A stretch of 53,732 nucleotides of DNA. Origin: Deinococcales bacterium (GTDB lineage Bacteria; Deinococcota; Deinococci; Deinococcales; Trueperaceae). Location: NCBI GenBank assembly GCA_012515535.1, contig JAAYYF010000003.1:1-53732 (forward strand). Direction: 5' to 3'. This document shows positions 1 through 53,732 of the stretch, piece after piece. The notes under the pieces were generated by a model that ran no database searches, was not told where the DNA came from, and was given only the letters and a program-made list of their open reading frames with translations. The position numbers and the translations under genes were made by a program. How positions within the stretch are numbered: the stretch's first letter is position 1; the number at the start of each line of letters is the position of its first letter.

Positions 1-879
1 CACGCCGTCGGGCAGGCCGGGGAGCAGCTCGGGGTCGACGCCCAGGTAGGCCAGCGGCCCCGAGGGCGTCATGCCCGACGCCGGCAGCCCCAGCCCCAGC
101 AGCTCCGGGCCCTCGGTGGCGCCCGGGCTCACGCGCTCGACCACCACCAGGTGCGGCACGCCGGTGCCGGCGCTGTACTGGGCCGCCTCGACCTCTTCGG
201 GCGCCAGGTCCAGCCGCTCGGCCACCAGCCCGATGAACGAGCTGCGGTAGCCCTCGCGCACCTCCTCCGGCTCCTCGCGCCAGGTGTCGGGCCACAGCGG
301 CATGTCGCGCACCCACACGCGGGCGCCGGTGGCGTCCTCGCTCAGCTGCCAGGCGCTGAGGCGCTCGACGCCGCCCCCCGCCGTCAGCACCAGGTAGTCG
401 GCGGGCGCCAGCGGCGTGCGCTGCTGCGCACGCACCACCAGTTCGCCGCCCACGCGCAGTAGCCGCACGTCGAGGCCCGCCATGGGCTCCTCGAGCAGCA
501 GCCGCGGGGCCAGGGGCGTGATGCCGGGCGGGATCGCCTCGGCCAATGCCGGCACCGGCTGGCCGCCGGCCACCTGCGGCATCGCCTCGGCGTAGCGCAG
601 CGCCGCCAGACGGTTGGCGAACGCGCCCACGCGCACGCGGAACACGTCGCCCTGCGCCGAGGTGGAGCGCACCACGTACGCGGGGAAGCCTTGGCGAAGC
701 AGGTCGCCGACCACGTTGAGGGCGGCGTCGCGGTCGGAGAGGGCCACCACCTGCACGGTGTAGGGGATCTGCTGCGCCGCCGCGAGCGACGCCAGGCCCC
801 AGGCCGCCACCAGCAGGACGACCGCCAGCGGTGCCGGCAGGCGCAGCCTGAACGCCGTGAGCCGCGGCTGCGGCGTCAC
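1..879 (-). CDS. SPOR-domain secreted protein (3' end outside window)
   Basis: An open frame of 293 codons runs off the left edge without a stop, so the C-terminus is missing. It starts with GTG one base after the stop of the ABC permease gene, so it is probably translated in the same operon. Residues 1-36 form a secretion signal: a basic start, a hydrophobic Leu/Val/Ala stretch, then AAAQQ. Residues 38-105 look like a SPOR domain: YTVQVVALSDRDAALNVV, then a second half with FRVRVGAF and repeated Ala/Arg helices. SPOR domains normally bind denuded peptidoglycan at division sites. The rest (about 110-293) is not recognised. The role is inferred from the SPOR-like fold only; the pairing with an ABC-2 exporter is unexplained. 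Confidence 0.7.
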   Translation of the reverse strand, partial: MTPQPRLTAFRLRLPAPLAVVLLVAAWGLASLAAAQQIPYTVQVVALSDRDAALNVVGDLLRQGFPAYVVRSTSAQGDVFRVRVGAFANRLAALRYAEAMPQVAGGQPVPALAEAIPPGITPLAPRLLLEEPMAGLDVRLLRVGGELVVRAQQRTPLAPADYLVLTAGGGVERLSAWQLSEDATGARVWVRDMPLWPDTWREEPEEVREGYRSSFIGLVAERLDLAPEEVEAAQYSAGTGVPHLVVVERVSPGATEGPELLGLGLPASGMTPSGPLAYLGVDPELLPGLPDGV

Positions 880-880
880 G

Positions 881-1657
881 CTAGAAGTCCTTCCGCTCGA
901 ACAGCACCACCGCGAGCGCGGAGAAGAGCGCGCCGTAGAGCGCGATGAGGGCCATCACCCACAGCACCTCCGACGCGGGGGTGGCGTAGGCGTTCAGCTG
1001 GGTGGTGAGCAGGAACGGCTCGAGGCTGGGGAACACCACGAGCAGCTGCATGAAGATTAGCGTCGCGAGCGTGGCCAGCGCCCCGCCGGCGGCGTTCATG
1101 AACACCACGGTGAAGAGCAGCGACAGCATGCCGATGGGCACCAGCGCCAGCGCCGCCAGGGCGTAGCCGCGCGCGATCTCGGCCAGCGCCTGCCCGCTCG
1201 TGAGCATCCCCTGCCCCAGCAGGCCCGCCTCGCCGAGCCCCGTGCCGCCGAAGAAGGCGCCGAAGCCGAACGGCACCCCGGCCGCCAGCGAGGCCAGCAG
1301 GAAGAGCAGCAGCATCAGGAACGGGTAGAGGGCCACCACGATCAGCTTGGCGGCCAGCCAGTTGGGCCGCGTGACCGGGCGCAGCAGGATCGTCGGCAGC
1401 GTGCCGTGGGCCATCTCGGTGCCGAGCAGCTCGGCGGCGGTGATCGCCACCAGCAGCGGCAGCAGGAACTGCATCGAGGAGAGCAGGCTCAGGGCCGGCA
1501 CCTGGAAGCCCGACACCAGGAAGAAGCCGTAGACCTCGAAGATGCCGGGGGCGTACGCCCACAGCCAGGGGAACACCAGCAGCAGCGCCAGGCCGAAGCG
1601 CACGCTCGTGAGGCGCCACAGCTTGGCTAGCTCCATGCGCAGCAGGGTGGGGATCAC
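881..1657 (-). CDS. ABC-2 type transporter permease
   Basis: A protein of 258 residues with about six hydrophobic membrane segments and little else, the usual size and look of an ABC-2 family permease (NatB/CcmB-like exporters). It starts with ATG (MIPTLLRMELAKLWRL), the typical cytoplasmic N-terminus of this family. Its first codons overlap the last four bases of the ATPase gene, so the two are translationally coupled and form one exporter. The motif AAELLGTEMAHGTLPTILL near residue 100 matches the conserved segment of ABC-2 permeases that precedes a membrane helix. The substrate cannot be told from sequence; drugs, lipids or sodium are possible for this family. Confidence 0.85.
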   Translation of the reverse strand: MIPTLLRMELAKLWRLTSVRFGLALLLVFPWLWAYAPGIFEVYGFFLVSGFQVPALSLLSSMQFLLPLLVAITAAELLGTEMAHGTLPTILLRPVTRPNWLAAKLIVVALYPFLMLLLFLLASLAAGVPFGFGAFFGGTGLGEAGLLGQGMLTSGQALAEIARGYALAALALVPIGMLSLLFTVVFMNAAGGALATLATLIFMQLLVVFPSLEPFLLTTQLNAYATPASEVLWVMALIALYGALFSALAVVLFERKDF

Positions 1658-2631
1658 GCCGCGCCCCCGTGGCCCGTGCCGGTGGCGCGGCCGTCCTGCG
1701 TCGCGGTGAGCTGCCCGGTCCGGCGCGCCCGCTCGGCGCTGACGCGCTCGCGGTAGTAGGCGCGCAGGTCGAAGACGTCACGGTTCATCTCTAGTACGCC
1801 CACGCCCGCCTCCGCCAGGATGGTGCTCACGCGCCCGAGGTCGTCGGCGCTGCGCGGGATGAAGACCAGCTCGGTGCCGCGGATGGTGGCGTGGGTCACC
1901 GCCTCGGGCTGCGCCTCGAGGGCCCGCACGCCCGCCGCCAGGTCGGTGACGCGCGCGCGGAAGCGCTCACGCCGGTCGAACAGGTTCACCTCGTCGATGA
2001 GCGCCCCCTCCTCGAGGATCGCCACGCGCGTGCAGTACGCCACCACCTCGTCGAGGTGGTGGGTGGAGAGCAGCACGGCCGTGCCGTCCTCGGCGGCCTG
2101 GCGCAGCACGCTGTGCACCAGGTGGAGGCTCAGCGGGTCCATGCCGCTGGCGGGCTCGTCGAGGATCAGCACCTGCGGGCGCGTCAGGACGGCCGCCGCG
2201 ACCCCGAGCCGCTGGCGCATGCCGAGGCTGTAGACGCCCACCTTGCGGTCGGCGGCGTCATCGAGCTCCATCAGCCGCAGCACCTCGTCGATGCGCCCGG
2301 GCTCGACGCCGCCGGCGAGGTCGGCGTGCAGGCGCAGGTTGGCGCGGCCGGTCAGGTAGGGGTAGAAGGCGGCGGGCGCCTCGACGACCGCGCCGAGCTC
2401 GCGCCGCACGGCGGGGTGCTGATGCGGGTCCTTGCCGAGGATGCGCACCTGCCCGCTGGTGGGGAACGCCAGGCCCGCCACCAGCCGGATGACGGTGGTC
2501 TTGCCGGCACCGTTGGGGCCCACCAGGGCGTAGACCTCGCCTGGGTTCACCCGGAACGTGAAGTCGCGCACCACCGAGCGGGTGCCGTAGGTCTTGGTCA
2601 GTGCATCGGTCGCGATCGCGGGGGTAGACAT
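1654..2631 (-). CDS. ABC transporter ATP-binding protein
   Basis: A 325-residue ATPase subunit partnered with the downstream permease. It shows Walker A (GPNGAGKTT, about residue 38), a signature motif in variant form (YSLGMRQRLG), Walker B (VLILDEPASGMDP) and the switch histidine (LLSTHHLDE). This is the CcmA/DrrA-like group that works with ABC-2 permeases. A stretch of about 100 residues after the ATPase core (from residue 220) is typical of that group. The ATG start has GAGGAGG a few bases upstream. It lies 53 bases after the 2-phosphoglycerate kinase gene and is probably co-transcribed with it. Substrate unknown. Confidence 0.9.
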   Translation of the reverse strand: MSTPAIATDALTKTYGTRSVVRDFTFRVNPGEVYALVGPNGAGKTTVIRLVAGLAFPTSGQVRILGKDPHQHPAVRRELGAVVEAPAAFYPYLTGRANLRLHADLAGGVEPGRIDEVLRLMELDDAADRKVGVYSLGMRQRLGVAAAVLTRPQVLILDEPASGMDPLSLHLVHSVLRQAAEDGTAVLLSTHHLDEVVAYCTRVAILEEGALIDEVNLFDRRERFRARVTDLAAGVRALEAQPEAVTHATIRGTELVFIPRSADDLGRVSTILAEAGVGVLEMNRDVFDLRAYYRERVSAERARRTGQLTATQDGRATGTGHGGAA

Positions 2632-2684
2632 GCGCCTCCTCGCGGGAGTCTACGTGGCGCCCGGGGGCGGAGCGATAACATTCT

Positions 2685-4151
2685 TCATCCGCCCGCCGGC
2701 CGCCGTTCGGTAGGGGGGCCGTTGCCCGCGAGCTCGTTGCGCTCCTCCATCAGCCGGTCGAGGACGTGGTCGATGCAGCGCTCCACCGCCTTGTCGAAGT
2801 CGCTCGCCTCGATCACGCGCACGCCGTGGCGCTGCGCCTGCTCCAGCAGGTACTCCTGGATGATGCGGATCTCGGCGAAGTGGTCGAGGTAGTTCTGCTG
2901 CGCCCGCTGCTTGCCGGTCTGCCCCTCGCGCGCGGCGAAGTGCTTGAGGTGGTCCTCCTCGTCGTCGACGCTCAGCACGATGGGGATCACGGTGGCGCCC
3001 TCCACGTCGCGCGTGGGCGGCACCCCCGGCACCAGCTGCACCCCCTCCATCACGATCGAGGTCGCCTCGTAGACGTTGCGCTCCACGATGGCCGTGAGGG
3101 CGGGCTTGAGCTGGTTCACCTGCGCCAGGAAGCCGCGCAGCACCCGCATGCGCTCGGGCTGAGCCGACTGCAGTTCGGCCGGCAGCAGCTCGGCGCGCCA
3201 CGCCTCGTAGGTGGAGGCGTGCAGGATGGGGCTCAGCTCAGGGCCGATCAGCGAGCGCAGCGCCTGGCGCACGCTGTCGGTCGACACCACGCGCGGGATG
3301 CCCAGGCGGTAGCCCACCTCGCTGGCGAGCGCCGACTTGCCGGCGCCCGGCGCGCCGCCGAACAGCACCACCAGCGGCTTCTCGCGCCGCCGCGCCTGGC
3401 GCATCATCAGGTAGCGCTGGGCGTACTCCTCCCCCGCCTCGCGCTCGAGCAGCCGCGCCACCTGCGCGCGCACCTCGTCGCGCGGCACCACGGCGGCGTC
3501 GGTGGCGTACAGCGCCGTCTCGACGCGCTTGGCGAGGTTGTGCGACAGCTCCGGCGACAGCCCGATCGCCATCAGCGACTGCGCCAGGATGCCGCGCGAG
3601 TACGGCAGCGTGGCGCCGCCGGGCTCGGTCACGCGCAGCTCGAACGACGACGAGGTGAGCATCTCGTAGCGCAGGCGCACGTCGCGGCCGAAGCGCCCCT
3701 CGAGGATCAGCGCGACGCGCCGCGCCAGCTCGTCGCGGTCGATGCGGTCGAGGCCGTCGCTGCGGATGCCCTGCTCGACCTGCAGCGCCACCACGTGCGC
3801 CTCCTTGAAGTCGAGGCCGACCTTCTCGAGGGACGACACCAGGCGCCGGCGCGTGAGCGGCTCGCCCTCCTCGCCCACCAGCAGCGGCACGAACGGCGGC
3901 GTCTGGCGGCGGAAGCGCTCGACGACCTCGGCGCTGACGCGCTTGGCGAGCGAGGCGGTGAGCAGCTCCATCAGCTCGTCGAGGCGCACCTCCCTGGCGG
4001 GCAGCTGCCGCAGGTGCTTCTCGACGTCGCGCGCCAGCGCCATGGCGTCGTCGGTGGGCACGCCGGCGCTCTGCAGCGCCTCCACCACCGAGCCGGCGCT
4101 GTAGGCGTAGCGCTCCGCGCCGCGGACGATGGTCAGCTCCTTGAGCTTCAC
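2685..4151 (-). CDS. 2-phosphoglycerate kinase-like protein with N-terminal ATP-cone-like repeats
   Basis: A 488-residue protein starting with GTG. The C-terminal half (about 255-470) is a P-loop kinase: Walker A GGAPGAGKSALA at 265-276, then RVVSTDSVRQ, and an EATSIVMEGVQLVPG segment. This matches the 2-phosphoglycerate kinase family, which makes 2,3-bisphosphoglycerate and is best known from archaea. The first 245 residues contain what look like three successive ATP-cone-type repeats, near 5-85, 88-165 and 170-245. Each has a short charged strand followed by a YSxGxxxxxLxxxG or RRRLVSSLEKVGL helix. ATP-cones are nucleotide-sensing allosteric modules. The true substrate in this bacterium is not established. 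Upstream is the Nudix gene, 61 bases away. Confidence 0.75.
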   Translation of the reverse strand: MKLKELTIVRGAERYAYSAGSVVEALQSAGVPTDDAMALARDVEKHLRQLPAREVRLDELMELLTASLAKRVSAEVVERFRRQTPPFVPLLVGEEGEPLTRRRLVSSLEKVGLDFKEAHVVALQVEQGIRSDGLDRIDRDELARRVALILEGRFGRDVRLRYEMLTSSSFELRVTEPGGATLPYSRGILAQSLMAIGLSPELSHNLAKRVETALYATDAAVVPRDEVRAQVARLLEREAGEEYAQRYLMMRQARRREKPLVVLFGGAPGAGKSALASEVGYRLGIPRVVSTDSVRQALRSLIGPELSPILHASTYEAWRAELLPAELQSAQPERMRVLRGFLAQVNQLKPALTAIVERNVYEATSIVMEGVQLVPGVPPTRDVEGATVIPIVLSVDDEEDHLKHFAAREGQTGKQRAQQNYLDHFAEIRIIQEYLLEQAQRHGVRVIEASDFDKAVERCIDHVLDRLMEERNELAGNGPPTERRPAGG

Positions 4152-4212
4152 GGCGTCGCCCCCGCGGGGCGGCCGCGCGCGGGTGCGGGCGGGCGTGCCG
4201 GGGGCCTCGTCC

Positions 4213-4836
4213 TCATCTGGGCTCGAACGGGTCGCTGGCGCCCGCCTCCCCGGCTTCGTCCGCGCCCGGCGCGGACGCCGCCTCCAGCAGGTCGCGCACC
4301 ACGTTGCCGGTGAAGCCCCAGATGAGGTACTCGCCCCAGGGGTAGGAGTAGAGCAGCCGCCGGTAGCGCTTCAGCTCGGCCACGCGCGTGTCGGGCTCGA
4401 TGGCGGCGAGCTCGGCCAGCGGCACGCTGAACACGGTGTCGACCTCGGCGGTGTTGAGCTCGAGCGGCTGCGGCCACGGCACGCGCGCCACGAACGGCGT
4501 GGCGACGTAGCCGGCCGGCGAGGGGTGGTCGGACAGCCGCCCCAGCACCTGCTCGGGGGTGACCACCAGCCCCACCTCCTCCTGCGTCTCGCGCAGCGCC
4601 GCTTCCAGGTGGCTCTCGCCGGGGTCGAGGCGCCCGCCGGGGAAGGCGATCTCGCCCGCGTGGCTCTTCAGCGCCGCGGCGCGCACGGTGAACAGCACCT
4701 CGACGCCCCCGGGGGCGTCGAGCAGCGGCACCAGCACGGCGGCGCGCCGGAACCCCTCGATCTCCATGCGCCGGGGCGCGTGGGCGGCGAGGCGGCGGGC
4801 GAGCTCGTCGAAGCGCGTGGCGGCCGAGCTCACCAC
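4213..4836 (-). CDS. Nudix hydrolase, CoA pyrophosphatase-like
   Basis: A Nudix hydrolase of about 207 residues. The Nudix box is clear: GRLDPGESHLEAALRETQEEVGL fits GX5EX7REUXEEXGU. Just before it, HAGEIAFPGG is characteristic of the NudL/CoA-diphosphatase subgroup, which cleaves CoA to 4'-phosphopantetheine and adenosine 3',5'-bisphosphate. Start choice: the frame is open up to a GTG at 4914, but a -10-like TACCAT lies at 4897-4902, downstream of that codon. I therefore prefer the tandem GTG codons at 4836/4833, where similarity to the family should begin. No strong Shine-Dalgarno is visible at either place. Confidence 0.82.
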   Translation of the reverse strand: MVSSAATRFDELARRLAAHAPRRMEIEGFRRAAVLVPLLDAPGGVEVLFTVRAAALKSHAGEIAFPGGRLDPGESHLEAALRETQEEVGLVVTPEQVLGRLSDHPSPAGYVATPFVARVPWPQPLELNTAEVDTVFSVPLAELAAIEPDTRVAELKRYRRLLYSYPWGEYLIWGFTGNVVRDLLEAASAPGADEAGEAGASDPFEPR

Positions 4837-4896
4837 CGCTCGGCGCCCCCGCGCCTTCGGTGACGTTGCGAGAGCGAGCGTGGCAGCATGCGCCCC

Positions 4897-4902
4897 ATGG
4901 TA
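4897..4902 (-). promoter_or_regulatory. Possible -10 element for the Nudix gene
   Basis: TACCAT on the minus strand fits TANNNT and would place the transcript start near 4890, about 54 bases before the preferred GTG start. No convincing -35 is seen. Confidence 0.35.
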
Positions 4903-4944
4903 CCAGGGGCGCACGCGGCGGCCCGACGTGCAAGACGCCGCGGG

Positions 4945-4964
4945 CGCCCGGCGCGCGCCGGGCG
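4945..4964 (-). terminator. GC-rich hairpin after the yfiH gene
   Basis: A near-perfect palindrome of CGCCCGGC/GCCGGGCG type with about an 8-base-pair stem lies 9 bases after the stop of the YfiH-like gene. There is no T-run, as is common in very GC-rich genomes. It probably ends the DUF4388-trmB-DUF1684-yfiH transcript. Confidence 0.45.
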
Positions 4965-4972
4965 GACCGGGG

Positions 4973-5767
4973 TCAGGCGGGCCGCCGCGGGCTCACGAAC
5001 GCCCAGTGCCGCCCGGTACGGCCGGCGTCGCGGCGGTAGCTGTAGAAGCGCTCGGGCTCGCAGTGGGTGCAGAGGCCCAGGTCGTGGACGTGCCCGGGCG
5101 CCACCCCCTCGCGCGCCAGGAGCCAGCGGTTGGCGGCCGCGATGTCGAGGCGGTAGCGGCCCGGCTCGGCGTCGGGCCAGGCCACCGCCGCCGGGAAGCC
5201 GGCGTCGGCGAAGCGCTCCACCACCTCCGGGCCGACCTGGTAGCAGGCGCCCGCCACGGCCGGGCCGAACGCCACGCGCAGCTCCTCGGGGCGGGCGCCG
5301 TAGCGCGCGCGCAGCTCGCCCACCACCCGGGCCGCCAGGCCCTTGACCGTGCCGCGCCAGCCGCAGTGGGCGGCACCCACCGCGCCGCTGGCGGGGTCGA
5401 GGAACAGCACCGGCAGGCAGTCGGCGACGCTCACCACCAGCAGGGTGTCGGGGTCGTCGGTGACGGCGGCGTCGGCCTCCTCCTCGAACCAGCTGGGCGC
5501 CCCGGCGAGCACGCGGTCGCCGTGGACCTGGTCGAAGGCGCACACCTGCGCGCGCGCGAAGCCGAGCTCGGCCAGCAGCAGGTCGCGGTTCTCCTCCACC
5601 TGCGCGCGCTCGTCGCCGGAGCTGAGCCCCAGGTTGAGGCTGGCGAACGGCCCGCCGCTGACGCCGCCCGCGCGGGTGGTGAAGCCGTGCACCACGGGCA
5701 GGCCCGCCGTGAGGTAGCGCGCGCTATCAGCCTGCGCGGTCCGCCCCGCCGGGTCGGCGCGGCTCAC
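4973..5767 (-). CDS. pgeF: YfiH/PgeF family purine nucleoside phosphorylase / laccase-domain protein
   Basis: A 264-residue protein of the polyphenol-oxidase/laccase-domain family (YfiH, YlmD, PgeF). Family hallmarks are visible: HGFTTRAGGVS near the start, DQVHGDRV, VADCLPVLFLDP and AAHCGWRGTVKGLAARVV. Together these supply the Cys and His zinc ligands. Members cleave purine nucleosides, and in E. coli the protein edits peptidoglycan precursors carrying L-Ser. The GTG start overlaps the stop codon of the DUF1684 gene (GTGA), so translation is coupled. The family assignment is firm; the exact biological role here is inferred. Confidence 0.87.
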   Translation of the reverse strand: MSRADPAGRTAQADSARYLTAGLPVVHGFTTRAGGVSGGPFASLNLGLSSGDERAQVEENRDLLLAELGFARAQVCAFDQVHGDRVLAGAPSWFEEEADAAVTDDPDTLLVVSVADCLPVLFLDPASGAVGAAHCGWRGTVKGLAARVVGELRARYGARPEELRVAFGPAVAGACYQVGPEVVERFADAGFPAAVAWPDAEPGRYRLDIAAANRWLLAREGVAPGHVHDLGLCTHCEPERFYSYRRDAGRTGRHWAFVSPRRPA

Positions 5768-6312
5768 GCCCGGTCGGCCTCGTCGGGCAGGCGCTCGCCG
5801 GCGCGCACCGGCACCGCCAGGCGGTTCTGCGGCGGCGGGAACGGGCAGCTGTAGCCCTCGGCGTAAGCGCAGTACGGGTGGTAGGCGAAGTTGAAGTCGA
5901 GGAGCACGCGCCCGGGCGCCACCACCTGCGCGTCGAGGTAGCGGCCGGCGCCGTACGTCTCGGAGCCGGAGGTGGCATCGGCGAACGGCAGGAACAGGCG
6001 CGGGCCCTCCGGGGCGTCGGTGGGGGCGAACAGCGTGAGGCTCAGCGCCTGCCCCTCCAGCTCGAAGCGCGCCACGCCGTAGACCAGGTAGAGGCGCTCG
6101 TCGCCGGAGCTGGTGCCGAGCAGCACCGTCTCGGGCTCGGCGGGACGCTCCACGTCGACCTCGACGCGCAGCTCGGGCCGCTCGGGGTAGTAGGCGAGGC
6201 CCTCGAAGCCGGGCGTGCCGTAGAGCGGCGAGCCGCGGTTCTCCTTCAGGAAGCGGTCCTTCTCGGCGCGCCAGCGCGCCAGCTCGCTCGCGCGCGGCAG
6301 CTCCGCGGCCAT
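5764..6312 (-). CDS. DUF1684 family protein
   Basis: A 182-residue soluble protein starting with ATG; that codon shares one base with the stop of trmB. The characteristic DUF1684 C-terminal segment is present: LLDFNFAYHPYCAY followed by YSCPFPPPQNRLAVPVRAGE. The N-terminal part has WRAEKDRFLKENRGSPL, also family-typical. Members occur in many bacteria and have no established reaction; the conserved Asp, Tyr, Cys and His residues suggest metal or ligand binding. It sits between trmB and yfiH with overlaps on both sides. Confidence 0.82.
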   Translation of the reverse strand: MAAELPRASELARWRAEKDRFLKENRGSPLYGTPGFEGLAYYPERPELRVEVDVERPAEPETVLLGTSSGDERLYLVYGVARFELEGQALSLTLFAPTDAPEGPRLFLPFADATSGSETYGAGRYLDAQVVAPGRVLLDFNFAYHPYCAYAEGYSCPFPPPQNRLAVPVRAGERLPDEADRA

Positions 6313-7343
6313 CAGTAGTTCCTCGCCGTGACGCTCAGGTCGGTGGCCGCGAGCAGCCACTCGGTGACGGCGTGGACGCAGCCGCGCGTGGTGGGCGTGA
6401 TCAGCGGGTCGCCGAACGACTCGAGGCGCACGATCACCTCGTCGGGGGTGCGCTGCTGCGCCAAAACCAGCAGCTGCTGGCGCAGGTCGGGCTCCTCCAC
6501 GGTGGCGCGCACCAGCCAGCGGCCGGCGCCGTCCTCGCCGCCGAGCACGGCGGCCAGCTCGTGCAGGATCACGTGGCCTTCGGCGTAACGGTCCACGCGC
6601 TTGTCGAACGGCGCCTTGGCGGGCAGCGTGCCGCGCAGTAGGGCATGGGGCATGATGGTCGGCCTTTCCCAGGGGTCGATGGCAGGGGCCGGCACGGCGT
6701 TGCGGCGGAACACCACGTAGTGCAGCGGCTTGCCCTGCTCGCGCCACTTGAGCGCGTACTTGGTCTCGAACACGTCGGGCGGCGCCGGCGGTCGCAGCGT
6801 GTCGTACAGGCCCGAGGCCGCTCCCTCGGCGAGGGCGAACCCCAGGTAGTCGGGGTGGTCGGTGGCGAGGCGCAGCTCGCCGCCCTCCCTCAGCCGCGAG
6901 CCGGCCAGCTCGAAGAAGGAGCGCTGCAGCAGGCGGTGCTTGGCGTGGCGCTCCTTGGGCCAGGGGCAGGGGAAGTTCACCACCAGGGCGTCGACGCTGG
7001 CCGGCGCGAACAGCTGGCGCAGCGCCACGTGGGCGCCGGTCTTGGCGAGGCGCACGTTGCCGACGCCCTCGCGCTTCACGCGCCGGAGGGCGCGTTGCAG
7101 GCTGCCCGACGACACCTCGAGGCCCACGAAGCGGCTGCCGGGCTCGGCCTTGGCGCGCCGCACGGTGAAGCGGCCGTCGCCGAAGCCCACCTCCACCACC
7201 AGCGGGCCCGTCTGCTCGAAGACGGCGTCCCAGGGCGCGGGGAACGGCAGCGTGCGCCACGCCAGCAGCGGCGAGGCGTGGCTCGGGAGGGCGGCTTCGG
7301 GCGCCGGGGCGGCGTCGGGGTGGGTGCTGGCTCGGTCGCTCAT
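6312..7343 (-). CDS. trmB: tRNA (guanine46-N7)-methyltransferase with long C-terminal extension
   Basis: A 343-residue SAM-dependent methyltransferase. The motif VVEVGFGDGRFTVRRA (SAM binding), the segment VVNFPCPWPKERHAKHRLL and the late ATDHPDY are diagnostic of TrmB, which makes m7G46 in tRNA. Common mesophilic TrmB is about 215-240 residues. Here an extra 110 residues follow (from about 235, PTIMPHALLRG onward). Extended forms are known from thermophilic or deep-branching bacteria such as Thermotoga and Aquifex. ATG start; no Shine-Dalgarno is evident. Confidence 0.9.
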   Translation of the reverse strand: MSDRASTHPDAAPAPEAALPSHASPLLAWRTLPFPAPWDAVFEQTGPLVVEVGFGDGRFTVRRAKAEPGSRFVGLEVSSGSLQRALRRVKREGVGNVRLAKTGAHVALRQLFAPASVDALVVNFPCPWPKERHAKHRLLQRSFFELAGSRLREGGELRLATDHPDYLGFALAEGAASGLYDTLRPPAPPDVFETKYALKWREQGKPLHYVVFRRNAVPAPAIDPWERPTIMPHALLRGTLPAKAPFDKRVDRYAEGHVILHELAAVLGGEDGAGRWLVRATVEEPDLRQQLLVLAQQRTPDEVIVRLESFGDPLITPTTRGCVHAVTEWLLAATDLSVTARNY

Positions 7344-7375
7344 GGTTCGGGGCGCCGGCGGGCCGGCTGCCCCCT

Positions 7376-7381
7376 AAGGTA
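7376..7381 (-). promoter_or_regulatory. -10 element upstream of trmB
   Basis: TACCTT on the minus strand within GGTTACCTTAG, 32 bases before the trmB ATG. It would drive trmB-DUF1684-yfiH independently of the DUF4388 gene. No good -35 is visible. Confidence 0.45.
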
Positions 7382-7404
7382 ACCCCGCCGCCCGCCGGGG
7401 CGCG

Positions 7405-8256
7405 TCAGGTGGGGTCGGTGACCGGGCGCACCAGCAGCGTCTCGTTGACGCGCAGGTCGGCGCGCACCAGGGCGTCGCGCGTGAGCTCGAGGTAGGGGCC
7501 GATCCCCTCCAGCGCCTTCACGGGGAAGAGCGTGACGCCGCCACCGCTGCGGCGGCAGGCCACCTCCACCACGCTCGCCCCCAGCGCCTTCTCCCAGGCG
7601 CTGAGGATGCCGGCGTCGACGCCCACGGTGCCGGGCGGCAGCCGGCGGTTCGCCAGGCGCGTGACCAGCCGCGCCGTGCGCGCGCGGCGATGCTGCAGCT
7701 TCAGGACGCCGGTGCGCACCAGGCGCTCGCACACCACGCGCAGCTCGTCGGGGTCGCGGCCCAGGTTGATGGCGATACGCGTGATGGTCCGCTGGCCGTC
7801 GACCTGGCTCATCAGCGCCAGCTCCTCGGCGTTGAGCGCGAACTCGCGCTGTTCGCCGGGCACCGCGTCGGGCACGGCCGGCACGGCGTCGCGCGACACC
7901 GTGAGGCCGCCGTAGGCCCCCTCCTGGCGCGGCGCGCGGCCGCGGTCGACCTCGTCGAGGCGGCGCATCGCCTCCAGCACCAGGTTCTCGGTGCCGACCT
8001 CGATGGTGTTCGCGGGGCTGGGCAGGCCGAGGCGGAACTCGAAGGCGCCGCGCTCGTCGGCGAACAGCGTGTAGACGGCGTCGGTGCCGGTGAGCTCGCC
8101 GAACTCCGCGTGGACCGCCTTGCCGCGGTCGAAGTAGATGCGCGCCCGGCCCACCGGGTGCTCGACCGTGAGGCGGCCGGTCCGCCGCGCGGCGGACAGG
8201 AGCTGGAACAGGTCCACGAGCGAGAAGAGTCCGAGCGTGCCCGTCACGGACGCCAT
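7405..8256 (-). CDS. DUF4388 (PATAN-like) domain protein
   Basis: A protein of 283 residues. The first 100 residues match the DUF4388/PATAN pattern: GTLGLFSLVDLFQLL, then RTGRLTVEHPVGRARIYF and the following FADERGAFEFRLG. These domains occur in bacterial and cyanobacterial response-regulator proteins and act as protein-interaction modules. Residues about 130-195 look like a winged-helix or GerE-like helical region (ELALMSQVDGQRTITRIA). The remainder (about 200-283) is unrecognised. The ATG at 8256 has an AGGGGG four bases upstream. A GTG at 8247 sits seven bases after TACGAT and would make a leaderless start. Divergent from lptF. Confidence 0.75.
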   Translation of the reverse strand: MASVTGTLGLFSLVDLFQLLSAARRTGRLTVEHPVGRARIYFDRGKAVHAEFGELTGTDAVYTLFADERGAFEFRLGLPSPANTIEVGTENLVLEAMRRLDEVDRGRAPRQEGAYGGLTVSRDAVPAVPDAVPGEQREFALNAEELALMSQVDGQRTITRIAINLGRDPDELRVVCERLVRTGVLKLQHRRARTARLVTRLANRRLPPGTVGVDAGILSAWEKALGASVVEVACRRSGGGVTLFPVKALEGIGPYLELTRDALVRADLRVNETLLVRPVTDPT

Positions 8257-8349
8257 CGTACCCCCTGCGGGCGCCGGATGGGAACGCGCCGCGCGCCGGA
8301 AGCGCCGGCCTGGACGCGCACGGGCCCGACCGGGCCGCGCGGCGGCCGG

Positions 8350-8355
8350 TATACT
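8350..8355 (+). promoter_or_regulatory. -10 element, leaderless start of lptF
   Basis: TATACT ends six bases before the GTG of lptF, so transcription should begin at or next to the start codon. No Shine-Dalgarno and no clear -35. Confidence 0.7.
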
Positions 8356-8361
8356 GCTCCG

Positions 8362-9423
8362 GTGCCGAAACGCCTCCCGCGCGCGCTCCTGAGAGAGACG
8401 GCCGGCCTCTACCCGCTGGGGGTGGCGGCAATCTGCCTGCTCCTCTCCGTCGACCTGTTGAGCGTGCTCGCCAGGTTCCTGGTCGAGCAGGGCGCCACGC
8501 TGGCGGACGTGCTCAGCCTCCTCCTCTACCGCCTCCCCTGGTTCCTGCACCTGGCGCTGCCGGTGGCGGTGGTGTTCGCCGTGCTGCTGGCCGCCGGGCG
8601 CATGGCCAAGGACAGCGAGCTGAAGGCGGCGTACGCGCTCGGCGTGCCGCCCGCCGCCATGCTCGCCCCGCTGGTGGGCTTCGGGCTGGTGGTCGGCGCC
8701 CTGTCGTTCGTCAACAACGGCTTCCTGGAGGCGCGCGGCGAGGCCGCCTACCAGCGGCGCATCGACGCCTTCATCTACGCGCGCCCGCCGGCCGAGCTGC
8801 AGCTGAACGCCGCCTACCGCATCGGCGAGAGCATCTTCTTCGCCTCGCGCGTGCGCTCGGTGGCCGACGACGCCCGCCTGGCGAACCTCGAGGGGGTGCT
8901 GGTGGTGGAGCCGGACGGCACCCTCCACGCCGCGCGCGACGGGCGCTGGGACGCCGCCGCCCGCGTGTGGGTGCTGAACGACGTCGAGTCGAGCCGGCCC
9001 GGCGAGGCGCCCACGCAGCGGGGGCAGCTGACGCTACCGTTCGAGCTCGAGGCCACCCCCGACGAGACGCTCACGCGCGCCGCCGAGCTGCCGCTCGACC
9101 AGCTGGTGCGGCGCCTGGAGGTGGTGGCGGCCGCCGGCGGCGACGTCGGCGAGCTGCGCTTCAGCCTCCACCGGCGCCTGGCCGACGCCTTCAGCGCCGC
9201 CATCTTCGCCGTCTTCGCGGGCGCCATCGCGCTGCGCGTGCGCGGGCGCGCCGCCGGCTTCGCCTGGACCATCGTGCTGCTGGTGGGCTTCTGGGCGGTG
9301 TGGGTGCTGTCCGGCAACCTGTTCGAGAGCGGCGCGGTGAGCGCCATCGCCGCCGCCTGGCTCACCCCCGGCCTCGCCGCCGCGGGCGCCGCCCTGCTGG
9401 CGTGGCGGACGCTGGCGTCATGA
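8362..9423 (+). CDS. lptF: LptF/LptG family permease (first copy)
   Basis: A 353-residue inner-membrane protein of the LptF/LptG (YjgP/YjgQ) family. It has three hydrophobic segments at the N-terminus (about 18-38, 58-80, 100-122), a periplasmic region of about 150 residues, and three more helices at the C-terminus. In the Lpt machine two such permeases with the LptB ATPase extract lipid from the inner membrane for delivery to LptD. GTG at 8362 is chosen because TATACT ends exactly six bases before it and residue 1 fits the family. The following permease overlaps by four bases (ATGA). No lptB, lptA or lptC gene is in the window. Confidence 0.88.
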   Translation: MPKRLPRALLRETAGLYPLGVAAICLLLSVDLLSVLARFLVEQGATLADVLSLLLYRLPWFLHLALPVAVVFAVLLAAGRMAKDSELKAAYALGVPPAAMLAPLVGFGLVVGALSFVNNGFLEARGEAAYQRRIDAFIYARPPAELQLNAAYRIGESIFFASRVRSVADDARLANLEGVLVVEPDGTLHAARDGRWDAAARVWVLNDVESSRPGEAPTQRGQLTLPFELEATPDETLTRAAELPLDQLVRRLEVVAAAGGDVGELRFSLHRRLADAFSAAIFAVFAGAIALRVRGRAAGFAWTIVLLVGFWAVWVLSGNLFESGAVSAIAAAWLTPGLAAAGAALLAWRTLAS

Positions 9424-10490
9424 CCCGCTGGGGGCGCTACCTGATCCGCGGCACGCTGCCGCTGCTAGCCGCCGGCCTCGTGTCGCTGGTGCTGCTGCTG
9501 CTCCTCTACTTCCTGCTCGACGTGCTGGCCGACGTGCTGGCGCGCGGCGCGCCCGTGGGCCTGGTGGCGCGCTACCTGCTCTTCAAGCTGCCCACGGCCG
9601 TCGGGCCCGGCCTGCCGCTGGCGCTGCTGTTCGCCTCGCTGCTCACCCTCACGCGCCTCGGCCAGGACGGCGAGATCAAGGCCGCGCTGCTGGCGGGCGT
9701 GGGCCCGAGCCGCTTCGTGCTGCCGTACCTCGCCCTCGGCCTGGCGGTGAGCGCCGTCGCCCTCCTCAACAACGAGCTCCTCGTACCGTGGGGCGAGCGA
9801 CGCGCGGCGGAGGTCGAGAAGGACATCCTGCTGCTCTCGCCCGAGACCATCGTGCAGGAGGGATCGTTCTTCGAGGACGCCCTCGGGAGGAGCATCTTCA
9901 TCGGCGAGGTGAACGCCCAGGGGGAGTTCCGCGACGTCACGGTGATCACGCCGGGCAGCGCCACCGGCCCCCGCGAGCTGCTGCGCGCCGGGGTGGGGCG
10001 CCCCGACCCGGGGGCGGGCGTGTGGCGCCTGGAGGACATCGGCTTCCGGGTGCTGCGCGACGGCCGCCTCACGCTCGACTTCCGCGCCGAGACCGCGGTG
10101 CTGCCGGTGCGCGGCCTCACGGCGCGCAGCCCGGCGGCGCCCGACCTGGCCTACCTGCCGCTGCGCGAGCTGCTGGCGCGCCTGCGGCTCGACCCCGGCA
10201 GCCCCAAGCCGGCCGAGTGGACGGCGCTGCACCGCAAGGCGGCCGAGCCGCTGGCGGCCACCGCCTTCGCGCTGTTCGCCGTGGCGGTGGGGTTGTTCAC
10301 CTTCCGGCGCGGGGCGCAGCTGGGCTTCGTGGCGGTGCTGTTCCTGACGTTCGTCTACTACGCCACCTGGAGCGTGAGCAAGCTGCTCGGCGCCCAGGGC
10401 ACGCTGCCCGCCTGGCTGGCGGCCTGGCTGCCGGTGGGCGTCTACCTGCTGGCGGCCGCGGCGCTACTCCTGGCCGCCCGGAGGCGCTAG
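9420..10490 (+). CDS. lptG: LptF/LptG family permease (second copy)
   Basis: A 356-residue second member of the LptF/G family, with the same plan of three helices, a periplasmic beta-jellyroll-like domain (about 120-255) and three helices. Family-typical features include [18 protein letters not shown] and [19 protein letters not shown]. The ATG overlaps the lptF stop. Which of the two corresponds to LptF and which to LptG is assigned by order only. The pair most likely forms the heterodimeric permease whose product is passed to the LptD-like protein encoded next, three bases downstream. Confidence 0.87.
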
Positions 10491-10493
10491 CCG

Positions 10494-13409
10494 GTGAGGG
10501 GCGCCGCGGCCGTGTGGCGGGCCGTCGTGGCGCTGCTGGCGCTGGCCGCGACCACCGGCGCCCTCGCCGCCCGCATCGGCATCGACGCCAGCTCCGACCC
10601 CGAGAGCCGCCTCGAGATCCGCACCGTGCGCCTGCCGGGCGGCGAGGAGGTGCAGCTCTACGTCCTGCGCGGCGAGGGGCTGCGCATCACCATCGACGAC
10701 GCCCTGCTCGAGGCCGACCACGTCGAGGTCGACCTCACCAACCGCCTGGTGCGGGTGATCGGCCCGGGGCGCTACAGCTCGGGCAGCGAGGTGGTGGCGG
10801 GCGACGACCTGATCATCGACCTGCGCGACGAGAGCTTCGCCGGCGACGACGTGCTGATCGTCACCGAGGCCATCGACGTGACCGGCGACCGCGCCAGCCG
10901 CGTGCCGGGCCTGATCCGCGTGGCCATGGGGCGCTTCAGCCCCTGCACGCGCTGCGGCCAGGACGTGGAGGACTACGGCTTCGCCGCCGACCGCCTGGAG
11001 ATCTTCCCCGGCGACCGGCTGGTGGCCTACGACGTCACGGTGCTGATCCGCGGCGCGGCGATCATGACGCTGCCGATCATGGTGCTGCCGATCGGCCCCC
11101 AGGACCGCCAGCCGCGCTTCGAGCTCGTCACCGGCACCGTGACCGACCGCGCGCGCATCACCCTCGGCTGGCCGTACGTGGCCGGCCCGGACGCCTACGG
11201 CGACGTGGGCCTGCGCTACTACGCCGACGTGCAGCCGGGCGCCTCGCAGGTGGGCGACCTGCTGCTGGGCGGCGCGGTGCTGCGCAGCTACGTGGGCGGC
11301 TTCCTCGACCACCGCTTCTACACCGAGCGCGGCAAGGGCCGCTTCGCGGTCGACTACACCCCGGCGTTCCACACCCCGAGCGGGCCCACCGAGCGGCTGT
11401 TCGCGGTGCGCTTCGCCTACGCCGACGAGGAGGTGCTGGGCACGCCGCTCACCACGCTGCTGGTCGAGCGCGACGACGAGCGCCGGCTGCGCCTGTGGGA
11501 GGCGAGCCTCAGCCACCTCTCGGTGGCCTACGGGGTGCGCGGCGCCTTCACGAGCCAGGTCTTCCTCGACCTCGACCCCACCGACGACGTCGCCACCCCG
11601 AGCTACGCCAGCCGCAGCGTGCCGCTCATGACCATCGCCCGCCTGCAGCTCGAGCCGGAGGAGCTGCGCACCCTCGACCTGGGCGCCCTGCGCGTCGAGC
11701 GGCTCCTGCTCGACCTGGGCGTGTTCCAGGACCGCAGCAACTCCATCAACCGCTCGGCGGCGCTCACCCCCGAGGTCACCGCCGGCCGCGCGGTGGAGGC
11801 GCACACCCTGGCGCTGCGGCCGCTGCAGCTCTGGAGCGGCGCCACGCTGGAAGGGCGCACGGCGTTCACCGGCTACTACTACACGACCGCCGAGCGCCAG
11901 GTGGAGTGGCTCACCAGCCTCACGGCCCGGCAGCGCTTCTGGGACGTGGGCGGCCTGTCGCTCACCTTCACGCGCGACGTGCGCGAGGGCGAGACCCCCT
12001 TCCGCTTCGACCTGTTCCCCTACCGCAGCAGCACCGACGTGCGCGGCGACCTGCGCCTCGACCCCTGGCCGTGGCTGCGCTTCCAGCAGTCGGGCGGTTA
12101 CGTGTTCTTCGACGACCGCAACCCCGGCGACGTGGGCTGGCTGCCGCTGGTGAGCACCGCCACGCTGTTCGGCGACCTCGACTGGCTGACGCTGACGCTG
12201 CGCAACGAGTACGACCTCGAGGACGGCGACCCCGGCTCGCTCGAGGCGACCTTGGAGCTGCGCTCGCGCGGCACGTTCTCGGGGAGCGTGAAGCTCACGC
12301 ACGCCCAGGACCTGTCCGTGCGCCCCGACCGGCTGACCGGCGCGCCGCGCGACACCACCCAGACGGCGGTCGAGGCGTCGGCGGCCGTGACGGGCGTCGT
12401 GGAGCTGCGGGTGAGCACCGCCTACCGCTACGACCCCCCGCTGGCCGCCCCCGGCGAGCCGCCCGACCACTGGGACGACCTGAGCGTGCGCCTCACGCTC
12501 GGCACGCTGCGCCACGACGACGCCACCCCGGGCCTGGCCCTGACCTACGCCCGCGACCTGGACGCCGGCCAGGTGAGCGCCTTCGAGGTGGCGGCCGCCG
12601 CGACCCTCGGGCCCCTGGAGCTCGACGCCACGGAGCGACTGTCGCTCCCCACCGGGCGCCTGTCGCGCAGCCAGCTGCGCCTCGCCTGGCCCGGGGTGGC
12701 GGCGCTGCAGGCCGACGGCCTCGTGTGGCTGCCCACCGAGTGGCTGGGCCTCCCCCAGCCCGAGCCGTACGCGCGCAACCTGGCCTTCACCCTCGAGCAG
12801 GCGCCCGAGCGCGGCAGCGCCACCTGGCAGGTGCGCTACACCACCCGCGTCGACCCGGCGCTGGGCCCGCCCGACGGCTTCGGCTACCGCAACTCGACCC
12901 TCACCGGGCGCGTGCTGCTCGACGACCGCACCGTGGGCCCCGCGCGCTTCAGCGTCGACGGCTTCGCCGAGCTCCTGTGGCACGACGACGTGCAGCCCAG
13001 CACCTACCTGCGGCGCGCCAACCTGCGCTTCGGCGTCGACCTCTACGAGCGCGTGGGCCTGCAGGGCACCATCGGCTACAGCGGCCAGTACGACCTGGCC
13101 GCCGCGGAGGTGACGAGCGGGCGCCTGAGCCTGCAGGAGGTGGCGCTGGTGGTGCGGCCGCTCGACACGCTCTACCTGGGGGCGGTCGTCACCGACGTCT
13201 GGGACCTGACCGGTAACGATCCCAACCAGCCCGCCTTCAACCTGCAGCCCACCTTCGTGGTGGTGTGGAACCGCTGCTGCTGGGCGCTCTACGGCTCGTG
13301 GAACAGCGCCAACGGCGACCTCGCCATCACCCTCACCACGCCGGGAGCCGACCAGGGCGTCGGCAACGTGTTCGACACCGGCTGGATCATCCCCCGGAGG
13401 CAGCCATGA
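10494..13409 (+). CDS. lptD: LptD-like outer-membrane assembly protein
   Basis: A 971-residue protein starting with GTG three bases after lptG. It has a signal peptide (about 1-25), an N-terminal OstA/LptA-like beta region (about 30-190: repeated DDALLEADHVEVD, VVAGDDLIIDLRDE) and then a long region of alternating beta strands suggesting a barrel. LptD signatures are visible. CTRC at 151-154 is followed by DYGFAADRLEIFPGDRLVAYDV and a PIMVLPI segment. An adjacent Cys pair lies at 928-929 within WNRCCWALYG near the C-terminus. In E. coli LptD, disulfides between N-terminal cysteines and the CC pair are needed for function. The cargo here is unknown and need not be classical LPS. Confidence 0.82.
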   Translation: MRGAAAVWRAVVALLALAATTGALAARIGIDASSDPESRLEIRTVRLPGGEEVQLYVLRGEGLRITIDDALLEADHVEVDLTNRLVRVIGPGRYSSGSEVVAGDDLIIDLRDESFAGDDVLIVTEAIDVTGDRASRVPGLIRVAMGRFSPCTRCGQDVEDYGFAADRLEIFPGDRLVAYDVTVLIRGAAIMTLPIMVLPIGPQDRQPRFELVTGTVTDRARITLGWPYVAGPDAYGDVGLRYYADVQPGASQVGDLLLGGAVLRSYVGGFLDHRFYTERGKGRFAVDYTPAFHTPSGPTERLFAVRFAYADEEVLGTPLTTLLVERDDERRLRLWEASLSHLSVAYGVRGAFTSQVFLDLDPTDDVATPSYASRSVPLMTIARLQLEPEELRTLDLGALRVERLLLDLGVFQDRSNSINRSAALTPEVTAGRAVEAHTLALRPLQLWSGATLEGRTAFTGYYYTTAERQVEWLTSLTARQRFWDVGGLSLTFTRDVREGETPFRFDLFPYRSSTDVRGDLRLDPWPWLRFQQSGGYVFFDDRNPGDVGWLPLVSTATLFGDLDWLTLTLRNEYDLEDGDPGSLEATLELRSRGTFSGSVKLTHAQDLSVRPDRLTGAPRDTTQTAVEASAAVTGVVELRVSTAYRYDPPLAAPGEPPDHWDDLSVRLTLGTLRHDDATPGLALTYARDLDAGQVSAFEVAAAATLGPLELDATERLSLPTGRLSRSQLRLAWPGVAALQADGLVWLPTEWLGLPQPEPYARNLAFTLEQAPERGSATWQVRYTTRVDPALGPPDGFGYRNSTLTGRVLLDDRTVGPARFSVDGFAELLWHDDVQPSTYLRRANLRFGVDLYERVGLQGTIGYSGQYDLAAAEVTSGRLSLQEVALVVRPLDTLYLGAVVTDVWDLTGNDPNQPAFNLQPTFVVVWNRCCWALYGSWNSANGDLAITLTTPGADQGVGNVFDTGWIIPRRQP

Positions 13410-14668
13410 GGCGACCGCTCCCACCGCTCCTGCTCCTGCTGGCCGCGGCGTTCCTGGGCGCCTGCAGCGGCACCCAGGAGCCCAGCCTGCCCACCTTGCT
13501 GCTCGTGGGCGTCGAACGCGCCGGCCAGGCGCAGCTGGCCCTGCTGGAGGACCTGCGCGACACCGACGCCCCGCCGACGGCGCCGCGGCTGCAGCTCGTG
13601 GAGGGGAGCGCCCGCGACCTGCGGGCCCCGGCGGTCTCGCTCGACCTGACCGACCGCAACGTCTCCCGCGACACAGCCTGGGTGCTTACGCGCTCGGTGA
13701 GCGGCAGCGGCGCCGCGGCGCAGGTGACCTCGTACCTCTACCGCTTCGCCGTGAGCCAGATCGACCCGCGGGCGCCGAGCGCCTTCCGCCAGCTCGAGGA
13801 GGTGCTCCTCGTCGACGGCTCCGACCCGGGAGCCGGGGTCCTCGGGGCGGTGGGCCGCGAGGGCGGCGGCCTGATCTGCCCCCGCGAGGTGCGCTCCAGC
13901 CGCACCGGGGCGTACCTCCTGGTGCTGGACGACCCGCGGGCGTGCGTGCCCGACACCGCGGGCTTCGCGGCGGTGTGGCTGGTGCGCACCTCGGACTGGA
14001 CGGCGCGCCAGCTGGAGCCCGGCAACGACGTGCTGGCCGTGCCGCCGCACACCGACCAGGCTCCCACCGCCGAGGCGGAGCGCGGCTACTTCCTGGTCGG
14101 GGCCGGGAGCGAGTCGCAGGTCTACGCCGTCGACTTCGAGGAGGAGCGCGCCGATCCGCTGACGGGGCCGCTGCTGCCCGCCGACCGCGACCTCGTCGTC
14201 GACCTGGCGGCGAACGGCTCGTTGCTCGTGGCGCTCACCGAGGACGGCCTGGCCTGGCTCGACCTGGCGGGCGTCGAGCAGACGGGCGCGCGCACGCGCT
14301 CGCTCGACGCGCCCCGGCGCGTCGTCGCGGACCAGTTCGGGGTGCTCCGGCAGCTGATCGTGTGGGACGACCTCCTGGTGGGCCTGCACGACGACGTGGA
14401 GGACGAGGTCGTGCCCGGCAGCGACCGCGACACCTACCGCTTCACGGCCGCGGCCGGCGTGATCGACGCCGAGCGCTCCTGGGGCTACCTGGTGGGGCAG
14501 GGCGAGGCGCTGATCGTCGACCTGCTGACGAGCCTGGGCGAGGCCGGCTCCTTGCGCGACAACGTGGCGCGCCTGTCGGTGCCGGAGCTGGAGCTGCCCA
14601 GCGCCGGCGGCCGCCTGCTGAGCGTGATCAGCTGGGTGCGCTCGGCCGAGCCGCCTCCAGCGCCGTGA
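13406..14668 (+). CDS. Lipoprotein of unknown function at the end of the lpt operon
   Basis: A 420-residue protein with a lipoprotein signal: a positive start, a Leu/Ala stretch and the lipobox LGAC with Cys at residue 20. The ATG overlaps the lptD stop (ATGA) and has GGAGG five bases upstream, so it is translated with lptD. The mature part has repeated short beta-rich segments ending in VD/LD (for example AVDFEEERADPL, GLAWLDLAGVE), which could be blades of a beta-propeller; that is an inference. No family is recognised. Being a lipoprotein coupled to lptD, it is positioned like LptE, though it is far longer. The 3' end overlaps the convergent plsX by 41 bases. Confidence 0.75.
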   Translation: MRRPLPPLLLLLAAAFLGACSGTQEPSLPTLLLVGVERAGQAQLALLEDLRDTDAPPTAPRLQLVEGSARDLRAPAVSLDLTDRNVSRDTAWVLTRSVSGSGAAAQVTSYLYRFAVSQIDPRAPSAFRQLEEVLLVDGSDPGAGVLGAVGREGGGLICPREVRSSRTGAYLLVLDDPRACVPDTAGFAAVWLVRTSDWTARQLEPGNDVLAVPPHTDQAPTAEAERGYFLVGAGSESQVYAVDFEEERADPLTGPLLPADRDLVVDLAANGSLLVALTEDGLAWLDLAGVEQTGARTRSLDAPRRVVADQFGVLRQLIVWDDLLVGLHDDVEDEVVPGSDRDTYRFTAAAGVIDAERSWGYLVGQGEALIVDLLTSLGEAGSLRDNVARLSVPELELPSAGGRLLSVISWVRSAEPPPAP

Positions 14669-15710
14669 CCAGCCGCTCGAGCGCGCCGGCCCTCACCGCC
14701 TGGCGCGCGGTGCGCACCGCGCTCGCCACGGCGCGCGCGTCGGCGCTGCCGTGGCCGATGAAGGCGTAGCCGCCCACGCCCAGGAGCGGCTGGGCGCCGT
14801 ACTCGGCGGGGTCCATGCGCGCGGCCACGCGCTTGAGCGCCGGCCGCACCAGCAGCCCGCCGAGGCTCGAGCGCAGGTCGCTCCTCAGCGCCTCGCGCAC
14901 CCAGCCGAACAGGGCGCGTGCCTCCCCCTCCGCGAGCTTGAGGATCACGTTGCCGGTGAAGCCGTCGGTGACGACCACGTCGACGAGGTCGGAGAACAGG
15001 TCGCGGCCCTCGACGTTGCCGTGGAAGCGCAGGCCCGGCGTGGCGGCCAGCAGGCCGTGCGTCTCGCGCACGAGCTCGTTGCCCTTGTGCGCCTCCTCGC
15101 CGATCGACATCAGGCCCACCTTGGGCTGCGCCACGCCCCACACGCTCTCGACGTAGGCGCTGCCCATCAGCGCGAACTGCTGCAGCCACGCCGGCTTGCA
15201 GTCGGCGTTGGCGCCGGCGTCGAGGAGCGCCAGGAAGCCCGAGTCGCGCGGGATGTTCGCGAGGATGGCGGGCCGGTCGACGCCCGGCAGGCGCCCCAGC
15301 ACGAGCAGCGCCGCGGCCATCGTGGCGCCCGAGTGGCCCATCGACACGCAGGCGTCGGCGCGCCCCTCCTTCACCAGGCGCATGCCGACCATGATGCTGG
15401 AGTCGCGGCGGCGCCGCACGTCGGCGGCGTGCTCCTCCATGGCGATGACGTCGGAGGCGTGCACCACCTCGAGCGGCACGCCGCCCAGGCGCTCGAGCTC
15501 GGGCCGGAGCACCGCCTCGTCGCCGACCAGCACCACGCGGTGGCCCGCCAGGTGCGCCTGGATGGCGCCCTCGACGGCGGCCTGCGGCATGGCGTCGCCG
15601 CCCATGGCGTCGAGGGCCACGACCGGCTCGTTGGCGGGCGGCTGGGCGGCGGTGACGACCTCGGGGGGTCGCTGCGGCTGGGGGTCGGCTCCGGGGGCGG
15701 TCGGCTCCAT
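14628..15710 (-). CDS. plsX: Phosphate acyltransferase PlsX
   Basis: A 360-residue protein of the PlsX family, which converts acyl-ACP to acyl-phosphate for phospholipid synthesis. Hallmarks are VALDAMGGDAMPQAAVEGA near residue 31, SMGHSGATMAAAL, RPAILANIPR, LLDAGANADCKP and DGFTGNVILKLAEG. The ATG at 15710 lies nine bases after TATACT, which supports it. It gives an N-terminal tail of about 30 Pro/Ala-rich residues before the conserved core, longer than usual. The C-terminal 41 bases overlap the 3' end of the convergent lipoprotein gene. plsX is divergent from rluD with a shared 57-base control region. Confidence 0.93.
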   Translation of the reverse strand: MEPTAPGADPQPQRPPEVVTAAQPPANEPVVALDAMGGDAMPQAAVEGAIQAHLAGHRVVLVGDEAVLRPELERLGGVPLEVVHASDVIAMEEHAADVRRRRDSSIMVGMRLVKEGRADACVSMGHSGATMAAALLVLGRLPGVDRPAILANIPRDSGFLALLDAGANADCKPAWLQQFALMGSAYVESVWGVAQPKVGLMSIGEEAHKGNELVRETHGLLAATPGLRFHGNVEGRDLFSDLVDVVVTDGFTGNVILKLAEGEARALFGWVREALRSDLRSSLGGLLVRPALKRVAARMDPAEYGAQPLLGVGGYAFIGHGSADARAVASAVRTARQAVRAGALERLVTALEAARPSAPS

Positions 15711-15719
15711 GTGCGCCGC

Positions 15720-15725
15720 AGTATA
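15720..15725 (-). promoter_or_regulatory. -10 element of plsX
   Basis: TATACT on the minus strand, nine bases before the plsX ATG, giving a leader of about three bases at most. Confidence 0.65.
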
Positions 15726-15755
15726 GCGCCGTGCGCCGCGCTCCCTCAGGGGCGC

Positions 15756-15761
15756 TAGACT
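15756..15761 (+). promoter_or_regulatory. -10 element, leaderless start of the rluD-type gene
   Basis: TAGACT ends six bases before the GTG at 15768. The plsX and rluD -10 boxes are only 30 bases apart on opposite strands, so their upstream promoter regions overlap. Confidence 0.68.
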
Positions 15762-15767
15762 GCCTGG

Positions 15768-16706
15768 GTGGAGTTCAGGACCTTCGACGCCCCCGCCGGG
15801 GAGCGGCTCGACGTCGCGATCGCCCTGGCGCTGGAGCTGTCCCGCACCTACGCCAAGGAGCTGGTGAACGAGGGGTACGTCACGGTCGACGGCCGCCCCG
15901 TCGGCAAGCCGTCGACGAAGCTCGCCGGCTCCGAGGTGGTCTCCGTGGTGCTGCCGCCGCCGCGGCCGATGCACGTGGAGCCCGAGGACCTCGAGCTGGA
16001 CGTCATCTACCAGGACGACGACCTGGCGGCCATCAACAAGCCGCCGGGCATGGTGGCGCACCCCACCGCCACGCTGCGCACCGGCACCGTGGTCAACGCG
16101 CTGCTGGGCCGCATGCCGCTCTCCAAGGAGCGCCTGCAGGACCCGGCCGACGAGGCCTACCGCCCCGGCATCGTGCACCGCCTCGACAAGGACACCTCGG
16201 GGGTGATGGTGGTGGCGAAGAACGACGCCGCCCACCGCCACCTGTCGCTGTCGTTCAAGAAGCGCTTCACCGAGAAGGAGTACGTGGCCATCGTGGTGGG
16301 CGCCATCGAGGACGGCGTGGTGGTGGACGCCCCCATCGGCCGCCACCCCGTCAAGCGCCAGAGCATGACCGTGGGCGGCGAGAACCCCAAGAGCGCCACC
16401 ACGCGCTTCCGGGTGATCGCCAGCCTGCCCGGCTACCAGCTGGTGAAGGCGCGCCCCCACTCGGGGCGCACCCACCAGATCCGCGTGCACCTGGCGCACC
16501 TGGGCGCCCCCATCCTCGGCGACGAGGTGTACGGTCGGCCCTCGGCGGCCATCGCGCGGCAGGCGCTGCACGCCTACCGCCTGACGGTGCCGCACCCGAG
16601 CGACAACCAGGCCACGACCTTCATCGCGCAGGTGCCGACCGACATGGTCGAGGCGTGGCTCCGGCTCGGCGGCAGCTGGCCGCCGGCGGGCGACGAGGAG
16701 CTGTAG
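15768..16706 (+). CDS. rluD: RluD-type 23S rRNA pseudouridine synthase
   Basis: A 312-residue pseudouridine synthase of the RluA/RluD family. An S4 RNA-binding domain fills residues 1-65 (RLDVAIALALELSRTYAKEL). The catalytic domain has the diagnostic HRLDKDTSG with the catalytic Asp at 140, INKPPGMVAHPT at 90-100, and HSGRTHQIRVHLAHLGAPILGD near 225. Presence of the S4 domain favours RluD, which modifies helix 69 of 23S rRNA, over RluA. GTG start supported by TAGACT six bases upstream; no Shine-Dalgarno. Confidence 0.87.
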   Translation: MEFRTFDAPAGERLDVAIALALELSRTYAKELVNEGYVTVDGRPVGKPSTKLAGSEVVSVVLPPPRPMHVEPEDLELDVIYQDDDLAAINKPPGMVAHPTATLRTGTVVNALLGRMPLSKERLQDPADEAYRPGIVHRLDKDTSGVMVVAKNDAAHRHLSLSFKKRFTEKEYVAIVVGAIEDGVVVDAPIGRHPVKRQSMTVGGENPKSATTRFRVIASLPGYQLVKARPHSGRTHQIRVHLAHLGAPILGDEVYGRPSAAIARQALHAYRLTVPHPSDNQATTFIAQVPTDMVEAWLRLGGSWPPAGDEEL

Positions 16707-16743
16707 GCGGCCGCCCTCTGGGCGGGCGGCCGCCCCCTGGGCG
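16706..16743. repeat. Two tandem copies of a 19-base GC-rich unit
   Basis: Two adjacent copies of a unit beginning GGCGGCCGCCC and ending CTGGGCG, differing at a single T/C position, directly follow the rluD stop. Each carries the self-complementary GGCGGCCGCC. The second copy may have arisen by duplication; the pair may act as an rluD terminator. Confidence 0.6.
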
Positions 16744-16776
16744 GGCCACGTATCGACTCGGTCCTGGTGCCGGTGT

Positions 16777-16782
16777 TAGCCT
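16777..16782 (+). promoter_or_regulatory. -10 element upstream of the SDR operon
   Basis: TAGCCT about 26 bases before the GTG of the SDR gene. TCGACT at 16753-16758 is a weak -35 candidate. It predicts a transcript start near 16789 and a short leader carrying AAAGG. Confidence 0.4.
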
Positions 16783-16808
16783 TCCGGCACCACAGAAAGG
16801 AACCGAGT

Positions 16809-17588
16809 GTGAACTACCGCGACCTGTTCGACCTCAGCGGCCGTCACGTGCTGGTGATCGGTGCCGGCTCCGGCATCGGCCGGGCCAGCGCGAAGGGCCT
16901 CGCCGACTTCGGCGCCATCGTCACGGCCGCCGACGCCAACCTGGAGGCGGCCCGCGCCACGGCCGCCGAGCTCGCGGAGCTGGGCTACGAGGCCAGCGCC
17001 GCCCGCGTCGACATCACCGACGAGGGGCAGGTGGCAGCGCTGGTGGACGGCATGCCGCGCCTCGACGCGCTCGTCTGCACCCCCTCGATCAACGTGCGCA
17101 AGCGCCTCACGGACGTCACCGCCGACGAGTTCACCCGCGTGATCGACGTGAACCTGCGCGGCAGCTTCAACGTGATGAAGGCGGCCGGCACGACGATGGC
17201 GGCGCAGGGCAAGGGCAGCATGGTGTTCTTCTCGAGCATCCGCTCGCAGGTGGTGGAGCCCGGCCAGGGGGTCTACGCCGCCACCAAGGCCGGCACGCTG
17301 CAGATGATCCGCGCGCTCGCCGCCGAGCTGGGCCCCAAGGGGGTGCGCGCCAACGCCATCGCGCCGGGCGTCGTCGAGACCCCGCTCACCGAGCAGATCA
17401 AGCAGCAGCCCGACTGGTACCGCGCCTACGCCGACAAGAGCGCGCTCGGGCGCTGGTCGCAGCCCAGCGAGCTGGTGGGCGCCGTGGTCTACCTGGTGTC
17501 GGACGCCGCCAGCTTCGTGACCGGTTCGCTGCTCTACGTCGACGGCGGCTGGACGGCGCAGGACGGCCGCTTCGTCCCGCCCCTCTGA
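16809..17588 (+). CDS. Short-chain dehydrogenase/reductase (SDR)
   Basis: A 259-residue classical SDR oxidoreductase. It has the Rossmann motif GAGSGIGRA near residue 19, the active-site Ser in VFFSSIRSQ, the YxxxK catalytic pair in VYAATKAG, and a family-typical end with VTGSLLYVDGGW. Such enzymes reduce or oxidise alcohols, sugar acids or 3-oxoacyl chains; the substrate is not predictable. GTG at 16809 is preferred because AAAGG lies eight bases upstream, whereas the longer frame from 16767 has no ribosome site. It is two bases upstream of the M20 peptidase gene, and both probably serve the imported compound of the downstream ABC system. Confidence 0.88.
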   Translation: MNYRDLFDLSGRHVLVIGAGSGIGRASAKGLADFGAIVTAADANLEAARATAAELAELGYEASAARVDITDEGQVAALVDGMPRLDALVCTPSINVRKRLTDVTADEFTRVIDVNLRGSFNVMKAAGTTMAAQGKGSMVFFSSIRSQVVEPGQGVYAATKAGTLQMIRALAAELGPKGVRANAIAPGVVETPLTEQIKQQPDWYRAYADKSALGRWSQPSELVGAVVYLVSDAASFVTGSLLYVDGGWTAQDGRFVPPL

Positions 17589-17590
17589 CC

Positions 17591-18859
17591 GTGCCGGAGG
17601 GTAGCGCCTTCCCGAGCGAGCTGGCCCGGCGCGCCGCCGCGGCCGTCGACCCCGCGCGCGTGACCGAGCTGGCGCAGGCGCTGGTGCGCATCCGCAGCGT
17701 CTACGACCCCGAGGCGGGCACCACCGAGCGGGCGGCGGCCGAGTACGTGGCGGCGCAGCTGCGCGGCCTGGGCCTCGACCCGGTGGTCGAGGAGGCGGCG
17801 CCCGGGCGGCCCAACGTGATCTGCGACTGGGCCGGCGGCGGCTTCGTGCCCGGCGAGCACCGCACCCTGATGTTCGAGGGCCACACCGACGTGGTCACGG
17901 AGGGCGACCCCGCCCGCTGGCGCGTGCCGCCGTTCGAGGGGCGCATCGAGGGCGACGTGCTCCACGGGCGCGGCAGCGCCGACATGAAGGCGGGGGTGGC
18001 GGCCAGCCTCGCGGCGCTCGAGGCCGTGATGCGCGTGGCGCCCGGCCTGCCGGGGCGCGTCCGCCTGGGCATCGTGGCCGACGAGGAGGGGATGATGCTC
18101 GGCATCAAGAGCTTCATCCAGCGCGGCTGGGCCGACGAGGTCGACGGCGCCATCGTGGCCGAGCCCGAGGAGAACGAGCTCTGCCTGTTCCAGAAGGGCG
18201 CCATGCGCGTGCACGTGCGCGTCAAGGGCGTGATGAGCCACGGCGCCATGCCGTACGCGGGCGTGAACCCGGTGCGCGGCCTCGCCGACCTGGTGGTGGC
18301 GCTGCGCGAGCTCGAGCGCCGCGAGCAGGAGCGCCTCGGCGAGCACGAGTACCTGGGTCTGCCCTGGATCACCCCCACCGTCACGCGCGCCCCCGCCAGC
18401 GGCGAGGCGCAGCTGAACGTGATGCCCGAGGAGGCGTACCTGGCGCTCGACATCCGCACCGTGCCGGGCCAGGACCATTCCGAGCTCGAGGCCGAGCTCA
18501 GGCGCATCGCCGCGGGGCTCGAGGCCCGCACCGAACGCCTGCGCTTCGAGCTCGAGGTGTTCGAGTCGCGCCCCTGGACGCGCACCGAGCCCGACGACCC
18601 GCTGGTGCGGGCCATGGAGGCCGTCTACCCGGGGGTGTTCGGCACCCCGCCGCGCTACGGCGGGGTGCCCGGCGCCACCGACGGCACCTTCCTGTGGGCG
18701 TGGAAAGGGATCCCGGTGGTCACGGTCGGGCCCGGCGACCGCACCATCCCCCACCAGGTCGACGAGTTCGTGCGGCTCTCCGACACGGTGGCAGCCGCTC
18801 GCCTCTACGCCGCGACTGCGGTAACGTACCTCTCGTCGGACAACTCTCGAGGGGGCTGA
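17591..18859 (+). CDS. M20 family metallopeptidase (ArgE/DapE/CPG2-like)
   Basis: A 422-residue zinc hydrolase. The M20 motifs are complete: FEGHTDVV with H98 and D100, HGRGSADMKAG with D131, the catalytic pair E165-E166 in VADEEG, E191 in VAEPEEN, and a C-terminal His in TIPHQVDEF. The dimerisation (lid) domain lies at about 205-320. M20 enzymes remove amide-linked groups from amino acids or small peptides. It starts with GTG two bases after the SDR stop. With the dipeptide-type ABC importer downstream, it likely hydrolyses the imported amide or peptide. The exact substrate is unknown. Confidence 0.88.
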   Translation: MPEGSAFPSELARRAAAAVDPARVTELAQALVRIRSVYDPEAGTTERAAAEYVAAQLRGLGLDPVVEEAAPGRPNVICDWAGGGFVPGEHRTLMFEGHTDVVTEGDPARWRVPPFEGRIEGDVLHGRGSADMKAGVAASLAALEAVMRVAPGLPGRVRLGIVADEEGMMLGIKSFIQRGWADEVDGAIVAEPEENELCLFQKGAMRVHVRVKGVMSHGAMPYAGVNPVRGLADLVVALRELERREQERLGEHEYLGLPWITPTVTRAPASGEAQLNVMPEEAYLALDIRTVPGQDHSELEAELRRIAAGLEARTERLRFELEVFESRPWTRTEPDDPLVRAMEAVYPGVFGTPPRYGGVPGATDGTFLWAWKGIPVVTVGPGDRTIPHQVDEFVRLSDTVAAARLYAATAVTYLSSDNSRGG

Positions 18860-18907
18860 CCCCCGCCTCCCGGCAGCGCCGGGCGGTGCTCCATAGGAGG
18901 ACGTTGG

Positions 18908-20437
18908 ATGCCAAGCCGTGTACACCCGTACCGTAGCTCGTTGCCGCTCGTGCTGGCGCTGGCCCTCACCATCGCCACCCTGCTCGGCAGCGCCGCCGCC
19001 CAGGACCCCGAGCCGGTCTACGGCGGCACCGTCACCGTCGCCATCACGGCCGACCCGCCGGGCTGGGACCCCACCGTCTCCACCTCGCAGGAGATCCCGC
19101 GCGTGATGTACCACAACGTCTACGAGGGCCTGGTGCGCTTCGACGCCACCGGCGCCATCGTGCCGGCGCTGGCCGAGAGCTGGGAGACCAGCGAGGACGG
19201 CCTCACCTGGACGTTCCACCTGCGCGAGGGCGTCAAGTTCCACGACGGCACCGACCTGACGGTCGACGACGTGATCGCCAAGTTCGAGCGCGCCATGGAC
19301 CCCGAGTCGGGTCACACGAACCCCGGCTACTACGCGGCCATCGCCAGCGTGGAGGCGCCCGACGCGCGCACGGTGGTGTTCCGCCTGAGCCAGCCGAGCC
19401 GCGGTCTGCTCTACAACCTGGCGCGCCCCGACTCGATCGTCTACCCCGCCGCCAAGGCCGACACGCAGCGCTCGCAGCCGATCGGCACGGGCCCGTTCCG
19501 CTTCGTCTCGTACACCGAGGGCAGCGAGGTGGTGCTGGAACGCTTCGACGACTACTACCTCGAGGGCGTGCCGTACCTCGACCGCGCCGTGTTCCGCATC
19601 ATCGGCGACCCCAACACGCGCTTCGCGGCGCTCCAGGCCGGCGACATCGACCTCATCGGCGTGGCGCTGCAGCCCGAGCAGTACCTGCAGCTCGCCGGCA
19701 ACCCCGAGCTGAAGGGCTCCGAGGGCACGGCCACCACCGAGATCACGGTGGCCATGAACAACTCGCGCGCGCCGTTCGACGACCCGCGCGTGCGCCAGGC
19801 CATCACCATGGCCATCGACAAGCGCCAGATCGTCGAGGGCGCCATGTTCGGCCTCGGCACCATCATCGGCAGCCACATGAGCCCGGCCGAGCCGTACTAC
19901 GTCGACCTGTCGGACACCTACCCCTACGACCCCGAGCGCGCCCGCGAGCTGCTCGCGGAGGCGGGCTACGCCGACGGCCTGACGTTCAGCTTCGAGCTGC
20001 CCGAGCCCTACAACATCGAGCGCCGCAGCGGCGAGGTCATCGCGCAGCAGCTGCGCGCGGTGGGCATCACCGCCGAGCTCAGCGTGGTCGAGTGGGGCAC
20101 CTGGATCCAGCGCATCCTGCTGGGCGGCGACTACGACATGACGATCATCGGTCACTCGGAGCCGCGCGACATCAACGTCTACGCGAACCCCGACTACTAC
20201 TACAAGTACGACAACCCGCGGATCGCGGAGCTGCTGGCCGAGGCGGAGGCTGCCCCCACCGCCGAGGCCGAGACGGCCGCCTACCAGGAGATCGCGCGCA
20301 TCATCGCCGAGGACGCCGTCAACGTGTGGCTCTTCTCGCCGCCCTACCTGGTGGCCGCCCGCGCCGACGTCTACGGCTTCTGGCAGGACCAGCCCACCCC
20401 CGCCATCGACGTGACCGGGGTGTACCGCGCGCCGTGA
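18908..20437 (+). CDS. ABC transporter substrate-binding protein, peptide/nickel family 5
   Basis: A 509-residue secreted binding protein of SBP family 5 (DppA/OppA/NikA). A signal peptide covers about residues 1-35, ending SAAAQ. Family features include GGTVTVAITADPPGWDP, YEGLVRFDATGAIVPALAESWE, WTFHLREGVKFHDGTDLTVDDV and a ligand-pocket segment RQAITMAIDKRQI. It is cleaved by signal peptidase I rather than being a lipoprotein, since no Cys follows the signal. AGGAGG lies seven bases before the ATG. A large hairpin follows the gene and separates it from the two permeases. The ligand is probably a short peptide or a related amide, inferred from the M20 peptidase neighbour. Confidence 0.92.
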   Translation: MPSRVHPYRSSLPLVLALALTIATLLGSAAAQDPEPVYGGTVTVAITADPPGWDPTVSTSQEIPRVMYHNVYEGLVRFDATGAIVPALAESWETSEDGLTWTFHLREGVKFHDGTDLTVDDVIAKFERAMDPESGHTNPGYYAAIASVEAPDARTVVFRLSQPSRGLLYNLARPDSIVYPAAKADTQRSQPIGTGPFRFVSYTEGSEVVLERFDDYYLEGVPYLDRAVFRIIGDPNTRFAALQAGDIDLIGVALQPEQYLQLAGNPELKGSEGTATTEITVAMNNSRAPFDDPRVRQAITMAIDKRQIVEGAMFGLGTIIGSHMSPAEPYYVDLSDTYPYDPERARELLAEAGYADGLTFSFELPEPYNIERRSGEVIAQQLRAVGITAELSVVEWGTWIQRILLGGDYDMTIIGHSEPRDINVYANPDYYYKYDNPRIAELLAEAEAAPTAEAETAAYQEIARIIAEDAVNVWLFSPPYLVAARADVYGFWQDQPTPAIDVTGVYRAP

Positions 20438-20457
20438 GGCGCGAAGCGTAAGGCCGA

Positions 20458-20504
20458 CCCGTCCTTCGGGCGCGCCGCCGCTGGCGGCGCGCCCGAAGGA
20501 CGGG
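20458..20504 (+). terminator. Perfect 22-base-pair hairpin between binding protein and permease genes
   Basis: Arms 20458-20479 and 20483-20504 are perfectly complementary with a three-base loop (GCT). No T-run follows. This position inside an importer operon suits partial termination or protection of the upstream mRNA, giving more binding protein than permease. Confidence 0.75.
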
Positions 20505-20583
20505 CTCACGCACGAGCTATCTCGCGAACCGATCCTGGAAGAGTGAACACCCGTTATCTGACGCACCACGAGGGGACGACCGC

Positions 20584-21528
20584 GTGCTCGGCTTCGTAGC
20601 CCGGCGCTTCGTCACGGCGCTGGTCAGCGTGCTGCTGGCGAGCGTGGTGGTCTTCTCCGCCCTGCTGGCCGTGCCGGGCGACCCCGCCGCGGTGATCCTG
20701 GGCATCAACGCCACCCCCGAGGCGCGCGCGGTGCTGAGCCGCAAGCTCGGCCTCGACGTGCCGCCCGTCGAGCGCTACGTGCGCTGGCTGGGCGGCGCGC
20801 TGCGCGGCGACCTCGGCGAGAGCATCAACTACCAGCGCCCGGTCAGCGCCCTCATCCGCGACCGCCTGCGCGTCAGCGTGCCGCTGGCGGTGGGGGCCGC
20901 GCTGCTGGCCTGCCTGCTGGCGGTGCCGCTGGGGGTCTTCGCGGCGCTGAAGCGCGGCACGCTCTGGGACCCGCTGCTGGTGGCGGCCTCGCAGCTGGGG
21001 GCGGCGGTGCCCAGCTTCTGGCTGGGGCTGATCTTCATCCTCTACTTCGCCGTGCAGCTCAAGTGGCTGCCGGCCGGCGGCTTCACCCCCTTCGAGCAGG
21101 ACCCGGGCGCGTGGGCGCGCAGCCTGCTGCTGCCGGTGCTGGCGCTGGGGCTGGGGCAGGCGGCGGTGATGACGCGCATGACGCGCGCCGCGATGCTCGA
21201 GGTGCTGAGCCAGGACTTCGTGCGCACCGCGCGCGCCAAGGGCGTCGCCACGCGCGGTGTGGTGCTGAAGCACGCGCTGCGCAACGCCATGGTCACCATC
21301 GTGACGATCCTGGGGCTGTCGCTCACCAACGTGTTCATCGGCTCCATCGTCATCGAGCAGGTGTTCGCGCTGCCCGGCCTCGGGCGCCTGGCGATCACGG
21401 CGATCGGCACGCGCGACTTCCCGCTGCTGCAGGGCGAGGTGCTCGTCTACGCCAGCACCATCGTGGCCCTGGGCTTCCTCGTCGACGTCTCCTACGGGCT
21501 CCTCGACCCCCGCATCCGGTACGGCTGA
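20584..21528 (+). CDS. ABC transporter permease, DppB-like
   Basis: A 314-residue inner-membrane permease of the BPD_transp_1 family, DppB/OppB type. It begins MLGFVARRFVTALVSVLLAS, typical of DppB, and has about six membrane segments. The cytoplasmic EAA loop is visible as MLEVLSQDFVRTARAKGVA, where the permease contacts the ATPase. GTG start with AGGGG eight bases upstream. The stop overlaps the next permease start by one base (TGATG). No ATPase gene follows, so the ATP-binding subunits must be encoded elsewhere or shared. Confidence 0.92.
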   Translation: MLGFVARRFVTALVSVLLASVVVFSALLAVPGDPAAVILGINATPEARAVLSRKLGLDVPPVERYVRWLGGALRGDLGESINYQRPVSALIRDRLRVSVPLAVGAALLACLLAVPLGVFAALKRGTLWDPLLVAASQLGAAVPSFWLGLIFILYFAVQLKWLPAGGFTPFEQDPGAWARSLLLPVLALGLGQAAVMTRMTRAAMLEVLSQDFVRTARAKGVATRGVVLKHALRNAMVTIVTILGLSLTNVFIGSIVIEQVFALPGLGRLAITAIGTRDFPLLQGEVLVYASTIVALGFLVDVSYGLLDPRIRYG

Positions 21529-22358
21529 TGGTCGCGCACGCGGCTTCCCCGCGGGCGCTGCGGCGCCTGAACCTATACCTGGGCTCGTTCCTGGTGGGCG
21601 TGCTGCTGCTGGCGGCCCTGGTGAGCTTCGTGTGGCTGCCCCACGACCCGCAGGCGATGGACTTCGGCGTACAGCTCGCGCGCCCCAGCGCCTCCCACCC
21701 CTTCGGAGCGGACCACTTCGGCCGCGACCTGCTGTCGCGCGTGCTGGTGGGGGCGCGCTCCACCCTCTACGTCGGCTTCATCGCCGTGGGGCTGGCGTTC
21801 AGCGTCGGCAGCCTGCTGGGGGCGCTGGCCGGCTACGCCGGCGGGCTGCTCGACGAGGTGGTGATGCGCCTGGTCGACGTGGCCTACGCCTTCCCCGCCA
21901 TCCTGATGGCGCTGCTGCTGGCGGCGGTGTACCAGCCCGGCACGCTGACCGCCATGGTGGCCATCGGCATCGCCACCGTGCCGATCTTCGCGCGCATCGC
22001 GCGTGCCGGCGTGCTGTCGCTCAAGGAGCGCGAGTTCGTGGAGGCGGGCCGCGCGCTCGGCATGCGCCACGGCCGCGTGCTGTTCCGCCACGTGCTGCCC
22101 AACGCGCTGGGGCCGCTGATCGTGCAGGCGAGCCTCAGCCTGGCGGTGGCGGTGCTGGCGGAGGCGGCCCTGAGCTTCCTGGGGCTGGGCACCCCGCCCG
22201 ACGTGCCCAGCTGGGGCAACATGCTGAAGGAGGCGCAAGGCTTCATGACCCTGAGCCCCTACCCGGCGCTGGTGCCCGGCCTGGCCATCGTCTGGACGGT
22301 GCTGGGCTTCAGCCTGCTGGGCGACGCCCTGCGCGACCTGTGGGACCCGCGCGCCTGA
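21528..22358 (+). CDS. ABC transporter permease, DppC-like
   Basis: A 276-residue partner permease of the DppC/OppC type. An N-terminal helix (about 22-42) is followed by HPFGADHFGRDLLSRVLVGAR, highly typical of DppC. Five further helices follow, and the EAA loop ends with EFVEAGRALGMRHGRVLFRHVLPN. The ATG shares a base with the DppB stop, so the two are translated together. The gene is followed by a hairpin and then a regulator gene with its own ribosome site. As for DppB, no ATPase gene is adjacent. Confidence 0.92.
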   Translation: MVAHAASPRALRRLNLYLGSFLVGVLLLAALVSFVWLPHDPQAMDFGVQLARPSASHPFGADHFGRDLLSRVLVGARSTLYVGFIAVGLAFSVGSLLGALAGYAGGLLDEVVMRLVDVAYAFPAILMALLLAAVYQPGTLTAMVAIGIATVPIFARIARAGVLSLKEREFVEAGRALGMRHGRVLFRHVLPNALGPLIVQASLSLAVAVLAEAALSFLGLGTPPDVPSWGNMLKEAQGFMTLSPYPALVPGLAIVWTVLGFSLLGDALRDLWDPRA

Positions 22359-22423
22359 GCGCGGCGCCGAGCCTCCTCCGCAGCCCAGCCCGACGCCGGT
22401 TCCTGCCGGCCCCGCCACGGCGC

Positions 22424-22446
22424 CCGCCCGGTCGCTGACCGGGCGG
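22424..22446 (+). terminator. Hairpin after the ABC importer operon
   Basis: A stem of ten base pairs (CCGCCCGGTC / GACCGGGCGG) with a three-base loop lies 66 bases after the permease stop. No T-run. Confidence 0.55.
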
Positions 22447-22598
22447 CCCGGAGGCGGCCGGAGCCGCCCGGCGCGCGCCACCGACGTCCCAGGAACGCCC
22501 TCAGCGACGCGAGAACGGCAACCGGGCCGCAACCCCGGCGTCCGCAAGATGGGTCACCCTCGGGAGAACCGCCCCGCAGGACGTCAGGAGGCCGTCGC

Positions 22599-23135
22599 AT
22601 GACCAAGGAAACCGGCATCAAGATCATCACCGCCGACGACAGCTTCGCGACCCTCGTGAGGCCGGTCGTGGACCGGGTCGACACCAGCGCCGACCACTGG
22701 ACCAACGGCAACTTCGCGCACGTGCTGCTGGACTTCCCCCTGACCTGGGCGATCAGCCAGCTCACCCTGATGAACAGCGTCGAGCGCGCCCGCACGGTGG
22801 TGGCCACCCAGGCGTCGCACCCCGCCTACCACGACATGCTGGCGAGCTTCCACGTCAGCTCGGTGGTCGGCCACGCCGACGCCAACGGCCTCATCACCGG
22901 CATCTACGCCGCCGCCTCGGCGCTGAAGACCTACCAGTGGCGCTCGGGCCTCACCTACATGGAGCTGCGCGTCACGCGCCTGCTGGTGCAGGGCTACGAC
23001 ACCGCCCGCGCCGCCGAGTCGCTGCGCGTGACGCAGAAGACCATCAACGCCCACGTGTCGAACATCCTCACCAAGCTCGGCTACGAGACGCGCGCGCAGT
23101 ACGTGGCGGCGCTGATCGCGCACCACGCCGCCTGA
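22599..23135 (+). CDS. LuxR/NarL-type transcriptional regulator with receiver-like N-terminus
   Basis: A 178-residue protein. Residues about 118-176 are a GerE/LuxR helix-turn-helix (LTYMELRVTRLLVQGYD, then TQKTINAHVSNILTKLGY). Residues 7-110 resemble a shrunken receiver: an acidic pair D13-D14 after the first strand, D45 after a VLL strand, and T69 in VVATQ. The conserved Lys of the last strand is replaced in a VVGHADANG segment. Phosphorylation is therefore doubtful, and no histidine kinase gene is near. AGGAGG lies seven bases before the ATG. It could regulate the upstream importer operon, but that is only positional. Confidence 0.8.
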   Translation: MTKETGIKIITADDSFATLVRPVVDRVDTSADHWTNGNFAHVLLDFPLTWAISQLTLMNSVERARTVVATQASHPAYHDMLASFHVSSVVGHADANGLITGIYAAASALKTYQWRSGLTYMELRVTRLLVQGYDTARAAESLRVTQKTINAHVSNILTKLGYETRAQYVAALIAHHAA

Positions 23136-23276
23136 GGCGGGCGAGGCGCCGGCGTCCGGGCGCGGGCGAGGACCGGGGCCGACGGCCGTAGGTGGCGCGC
23201 ACGCGCCGACGGCCGTGGCGGGCGCGGGGTCGCGCCTAGGGGCGCCTGGGCGCGCGGCGCGCGGCCGCAGCGGCGG

Positions 23277-24239
23277 TCACATGCGGCGCAGCCGGCGGAT
23301 GCGTTCCTCGATGGGCGGGTGGGTGGCCAGCATGCCGGTCGCGTTCAGGTTCAGCTCGGGGTTCACGAAGAACATCGACCGCACGGCCTCGCTCACCTCG
23401 AGCCTGGGGCCCGAGTAGGCGCGCAGCTTCTCGAGCGCGCGGGCCAGGCCCTCGGGGTTGCGGGTGATCCAGGCGGCGGCCGCGTCGGCGAGGTACTCGC
23501 GCTGCCGGCTCACCGCGAAGCGCACCAGCGCCGCCACGATGGGGCTCACCACCAGCAGCACCAGCAGCACCACCAGGGCGATGCCCTGGCCCTTGCCGTT
23601 CGAGTCGCGGCCGCCGCGGCGCCTCCCACCGCCACCGAAGTAGCCCCAGCGCAGGAACAGGTCGCGCAGCACCAGCAGCGCCCCCAAGGTGGCCACCAGC
23701 ATCGACATGAAGCGCACGTCGTAGTTGCGGATGTGCGCCATCTCGTGGGCCACCACCCCCTCGAGCTCCTGGCGGTCCAGCAGCTCGATCAGCCCCGTGG
23801 TGACGGCGATGGCGGCGTGCTCGGGGTCGCGGCCGGTGGCGAAGGCGTTGGGCGCCGGCGAGTCGATGACGTACACCTTCGGCATGGGCACCCCGGCGCC
23901 GATGGCCACCGCCTCCGAGACGTTGACCAGGTAGCGGTGCTCCTCCACCGTGGCCGGGCGCGCGCCGGCCGCGGCCAGCGCGATCCGGTCGGAGAACCAG
24001 AAGCCCGCCACCGCCTGTCCGGCGCCGATCAGCAGCGCCACGCCCACGAAGAACAGCGTGGCGCCGGGGTCGGTGACCTGGGCCAGCAGGTAGGCGATCG
24101 CCACCAGCAGCGCCATCGTGACGAGCGCCAGCAACCAGGAGTTGCGCCGGTTGGCCGCCTGGTAGCCCAGGAGGTCGATGCGGCGCCCGGTGGTCGGCTC
24201 GGTGAACCGGTCGGGGAGGCGTGGGGCAGCGTCGCTCAT
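23277..24239 (-). CDS. htpX: HtpX-like M48 family membrane metalloprotease
   Basis: A 320-residue membrane zinc protease. Two hydrophobic segments near 33-53 and 60-80 precede the HEMAH zinc motif at 165-169; a third ligand Glu lies in QREYLADAAA. Further hydrophobic stretches near 177-195 and 215-240 flank a Gly/Arg-rich loop. HtpX degrades damaged membrane proteins. The gene lies 64 bases downstream of lemA; lemA next to an M48 protease is a common bacterial pairing. The C-terminal end TGMLATHPPIEERIRRL is typical of the family. No promoter of its own is seen. Confidence 0.92.
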   Translation of the reverse strand: MSDAAPRLPDRFTEPTTGRRIDLLGYQAANRRNSWLLALVTMALLVAIAYLLAQVTDPGATLFFVGVALLIGAGQAVAGFWFSDRIALAAAGARPATVEEHRYLVNVSEAVAIGAGVPMPKVYVIDSPAPNAFATGRDPEHAAIAVTTGLIELLDRQELEGVVAHEMAHIRNYDVRFMSMLVATLGALLVLRDLFLRWGYFGGGGRRRGGRDSNGKGQGIALVVLLVLLVVSPIVAALVRFAVSRQREYLADAAAAWITRNPEGLARALEKLRAYSGPRLEVSEAVRSMFFVNPELNLNATGMLATHPPIEERIRRLRRM

Positions 24240-24303
24240 CGCGGCGGGCGGGGCGCGGGCGCCGGGCGCGCGGCGCGCGGCGCCCGGCTACGGCCCGCGG
24301 GCC

Positions 24304-24876
24304 TCAGGCCTGGGGCGGCGGGGTGTCGCCGAACGACACCTGGGGCACGTTGCGGTCGCCCTCGGGGATCTGCAGGAACACGGCCGGCTGCTTGCCCATG
24401 GGGCCGGCCAGGAAGACGGCCGGCACGGTCTCGATGAGCGTGTTGTACTGCATCACGGCGTCGTTGTAGAACTGGCGCGCGTAGGCGATCTTGTTCTCCA
24501 CGCCCGACAGCTCCTCCTGCAGCATCATGAAGTTCTCGTTGGCGCGCAGCTGCGGGTAGTTCTCGGCGATGGCGAACAGCCGGCCCAGCGCGGCCGACAT
24601 CATGTTGGCCGCCTCCGCCGACTCGTTGACCGAGTGGGCGTTCATCATCGCCTGGCGCGAGCGCGCTACCTCCTCGAACACCTGCTGCTCGTGCGCGGCG
24701 TAGCCCTTGACGGTCTCGACCAGGTTCGGCACCAGGTCGGCGCGGCGCTTGAGCTGCACGTCGATCTGGCTCCAGGCGTTCTGGTAGCGCTTCTCGTACG
24801 CGACGATGCGGTTGTAGACCGACACCGCGTACAGCGCCAGCACCACCAGGATGATCAGGACGATGAGGCTTCCCAC
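24304..24876 (-). CDS. lemA: LemA family protein
   Basis: A 190-residue protein with an N-terminal membrane helix (about 3-20) followed by a helical bundle. The LemA signature is clear: YNRIVAYEKRYQNAWSQIDV, then LKRRADLVPNLVETVKGYA, and a YNDAVMQYNT segment. The function of LemA is not settled; it often accompanies membrane proteases. GTG start, with AGGAGG nine bases upstream and a good -10 TACAAT before that. htpX follows in the same direction. Confidence 0.93.
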   Translation of the reverse strand: MGSLIVLIILVVLALYAVSVYNRIVAYEKRYQNAWSQIDVQLKRRADLVPNLVETVKGYAAHEQQVFEEVARSRQAMMNAHSVNESAEAANMMSAALGRLFAIAENYPQLRANENFMMLQEELSGVENKIAYARQFYNDAVMQYNTLIETVPAVFLAGPMGKQPAVFLQIPEGDRNVPQVSFGDTPPPQA

Positions 24877-24897
24877 AGGTTCGGACCTCCTGAGGGG

Positions 24898-24903
24898 ATT
24901 GTA
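24898..24903 (-). promoter_or_regulatory. -10 element of lemA-htpX
   Basis: TACAAT on the minus strand, close to consensus. The transcript would start near 24891 with a leader of about 15 bases containing AGGAGG at 24886-24891. Confidence 0.6.
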
Positions 24904-24930
24904 GCGCAGCGCACGGGCGCCGCCGGCGCG

Positions 24931-26052
24931 TCAGGCGTGGCGCTCGCGGATGACGCCGCCGCCTAGCAGGCGGTCGCCTTGGTAGACCACGGCGCTCTGC
25001 CCCACCGCGACCGCGAACTGCGGGTCGTCGAAGTCGAGGCGGAAGCGGTCGCCCTCCAGCAGCGTGAGGCGCGCCGGCTCCGGGCGCTGGCGGTAGCGCA
25101 CCTGCGCCTCCACGCGCTCGGGCAGCTCGCCGTCGGGCAGCAGGAAGTTGCGGCGGTCGGCGGTCAGGCCGCTCCAGTGGCACATGTCGCGGGTGCCCAC
25201 CACCACCTCGTTGCTCTCGGCGCGCAGCTCGATCACGTAGCGCTCGAGGTGCGAGCTCTTCAGCCCCAGGCCGCGCTTCTGCCCCACGGTGTAGTACATC
25301 ACCCCGCGGTGCTCGCCGACCACGCGCTCGCCGTCGGCGGCGTCCACCACCGGGCCGGGGCGGGCGTCGGCCGCCTCGTTCAGGTAGTCCTTGACGGTCG
25401 TCGGCACGAAGCAGAGGCCCGAGGAGCTCTTCTTCTCGGCGGTCCGCAGGCCGCGCTCGGCGGCCATGGCGCGCACCTGCGCCTTGGTGAGCTCGCCCAG
25501 CGGGAAGAGCAGGTACGGCAGGATCTCGCGCGGCAGGGCCCACAGGAAGTAGGTCTGGTCCTTGTCGTCGTCGCGGCCGCGGTGCAGCTCGGGGCCGCCG
25601 GGGCCGTCGACGCGCCGCACGAAGTGGCCGGTGGCCATGTACTCGCAACCGAGCGCCTGGGCGCGCTCGACGAAGGCGCCGAACTTGATGTGGCGGTTGC
25701 ACCACACGCACGGGTTGGGCGTCTCGCCGGCCTGGTAGCCGGGCACGAACGGGTCGATGACCACCTGCTGGAACGCGTCGCGGAAGTCGAGCAGGTAGAA
25801 GGGCACCTCGAGCGTGTCGGCGACGCGGCGCGCGTCGTAGGCGGCGTCGGGGCTGCAGCACAGGTCGAAGGCGCCGCTCGGGCGGTCGTCGGGCCAGAAC
25901 CGCAGCATGCTCCCGACCACCTCGTACCCCTGCTCGGTGAGCAGGGCGGTGGCGACCGAGGAGTCGACGCCGCCCGACATGGCGGCGAGCACCTTGACGG
26001 GCTTGACGTCCGCAGCGTCGGGGCGGCTCGGGAGGGTAGCGGGTCCGTTCAC
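24931..26052 (-). CDS. mnmA: tRNA 2-thiouridylase MnmA
   Basis: A 373-residue tRNA-specific 2-thiouridylase, which adds sulfur to U34 of Lys, Glu and Gln tRNAs. The PP-loop SGGVDSS (26-32) binds ATP. The catalytic cysteines fit C115 in NPCVWCNRHIKFG and C214 in SSSGLCFVPT. QTYFLWALP and MYYTVGQKRGLG are further family motifs. GTG start; TAGAAT ends eight bases upstream, so the transcript is leaderless or almost so. Downstream are lemA and htpX, which have their own promoter. Confidence 0.95.
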   Translation of the reverse strand: MNGPATLPSRPDAADVKPVKVLAAMSGGVDSSVATALLTEQGYEVVGSMLRFWPDDRPSGAFDLCCSPDAAYDARRVADTLEVPFYLLDFRDAFQQVVIDPFVPGYQAGETPNPCVWCNRHIKFGAFVERAQALGCEYMATGHFVRRVDGPGGPELHRGRDDDKDQTYFLWALPREILPYLLFPLGELTKAQVRAMAAERGLRTAEKKSSSGLCFVPTTVKDYLNEAADARPGPVVDAADGERVVGEHRGVMYYTVGQKRGLGLKSSHLERYVIELRAESNEVVVGTRDMCHWSGLTADRRNFLLPDGELPERVEAQVRYRQRPEPARLTLLEGDRFRLDFDDPQFAVAVGQSAVVYQGDRLLGGGVIRERHA

Positions 26053-26060
26053 GGTCTACG

Positions 26061-26066
26061 ATTCTA
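26061..26066 (-). promoter_or_regulatory. -10 element of mnmA
   Basis: TAGAAT on the minus strand, eight bases before the GTG start of mnmA. Confidence 0.62.
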
Positions 26067-26215
26067 CGTAGCGAACGGGGGCGCGTGCGTAGCCGAGGGG
26101 CGGAGCCGCGGTCGCGCGCCACCGCGCGCGGACGACGCCGGCGGCCGCGCTAGGCGCCGACGGGCCGCGCGCCGCGCGCCTGCGCCGCGCGCCGCCGTGC
26201 GCCACCGCCCTGCGG

Positions 26216-26221
26216 TAGACT
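26216..26221 (+). promoter_or_regulatory. -10 element of the lapA-like/recJ operon
   Basis: TAGACT, 17 bases before the chosen GTG. The predicted transcript start near 26228 falls directly before GGAGG at 26229-26233, giving a very short leader that still holds a ribosome site. Confidence 0.6.
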
Positions 26222-26238
26222 TCCAGACGGAGGTGCTC

Positions 26239-26610
26239 GTGAAAGCCGGACGGATCGTCACGATCTTGCTGCTCGTCCTACTGGTCCTCTACCTGCTGCT
26301 GTTCCACGCCGCCAACCCGGTGCTGGTCACGCTGCCGTGGCTCTCGGCGCTGCTGCCTCCGCTGCCCGCCTCCTACATCGTGGTGCTGGCGCTGCTCGTG
26401 GGCCTGCTGATCGGCTGGCTGCCCACGCGGCTGCTGGCGTGGCGGCGCGGGCGCGAGCTCCGGCGCCTCGAGAAGCGCGTGGCGGAGCTGGAGCCCAAGC
26501 AGGTGCCCCTGGCCGTCACCGACCCCTACCACCCCGACGAGTTCCCCGTCATCCCCGACCGCGGCGCCCAGTACCGACCCGACCCGTTCGACGACGCCGA
26601 AGCTGGCTGA
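26239..26610 (+). CDS. LapA/DUF1049-like small membrane protein
   Basis: A 123-residue membrane protein with two hydrophobic helices: about 5-24 and 43-65, separated by a short loop with NPVLVTLPW. A charged helix follows, RGRELRRLEKRVAELEPK. This layout (two helices, Arg-rich turn, coiled-coil-like tail) is that of the lipopolysaccharide assembly protein A domain family. The tail after residue 85 is Pro/Asp-rich. GTG at 26239 is chosen over GTG at 26233 because GGAGG lies five bases upstream of it. The stop overlaps the recJ start (TGATG). Confidence 0.7.
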   Translation: MKAGRIVTILLLVLLVLYLLLFHAANPVLVTLPWLSALLPPLPASYIVVLALLVGLLIGWLPTRLLAWRRGRELRRLEKRVAELEPKQVPLAVTDPYHPDEFPVIPDRGAQYRPDPFDDAEAG

Positions 26611-28805
26611 TGGCCCGCCTAGCCCCCGAGCTGCGCTGGGCGGTCCGCGCGCCGGCGCCGCCGGCGGCTGTCGCGGCGCTGTCCCGGGCCCTGCAGGTGC
26701 CGCCGGCGCTGGCGGCCGTGCTGTGGTCGCGCGGGCTGCGTGACGCCGCCCCCGACCACCTCGAGCCGCCGCTGGTCCTGAGCCCCAACCCCTCGCTGGC
26801 GGCGGCGGCCGAGCGGCTGGCGGAGGCCGTGCGCACGCGCCGGCGCGTGCTGATCCACGGCGACTACGACGCCGACGGCATCAGCGGCACCGCGGTGCTG
26901 CTGCTGGGCCTGCGCGAGCTGGGCGCCGAGGTCGAGGCGTTCATCCCCGACCGCCTCACCGACGGCTACGGCGTGAACCCCGCGCGGCTCGACGAGCACG
27001 CCGAGCGCGCCGAGCTGTTCGTGACCGTCGACTGCGGCATCAGCAACCTCGCGGAGGTGGCGGAGCTGCAGCGCCGCGGGGTGGAGGTCATCGTCACCGA
27101 CCACCACACCCCGGGCGAGGAGCTGCCCGAATGCCTGGTGGTGCACCCCGGCCTGTCGCCGCTGGCGCGCCAGGGGCTGCCCGAGCTGACCGGCGCGGGG
27201 GTGGCGTTCCACCTGCTGTGGGCGTTGCGCCAGCGCCTGGGCCTGGAGGCGCCGCTGGAGTACGCCGACCTGGCCACCCTGGGCACCATCGCCGACGTGG
27301 CGCCGCTGCTGGGCGAGAACCGCGCCCTGATCCGCGAGGGGCTGGCGCGACTGCCCGACTCGCGCTGGCCCGGGGTGCGCGCCAGCGTGGCGCAGGCCAA
27401 GCTCGGAGCCGAGGTGAGCGCCCGCGAGGTGGCGTTCGTGCTGGCGCCACGCCTCAACGCCGCCGGGCGCCTGGGCGAGGCCGACCTGGGCCTCGAGCTG
27501 CTGACCACCCCCTCCGAGCGGCGCGCCCGCGAGCTGGCCGTCTACCTCGACGCGCGCAACGCCGAGCGCCGCAAGATCCAGGACGACATGTACCAGGCGG
27601 CGCTCGCGAAGGCCGACCCCGAGGCGCCCGCCCTGGTGCTCGAGGACCCGAGCTGGCACCCGGGGGTGATGGGCATCGTGGCCAGCAAGCTGCTCGAGAC
27701 CTTCTACCTGCCGGTCTACATCGCCGCCGACGGCAAGGGGAGCGTGCGCTCCACGCCCGGCATCTCGGCGGTGGCGGGGCTGCGCGCCGCCGCCGCCCAC
27801 CTCAAGCGCTACGGCGGGCACCAGCAGGCGGCGGGCTTCGCGCTCGACATGGCGGAGTTCGAGGGGTTCAAGGCCGCCATCCACGGCTACGTGAGCCGCT
27901 ACCCGCGCCCGGTGCCGACGGTGGTGGCCGACGCGGTGATCGCCGCCGAGGAGATCAACGACGGCCTGTGGCACGCGATCCGCCAGCTGGAGCCGTACGG
28001 CGAGGGCCATCCGGCGCCGCTGTTCGCGCTCGTCGACCGCCTCGACATGGCGCGCGCGGTGGGCAAAGGCGGCAACACCCTGCAGCTGCGCCTCGGCGGC
28101 GTGAAGGGGGTGGCGTGGCGCCAGGGCGAACTGGCCGCGAGCCTGCCCACGGGCGAGCTGGTGAACGCTGCCGTGACGCTGCACGAGAACGAGTGGCGCG
28201 AGGTGAAGAGCCTGGAGTTCGTGGCCGAGGCGGTGCGCCCGGCGGCGCGCCTGCCGCTGGCCGAGCCCGACGGCGAGGCGCCGGCGCCCGGCTCCGAGGC
28301 CGTAAGGCGCGCCGGCGACCCGCTAGCCGCGGGCGAGCGGCTGCGCGAGCTGCCGCCCGGCGACCCGGTGGCGGCCCTCGAGCGCCTCGCCGGCGGGCCG
28401 GCGGTGACCCTCGACCTGTCGCCCGTGGAGCTCGAGGAGCTGGAGCGCGAGGCGCTCGCCTTCCCGACGGTGTCGGAGCTACGCCGCGGGCTGGTGGCGT
28501 ACCGCCGCGGCCTGCCGAGCCCCTACGGCGGCCCGAAGGCAGAGCGCATCGCGCGCGCCCTGCGCGAGCTCGACCTGCTCGACGAGCGCGGCCACGCCCG
28601 CCGCCTGGCGAGCGGCACGCGCCTGTCGCCGTACGAGGCGCCGTCGTTGCTGGCGGGGCTGGTCCGGCGCTACCGGCTGCGCACCTTCGTGCACGCCTAC
28701 CGCCACCTCGACGACGCGGGCTTCGCCCGCACGGTGGCCACGCTGTTCGGGCCCGCCGCGGTGGCCGAGCTGCCGCGAGCGCTGGCGGCGCCGAGCCTGG
28801 CCTGA
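26610..28805 (+). CDS. recJ: Single-stranded-DNA-specific exonuclease RecJ
   Basis: A 731-residue 5'-3' exonuclease acting on single-stranded DNA in repair and recombination. DHH-family motifs are present: HGDYDADG (83-90, D85/D87), TVDCG with D141, the DHH triad at 164-166 (VTDHHTPG), RLNAAGRLG, and the DHHA1 motif GGHQQAAGF. The OB-fold region is near 470-560. About 150 further residues follow (from about 580), which resembles the extra C-terminal domain of the Deinococcus RecJ and is absent from the E. coli protein (577 residues). It starts with ATG overlapping the stop of the membrane protein gene. Confidence 0.94.
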   Translation: MARLAPELRWAVRAPAPPAAVAALSRALQVPPALAAVLWSRGLRDAAPDHLEPPLVLSPNPSLAAAAERLAEAVRTRRRVLIHGDYDADGISGTAVLLLGLRELGAEVEAFIPDRLTDGYGVNPARLDEHAERAELFVTVDCGISNLAEVAELQRRGVEVIVTDHHTPGEELPECLVVHPGLSPLARQGLPELTGAGVAFHLLWALRQRLGLEAPLEYADLATLGTIADVAPLLGENRALIREGLARLPDSRWPGVRASVAQAKLGAEVSAREVAFVLAPRLNAAGRLGEADLGLELLTTPSERRARELAVYLDARNAERRKIQDDMYQAALAKADPEAPALVLEDPSWHPGVMGIVASKLLETFYLPVYIAADGKGSVRSTPGISAVAGLRAAAAHLKRYGGHQQAAGFALDMAEFEGFKAAIHGYVSRYPRPVPTVVADAVIAAEEINDGLWHAIRQLEPYGEGHPAPLFALVDRLDMARAVGKGGNTLQLRLGGVKGVAWRQGELAASLPTGELVNAAVTLHENEWREVKSLEFVAEAVRPAARLPLAEPDGEAPAPGSEAVRRAGDPLAAGERLRELPPGDPVAALERLAGGPAVTLDLSPVELEELEREALAFPTVSELRRGLVAYRRGLPSPYGGPKAERIARALRELDLLDERGHARRLASGTRLSPYEAPSLLAGLVRRYRLRTFVHAYRHLDDAGFARTVATLFGPAAVAELPRALAAPSLA

Positions 28806-28806
28806 G

Positions 28807-28825
28807 GCCCGCCGCGCCGGCGGGC
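28807..28825. terminator. Bidirectional hairpin between recJ and dodecin
   Basis: GCCCGCCG and CGGCGGGC with a three-base loop, one base after the recJ stop and nine bases from the dodecin stop on the other strand. It fills the 28-base convergent gap. Confidence 0.6.
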
Positions 28826-28833
28826 GCGAGCGC

Positions 28834-29070
28834 TCAGCCCGCCGGCTCGCCGGAGCCGCCGCCGTCCGACGAGTCGACCGTGAACGACACCTTGACGTTG
28901 ACGCGGTAGTGCGTGATCTGGCCGTCCTCGACGATGGCCTGGAAGTCCTTGACGTAGATCGACTTGATGCCGCGGATGGTACGGGACGCCTCCTGCAACG
29001 CCTTCTTGGTCGCGTCCTCCCAGCTCTGCTCCGACTGCGCCAGTAGCTCGATGACCTTGACCACGCTCAT
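28834..29070 (-). CDS. Dodecin family flavin-binding protein
   Basis: A 78-residue protein of the dodecin family: a single-sheet protein that assembles into a hollow dodecamer and stores riboflavin or FMN. The family pattern is visible: SVVKVIELLAQSEQSWEDAT, then ALQEASRTIRGIKSIYVKD and an edge strand ITHYRVNVKVSFTVD. The final ten Gly/Ser-rich residues are outside the fold. AGGAGG lies six bases upstream of the ATG, and TACCTT just before it. Convergent with recJ. Confidence 0.92.
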   Translation of the reverse strand: MSVVKVIELLAQSEQSWEDATKKALQEASRTIRGIKSIYVKDFQAIVEDGQITHYRVNVKVSFTVDSSDGGGSGEPAG

Positions 29071-29088
29071 GCCGCACCTCCTGGCCGC

Positions 29089-29094
29089 AAGGTA
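29089..29094 (-). promoter_or_regulatory. -10 element of the dodecin gene
   Basis: TACCTT on the minus strand, 18 bases before the ATG. The predicted leader is about 12 bases and includes the AGGAGG site. Confidence 0.5.
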
Positions 29095-29139
29095 GCAGAA
29101 GGCGTCGGGCGCGCCCGGGGCAGTCGTACGGCGTGCGGC

Positions 29140-31002
<1,863 letters not shown>

Positions 31003-31010
31003 GACCGCGC

Positions 31011-31016
31011 ACGCTA
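31011..31016 (-). promoter_or_regulatory. -10 element of argS
   Basis: TAGCGT on the minus strand, eight bases before the argS ATG; no Shine-Dalgarno in between. Confidence 0.58.
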
Positions 31017-31053
31017 CCACAACAGGCGACGCCGTCCGGGCGCTCCGGTCGGG

Positions 31054-31059
31054 TAGAAT
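31054..31059 (+). promoter_or_regulatory. Second -10-like box upstream of lon
   Basis: TAGAAT lies within GGGTAG-N8-CTACCC (31051-31070), a six-base inverted repeat that could be an operator. It would give a leader of about 250 bases for lon. Confidence 0.4.
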
Positions 31060-31162
31060 TCCGGCTACCCGCGCCGGCGGCAGGTCCGCGCCGGGGCGGC
31101 GAGGGGCGCCCGGCCGCCGTCGGTGGCCCAGGGTTCCCCCTGAGCGATGATTTAACAGTAAA

Positions 31163-31183
31163 CTTGAGCAATGTACGCTCAAG
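31163..31183 (+). promoter_or_regulatory. HspR-associated inverted repeat (HAIR) upstream of lon
   Basis: CTTGAGC-N7-GCTCAAG is a perfect inverted repeat with the exact spacing of the HspR operator (consensus CTTGAGT-N7-ACTCAAG). The dyad extends one further base on each side (A31162/T31184). A TAAACT -10 candidate at 31159-31164 overlaps the left arm, so bound HspR would block the promoter. HspR regulation of lon is established in Streptomyces and of heat-shock genes in Deinococcus radiodurans; here it is inferred from the site. Confidence 0.8.
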
Positions 31184-31319
31184 TCTCGCCCCGGCCGCAG
31201 GCCGACCCGGCCCGCCGCCCGCACCGGCGCCACCAGCGGCGCGACCCGACCGCTCCACGCGACCGAGCCGCCCACCCGTCCGCCCCCTACCCGCCTCGTG
31301 AGAGGCCCAGGAGATGAGC

Positions 31320-33791
<2,472 letters not shown>

Positions 33792-33812
33792 GCCCACGAG
33801 CCCGTAGCCTAA

Positions 33813-33848
33813 GAGCCCCCGCCCGGCGCGCAGCCGCGGCGGGGGCTC
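33813..33848 (+). terminator. Terminator hairpin after lon
   Basis: Eleven perfectly paired bases (GAGCCCCCGCC / GGCGGGGGCTC) around a 14-base GC-rich loop, starting 21 bases after the lon stop. Confidence 0.65.
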
Positions 33849-33911
33849 GCCGTTGGGCGGCCGCCCGGCCGCCCGGCCGCCGCCGCTCGCTGCGCCGCAG
33901 CGGCCGCGAGG

Positions 33912-33917
33912 TATCTT
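33912..33917 (+). promoter_or_regulatory. -10 element, leaderless start of tpiA
   Basis: TATCTT ends exactly six bases before the ATG of tpiA, and there is no Shine-Dalgarno. Confidence 0.7.
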
Positions 33918-33923
33918 CGTGTC

Positions 33924-34706
33924 ATGCAGAGCGCCGACACACCCATCACCCCGCTGATCGCCGGCAACTGGAAGATGAACCGCCTGCCGAGCGAGGCCCA
34001 GGCATGGCTGCGCGACCTGCTCGCGCGCCTCGAGGCGGACGCCGACCGCGGCTCGCGCAGCGAGCTCCTGCTGTGCGTGCCGTTCACGCACCTCGCCGGC
34101 ATGAGCGAGCTGGCGTTCGGCACCCCGGTGGGAATCGGGGCGCAGGACGTGAGCCGCCACGAGGCGGGCGCCTACACCGGCGAGGTGTCGGCCCCGATGC
34201 TCGCCGACCTGGGGGTGCGCTACGTGATCGTGGGCCACTCCGAGCGCCGCGAGTACCACGCCGAGGACGACGCCACGGTCAACGCCAAGGCGCAGCGCGC
34301 CCTGGCGCACGGCCTCACCCCCATCGTGTGCGTCGGCGAGCGCCAGGCGGAGCGCGACGCCGGGCGCGCCGTGGAGGTGGTGCTGGGCCAGCTGGCGGGC
34401 GCGCTCGAGGGGCTGGAGCCGGGCAGCGCCGAGCGCCTGGTCGTCGCCTACGAGCCCGTCTGGGCCATCGGCACCGGCCGCACCGCCACCGCCGACGACG
34501 CGCAGGAGATGTGCGCCGCCGTCCGCGGCGCCCTGCGCGAGCGCTACCCGGCCTTCGGGGCGCGCGTGCGCGTGCTCTACGGCGGCAGCATGAAGCCGAG
34601 CAACGCCGCCGAGCTGCTCGCCAAGCCCGACGTGAACGGCGGCCTCATCGGCGGGGCCAGCCTCGAGATCGACGACCTGCTCGCCATCGAGCGAGCCACC
34701 GCCTAA
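33924..34706 (+). CDS. tpiA: Triosephosphate isomerase
   Basis: A 260-residue TIM-barrel enzyme interconverting dihydroxyacetone phosphate and glyceraldehyde 3-phosphate. Active-site residues are all present: K17 in GNWKMN, H105 in VGHSERR and the catalytic base E177 in [11 protein letters not shown]. The phosphate-binding loop GGSMKPSNA and GGASL are near the C-terminus. The ATG start is supported by TATCTT six bases upstream. It is followed 22 bases later by the M24 peptidase gene, which has its own AGGAG and probably shares the transcript. Confidence 0.96.
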
Positions 34707-34728
34707 GGACAGGAGAAACGCGAGAGAC

Positions 34729-35778
34729 GTGAACCGACTGGACGAACTACGCCGCAGCATCGAGGCCGCGGGCGCCGACGCCCTCCTCGTCACCACCCCC
34801 GCCAACGTGCGCTTCCTCTCCGGCTTCGGCACCCCCGAGGACGCCGCGGTGCTCGTCACGCAGGACGAGGCGCTGCTCCTCACCGACAGCCGCTACACCG
34901 CGCAGGCGCAGGAGCAGTCGAAGCTGCCGTTCGAGATCGTGGCCGGCGCCCACGACGCGGTGGCCGCCAAGCTCGGCGGCCGCAAGCTCGCGGTCGAGGG
35001 CGACGCCACCACCCTCACGCAGTACCGCGCGCTGGCCGGCAAGCTCGGCTACGACCCCGTGGTCGTCGAGGGGGTGTTCACGCCCCTACGGCTGGTGAAG
35101 ACCGAGGCCGAGATCGCCAAGCTGCGCGAGGCCGCGCGCGTCACCGACCTGGCGTACGAGGCCGCGCTGGCGGTCATGAAGCCCGGCGTCATGGAGGTGG
35201 AGGTGGCGCTGGAGCTGGAGCGCGCCATGCGCCTGAACGGCGCCGAGGGCAGCGCCTTCGACATCATCGTGGCCAGCGGCGTGCGTGGCGCCATGCCCCA
35301 CGGGGTGGCGTCGCAGAAGCGCCTGGCGGCCGGCGAGCTGGTGACGCTCGACTTCGGCGCGGTGGTCGACGGCTACCACGCCGACATGACGCGCACCGTG
35401 GCGATCGGCGAGGTGGGCGCCGAGGAGCGCCGCCTGTTCGACGCGGTGCTGGAGGCGCAGCAGGCGGCGCTCGACGCCGTGGCGCCGGGCAGGAGCGGGC
35501 GCGAGGTCGACCAGGTGGCGCGCGACGTGCTGGGCGAGCACGGCCTCGCCGACGCCTTCACCCACAGCCTCGGCCACGGCACCGGCCTCGTGATCCACGA
35601 GGGGCCGCGCCTCAGCCACCGCAGCGACGACGTGCTGCAGCCCGGCATGGTCGTCACCGTGGAGCCCGGCGTCTACTTCCCGGGCTTCACCGGCCTGCGC
35701 ATCGAGGACCTGGTGGTCGTCACCGAGGAGGGGCGCGAGGTCCTCTCGAAGAGCCCCAAGGCGTTCAGGAGCCTGTAG
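34729..35778 (+). CDS. M24 family Xaa-Pro aminopeptidase/dipeptidase
   Basis: A 349-residue metallopeptidase of the pita-bread fold. The five metal ligands are D208 (TLDFG), D219 (YHADMTRT), H283 (LGHGTG), E312 (VEPGVYFPG) and E326 (RIEDLVVV). An N-terminal creatinase-type domain (1-122) contains NVRFLSGFG and [11 protein letters not shown]. This is the PepQ/PepP-like group that cleaves next to proline. GTG start with AGGAG about 13 bases upstream, slightly distant. The 3' end overlaps the convergent phosphoglucomutase gene by 14 bases. Confidence 0.9.
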
Positions 35779-37192
35779 CCAGCTCGCGGGCCGCGGCCAG
35801 CGCCGCGGCCACCGCGCCCTCGTCGGGCGCCTCGCAGTAGACGCGCAGCAGCGGCTCCGTGCCGCTGGGGCGCACCAGCAGCCAGGCGTCGTCGGCCAGG
35901 TTCAGCTTCACGCCGTCGCGGCGCTCGACGCTCGTGACCGGCCGCCCGGCGTAGACGGCGCCGGGGTCGTCGAACGCTGCGAGCGCCCGCGCCTGCTGCG
36001 CCGGGTCGGCCAGCCGCAGGTCGAGGCGGTCGTAGGCGTGACGCCAGCCCGTCTCGCGCTCGAGCTCGGCGAAGCGCTCCCCGAGCCCCACCCCCTCCGC
36101 CGCGACGGCCTCCAGCAGCAGCAGGGCGTTGGCGATGCCGTCGCGCTCGGGCAGGTGGCCCTGCACCCCGATGCCGCCCGACTCCTCGCCGCCGATCAGC
36201 ACGTCGCCCCTGAGCATCTCGTCGGCCACGTACTTGAAGCCCACCTTGGTCTCGACCACCGGCAGCCCGCGGCCGGCCGCCAGGCGCTCGACGATGCGGC
36301 TGACCGTGAAGGTCTTGACCACCGTGCCGCGCCGGCCGCTGCGCTCCAGGCGGTCGAGCAGCACGGCGAAGATCTGGTGCGAGCCGAAGAAGGCGCCGCC
36401 CGGCAGCACCACCCCCAGGCGGTCGCCGTCCCCGTCGGTGGCCACCGCGAACAGCGGCGGGCTCTCCACCTCGGTCATGCGGTCCATGGTGGCCTCGAGG
36501 TTGCGGGCGATCGGCTCGGGGTGGACGCCGTGGAACATGGGGTCGGGCTCGCCGCGCAGCTCCACCGCCGCGTCCGGCAGGCCCACGTGGCGGAAGAAGC
36601 CCGTCAGCCAGCCGGCCGCCGCGCCGCCCATGGCGTCGTGCAGCAGCGGCCCGCCGGCCCGCGCCAGCAGCCCCACGTCCACCAGCCCCGCCAGCGCGTC
36701 GTAGTAGTCGCGGCGCACGTCGAAGCGCTCGACGGCGTGGCGCCGCGGGTCGAAGGAGGCCACGTCGGCCGGCCGCACGCGCGCGACGAGCTCGGCCACG
36801 CCGCGGTAGGTGGCGTCGCTCGCCGAGCCGCCGTAGCTCCCCTTGAGCTTGAAGCCGTTGTACTCGGCCGGGTTGTGCGAGGCGGTGAGCATCACCCCGC
36901 CGTCGGCGCCGTAGCGCTTCACGGCGAACGACAGCGCTGGGGTGGGCAGGTAGTCGGCGCTCAGCGCGACCTCGAGGCCGTTGGCGGCCAGCACCTCGGC
37001 CGCGCGGCGCGCGAAGCGCGCCCCCAGGAAGCGCGTGTCGTGGCCCACCAGCACGCGGCGGCCGCCGGCGGCGAGCAGCTGCCGGGCGTACGCCTGCGCG
37101 GCGCGCCCCACGTTCTCGAAGGTGAAGCGCTCGGCCACGACGTCCCGCCAGCCGTCGGTGCCGAACACCAGTTCGTCGGTTCGCTCGGTCAT
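35765..37192 (-). CDS. Phosphoglucomutase/phosphomannomutase family protein
   Basis: A 475-residue member of the alpha-D-phosphohexomutase superfamily. The phosphoserine loop TASHNPAEYNG places Ser at 105. The metal-binding loop is DGDGDRLG, the sugar-binding loop GGEESGG, and the phosphate-binding loop VRPSGTEPLLRVYCEA. It begins with ELVFGTDGWRDVV, typical of phosphoglucomutase-like bacterial members. Glucose-1-phosphate, mannose-1-phosphate or glucosamine-phosphate are all possible substrates. The ATG has no strong ribosome site; a TAGGCT -10 lies about 55 bases upstream. Divergent from argB. Confidence 0.9.
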   Translation of the reverse strand: MTERTDELVFGTDGWRDVVAERFTFENVGRAAQAYARQLLAAGGRRVLVGHDTRFLGARFARRAAEVLAANGLEVALSADYLPTPALSFAVKRYGADGGVMLTASHNPAEYNGFKLKGSYGGSASDATYRGVAELVARVRPADVASFDPRRHAVERFDVRRDYYDALAGLVDVGLLARAGGPLLHDAMGGAAAGWLTGFFRHVGLPDAAVELRGEPDPMFHGVHPEPIARNLEATMDRMTEVESPPLFAVATDGDGDRLGVVLPGGAFFGSHQIFAVLLDRLERSGRRGTVVKTFTVSRIVERLAAGRGLPVVETKVGFKYVADEMLRGDVLIGGEESGGIGVQGHLPERDGIANALLLLEAVAAEGVGLGERFAELERETGWRHAYDRLDLRLADPAQQARALAAFDDPGAVYAGRPVTSVERRDGVKLNLADDAWLLVRPSGTEPLLRVYCEAPDEGAVAAALAAARELATGS

Positions 37193-37246
37193 CGGTTCCC
37201 GTTCCCGGCGCGGCGGCGGCGAGCCCGCCCCGTCGCGGCCGGCACC

Positions 37247-37252
37247 AGCCTA
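37247..37252 (-). promoter_or_regulatory. -10 element of the phosphohexomutase gene
   Basis: TAGGCT on the minus strand; predicted start near 37240, leader about 48 bases. It lies only 14 bases from the argB -10 on the other strand. Confidence 0.45.
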
Positions 37253-37265
37253 ACCGCTCACCGCG

Positions 37266-37271
37266 TAGACT
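37266..37271 (+). promoter_or_regulatory. -10 element, leaderless start of argB
   Basis: TAGACT ends six bases before the GTG of argB; no ribosome site. Confidence 0.68.
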
Positions 37272-37277
37272 GGCGCC

Positions 37278-38033
37278 GTGAACCTGGTCATCAAGTACGG
37301 CGGCAACGCCATGAACGACGACGCCACGCGCCGCGCGGTGGCCGCCGCCCTCGGCGGGCTCGCCGGCGGCGAAGTGCCGCCGGTGGTGGTCCACGGCGGC
37401 GGGCCCTTCATCCAGGCGGCCCTCGACGCGGCCGGCCTCGAGCACCGCTTCGTGCGCGGCCTGCGCGTCACGACCCCCGAGAGCCTCGCGGTCATCGAGC
37501 AGGTGCTCACGGTGCTGGGCAAGAGCCTGGCGCAGGAGATCGGCGCCGCCGTCGGGCTCACCGGCCGCGACGCCGAGCTGCTGCGCGCCACCCCGCGGGA
37601 GCCCGACCTGGGGCGCGTGGGGCGCATGGCGCACGTGAACGTGCGCGCCCTCGCTGCGCTGCGCGCCGCCGGCCTGGTGCCGGTCGTCGGCTGCTTGGCG
37701 CTCGCCCCCGACGGCGGGCTGCTCAACGTCAACGCCGACGAGGTCGCCGGGGCGGTGGCGGGCGCGCTCGGCGAGGGGGTGGTGTTCCTCACCAACGTCC
37801 CGGGCGTGCTCGACGACCCCGCCGACCCAGGCAGCCTGCTCGCCGAGCTGACCCGCGACGAGGCGCTGGCGCGCATCGCCGACGGCCGCGTGGCGGGGGG
37901 CATGATCCCGAAGGTGGAGGCGGCGCTGGCGGCGCTCGACCAGGGGGCGCCGTTCGCGCTCATCGCCGACGGCCGCGACCCCGCGGGGGTGGCGCGCGCC
38001 CTGGCCGGCGGCGGCACGCGCGTCGTCGCCTGA
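37278..38033 (+). CDS. argB: Acetylglutamate kinase
   Basis: A 251-residue amino-acid kinase. The N-terminal KYGGNAM contains the phosphate-binding Lys and Gly residues, VVHGGGPFI binds the substrate, and NVNADEVAGAVAGAL with FLTNVPGVLDD forms the nucleotide site. GGMIPKVEAAL completes the ArgB pattern. It phosphorylates N-acetylglutamate in arginine synthesis. The related LysZ acts on LysW-bound aminoadipate in some Deinococcota; the KYGGNAM start argues for ArgB but does not exclude LysZ. GTG start with TAGACT six bases upstream. No other arginine genes are adjacent. Confidence 0.85.
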   Translation: MNLVIKYGGNAMNDDATRRAVAAALGGLAGGEVPPVVVHGGGPFIQAALDAAGLEHRFVRGLRVTTPESLAVIEQVLTVLGKSLAQEIGAAVGLTGRDAELLRATPREPDLGRVGRMAHVNVRALAALRAAGLVPVVGCLALAPDGGLLNVNADEVAGAVAGALGEGVVFLTNVPGVLDDPADPGSLLAELTRDEALARIADGRVAGGMIPKVEAALAALDQGAPFALIADGRDPAGVARALAGGGTRVVA

Positions 38034-38090
38034 GCCGCGCGCGTGAGGTTCCGCACCCTGGCCGTGACACTCCTGTAAGACGCCCGCTGG

Positions 38091-38096
38091 TACCTT
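38091..38096 (+). promoter_or_regulatory. -10 element of the 58-residue protein gene
   Basis: TACCTT 58 bases before the ATG. A GTGACA at 38064-38069 is a poor -35 match with overlong spacing. Confidence 0.4.
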
Positions 38097-38154
38097 CCGG
38101 CATCCGCAGACGAGACCCCGGCGCCGCGCGCGCCGCGAGCGTAAGGAGCGCAGG

Positions 38155-38331
38155 ATGCACGAGAACCTGGCGATCGTCCCCACCAAGCTGCTCGTCCTCG
38201 AGGCCGCACGCCTGGAGCGCAAGCTCCTGCTGGGCACGTCCACGGCCATCGAGACCGAGCTCTACTGCCTGATCCAGGTGGAGCTCGGAGGGCGGCTGGC
38301 GCGCGAGATGGTGCTCGACCCCCGCGACTGA
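38155..38331 (+). CDS. Unknown 58-residue protein
   Basis: A short frame with ATG and a strong ribosome site AAGGAG six bases upstream, in a gap between argB and the LysM gene. It encodes 58 residues rich in Leu, Glu and Arg with one Cys. The sequence TKLLVLEAARLERKLLLG looks like an amphipathic helix, followed by a second one, AIETELYCLIQVELGGRL. There is no signal peptide and no membrane segment. No family is recognised. Codon use follows the GC-rich third positions of its neighbours, which supports it being real. It could be a small helical-hairpin protein; the function is unknown. Confidence 0.6.
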   Translation: MHENLAIVPTKLLVLEAARLERKLLLGTSTAIETELYCLIQVELGGRLAREMVLDPRD

Positions 38332-38429
38332 GGCGCCGGGGCGCGTGTGGAGGCGCGCCCCTCACGCGGGGGGTGCGCCCGGTGCCCCGAATGCCGTCTT
38401 TTTACGCTCGCGACGGCGCGCGACTTTGG

Positions 38430-38435
38430 TACATT
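38430..38435 (+). promoter_or_regulatory. -10 element of the LysM/M23 peptidase gene
   Basis: TACATT in an AT-richer patch, eight bases before the ATG at 38444. TTTACG at 38401 is too far to be a standard -35. Confidence 0.58.
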
Positions 38436-38443
38436 TGACCGCG

Positions 38444-39610
38444 ATGCCGCCCTCGTCCGTCACCCGCGCCCTGATCGGGCTCATCGTCGCGTCCCTCTGC
38501 GCGGGGGCGTTCGCACAGAACATCATCGTCCAACAAGGCGACTCGCTCTGGAGCCTGGCCCGCAAGCACGGCACCGACGTGGCCACGCTGCGCGAGCTGA
38601 ACGGCCTGCAGAGCGACACGCTGCGGGTCGGCCAGACGCTGCGCCTACCGGGCGACGGCGACGCGGCGCCCGCGACCACCGTCACCGTGCGCCCCGGCGA
38701 CACGCTCTTCGAGATCGCCCTGGCTCACGGCCTCACGGTCGAGGACCTCATCGCCTTCAACGACCTCGACGGCACCACCATCCACCCGGGCCAGGAGCTG
38801 CGCCTCGCCGCCGGCGACGCGGCGCCGGAGCCGCTGGTCGTCACCATCGGCTTCGGCGACTCGCTGTGGGTGCTGGCGCGGCGCTACGACTCGACCATCG
38901 ACGCCATCGCCGCCGCCAACGGCATCGACCGCAGCGCCACGCTGCGCGTCGGCGACAGGCTGACCATCCCAGGCCGCTACGCCGCCAACGACCTCGACGT
39001 GGGCGGTCCGGCGCCGGTCGAGGTGGTCGTCGAGCGCGGCGACACCCTCTGGTCGATCGCGCAGCGCCACGGCAGCGACGTCTCGGCCCTCATGAGCGCC
39101 AACAACCTGACCTCGTCGCGGCTGCACGTGGGCCAGCGCCTGCGCATCGTGCCGGGCGAGGAGGTGCGCGCCACGCGCGCCGCCGAGCCCACCCCGCTGC
39201 ATGCCCACCACCACGACGCCCCCATGGTGTGGCCGTTGAGCGGCCTCATCACCTCGCGCTACGGCTACCGCCAGCTGCGCGTCAGCGGCTCGAACTTCCA
39301 CACCGGCCTCGACATCGACGGCGACACCGGCGACCCCATCGTGGCGGCCGTCGGCGGCACCGTGACCTTCTCCGGCTGGCGCGGGGGTTACGGCTACCTG
39401 GTCGTCGTGACGCAGGACAACGTCGACTACTACTACGCGCACGCCTCCGAGCTGCTGGTGCAGGAGGGCGACACGGTGGTGGCCGGCCAGCTGATCGCGC
39501 GCGTCGGCAACACGGGCAACTCGACCGGCTCCCACCTGCACTTCGAGGTGCGCGTGGACGGCCAGCCCGTCGACCCGCTGCCGATCCTCGAGTCGACCGC
39601 GGTCCGCTGA
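38444..39610 (+). CDS. LysM-repeat M23 family metallopeptidase
   Basis: A 388-residue secreted cell-wall protein. A signal peptide (1-24, ending AFAQ) is followed by four LysM modules starting near 28, 80, 132 and 192, each with GDSLW/GDTL and a closing VGQxLRI-type motif; these bind peptidoglycan. The C-terminal 125 residues are an M23 (LytM/NlpD-like) domain with H286 and D290 in HTGLDID, H333, and H364/H366 in HLHFEV. The zinc ligands are complete, so it is probably an active endopeptidase rather than an NlpD-type activator. The ATG is chosen for the signal peptide and the TACATT upstream. A metallophosphatase gene follows 27 bases later. Confidence 0.93.
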   Translation: MPPSSVTRALIGLIVASLCAGAFAQNIIVQQGDSLWSLARKHGTDVATLRELNGLQSDTLRVGQTLRLPGDGDAAPATTVTVRPGDTLFEIALAHGLTVEDLIAFNDLDGTTIHPGQELRLAAGDAAPEPLVVTIGFGDSLWVLARRYDSTIDAIAAANGIDRSATLRVGDRLTIPGRYAANDLDVGGPAPVEVVVERGDTLWSIAQRHGSDVSALMSANNLTSSRLHVGQRLRIVPGEEVRATRAAEPTPLHAHHHDAPMVWPLSGLITSRYGYRQLRVSGSNFHTGLDIDGDTGDPIVAAVGGTVTFSGWRGGYGYLVVVTQDNVDYYYAHASELLVQEGDTVVAGQLIARVGNTGNSTGSHLHFEVRVDGQPVDPLPILESTAVR

Positions 39611-39637
39611 GCCGCAGCCGCAGGGCGGGAGCCTCCC

Positions 39638-40429
39638 TTGCTACGCCTCGTCGTCATCGGCGACATCCACGTCCAGGCCGGTAAGCTCTGGCGCATGCTC
39701 CGCGAGGCGGGGCTCGCCGACGAGCAGAACCGCCCCACCGACGCCCTGCGCGACGGCAGCACACGCCTGGTGCTGCTCGGCGACCTGGTGCACCCCAAGA
39801 GCCGCGAGCGCTACGCCGACCTCGTCAACGTGCGCCGCTACGACGAGTACAACCCGCGCCACCTCGAGCGCGCCGAGCAGGCGCAGGAGCGCTTCCTCAG
39901 GGAGGTCAAGGGCTTCGCCGACCGCGTGCCCGACGGCAACATGACCATCCTCATGGGCAACCACGACTACAACGCCGTCACCCCCGACCAGGGCCCGCTG
40001 CGCACCGACGACGTGTCGCACCTCGAGTGGAAGCCCGGCTACGGCAACGAGCTCGACCCCGCGCTGCGCGACTGGATCCTCACCTGGCCCTTCGAGCTGG
40101 CGGTCGAGGGGCTGCACCTGGCGCACGTGGGGCCGCTGCCCGAGCACAACACCTTCGACCAGGCGTTCTACCTCGAGAACCGCCGCCGCTGGCTGCAAGA
40201 GGACCGCGACTTCATCGAGGGCACCCCCTACCGCCTGGGCGTGTACGGGCACACGCCGGTGCGCGGCGGCGTCAACGTGGCGTCGCAGGGGCGCGCGCTG
40301 CTCCTCGACACCAACGGTCACCTGGACGAGTACGCCTGGCTGGAGGTCGAGATCCGCGACGACAGCTACCGGCTGAAGCTGCACGGGAACTTCTTCGACG
40401 AGATCATGCCGCGTGAGGCGGAGGGGTGA
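39638..40429 (+). CDS. Calcineurin-like metallophosphoesterase
   Basis: A 263-residue metallophosphoesterase. The di-metal centre motifs are GDIH (D9, H11), GDLVH (D49), GNHD (N108, H109), a later His in LAHVGPLPEH, and YGHTPVRGG. Such proteins hydrolyse phosphoproteins, nucleotides or diadenosine tetraphosphate; the substrate is open. TTG is chosen as start because GGGAG lies six bases upstream and the conserved first strand LRLVVIGDIH follows directly. Probably co-transcribed with the LysM peptidase. It ends just before the long inverted repeat. Confidence 0.85.
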   Translation: MLRLVVIGDIHVQAGKLWRMLREAGLADEQNRPTDALRDGSTRLVLLGDLVHPKSRERYADLVNVRRYDEYNPRHLERAEQAQERFLREVKGFADRVPDGNMTILMGNHDYNAVTPDQGPLRTDDVSHLEWKPGYGNELDPALRDWILTWPFELAVEGLHLAHVGPLPEHNTFDQAFYLENRRRWLQEDRDFIEGTPYRLGVYGHTPVRGGVNVASQGRALLLDTNGHLDEYAWLEVEIRDDSYRLKLHGNFFDEIMPREAEG

Positions 40430-40446
40430 GGGCTGGCCTCAAGGCC

Positions 40447-40600
40447 CTTCCCGTTCGGGCCCGCGTCTCGGGTGGCTCTTCCGTGATGGTGGGTGGTGCG
40501 GGTGGGGTGCTGCCCTGAACGCATCACTTGGATGTGAACCGGGCCGCACCCCACCCGCACCACGCGCACACCGCTAAGAGACGGATGCCCGAACGGCAAG
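40447..40600. repeat. 154-base nested inverted repeat (MITE-like or large terminator)
   Basis: The convergent gap between the metallophosphatase and the TonB-like gene is filled by an imperfect palindrome. Paired blocks, from outside in: 40447-40460 with 40587-40600 (13 of 14 bases), 40464-40469 with 40578-40583 (6 of 6), 40493-40510 with 40546-40563 (18 of 18), and 40512-40515 with 40541-40544. The 18-base arms read GTGGTGCGGGTGGGGTGC and its complement. No open frame of note lies inside. It may be a miniature inverted-repeat element or a bidirectional terminator. Confidence 0.75.
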
Positions 40601-40601
40601 A

Positions 40602-42653
40602 TCAGCGCTCGACGCGCGTGTCGTACGTGGGCGTCAGCATCACCCACGTGCGGTAGGGCGCCAGGTCGACCAGCTCGCCGTCCGCCGTGCGGAAGCGGAT
40701 GCCGTCGCCGTCGCTCACCAGCCAGCTGCCGCGCACCGCGCGCCCGCGCAGGTAGAGGGTAGCGTCGCCGCCGTCGAGCGGGATGTACAGGCGCCCCGCG
40801 GTGTCGCCGGGCTGCAGGCGGGCGGTGATCTCGCCCACCAGCACCGCGTCCATCAGCACGATCTGGCCGTCGGGGTGGTTGGCGGGCTCGCCGTCGCGCA
40901 CCCAGCGGTAGGCGCCCAGGGCGCTGTCGTAGCGGAAGCCCGAGCCGTAAGCGCCGCTGTAGCGCACCTGCACCTCGCTGACCGTGCGCGCGCCGTCGCC
41001 GGGGGCGAACACGGTGCCGGTCACGATGCGTCCGTCGCCCGGCAGCATGCGCGCCACGGCGCTCCGCAGGTCGGTGCCGAGGCTGTAGAGGTTGTAGGGC
41101 GCCGAGCGCTCGCCGGCGCGCGCGAAGAGCTGGCCGCTGCTGTAGGCGTTGAGCGTCGGCACGCTGGAGGCGCCGATGGCGATCATGGCGCCCGGCGAGC
41201 CGCCGTCGTGGACCAGCACCGCGGAGCTGCGCTCGGCGAGCTGCACGAAGTAGTCGCGCGCGCTGCGCACCGGGCCCACGCGCTCGGGGTCGGTGCGGTC
41301 GTAGATGGTCATCAGGCGCGTGAGGCCGCCCTCGACCGGCATCTCGACGATCATGCTGGCCTCGCGCAGCCCGTGCTGCGGGTAGCCCCCCACGTTGTCG
41401 AGCAGCACCGCCAGCGGCTGCTCGCGGCGCGTCGAGAAGGGCGGGCGCGAGGGCTGCGGCGGCGCGCCGGTGCCCTCCCCCACCCCGTCGGGGCCGGCGG
41501 CGCGGCCGCGGCCCGCCGCGGTGGCGAGCGGGTCGAGGGGGCCGGTCTGGCCGGCGGTGGCGGCGTTGCCGCCGGGCTGGCGCGGCGAGATGGTGGTGGC
41601 CTCGACGTCGGTGGCGCCGGTGGCGCGGCCGTCGTCGGTCGGCGCGCCGGCCTGGGCCGCGGGCGCCAGCACCTCGGCGCGCAGCGTGGGGAGGGGCACG
41701 TCGCGCACCTGCGCCACCTGCGCCTGCGGGGTGACGGCCACGTCGCGGCGGCTGCCCACCAGGGCGCTGACCGCCGGCGGCGCCAGCGGGGTGTGGCCCG
41801 ACACCGCGGCCTGGACGCCGCTGGAGCTCAGGTCGACGGCGCCGGCCACCTGGGCCTGCACCCCGGGCGCCTCGAGCTGGCGCGCCGGGGCCACCGAGGC
41901 CGTGGCGTTGGGCGCCGCCAGGCCGGTGGACTGCGCCACGGCGGCGCTCGCCTGCGGCACCTCCAGCGGCCGGCTCTCGGCCACGGCGGCGCTGGGCTGC
42001 GGCGCGCTGAGCTCGCGCGCCTCGCTGACGTTGGCGCTCGGCTGCATGGCGACGGCGCGGGCCTCGCTCACCTCCGCGCGCGCCTGCGGGCGCGGGATGG
42101 AGATGGGGTCGGCCAGCGGGCGCGGGTCGAGCGCCACCGGGTCGATCTCGGGCAGGGTGGTGGCGGGCACCTCGGCCAGGGGCAGCGGCTCCTCGAGCGG
42201 CGCGGCCTCCGCCACCTGCGGCTGCGGCAGCGGCGGGGCGGGCACCTCGGCGGCCTCGGCCGGCTCGGGCGGCGCCGCGGCGGCCTCGGCGGGCGGCGCG
42301 GCGGGGGCGGGCGGCTGCGCCGTGACCTGCGCCTCCTCGGGCGCGGTGGTGGCCTGCTCGGGGGCGGCCAGCTCGCGCGGGTCGCCGATCTCGGTGCTGG
42401 CCACCTGCGGCTCGGGCGCCGGCAGCGCCGGCTCCTCCGCGGTGGGCGCCTGCACGCTCTCCTCGGCGTGCGCCGGCGTGCCCACGTCGATGACGATGTA
42501 GGCCGGCAACGGCTCGGGGCGGGGCACGAGGCTGGCGACGAGCAGCAGCAGGAAGACGAGCAGGTGCAGCACCACCGACAGCGCCATGGCGCGACGCTTG
42601 TCGGGGTCGTTCCAGAAGGCGGCGAGCGCGCCACTACGCGCGTTGCGGTTCAC
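40602..42653 (-). CDS. TonB-type membrane anchor fused to a DUF3048 domain
   Basis: A 683-residue protein from GTG at 42653, chosen because AGGAGG lies five bases upstream; an in-frame GTG at 42686 overlaps exbD and has no such site. A short cytoplasmic tail leads to one membrane helix (22-43) with S26 and H30, the SxxxH motif that lets TonB engage ExbB/ExbD. A periplasmic Pro/Ala/Glu-rich stretch (48-180) and about nine 15-residue repeats (189-334) follow. The end (about 412-683) is a DUF3048 (YerB-like) region with VEGGLTR, GPVRSARDYF and VLVHDGGSPGA. There is no TonB C-terminal domain. It is the last gene of the exbB-exbD operon. Function unknown. Confidence 0.8.
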   Translation of the reverse strand: MNRNARSGALAAFWNDPDKRRAMALSVVLHLLVFLLLLVASLVPRPEPLPAYIVIDVGTPAHAEESVQAPTAEEPALPAPEPQVASTEIGDPRELAAPEQATTAPEEAQVTAQPPAPAAPPAEAAAAPPEPAEAAEVPAPPLPQPQVAEAAPLEEPLPLAEVPATTLPEIDPVALDPRPLADPISIPRPQARAEVSEARAVAMQPSANVSEARELSAPQPSAAVAESRPLEVPQASAAVAQSTGLAAPNATASVAPARQLEAPGVQAQVAGAVDLSSSGVQAAVSGHTPLAPPAVSALVGSRRDVAVTPQAQVAQVRDVPLPTLRAEVLAPAAQAGAPTDDGRATGATDVEATTISPRQPGGNAATAGQTGPLDPLATAAGRGRAAGPDGVGEGTGAPPQPSRPPFSTRREQPLAVLLDNVGGYPQHGLREASMIVEMPVEGGLTRLMTIYDRTDPERVGPVRSARDYFVQLAERSSAVLVHDGGSPGAMIAIGASSVPTLNAYSSGQLFARAGERSAPYNLYSLGTDLRSAVARMLPGDGRIVTGTVFAPGDGARTVSEVQVRYSGAYGSGFRYDSALGAYRWVRDGEPANHPDGQIVLMDAVLVGEITARLQPGDTAGRLYIPLDGGDATLYLRGRAVRGSWLVSDGDGIRFRTADGELVDLAPYRTWVMLTPTYDTRVER
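41652..42089 (-). repeat. Tandem degenerate 45-base (15-residue) coding repeats
   Basis: About nine consecutive units of 15 codons inside the TonB-like gene. The consensus is roughly Q-x-S-A-x-V-(S/A)-E-(A/S)-R-x-L-x-x-P, as in QPSANVSEARELSAP and QPSAAVAESRPLEVP. Later units drift but keep the Val and the Leu/Pro positions. The period is constant, which argues for repeated duplication rather than simple compositional bias. Confidence 0.7.
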
Positions 42654-42678
42654 GACGTCCTCCTGCACCCGTCCAGCC

Positions 42679-43086
42679 TCAGCCACCCGTGGCGATCACG
42701 ATGCGTTGCGCGCCGCCCTGCGTGAGCAGGTCCATGATGCGCACCGCGGTGCCGTGGGGCACGTCGCGGTCGGCGCGCAGCACCACCGTGGTCTGGCCGG
42801 TGGCGTCGAGCTCCTGCCGCAGCAGCAGCGCGAGCTGCGCCTCCGACACCTGCGCGCCGCCGAAGAAGACGGCGCCCTCCTTGTTCACGGTCACGGTGGG
42901 CAGGTTCGACGGCTCCGCCACGGTGGTCTGGGTGTCGGGCAGCTCCACCGGCAGCCCCGACTCCAGGGTGATGAAGGTGGTCGAGACCATGAAGAAGATG
43001 ATCAGCAGGAACACCACGTCGACCATCGGGGTGAGGTCCAGCCCCGGGGTGGCGGCGAGGCGCTTGCGGGCTCGGCTGACGCGCAT
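42679..43086 (-). CDS. exbD: ExbD/TolR family protein
   Basis: A 135-residue proton-channel subunit. A single membrane helix (about 22-42) carries the essential Asp at residue 23 (LTPMVDVVFLLIIFFMVS), matching Asp23/Asp25 of TolR/ExbD. The periplasmic domain has QTTVVLRADRDVPHGTAVRIMD, typical of the family. It lies six bases after exbB. ExbB/ExbD or TolQ/TolR assignment cannot be fixed from these subunits alone; no tolA, tolB or pal gene is present, and the following gene has a TonB-like helix. Confidence 0.92.
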   Translation of the reverse strand: MRVSRARKRLAATPGLDLTPMVDVVFLLIIFFMVSTTFITLESGLPVELPDTQTTVAEPSNLPTVTVNKEGAVFFGGAQVSEAQLALLLRQELDATGQTTVVLRADRDVPHGTAVRIMDLLTQGGAQRIVIATGG

Positions 43087-43092
43087 GCCGGC

Positions 43093-43818
43093 TCAGCCCT
43101 GGGGCAGCGGCCGGGCGTCGACCCGCGGGCCGCCGCGTTCGGCGCGCGCCTCGGCGGCCGCGCCCTCGGCGCCGGCGGCGCGCGCGCCGCCCTCCTCGCG
43201 CCGGCTGGCCACCGCCTGCACCACGTTGCCCATCAGTTCCTCGCGGCGGCGGTCGATCTCGTTGAGCACCTTCTCGACCTTGCTGGTGAGGTAGCCGTGC
43301 GCCACCAGCACGGGGATGGCCACGATCAGGCCGGCGGCGGTGGTCACGAGCGCCTGACCGATGCCGGTGGCCAGCAGGGCGGGGTCGCCGCTGCCGTGGC
43401 GCGCGATCTCGGAGAAGGAGATGATCATGCCGGTGACGGTGCCGAGCAGGCCTAGCATCGGCGAGATCTGCGCGATGATCGCCAGCGGGCGCAGCCCGCG
43501 CGTGAGGTTCTGCTCCTCGAGCAGCGTGGCCTCCTCGAACGCCGCCTCCACGGCCGGGCGTCCGTACGGCAGGCGCTCCAGGGCGGCGCTCAGCACGCGC
43601 GCCACGGGCCCGTCCTGGGCCTCGGTGGCCGCGAGCGCCCCTTCCAGGTCGCGCTCGCGCACGGCGGCGTTCACCCGCGCCATCAGGGCGCTGGAGTCCA
43701 CCTGCTCGCGGCGGAGCTTCAGGAAACGTTCGAAGAAGACGTAGACGGCGAAGACCGAGATCAGGATGATCGCGACCAGTACCGGTCCGCCGCTAGCCAA
43801 GAGTTCGGTGAAGGTCAT
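43093..43818 (-). CDS. exbB: ExbB/TolQ family proton channel protein
   Basis: A 241-residue inner-membrane protein of the MotA/TolQ/ExbB family. It has one N-terminal helix (13-32, GPVLVAIILISVFAVYVFF), a cytoplasmic loop with helical segments, and two closing helices: LGLLGTVTGMIISF and TTAAGLIVAIPVLVAHGYL. Pentamers of this protein form the proton channel that drives TonB-like partners. The last 40 residues are a charged Ala/Gly-rich tail not common in the family. GAGGAG lies six bases upstream of the ATG. A classical -35/-10 promoter is present upstream. Confidence 0.92.
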   Translation of the reverse strand: MTFTELLASGGPVLVAIILISVFAVYVFFERFLKLRREQVDSSALMARVNAAVRERDLEGALAATEAQDGPVARVLSAALERLPYGRPAVEAAFEEATLLEEQNLTRGLRPLAIIAQISPMLGLLGTVTGMIISFSEIARHGSGDPALLATGIGQALVTTAAGLIVAIPVLVAHGYLTSKVEKVLNEIDRRREELMGNVVQAVASRREEGGARAAGAEGAAAEARAERGGPRVDARPLPQG

Positions 43819-43869
43819 GCCACGCTCCTCGTGCGTCCGTCAGGCACGCGCTTTCTCGCGTCGACGCAC

Positions 43870-43897
43870 ACTCTATGCAGCCGGTGGATGAACGCAA
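43870..43897 (-). promoter_or_regulatory. Promoter of the exbB-exbD-tonB-like operon
   Basis: TTGCGT (43892-43897), 16-base spacer and TAGAGT (43870-43875) on the minus strand. The leader would be about 45 bases and contain GAGGAG. This is one of few promoters here with both boxes. A second TAGAGT at 43949-43954 lies further upstream. Confidence 0.6.
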
Positions 43898-43921
43898 TGA
43901 GAGGATGGCTGGCCGCAGCCT

Positions 43922-43941
43922 CGGGCGGCCTAGCCCGCCCG
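43922..43941 (-). terminator. Hairpin downstream of ppc
   Basis: A seven-base-pair GC stem (CGGGCGG / CCGCCCG) with a six-base loop, about 47 bases past the ppc stop and before the exbB promoter. No T-run. Confidence 0.4.
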
Positions 43942-43988
43942 TCGAAGAACTCTAACCTTTCGGGGGTCGGCGCGGTGTTCGGCCCGAC

Positions 43989-46724
43989 TCAGCCCGTGTT
44001 GCGGAGCCCGGCCGACACCCCCGTCAGCGACAGGCGGACGGCGTAGTCGAGCCCCTCGCGCTCCGGCGCGCCCTCGGGCGTGGCGCGCAGGCGCCTCAGC
44101 AGCTCGACCTGCAGGCGGCTGATGGGGTCTACGTAGGGGTTGCGCAGCTCGATGGTGCGCTTCAGCACGGGGTCGCCCGCCAGGAGCGGCGCGCCGGTGA
44201 CGGCCTCCACCCGCTCGACCGCCACCCGGAAGCGGCGCTGCACCTCCTCGCCGAGCGGCCGCAGGCGCGGCTCCACCAGCTCGAGGTAGGAGCCGAAGAC
44301 GCCCATGTCGGCCTTGGCCAGGCTCATCTGCGCGAAGTCGAGCATGGTGCGGAAGAACGGCCACTCGCGGTACATCTCGGCGGCCAGCTCGCTGCCGACG
44401 GCCTCCAGGGCGGCTCCCACGCCGTACCAGCCGGGCACGTTGGCGCGGCACTGCGTCCAGGCGAACACCCACGGGATGGCGCGCAAGCCGGCCACCGAGC
44501 GGTCGCTGCCGCGGCGGGTGGGGCGCGAGCCGAGGTTGAGGCGCCCCAGCTCGAGGATGGGCGTGACCTGCTCGAAGAGGTCGACGAACGCCTCGTGGTG
44601 CACGAGCGCGTGGTAGGTGGCCATGCCGGCGCGCGCGGCCTCGTCCATCGCCTGGCGGTAGCGCGGCTCCACCTCCGGTAGCGGCCCCTCGTCGCGCGCC
44701 GAGGCGAGCAGGACGGCGTGCAGCACCTGCTCCAGGTGGCGGTGGGCCAGGGCGGGGTCGCGGTAGCGGTCGGCGAGCGCCTCGCCCTGCTCGGTGGTGC
44801 GCATGCGGCCCGCCAGGCTCCCGGGCGGCTGCGCCAGGATCGCCTGCCCCGCCGGCCCCCCGCCGCGGCCGATGCTGGTCCCGCGCCCGTGGAAGATCCG
44901 CAGCGGCACGCCCGCCGCGCGGCACACCGCCGCCAGCCCCTCCTGCGCCCGGTAGAGCGCCCAGGTGGCGGCCACGAAGCCGGCGTCCTTGTTGGAGTCG
45001 GAGTAGCCGATCATCACCTCCTGGACCCCGCGCCGCGCCACGTGGGCGCGGTACGGCTGCAGCGCGAACAGCTGCGCCAGCACCTCGGGGGCGCGCTCCA
45101 GGTCGTCGAGCGTCTCGAACAGCGGCGTGGCGTCGATCGCCTCCACCCCGGCCTCCTTCGCCAGCAGCAGCGCCTCCAGGACGTCGGAGGCGCCCTCGGT
45201 CATGCTGACGATGGTGCTGCCGATGGCGTCCTCGCCGTACGCCGCGCGGGCGCGGCGCAGCTCCTCGAGGAAGGCCAGCGCGCGCCCGGCCGCCTCCCCG
45301 GGGCTGGCGTGGCGCGGCAGCAGCGGCCGCGGCGAGGCGAGCTCGCGCGCCAGGAGCTCCACGCGCGCCGCCTCCGGGAGCGCGGCGTAGTCCGGGTGGA
45401 CGCCCGCCAGCGCCAGCAGGTCGGCGACCGCGCGCTCGTGCTGGCGCGAGTGCTCGCGCACGTCGAGCGGCGCCAGCGCGAAGCCGAAGGCGGCCGCGCG
45501 CACCGCCGCGGGCCGCACGAAGGCGCGCGCGGGCCGCGCACCGCCGCTCGCCTCCAGGGCGCGCTCGAGGAGCTCGAGGTCGGCGAGGTAGCCGGCGCCG
45601 CCGCCCGGGTAGCTGCCGGCGCGCGCGGCCTCCGCCGTCAGGAGCCGGTGGGTCAGCTCGAGCCAGCGCCGGTACGGCTCGCCCGGGAAGCGCGGGCCGG
45701 CCCCCAGCTCGGCCTCGCGGCGCGCCAGCGCCGCGCTCAGCTCGGGCGGGGCGGGCGCGCGCCGCTCCCACTGCGACAGGCGCTGCACCAGGTCGTCGAC
45801 GTCCGCCAGGTAGGCGCGGTTGGCCACCTCCGCCTGCAGGCGGTAGGCCTCGCGCGTCACCTCGGGCGTCACGAACGGGTTGCCGTCGCGGTCGCCGCCG
45901 ATCCACGAGCGGAAGCGCACGAGCGGCGGCAGGGCGCTCGGCCCGGCGCCCTGGTCCCGCTCGCCGGCGGGCGCCGGGAAGTACGTCTCCAGCGCCCACT
46001 CGAGGTCGCGCATCAGCGCCGGCACCACCTCCAGCAGCGTGCGGCGGAAGTAGTAGAGCGCGCTCTTGACCTCGTCGAGCACCGAGGGGCGCGCGTCGTC
46101 GACCTCCCGCGTGTGCCACAGGGTGGCGATCTCGGCGTAGATGGTCTCGCGCAGCCGGCGCGCCTCGCGCGGCGGCAGCGCGCGCTCGCCGAGCTGCGTG
46201 ACGGCGGCGGCGACGCGCTCCAGCTTGAGCCTGACGGTGTAGCGCTTCACCTCGGTGGGGTGAGCGGTGAGCGTCAGCTGCAGGTCGACGCCTGCCAGGA
46301 AGGCGAGCGCGCGCTCGCGGCTCCAGCCGCGGTCCTTGAGCGCCTTGACGGCGGCCGCCAGGCTCTCGCGCCGCGGCTCCTCGGGGGTGGCGGAGAGCGA
46401 GCGCAGGCGGTTGACGCGCACGCGGTGCACCTCCTCGGCCAGGTTCACGAGCTGGAAGTAGACGGTGAACGCCCGCACCAGCCGCTCGGCGTCCTCGGTG
46501 GAGGCGGCGCGCAGGAGGCCGCTCAGCTCGCGCTCGGCGGCGGCGTCGCCAGGCACCTCGCGCAGGCGCTTGGTGAGGCGGCGCACCCGCTCCACGAGCT
46601 CGAAGAACGGCTCCCCCTCCAGCTCACGCAGCACGTCGCCCAGCGCGGTGGCGAGGAAGTCGACGTCGGCGCTCAGCAGCTCGAACTCGCTCGTGTCCAC
46701 CTCGCCACCTCGCGCGCCTCCCAC
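43989..46724 (-). CDS. ppc: Phosphoenolpyruvate carboxylase
   Basis: A 911-residue enzyme that carboxylates phosphoenolpyruvate to oxaloacetate. Signature stretches are present: LTLTAHPTEVKR near 152 with the catalytic His, GGDRDGNPFVT, GYSDSNKDAGFVAATW, FHGRGTSIGRGGGP, and the C-terminal SAGLRNTG. The GTG at 46724 has GAGGGG seven bases upstream, which includes the ymdB stop region, so it is translated after ymdB with a gap of four bases. GTG at 46700 is an alternative. It replenishes the TCA cycle; an allosteric Asp/aspartate site is expected but was not examined in detail. Confidence 0.96.
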   Translation of the reverse strand: MGGARGGEVDTSEFELLSADVDFLATALGDVLRELEGEPFFELVERVRRLTKRLREVPGDAAAERELSGLLRAASTEDAERLVRAFTVYFQLVNLAEEVHRVRVNRLRSLSATPEEPRRESLAAAVKALKDRGWSRERALAFLAGVDLQLTLTAHPTEVKRYTVRLKLERVAAAVTQLGERALPPREARRLRETIYAEIATLWHTREVDDARPSVLDEVKSALYYFRRTLLEVVPALMRDLEWALETYFPAPAGERDQGAGPSALPPLVRFRSWIGGDRDGNPFVTPEVTREAYRLQAEVANRAYLADVDDLVQRLSQWERRAPAPPELSAALARREAELGAGPRFPGEPYRRWLELTHRLLTAEAARAGSYPGGGAGYLADLELLERALEASGGARPARAFVRPAAVRAAAFGFALAPLDVREHSRQHERAVADLLALAGVHPDYAALPEAARVELLARELASPRPLLPRHASPGEAAGRALAFLEELRRARAAYGEDAIGSTIVSMTEGASDVLEALLLAKEAGVEAIDATPLFETLDDLERAPEVLAQLFALQPYRAHVARRGVQEVMIGYSDSNKDAGFVAATWALYRAQEGLAAVCRAAGVPLRIFHGRGTSIGRGGGPAGQAILAQPPGSLAGRMRTTEQGEALADRYRDPALAHRHLEQVLHAVLLASARDEGPLPEVEPRYRQAMDEAARAGMATYHALVHHEAFVDLFEQVTPILELGRLNLGSRPTRRGSDRSVAGLRAIPWVFAWTQCRANVPGWYGVGAALEAVGSELAAEMYREWPFFRTMLDFAQMSLAKADMGVFGSYLELVEPRLRPLGEEVQRRFRVAVERVEAVTGAPLLAGDPVLKRTIELRNPYVDPISRLQVELLRRLRATPEGAPEREGLDYAVRLSLTGVSAGLRNTG

Positions 46725-46728
46725 CCGC

Positions 46729-47505
46729 TCACCCCTCGTCGCGGCTCGCCTCCCACCGTAGCCGCCGGACGGCGACCGCGCGGCGGCCGTCGAGCTCGAT
46801 CTCCACGGCGTTGAGCGTGGCGGGCCCCTCGGCCGGCTTGAAGCGCCGCGGCAGCTTGTCGACGAAGCGGGCGTGCACCTCCTCGAAGCGCATGCCGATC
46901 GACGAGTGCTGCACGCCGGTCATGCCCACGTCGGTGATGTAGGCGGTGCCCTTGTAGACGCACTCGTCGGCGGTGGTGACGTGGGTGTGCGTGCCCACCA
47001 CGGCGCTCACGCGGCCGGCCAGGTGGAAGCCCATCACCTTCTTCTCGCTGGTGGCCTCGGCGTGGAAGTCGACGATCACCGGCACGCCCGCCGGCAGGCC
47101 CTCGAGCACGTCGTCGGCCACGCGGAACGGGTCGTCGAGCGCCTCCATGTACACGCGGCCCATCAGCTGCAGCACCGCCACGCGCTCGCCGCCACGCGCC
47201 TCGAACACGTGGGCGCCCAGGCCCGGGGTGCCGGGCGGGTAGTTGGCGGGGCGCAGCAGCCGCGGGCTCTCCTCGAGCAGCTCGGCGGTGCCGGGCTGGT
47301 CGAAGCCGTGGTTGCCGAGGGTCACCACGTCGGCGCCGGCGGCGCGCAGCTGCTCGAAGTGCCGGCGCGTGATGCCGAAGCCGCCGGCGACGTTCTCGCC
47401 GTTCACCACCACGAAGTCGTAGTCGGCCCTGCGTTCCTTGAGGAAGCCCTGAGCGGCCTTGAGGCCCGGCGTGGCGAAGACGTCGCCGATGAAGAGGATG
47501 CGCAC
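46729..47505 (-). CDS. ymdB: YmdB family metallophosphoesterase
   Basis: A 258-residue phosphoesterase of the TIGR00282/YmdB family, known as 2',3'-cyclic nucleotide phosphodiesterase in Bacillus. The motifs are LFIGDVFATPGLKA, VVNGENVAGGFGI, LGNHGFDQ, VDFHAEATSEKKVMG, VGTHTHVTTADE and TDVGMTGVQHSSIG. The GTG start at 47505 is supported by TACCCT five bases upstream and because the conserved RILFIGD strand follows immediately. ppc is coupled downstream. Divergent from the asnC-type regulator. Confidence 0.92.
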   Translation of the reverse strand: MRILFIGDVFATPGLKAAQGFLKERRADYDFVVVNGENVAGGFGITRRHFEQLRAAGADVVTLGNHGFDQPGTAELLEESPRLLRPANYPPGTPGLGAHVFEARGGERVAVLQLMGRVYMEALDDPFRVADDVLEGLPAGVPVIVDFHAEATSEKKVMGFHLAGRVSAVVGTHTHVTTADECVYKGTAYITDVGMTGVQHSSIGMRFEEVHARFVDKLPRRFKPAEGPATLNAVEIELDGRRAVAVRRLRWEASRDEG

Positions 47506-47510
47506 GCCGC

Positions 47511-47516
47511 AGGGTA
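47511..47516 (-). promoter_or_regulatory. -10 element of ymdB-ppc
   Basis: TACCCT on the minus strand, five bases before the ymdB GTG. Confidence 0.5.
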
Positions 47517-47543
47517 ACAGGCGGCGCGCGCCGGGGCGCGTGC

Positions 47544-47549
47544 TACGCT
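47544..47549 (+). promoter_or_regulatory. -10 element of the asnC-type gene
   Basis: TACGCT, ten bases before the ATG; the ymdB -10 is 27 bases away on the other strand. Confidence 0.48.
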
Positions 47550-47559
47550 CGGCGCAGCC

Positions 47560-48030
47560 ATGGAGTTCGACGCCGTCGATCGCCGCATCCTCGCCATCCT
47601 CCTGCGCGACGGTCGCGCCAGCCACGCCAGCATCGCCAAGCAGGTGGGGCTGTCGGCGCCGGCGGTCGGCGAGCGCGTGAGGAAGCTGGAGCAGGCCGGG
47701 GTGATCCGCGGCTACCACGCCGACGTCGACCCGCACGCCCTGGGCCTGGCCATCGCGGCGTTCGTGGCCATCGCGCCGCAGCCGCGCAAGCCGGCGCAGC
47801 GCCTGGTGGAACGGCTGCTGGCGTTCCCCGAGATCGAGGAGCTGCACGCGGTGGCCGGCACCTACGCCTTCATCGCCAAGGTGCGCGTGCCGTCCACGGC
47901 AGCGCTCGACGCGTTCCTCGACCGCCTGTTCATGCTCGAGGGCGTGGAGCGCACCGAGACCACCGTGGTGCTGCGGACCAACGTGGAGCGGCCGCTGCAG
48001 CTGCCGCCGCCCGACGAGCGGGCTACCTGA
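47560..48030 (+). CDS. Lrp/AsnC family transcriptional regulator
   Basis: A 156-residue regulator. The winged helix-turn-helix is at 1-55 (VDRRILAILLRDGRASHASIAKQVGLSAPAV is the helical core, followed by GERVRKLEQAGVIRGY). The RAM ligand-binding domain is at about 65-145 (ELHAVAGTYAFIAKV, and ERTETTVVL at the end). Such proteins respond to amino acids and often control adjacent genes. It is divergent from ymdB-ppc with 54 bases between starts, so autoregulation and control of ymdB-ppc are plausible but unproven. The 3' end overlaps the convergent dinG by eight bases. Confidence 0.92.
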   Translation: MEFDAVDRRILAILLRDGRASHASIAKQVGLSAPAVGERVRKLEQAGVIRGYHADVDPHALGLAIAAFVAIAPQPRKPAQRLVERLLAFPEIEELHAVAGTYAFIAKVRVPSTAALDAFLDRLFMLEGVERTETTVVLRTNVERPLQLPPPDERAT

Positions 48031-49594
48031 GCGCCTCCAGGAACCAGGCGGGCAGCCGGCGCTGCTGGCGCTTGATGAAGCTGGGGAAGTCGGCGTCCAG
48101 GAGGTAGGTGACGGCGTGGTCGGTCTCGGAGCGCACCGAGCGGCCGTAGGCCTGCACCACCGCCAGCGTGGTGCGCCAGTCGTACCAATCGCGGTCGCGC
48201 TCCATGCGCGCCGCCACCTGGCGGTCGCCTAGGTAGGGGTACGGCACCTTGCACAGCACCTGCCAGCGGGCGCGCTCGTCGGCCAGGTCGATCCCCTCGG
48301 TCATGCTCGGCGTCAGCAGGATCGTGGGGGCGTCGTCGGTCAGATGCCGCGTGAGGGCGGCGTCGCGGCCGTCGGCGCTGTCGTGGGTGAGGACGCGCCA
48401 GCGCACCTCGGCCGGCAGGTGGCGCGCAAGGTAGCTGGCGATCTTGTAGGAGTGCGCGTGCACCACGCCCTTCTCGTGCTCGTGACGGGCGGCCAGCTCG
48501 GCGATGGCGTCGGCGAGCTTGGGCAGGTCGCGGTCGAGGTGGTGGCGCGTGAGGCGCGCCGCCGGCCGCAGGTAGATGGGGCGGTTCTCGGGCGGGAAGC
48601 TCGAGGGGACGTCGATGACCTCGGCCTCGCTCGGGTCGATGCCGAGGCTGCGCAGGAAGGTGGGGGCGTCGAGGATGGTGGCCGACAGCATCAGCACGCG
48701 CTCGCCGTAGGCGAACAGGAACGGCTCGGCCAGCGGCGCCACCTCCACGGGCTTGAACAGCAGCACCTCGCCCTCGCGCCCGCGGAAGCGCTCGACCACC
48801 CAGTCGACGTCGCCGCCGTAGTAGCTGTCGAGCAGGATGGTGATGCGCTCCACCTGCGTCTCGAGCCACTGCTTGACGCGCAGCTGCTCGACGGCCGCCT
48901 GGCTCTGCAGCGAGCCCTTGGCGAGCTCGGCGTCCACCTCGCCGGCGCGGCGCTTCAGCTCGGGCAGCAGCTGCTCGGCGAACTCGAACAGCAGCTCCTC
49001 GCCGAGGTTCGGCGGCAGCGCCAGGTCGAGGCCGGCGCGCAGCAGCTGCGCCTCGGACAGGTAGACCTGCGCGAAGCTCATCAGCGCCGCCTCGGCGTTG
49101 TGGGCCTCGTCGAGCACCAGCAGCTCGCGGCCGCGGAAGCCGCCGGCGTAGTTCAGCTCGGCGAGGAAGTAGGCGTAGTTGAGGGTGGTGACGTTGGCCG
49201 CCACCGCCACGTCCTTGGCGGTGAAGTAGGGGCAGTCGTCGCAGGCGGGGAAGCGCTTGCCGGCCAGGCAGGGAGCGGCGGCCGCGTGGGTGGGGGCCAC
49301 CAGGCAGTCGTAGTTGGCGCGCCCCTTCATCAGGGCCAGGTCCGGGAAGTCGGTGACGTACTGGTCCTGCAGGATCTTCTGGTTGGTGAGCACGAAGGCG
49401 CTGCTGGCCTCGCGCGCCAGCGTGACCGCGATGGCGCTCTTGCCGGCGCCGGTGGGCGCCTCGATGACCACGAAGCGCTTGCCCGCCGCGAACGCCTCGC
49501 GGGCGCGCTCGAGGGCCTCGGCCTGCCCGGCGCGGTAGCGCGGGAAGGGGAACGAGGCGGGTGGGAGGACGGAGCCGTCTGGCGAGCCGGGCAC
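48023..49594 (-). CDS. DinG/XPD-type ATP-dependent DNA helicase
   Basis: A 523-residue superfamily 2 helicase. Walker A is EAPTGAGKSAIAV (45-57) and the DEAH box is VLDEAHNAEAA. Four cysteines between them, C97, C109, C118 and C121 (with PACDDCPYF), match the iron-sulfur cluster of the XPD/DinG/YoaA family. Late motifs include LTPSMTEGIDL and QAYGRSVRSETDHAVTYLLD. It is shorter than E. coli DinG (716 residues). GTG start with TAGCGT exactly six bases upstream. It lies downstream of the tRNA-Leu gene and its hairpin. Confidence 0.9.
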   Translation of the reverse strand: MPGSPDGSVLPPASFPFPRYRAGQAEALERAREAFAAGKRFVVIEAPTGAGKSAIAVTLAREASSAFVLTNQKILQDQYVTDFPDLALMKGRANYDCLVAPTHAAAAPCLAGKRFPACDDCPYFTAKDVAVAANVTTLNYAYFLAELNYAGGFRGRELLVLDEAHNAEAALMSFAQVYLSEAQLLRAGLDLALPPNLGEELLFEFAEQLLPELKRRAGEVDAELAKGSLQSQAAVEQLRVKQWLETQVERITILLDSYYGGDVDWVVERFRGREGEVLLFKPVEVAPLAEPFLFAYGERVLMLSATILDAPTFLRSLGIDPSEAEVIDVPSSFPPENRPIYLRPAARLTRHHLDRDLPKLADAIAELAARHEHEKGVVHAHSYKIASYLARHLPAEVRWRVLTHDSADGRDAALTRHLTDDAPTILLTPSMTEGIDLADERARWQVLCKVPYPYLGDRQVAARMERDRDWYDWRTTLAVVQAYGRSVRSETDHAVTYLLDADFPSFIKRQQRRLPAWFLEALR

Positions 49595-49600
49595 GAGACC

Positions 49601-49606
49601 ACGCTA
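49601..49606 (-). promoter_or_regulatory. -10 element, leaderless start of the dinG-type gene
   Basis: TAGCGT on the minus strand, ending six bases before the GTG. Confidence 0.65.
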
Positions 49607-49659
49607 TCACTTCCCGCCGCCGGCCCCGAGCCGGCCTAGGCGCCGGCCCAACAGCGAAG

Positions 49660-49680
49660 AGCCGGCCACCTGGGCCGGCT
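49660..49680 (-). terminator. Hairpin downstream of tRNA-Leu
   Basis: AGCCGGCC and GGCCGGCT with a five-base loop, starting 17 bases after the tRNA 3' end. It is followed by CTTCG but no T-run. Confidence 0.55.
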
Positions 49681-49696
49681 CCTGACCGCTTCGTCG

Positions 49697-49783
49697 TGGT
49701 GCCGAGGAGGGGACTTGAACCCCTACAGCCTTGCGGCCACCAGCCCCTCAAGCTGGCGCGTCTACCGATTCCGCCACCTCGGC
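49697..49783 (-). tRNA. tRNA-Leu (anticodon GAG)
   Basis: An 87-base gene with a complete cloverleaf. The acceptor stem is GCCGAGG/CCTCGGC. The D arm contains the GG pair in AATCGGTAGACG. The anticodon stem CCAGC/GCTGG encloses loop TTGAGGG with anticodon GAG. A long class II variable arm (GCC-GCAA-GGC) and T loop TTCAAGT follow. The discriminator A and the CCA end are encoded. It reads CUC and CUU leucine codons. Confidence 0.97.
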
Positions 49784-49827
49784 TCGGGCACCGCGCGCGG
49801 GCCGTAGGCCCGTGCGAGGCGAGAGGG

Positions 49828-49857
49828 ATGATATCGCCGCGGGACGACCTCCGTCAA
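49828..49857 (-). promoter_or_regulatory. Promoter of tRNA-Leu
   Basis: TTGACG (49852-49857), 18-base spacer and TATCAT (49828-49833) on the minus strand, the best sigma-70-like promoter in the window. Predicted start about 38 bases before the mature tRNA. Confidence 0.75.
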
Positions 49858-49924
49858 GCCGCGACGAGCGACCGGCAGCGGCGCGCCACGACCCCGCGAT
49901 CCGTCCGAGCGCGCCCCGCTCGGT

Positions 49925-49930
49925 TATCCT
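49925..49930 (+). promoter_or_regulatory. -10 element of trmH
   Basis: TATCCT, seven bases before the trmH ATG; transcript probably leaderless. Confidence 0.65.
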
Positions 49931-49937
49931 CGCTGGC

Positions 49938-50555
49938 ATGACCGAACGCCGCCGCCGCCGCATCTTCGACGTGCTCTCGCGCCGCCAGCCCGACCTCACC
50001 GTGCTGGCCGAGGACGTCTACAAGCCGCACAACCTCTCCGCCGTCCTGCGCAGCTGCGACGCGGTGGGCATCGGCGAGGTGCACGCGGTGCGGCCCACCG
50101 GCGGCATCGCCACCTTCAACGCCACCAGCGCCAGCGCCGAGAAGTGGGTGGACCTGGTGGTGCACCAGAGCGTCGAGGAGGCGGTGGGCGTCCTGAAGGA
50201 GCGCGGCATGCAGGTGTACGCCGCCCACCTGTCGGACGACGCCGTCGACTACCGCGAGGTGGACTACACGGGGCCGACCGCGCTGCTGCTGGGCAACGAG
50301 AAGGCGGGGGTGACGCCCGCGGCGGCCGCACTAGCCGACCGGCACGTGATCATCCCCATGCTGGGGATGGTGCAGTCGCTCAACGTCAGCGTGGCGGCCG
50401 CGGTGATCCTGTTCGAGGCGCAACGCCAGCGGCGCGCGGCCGGGCGCTACGCCACCCCGCAGCTCTCCCCCGAGCAGCAGCGCGAGATCGCGCTCCGGTG
50501 GCTGTCGAAGGCCGACGCGGAGCAGCTGGCGCAGGAGCCGCTCGGCAGCGGCTGA
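49938..50555 (+). CDS. trmH: tRNA (guanosine18-2'-O)-methyltransferase TrmH
   Basis: A 205-residue SPOUT-family methyltransferase. It starts TERRRRRIFDVLSRRQPDLT, a typical TrmH N-terminus, followed by the RNA-contact motif NLSAVLRSCDAVGI. The SAM-binding knot is formed by LLLGNEKAGVT, VIIPMLGMVQSLNVSVAAAV. It methylates the ribose of G18 in the D loop of tRNAs. The ATG is chosen because TATCCT ends seven bases upstream and the conserved N-terminus begins here. It is divergent from the tRNA-Leu gene, which carries the GG target pair of this enzyme class. Confidence 0.92.
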   Translation: MTERRRRRIFDVLSRRQPDLTVLAEDVYKPHNLSAVLRSCDAVGIGEVHAVRPTGGIATFNATSASAEKWVDLVVHQSVEEAVGVLKERGMQVYAAHLSDDAVDYREVDYTGPTALLLGNEKAGVTPAAAALADRHVIIPMLGMVQSLNVSVAAAVILFEAQRQRRAAGRYATPQLSPEQQREIALRWLSKADAEQLAQEPLGSG

Positions 50556-50585
50556 CGTTTGACCACGGGGGCTCGGGAGCCTCGG

Positions 50586-50591
50586 CTACGC
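50586..50591 (+). promoter_or_regulatory. -10 element of the sugar dehydrogenase gene
   Basis: TACGCT, eight bases before the ATG at 50600; no ribosome site visible. Confidence 0.55.
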
Positions 50592-50599
50592 TTGCCCCC

Positions 50600-51820
50600 A
50601 TGGTGAACCCATCCCCCAACCCCACGCCGGGCGCGCGGCGCCCGCGCGGCCGGTCCCTCCGGGGGCCGGCCCTCCTCTGCTCGCTGCTGCTGGCGGCCTG
50701 CGGCCCGTCGGGCGGTCCCGGCGGCCCGCGCCCTCCCGGGCCGAGCGGCCCGCCCCAGAGCGGCGTCGTCGGCCTCGAGACCGTCGTCACCGGGCTCGCG
50801 TTCCCGGCGGGCGTGGCGCACGCCGGCGACGACCGCCTCTTCGTGCTGGAGCTCGGCGGCACCGTGCGCGTCGTGCGCGACGGCGCCCTGCTCCCCACGC
50901 CGTTCCTCGACCTCACCGACCGCGTCGGCGAAGGCGGGGAGGGCGGCCTGCTGGGCCTGGCGTTCCCGCCCGATCACGCCAGCAGCGGCGTGTTCTACGT
51001 CTACTACACCGACCGCGACCAGCCCGCGGGCTCGAGCGTGCTGTCGCGCTTCCGGGTGACGGCCGACCCCGACGTCGCGGACCCCGCCTCCGAGGAGGTG
51101 CTCGTCACCGAGCCGCAGCCGGCCACGAACCACAACGGCGGCCAGCTGGCGTTCGGCCCCGACGGCTACCTCTACTGGGCGATGGGCGACGGCGGCGACG
51201 GCGGCGAGCCGGCCCAGGCGCTCGACTCGCGCCTCGGCAAGCTCCTGCGCCTCGACGTGGGGGCCGCCAGCGGCTACGCCGCGCCCGCCAGCAACCCCTT
51301 CGCCGGCCAGGGCTCCCCCGCCGACGAGGTGTGGGCCTACGGGCTCCGGAACCCGTGGCGCTTCAGCTTCGACCGCGCCACCGGCGACCTCTACATCGCC
51401 GACGTGGGCGAGGACCGCTTCGAGGAGGTCAACGTCGAGCCGGCCGGCTCCGGCGGCGGGCGCAACTACGGCTGGCCGCTGATGGAGGCCGAGGCCTGCC
51501 ACCTGGACGCCGACTGCGACGCCGCCGCGCAGGGCCTGACGCTGCCCACCTTCTCCTACCCGTGGGGCCAGGACTGGGGGCGCTCCATCACCGGCGGCTA
51601 CGTCTACCGCGGCAGCGCCGTGCCCGAGCTCGAGGGCTCGTACGTGTTCGGCGACTTCGTGACGGGCCGCGTGTGGGCCAGCAGCGCCGCGCTGGGCTGG
51701 GAGCTCGAGACCCTGCTGGACACCGGCTTCAACATCACCAGCTTCGGCGAGGACGCCGCCGGGGAGCTCTACCTCGTCGACGCCCTCGCCGGCACGCTCT
51801 ACCGCCTCGTGGCCGAGTGA
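50600..51820 (+). CDS. PQQ-dependent aldose sugar dehydrogenase (lipoprotein)
   Basis: A 406-residue six-bladed beta-propeller of the soluble glucose/sorbosone dehydrogenase family (YliI-like). A lipoprotein signal ends in LAAC (Cys 34), followed by a Gly/Pro-rich linker of about 25 residues. Family motifs are VFYVYYTDRD, NHNGGQLAFGPDGYLYWAMGDGG (the catalytic-base His region), AYGLRNPWRFSFDRATGDLYIADVG and NYGWPLMEAEACH. It oxidises aldoses using pyrroloquinoline quinone and calcium. The ATG is the only start giving a proper lipobox. It converges on the pyrophosphatase gene, ten bases away. No pqq synthesis genes are in the window. Confidence 0.9.
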   Translation: MVNPSPNPTPGARRPRGRSLRGPALLCSLLLAACGPSGGPGGPRPPGPSGPPQSGVVGLETVVTGLAFPAGVAHAGDDRLFVLELGGTVRVVRDGALLPTPFLDLTDRVGEGGEGGLLGLAFPPDHASSGVFYVYYTDRDQPAGSSVLSRFRVTADPDVADPASEEVLVTEPQPATNHNGGQLAFGPDGYLYWAMGDGGDGGEPAQALDSRLGKLLRLDVGAASGYAAPASNPFAGQGSPADEVWAYGLRNPWRFSFDRATGDLYIADVGEDRFEEVNVEPAGSGGGRNYGWPLMEAEACHLDADCDAAAQGLTLPTFSYPWGQDWGRSITGGYVYRGSAVPELEGSYVFGDFVTGRVWASSAALGWELETLLDTGFNITSFGEDAAGELYLVDALAGTLYRLVAE

Positions 51821-51830
51821 CGCCCTAGCG

Positions 51831-52373
51831 CTAGGCGCTCTCCTCCACCGGGTAACGCTGGCGGTAGGCCTCCATGGCGCGCTCGATCAGGCGGTGGGTG
51901 GCGTCCATGCCGTGCCAGTCCTCGACCACCGTCTCCTTCCCCTCCAGCTCCTTGTAGATGCGGAAGAAGTGCTCGATCTCGCGCAGGCGGTGGCGGGAGA
52001 TGGAGTCGAGGTGGCGGTTGCCGTCGTAGCGCGGGTCGTCGACCGGCACCGCGAGGATCTTCTGGTCGCGCCCCTTCTCGTCGCTCATCTCGAGGTAGCC
52101 GAGCGGGCGGGCGCGCAGCACGGCCCCGGGGAAGCTCGGGCGGTTCATCAGCACCAGCACGTCGAGCGGGTCGTCGTCGTCGGCGTAGGTGCCGGGGATG
52201 AAGCCGTAGTCGCCGGGGTAGTGCATGGGGCTGTAGAGCACGCGGTCGAGGCGGAAGACGCCCAGCTCGGGGTCGTACTCGTACTTGTTGGAGCTGCCGA
52301 CCGGCACCTCGATGACGGCGTTGACCATCTCGGGGGCCTTGTCTCCGCTGGGTAGGTGGTAGAGGTTGCTCAT
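51831..52373 (-). CDS. ppa: Inorganic pyrophosphatase (family I)
   Basis: A 180-residue soluble pyrophosphatase. The segments IEVPVGSSNKYEYDPE, YPGDYGFIPGTYADD and the signature DDDPLDVLVL with three metal-binding Asp residues are all present. It hydrolyses the pyrophosphate released by biosynthesis. Two ATGs are near: 52382 directly touches AGGAG, whereas 52373 lies nine bases from it and begins MSNLYHLPSGD, the usual family start; the latter is chosen. It is transcribed in the same direction as the P1 peptidase gene, with an 82-base gap that shows no clear promoter. Confidence 0.95.
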   Translation of the reverse strand: MSNLYHLPSGDKAPEMVNAVIEVPVGSSNKYEYDPELGVFRLDRVLYSPMHYPGDYGFIPGTYADDDDPLDVLVLMNRPSFPGAVLRARPLGYLEMSDEKGRDQKILAVPVDDPRYDGNRHLDSISRHRLREIEHFFRIYKELEGKETVVEDWHGMDATHRLIERAMEAYRQRYPVEESA

Positions 52374-52455
52374 ACGTGTCATCTCCTAGGCGGCGCGGGC
52401 CTTCGGGGCGGGCGCCTGGTGTGAACTCGTTGGGGGTTCGGGGCGGCGCTGGAGG

Positions 52456-53361
52456 TCAGTCGGCGAGCGCGGCGCGCCAGCCTGCGACGAGGGCGCGCGC
52501 CACGACCTCCTGCACCGCTATCGAGAGGGTCGCGAGCGGGACCGTCGGGCCCCGGCAGGTCGAGAGCACGAAGGCGCTGTCGCCGTCGAGGGGCGTGTGC
52601 GACGGCCGCGTCACGCGCGCGATGCCGATGTGGGCGCTCTGGCTGAGCGCCCGCGCCTCGCTCTTGGTGAGCGGCGCGTCGGTGGCCACCACCACCAGGG
52701 TGGTGTTGGCGCCCGGCATGGCGGCGAAGCCCTCGGCCGCGGCCATGCCCAGGGTACCGGGCACGCCGGCGAGCAGCGCGCCGGTGTCGGGGTCGACCAG
52801 GTTGCCCACGGCGTTGCTGACGGCGAGCGCCGCCACCGTGGCCCCGCCCACGCGCTCGACGTGGCAGCCGAGCCCGCTGGCCACCGCCCGCTCCGGGCCG
52901 CGCAGCTTGCCGACCGTGGCGCCGGTTCCGGCCCCCACGCGGCCCATCGCCACCGGCGCCGCGCTGGCCGCCGCCGCGGCGGCGTAGCCGTCCGCCGCCC
53001 CGGGCCGCACGCTGGGCGAGCCCACCGCCAGGTCGTACAGCACCGCCGCCGGCACGATGGGCACGCGCGCCACGCCGGTGTCGAAGCCGCGCCCCTGCTC
53101 CTCGAGCCAGCGCATCACGCCGTCGGCGGCGGCCAGCCCGAAGGCGCTGCCGCCGCTCAGCAGCACGGCGTGCACCCGGTCGACCGTGCGGTCGGGGGTG
53201 AGCAGCACGCTCTCGCGCGACCCCGGAGCGGGCCCCAGCACGAAGCCGGACGCCACGCAGCCGTCGGGCGGCGCGAGGACCACGGTGCAGCCGGTACGCG
53301 CGGCGAGGTCGGTGTGGTGACCGACCTCGATGCCGGCGACGGCGGTGAGGGTGCCGTTCAC
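52456..53361 (-). CDS. P1 family peptidase (DmpA/NylC-like N-terminal nucleophile hydrolase)
   Basis: A 301-residue member of peptidase family S58/P1, self-processing enzymes related to L-aminopeptidase/D-esterase DmpA and nylon-oligomer hydrolase NylC. The typical start GTLTAVAGIEVGHHTD, the segment LLSGGSAFGLAAADGVMRWLEEQGRGF, GRVGAGTGATVGKLRG and LAVSNAVGNLVDP are family features. The catalytic residue is expected to be a Ser or Thr freed by self-cleavage; I cannot fix it with certainty. GTG start with GGAGGG seven bases upstream, inside the end of the preceding gene. Confidence 0.87.
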   Translation of the reverse strand: MNGTLTAVAGIEVGHHTDLAARTGCTVVLAPPDGCVASGFVLGPAPGSRESVLLTPDRTVDRVHAVLLSGGSAFGLAAADGVMRWLEEQGRGFDTGVARVPIVPAAVLYDLAVGSPSVRPGAADGYAAAAAASAAPVAMGRVGAGTGATVGKLRGPERAVASGLGCHVERVGGATVAALAVSNAVGNLVDPDTGALLAGVPGTLGMAAAEGFAAMPGANTTLVVVATDAPLTKSEARALSQSAHIGIARVTRPSHTPLDGDSAFVLSTCRGPTVPLATLSIAVQEVVARALVAGWRAALAD

Positions 53362-53365
53362 GCGC

Positions 53366-53732
53366 TCACCCTCCGCCGGCCCCCCCGAGGTAGCGGTCCA
53401 CGTCCTCGGGATCGACCTCGATGATCTCGATGCGCTCGGGCGGCGTGTCGACGGTGGCGCGCAGCCCGGTGGCGGTGTCGATGGGCAGGTTGAGGCGCAG
53501 CGTGGTGCCCAGCGCCTGCGCGGCGAGGTCGTCGGACTCGCGGAAGGCGGCGCGCACGCCGCTGGGGCTGGGGGCGCCGGTCTTGAGGTCGATCTGGTGG
53601 AACACGATGCCGGGCGGCACCGGGAAGGTGGAGCCGGCGCCGGAGCGGCCCTGCAGGGCGCCCTCCACGAAGTCGTTCCACACGTAGATGGGCTGGCGCG
53701 AGGAGGTGATTATCTCGCCGTCCGGCATACGC
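53366..53732 (-). CDS. C-terminal end of a class A penicillin-binding protein (cut by right edge)
   Basis: Only the last 121 or so residues are in the window and the frame runs off the edge. The pattern RQPIYVWNDFVEGALQG, then FPVPPGIVFHQIDLKTGAPS, resembles the region after the transpeptidase domain of PBP1A-type enzymes, where the last catalytic segment is followed by a FPxPPGV stretch. The final residues DVDRYLGGAGGG are a flexible tail. The catalytic Ser and KTG motifs would be upstream, out of view, so the assignment is moderate. It lies four bases before the P1 peptidase start, implying one operon. Confidence 0.6.
   Translation of the reverse strand, partial: RMPDGEIITSSRQPIYVWNDFVEGALQGRSGAGSTFPVPPGIVFHQIDLKTGAPSPSGVRAAFRESDDLAAQALGTTLRLNLPIDTATGLRATVDTPPERIEIIEVDPEDVDRYLGGAGGG

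Follow-up and report, generated by a model that had tools for sequence, protein, structure and literature searches.

Gene organisation of the locus

We report that a Trueperaceae (Deinococcota) genome carries, on the minus strand at positions 40602 to 43818 of the window (the whole stretch of 53,732 nucleotides that was analysed), exbB and exbD followed by a gene for a TonB-like transducer (Table 1). The original prediction of an exbB-exbD operon with a TonB-type third gene agrees with the Pfam domains PF01618 and PF02472 of the two motor proteins and with the SHLS helix of the third. The list of open reading frames starts the transducer at 42686; we prefer the GTG at 42653 as the likeliest start because it is preceded by AGGAGG. 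The source genome is a draft of 189 contigs, but an assembly or gene-model artefact can be dismissed, since the reading frame is free of stops and the identical architecture is present in dozens of genomes, several of which are single-contig. In Trueperaceae the operon has as neighbours a PEP carboxylase gene and convergent genes for a LysM-M23 peptidase and a phosphoesterase, and these give little direct hint of its role.

Table 1. Features of the exbB-exbD-transducer locus (window positions; residues refer to the transducer)
Feature	Position	Strand	Description
exbB	43093..43818	-	proton-channel subunit, 241 aa; PF01618 (MotA_ExbB), 2.6e-30; channel threonines kept
exbD	42679..43086	-	135 aa, D23 in transmembrane helix; PF02472, 3.5e-31
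TonB-like force transducer with DUF3048 C-terminus	40602..42653	-	683 aa, stop at 40602
AGGAGG ribosome-binding site	42659..42664	-	5 bases before GTG 42653; from the sequence
N-terminal transmembrane helix with full SHLS motif	42522..42590 (motif 42531-42578)	-	residues 22-44
Ala/Pro-rich periplasmic linker	41439..42521	-	residues 45-405; from composition
15-residue linker repeats	41634..42083	-	about 10 copies, residues 191-340; from autocorrelation
DUF3048 N-terminal domain (PF11258)	41052..41429	-	residues 409-534; 5e-32; YerB 2psb 4.7e-25 (sequence match)
DUF3048 C-terminal domain (PF17479)	40641..40973	-	residues 561-671; 3.9e-10

The ExbB-ExbD motor and the transducer helix

The two motor proteins have the MotA_ExbB and ExbD domains and the residues expected of an ExbB-ExbD motor. 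Specifically, the channel threonines (T148/T181) do not vary among the 47 related ExbBs in the alignment, where the numbering, here and for the other ExbB positions, is that of what we take to be the E. coli ExbB sequence; its S34, W38 and P190 agree with the published positions (PMC12215075). The ExbD Asp motif is retained in 35 of 35 relatives, and a genome search found exbD as a single copy in the source genome.

The N-terminal helix of the transducer carries S26, H30, L37 and S41, i.e. the complete SHLS motif defined as Ser-x3-His-x6-Leu-x3-Ser (PMC12215075) and found in TonB; the predicted S26 and H30 were numbered exactly, and L37 and S41 are additional. SxxxH is present in all 32 readable N-termini of Trueperaceae-family transducers; together with the exbBD genes immediately before them, this excludes a chance match. 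The motif is not universal, since the second DUF3048-bearing Deinococcota family has lost the docking-motif His and has A/S-x3-T/S instead, and the Atribacteria transducers have SxxxN (6/6). Hence relatives without SxxxH, which the original prediction had said would count against it, exist in these two groups but not among the readable N-termini of the Trueperaceae family. In the His-less family coupling must depend on another contact or be lost, and docking of the transducer helix on ExbB, likely overall as judged from the motif, is least sure there. With respect to the docking site, cryo-EM shows that TonB S16/H20 contact ExbB S34/W38 (PMC12215075), and the predicted placement of S26/H30 at the ExbD Asp23 is at odds with this. 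In the ExbBs studied here the position of W38, the partner of His20, is V/L/A in the alignment, while the position equivalent to Ser34 is Thr in the second DUF3048-bearing family and Ser in the others.

The linker is Pro/Ala-rich as predicted (23.7% Ala and 16.6% Pro over residues 46-400, i.e. approximately 355 residues) and its repeats have the approximate consensus SAxVAxARxLxxPxx. The autocorrelation of V/I/L at lag 15 is 0.25, a value matched in 0 of 300 shuffles, and a periodicity of 15 (or 29) was found again in most Trueperaceae-family linkers but not in those of the second family. The helix and early linker (residues 20-127) give a weak match to the NCBIfam tolA model (7e-6), which at 25.5 bits is under the curated cut-off of 59.45. 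No lipobox was found at the transducer N-terminus, where the SHLS helix is present instead.

The DUF3048 end domain

The predicted DUF3048 end was recovered as two Pfam domains, both above the cut-off of 25 bits (PF11258 with 111.5 bits and PF17479, DUF3048_C, with 40.5 bits). The predicted structure of residues 405-683 (pLDDT 95.3, pTM 0.93) matches that of Bacillus subtilis YerB (2psb; E 1.1e-25, TM 0.87), and no other solved structure is close to it, the next match having E 0.06. TonB_C (PF03544) was not found in the transducer by Pfam, nor elsewhere in the genome, and thus the claim that the TonB C-terminal domain is missing holds.

Over a set of 103 domains drawn from five phyla, little or no variation is seen at N420, E437, E441, R446, G460, P461, R463, R466, Y468, G637, W644 and W670, and the polar residues among them (N420, E437, E441, R446, R463, R466 and Y468) are the same in YerB. 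The two scan motifs used to gather DUF3048 sequences include some of these residues, and conservation is therefore overstated for that set; N420, E437, Y582, W644 and W670 lie outside this bias. As far as an alignment can tell, this is what would be expected of a pocket for binding or catalysis that is common to free and motor-linked forms. A close-sequence scan of viral contigs revealed no relatives of the domain.

Distribution among the Deinococcota and exchange of the end domain

DUF3048 is present in 43 of 111 Deinococcota genomes and is confined to two families. In the 40 stretches around DUF3048, the gene is immediately preceded by co-oriented exbB and exbD whenever the contig extends far enough, considering that contigs starting inside or just before the DUF3048 gene cannot show exbBD; the sole true exception is an extra copy (L066), a protease fusion. 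The fusion thus recurs with exbBD in nearly every DUF3048-bearing locus, as the original prediction had proposed should be seen in a survey of the phylum. Moreover, exbD is found in 56 of 111 genomes, one copy each, while TonB_C and TonB-dependent receptors (TBDTs) occur together in only one (G076). That genome is a draft having neither exbD nor DUF3048; for this reason its TonB_C and receptors probably sit on foreign contigs and were not taken as a counterexample. The source genome has one ExbD and one DUF3048 protein, and a genome-wide search detected neither TonB_C nor TonB-dependent receptors; the single ExbBD motor of this genome therefore has the DUF3048 arm as its one visible output.

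In three other families of the phylum, exbB-exbD is followed by a gene for a protein of the same design, with a helix that is mostly SxxxH and a low-complexity linker, but with a different end domain of approximately 110 residues that has two invariant cysteines and is unrelated to DUF3048. A profile of this domain matched 14 genomes, none of which has DUF3048. Its structural model (pLDDT 89) and sequence were not placed with any relatives by Pfam, NCBIfam, PDB sequence or Foldseek searches, and an assignment as LPP20-like was rejected since none of the four supported it. Because motor, helix and linker are kept while the end domain differs between families, the motor has swappable outputs other than TonB, and motor plus arm look like a chassis with exchangeable ends, to go by the sequences.

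Atribacterota and other phyla

For loci outside the phylum we scanned one genome per GTDB species and considered the best 80 loci of a longer list of matches. Each of the six Atribacteria loci among these encodes ExbB, ExbD and a helix-linker-DUF3048 protein within a single run of genes, which is preceded by a gene for a TPR protein of approximately 1000 residues; lgt follows in two of the six, and murA is present downstream in the fetched stretch in three. One Atribacteria genome carries, in addition to the DUF3048 operon, a separate exbD-TonB_C-receptor cluster. An AU test (p 0.525) neither supports nor rejects the idea that the fusions of Deinococcota and Atribacteria arose only once, and accordingly we claim neither convergence nor common descent.

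None of 68 other non-Deinococcota loci among the best 80 has exbBD within the fetched flanks. Their DUF3048 proteins, mostly from Bacillota and Patescibacteria, are free lipoproteins or single-TM proteins, in keeping with the statement that DUF3048 proteins are usually separate lipoproteins. In two Halanaerobiales genomes, which served as control, exbD adjoins a classical TonB_C gene and an unlinked DUF3048 protein is encoded elsewhere. Near the free DUF3048 loci of the Patescibacteria type, ftsW/rodA are present in 18 of 22 cases and murA in 6 of 22.

Comparison with known force transducers

The operon shares with TonB-ExbB-ExbD of E. coli the two motor proteins, a single helix with the full SHLS motif, a long Pro-rich linker and a periplasmic C-terminal globular domain. 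It differs in the DUF3048 C-terminus in place of TonB_C, in the lack of a TonB-dependent receptor in the genome and in the length of its linker. Motor family, SHLS helix and linker are also common to TolA-TolQ-TolR (Tol-Pal), to which the weak tolA match adds, but the TolA end domain is absent and the scores for the tolA, tolQ and tolR models are far under cut-off. As to YerB/DUF3048 lipoproteins such as that of Bacillus, both DUF3048 domains, the fold and the invariant residues are shared; those proteins are free lipoproteins, with the lipobox that is usual for the Bacillota members, or single-TM proteins without adjoining exbBD, whereas the present transducer has no lipobox and is adjoined by exbBD.

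Motor-driven force transducers ending in a vWA domain were described in 2025 by Williams-Jones et al. (PMC12204202), and these have in common with our transducer the SHLS helix, a linker that is disordered and a globular end other than that of TonB, next to a motor of the ExbBD/TolQR type. Here the end is DUF3048 with the YerB fold, its model matches YerB 2psb alone and not a vWA domain, and the hosts belong to the Deinococcota and Atribacterota; neither "DUF" nor "Deinococc-" appears in the main text of that paper. The original prediction knew of no described system of this form, which is too broad for SHLS-helix transducers with non-TonB ends. It stands for DUF3048, for which a literature search, with subscription papers mostly outside its coverage, found no published motor transducer; DUF3048 as the driven end of an ExbBD motor thus appears to be undescribed.

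Proposed role and alternative explanations

Taken together, we consider it likely that the operon specifies an ExbB-ExbD motor driven by protons, together with a force arm, the DUF3048 tip of which engages a target not used by TonB or TolA. The SHLS helix of the arm would dock on ExbB and the long linker would span the periplasm, such that the tip, shifted or pulled by proton flow, would grip and release, or mobilise, some wall or outer-membrane component; the most likely role would be Tol-like maintenance of these layers rather than uptake. We are confident in docking of the helix and in transmission of force, and lean only slightly towards the wall or outer membrane, as opposed to a transporter, as the target. 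As to our preferred version, in which a wall ligand is used to exert force on the wall/outer-membrane junction, we regard the case as about evenly balanced. Very probably the work of the motor is not nutrient uptake through receptors, since its only arm ends in YerB/DUF3048 and the unit recurs in two Deinococcota families and in Atribacterota. For a driven arm speak the intact channel and Asp residues, the conserved helix, one motor per genome, the recurrence in two phyla and the exchange of end domains; against it speak the His loss in one family and the V/L/A at the W38 position of ExbB. The polar residues shared with YerB, the lack of TonB-dependent receptors and the wall-gene neighbourhoods of free DUF3048, together with murA downstream of the operon in three of six Atribacteria, also favour our overall reading. 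The predicted action of the motor on a DUF3048 effector is accordingly favoured by the co-occurrence of fusion and exbBD, the presence of a single motor and the lack of TonB_C, and weakened by the missing His and the SxxxN of Atribacteria.

The main alternative, which we regard as unlikely yet worth serious attention, is that DUF3048 is a hydrolase or transferase acting on peptidoglycan or another wall polymer and is positioned or switched on by the motor. The invariant polar N/E/E/R/R/R/Y cluster is of a kind often seen in pockets for catalysis or binding, although its apparent conservation is partly biased by the two scan motifs; the ftsW/rodA and murA neighbourhoods and the presence of yerB among Spo0A-linked sporulation-core genes (PMC3416734) are as expected of such an enzyme, but the fold is unlike that of any solved protein other than YerB and our literature search found no reported DUF3048 activity. 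It is improbable that DUF3048 substitutes for the TonB end and opens a non-TBDT outer-membrane channel for iron, cobalamin or another nutrient. Uptake is the classical job of ExbBD-TonB, and Deinococcota, being without TBDTs, would require another channel; against this, monoderm DUF3048 proteins have the same invariant residues where there is no outer membrane, inspection of the genes next to the operon in Trueperaceae and Atribacteria showed no transporter or porin, and one Atribacteria genome has its exbD-TonB_C-TBDT cluster besides the DUF3048 operon. We give similarly little credence to a membrane-tethered wall protein that is merely co-transcribed with exbBD, with the motor working alone or with another partner. 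The single anchored DUF3048 proteins of other phyla and the docking His missing in one Deinococcota family would suit such a passenger, but the helix has SxxxH/N in each of 38 sequences and in most cases also where the end domain is unrelated, the exbB-exbD-arm order is preserved over great distances, and the source genome has no TonB_C protein that could serve as alternative partner.

DUF3048/YerB is widespread in Bacillota and Patescibacteria without a known function, and the operon ties it to an ExbBD motor; it also bears on the job of this motor in a phylum that lacks TonB-dependent receptors (110 of 111 genomes). Moreover, the exchange of end domains among families of the phylum points to a modular build of ion-driven ExbBD motors, with further outputs yet to be discovered. 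In a broader and tentative reading, which we hold to be somewhat more doubtful than not, lineages without receptors (and, if confirmed, without Tol-Pal) would use ExbBD as a general drive with plug-in ends; DUF3048, in this view an old cell-wall lipoprotein module, would be the plug-in of Trueperaceae-type Deinococcota and Atribacterota and be worked on the peptidoglycan/outer-membrane junction, as a Tol-Pal-like system of separate origin. If true, this would also tell us what DUF3048 does in Gram-positive bacteria. The link between DUF3048 and the wall rests on gene neighbourhoods, and since the domain is also present in monoderms there is no need for its ligand to be a receptor of the outer membrane. 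The Clostridia have DUF3048 within a run of genes of the type pgpH-like 7TM-HD ... cdd-era, in which cdd and era were assigned by inspection; sporulation gene lists include yerB (PMC3416734, PMC4433262).

Genes beside the motor operons and linker repeats

The positions of the LysM-M23 peptidase, metallophosphoesterase and PEP carboxylase genes relative to the exbB-exbD-DUF3048 operon are conserved in many loci of the Trueperaceae family. The first gene of the Atribacteria motor operon encodes a TPR protein of approximately 1000 residues (L129:35-3262, in a stretch fetched around one such locus, and equivalents); the vWA transducers likewise have an accompanying TPR gene (PMC12204202). The 15-residue repeats in the transducer linker are characteristic of the Trueperaceae family, and they may form a structured stalk and not a disordered tether.

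Coordinates of features in and beside the operon
Feature	Window position	Location
Convergent LysM-M23 peptidase and metallophosphoesterase genes	38345-40429	Beside exbB-exbD-DUF3048 operon
PEP carboxylase gene	43989-46724	Upstream of exbB-exbD-DUF3048 operon
15-residue repeats, ~10 copies	41634-42083	Transducer linker

Elsewhere in the window (8967-13409), an LptF/LptG-type permease gene is followed by a putative ORF of ~970 aa, for which a Pfam search at 1e-4 gave no matches.

Other C-terminal domains and DUF3048 contexts

In three Deinococcota families (loci L218-L232), the gene after exbB-exbD has a C-terminal domain of ~110 aa, which occupies the position of DUF3048 and carries two invariant Cys residues; searches of this uncharacterised domain against Pfam, NCBIfam and PDB gave no matches.

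TonB_C and a TonB-dependent receptor were present in one draft genome (G076) of the window's family (L101-L103; contigs G076:C176 and G076:C302), from which exbD and DUF3048 are both absent, and the contigs in question are probably foreign.

One Trueperaceae-family genome has an extra DUF3048 copy (L066:3089-4711, minus strand; from contig G080:C109), with which exbBD was not found. Here, a trypsin-like (HtrA-type) protease is positioned N-terminal to DUF3048 in one polypeptide, which begins with a signal-peptide-like sequence in place of the SHLS helix and retains a short piece of the transducer linker. In most of the Patescibacteria loci among the matches listed (L130-L203), the free DUF3048 gene has as its neighbours ftsW/rodA, the gene for ribosomal protein L25, and either murA or a gene resembling prmC, and lies between them.
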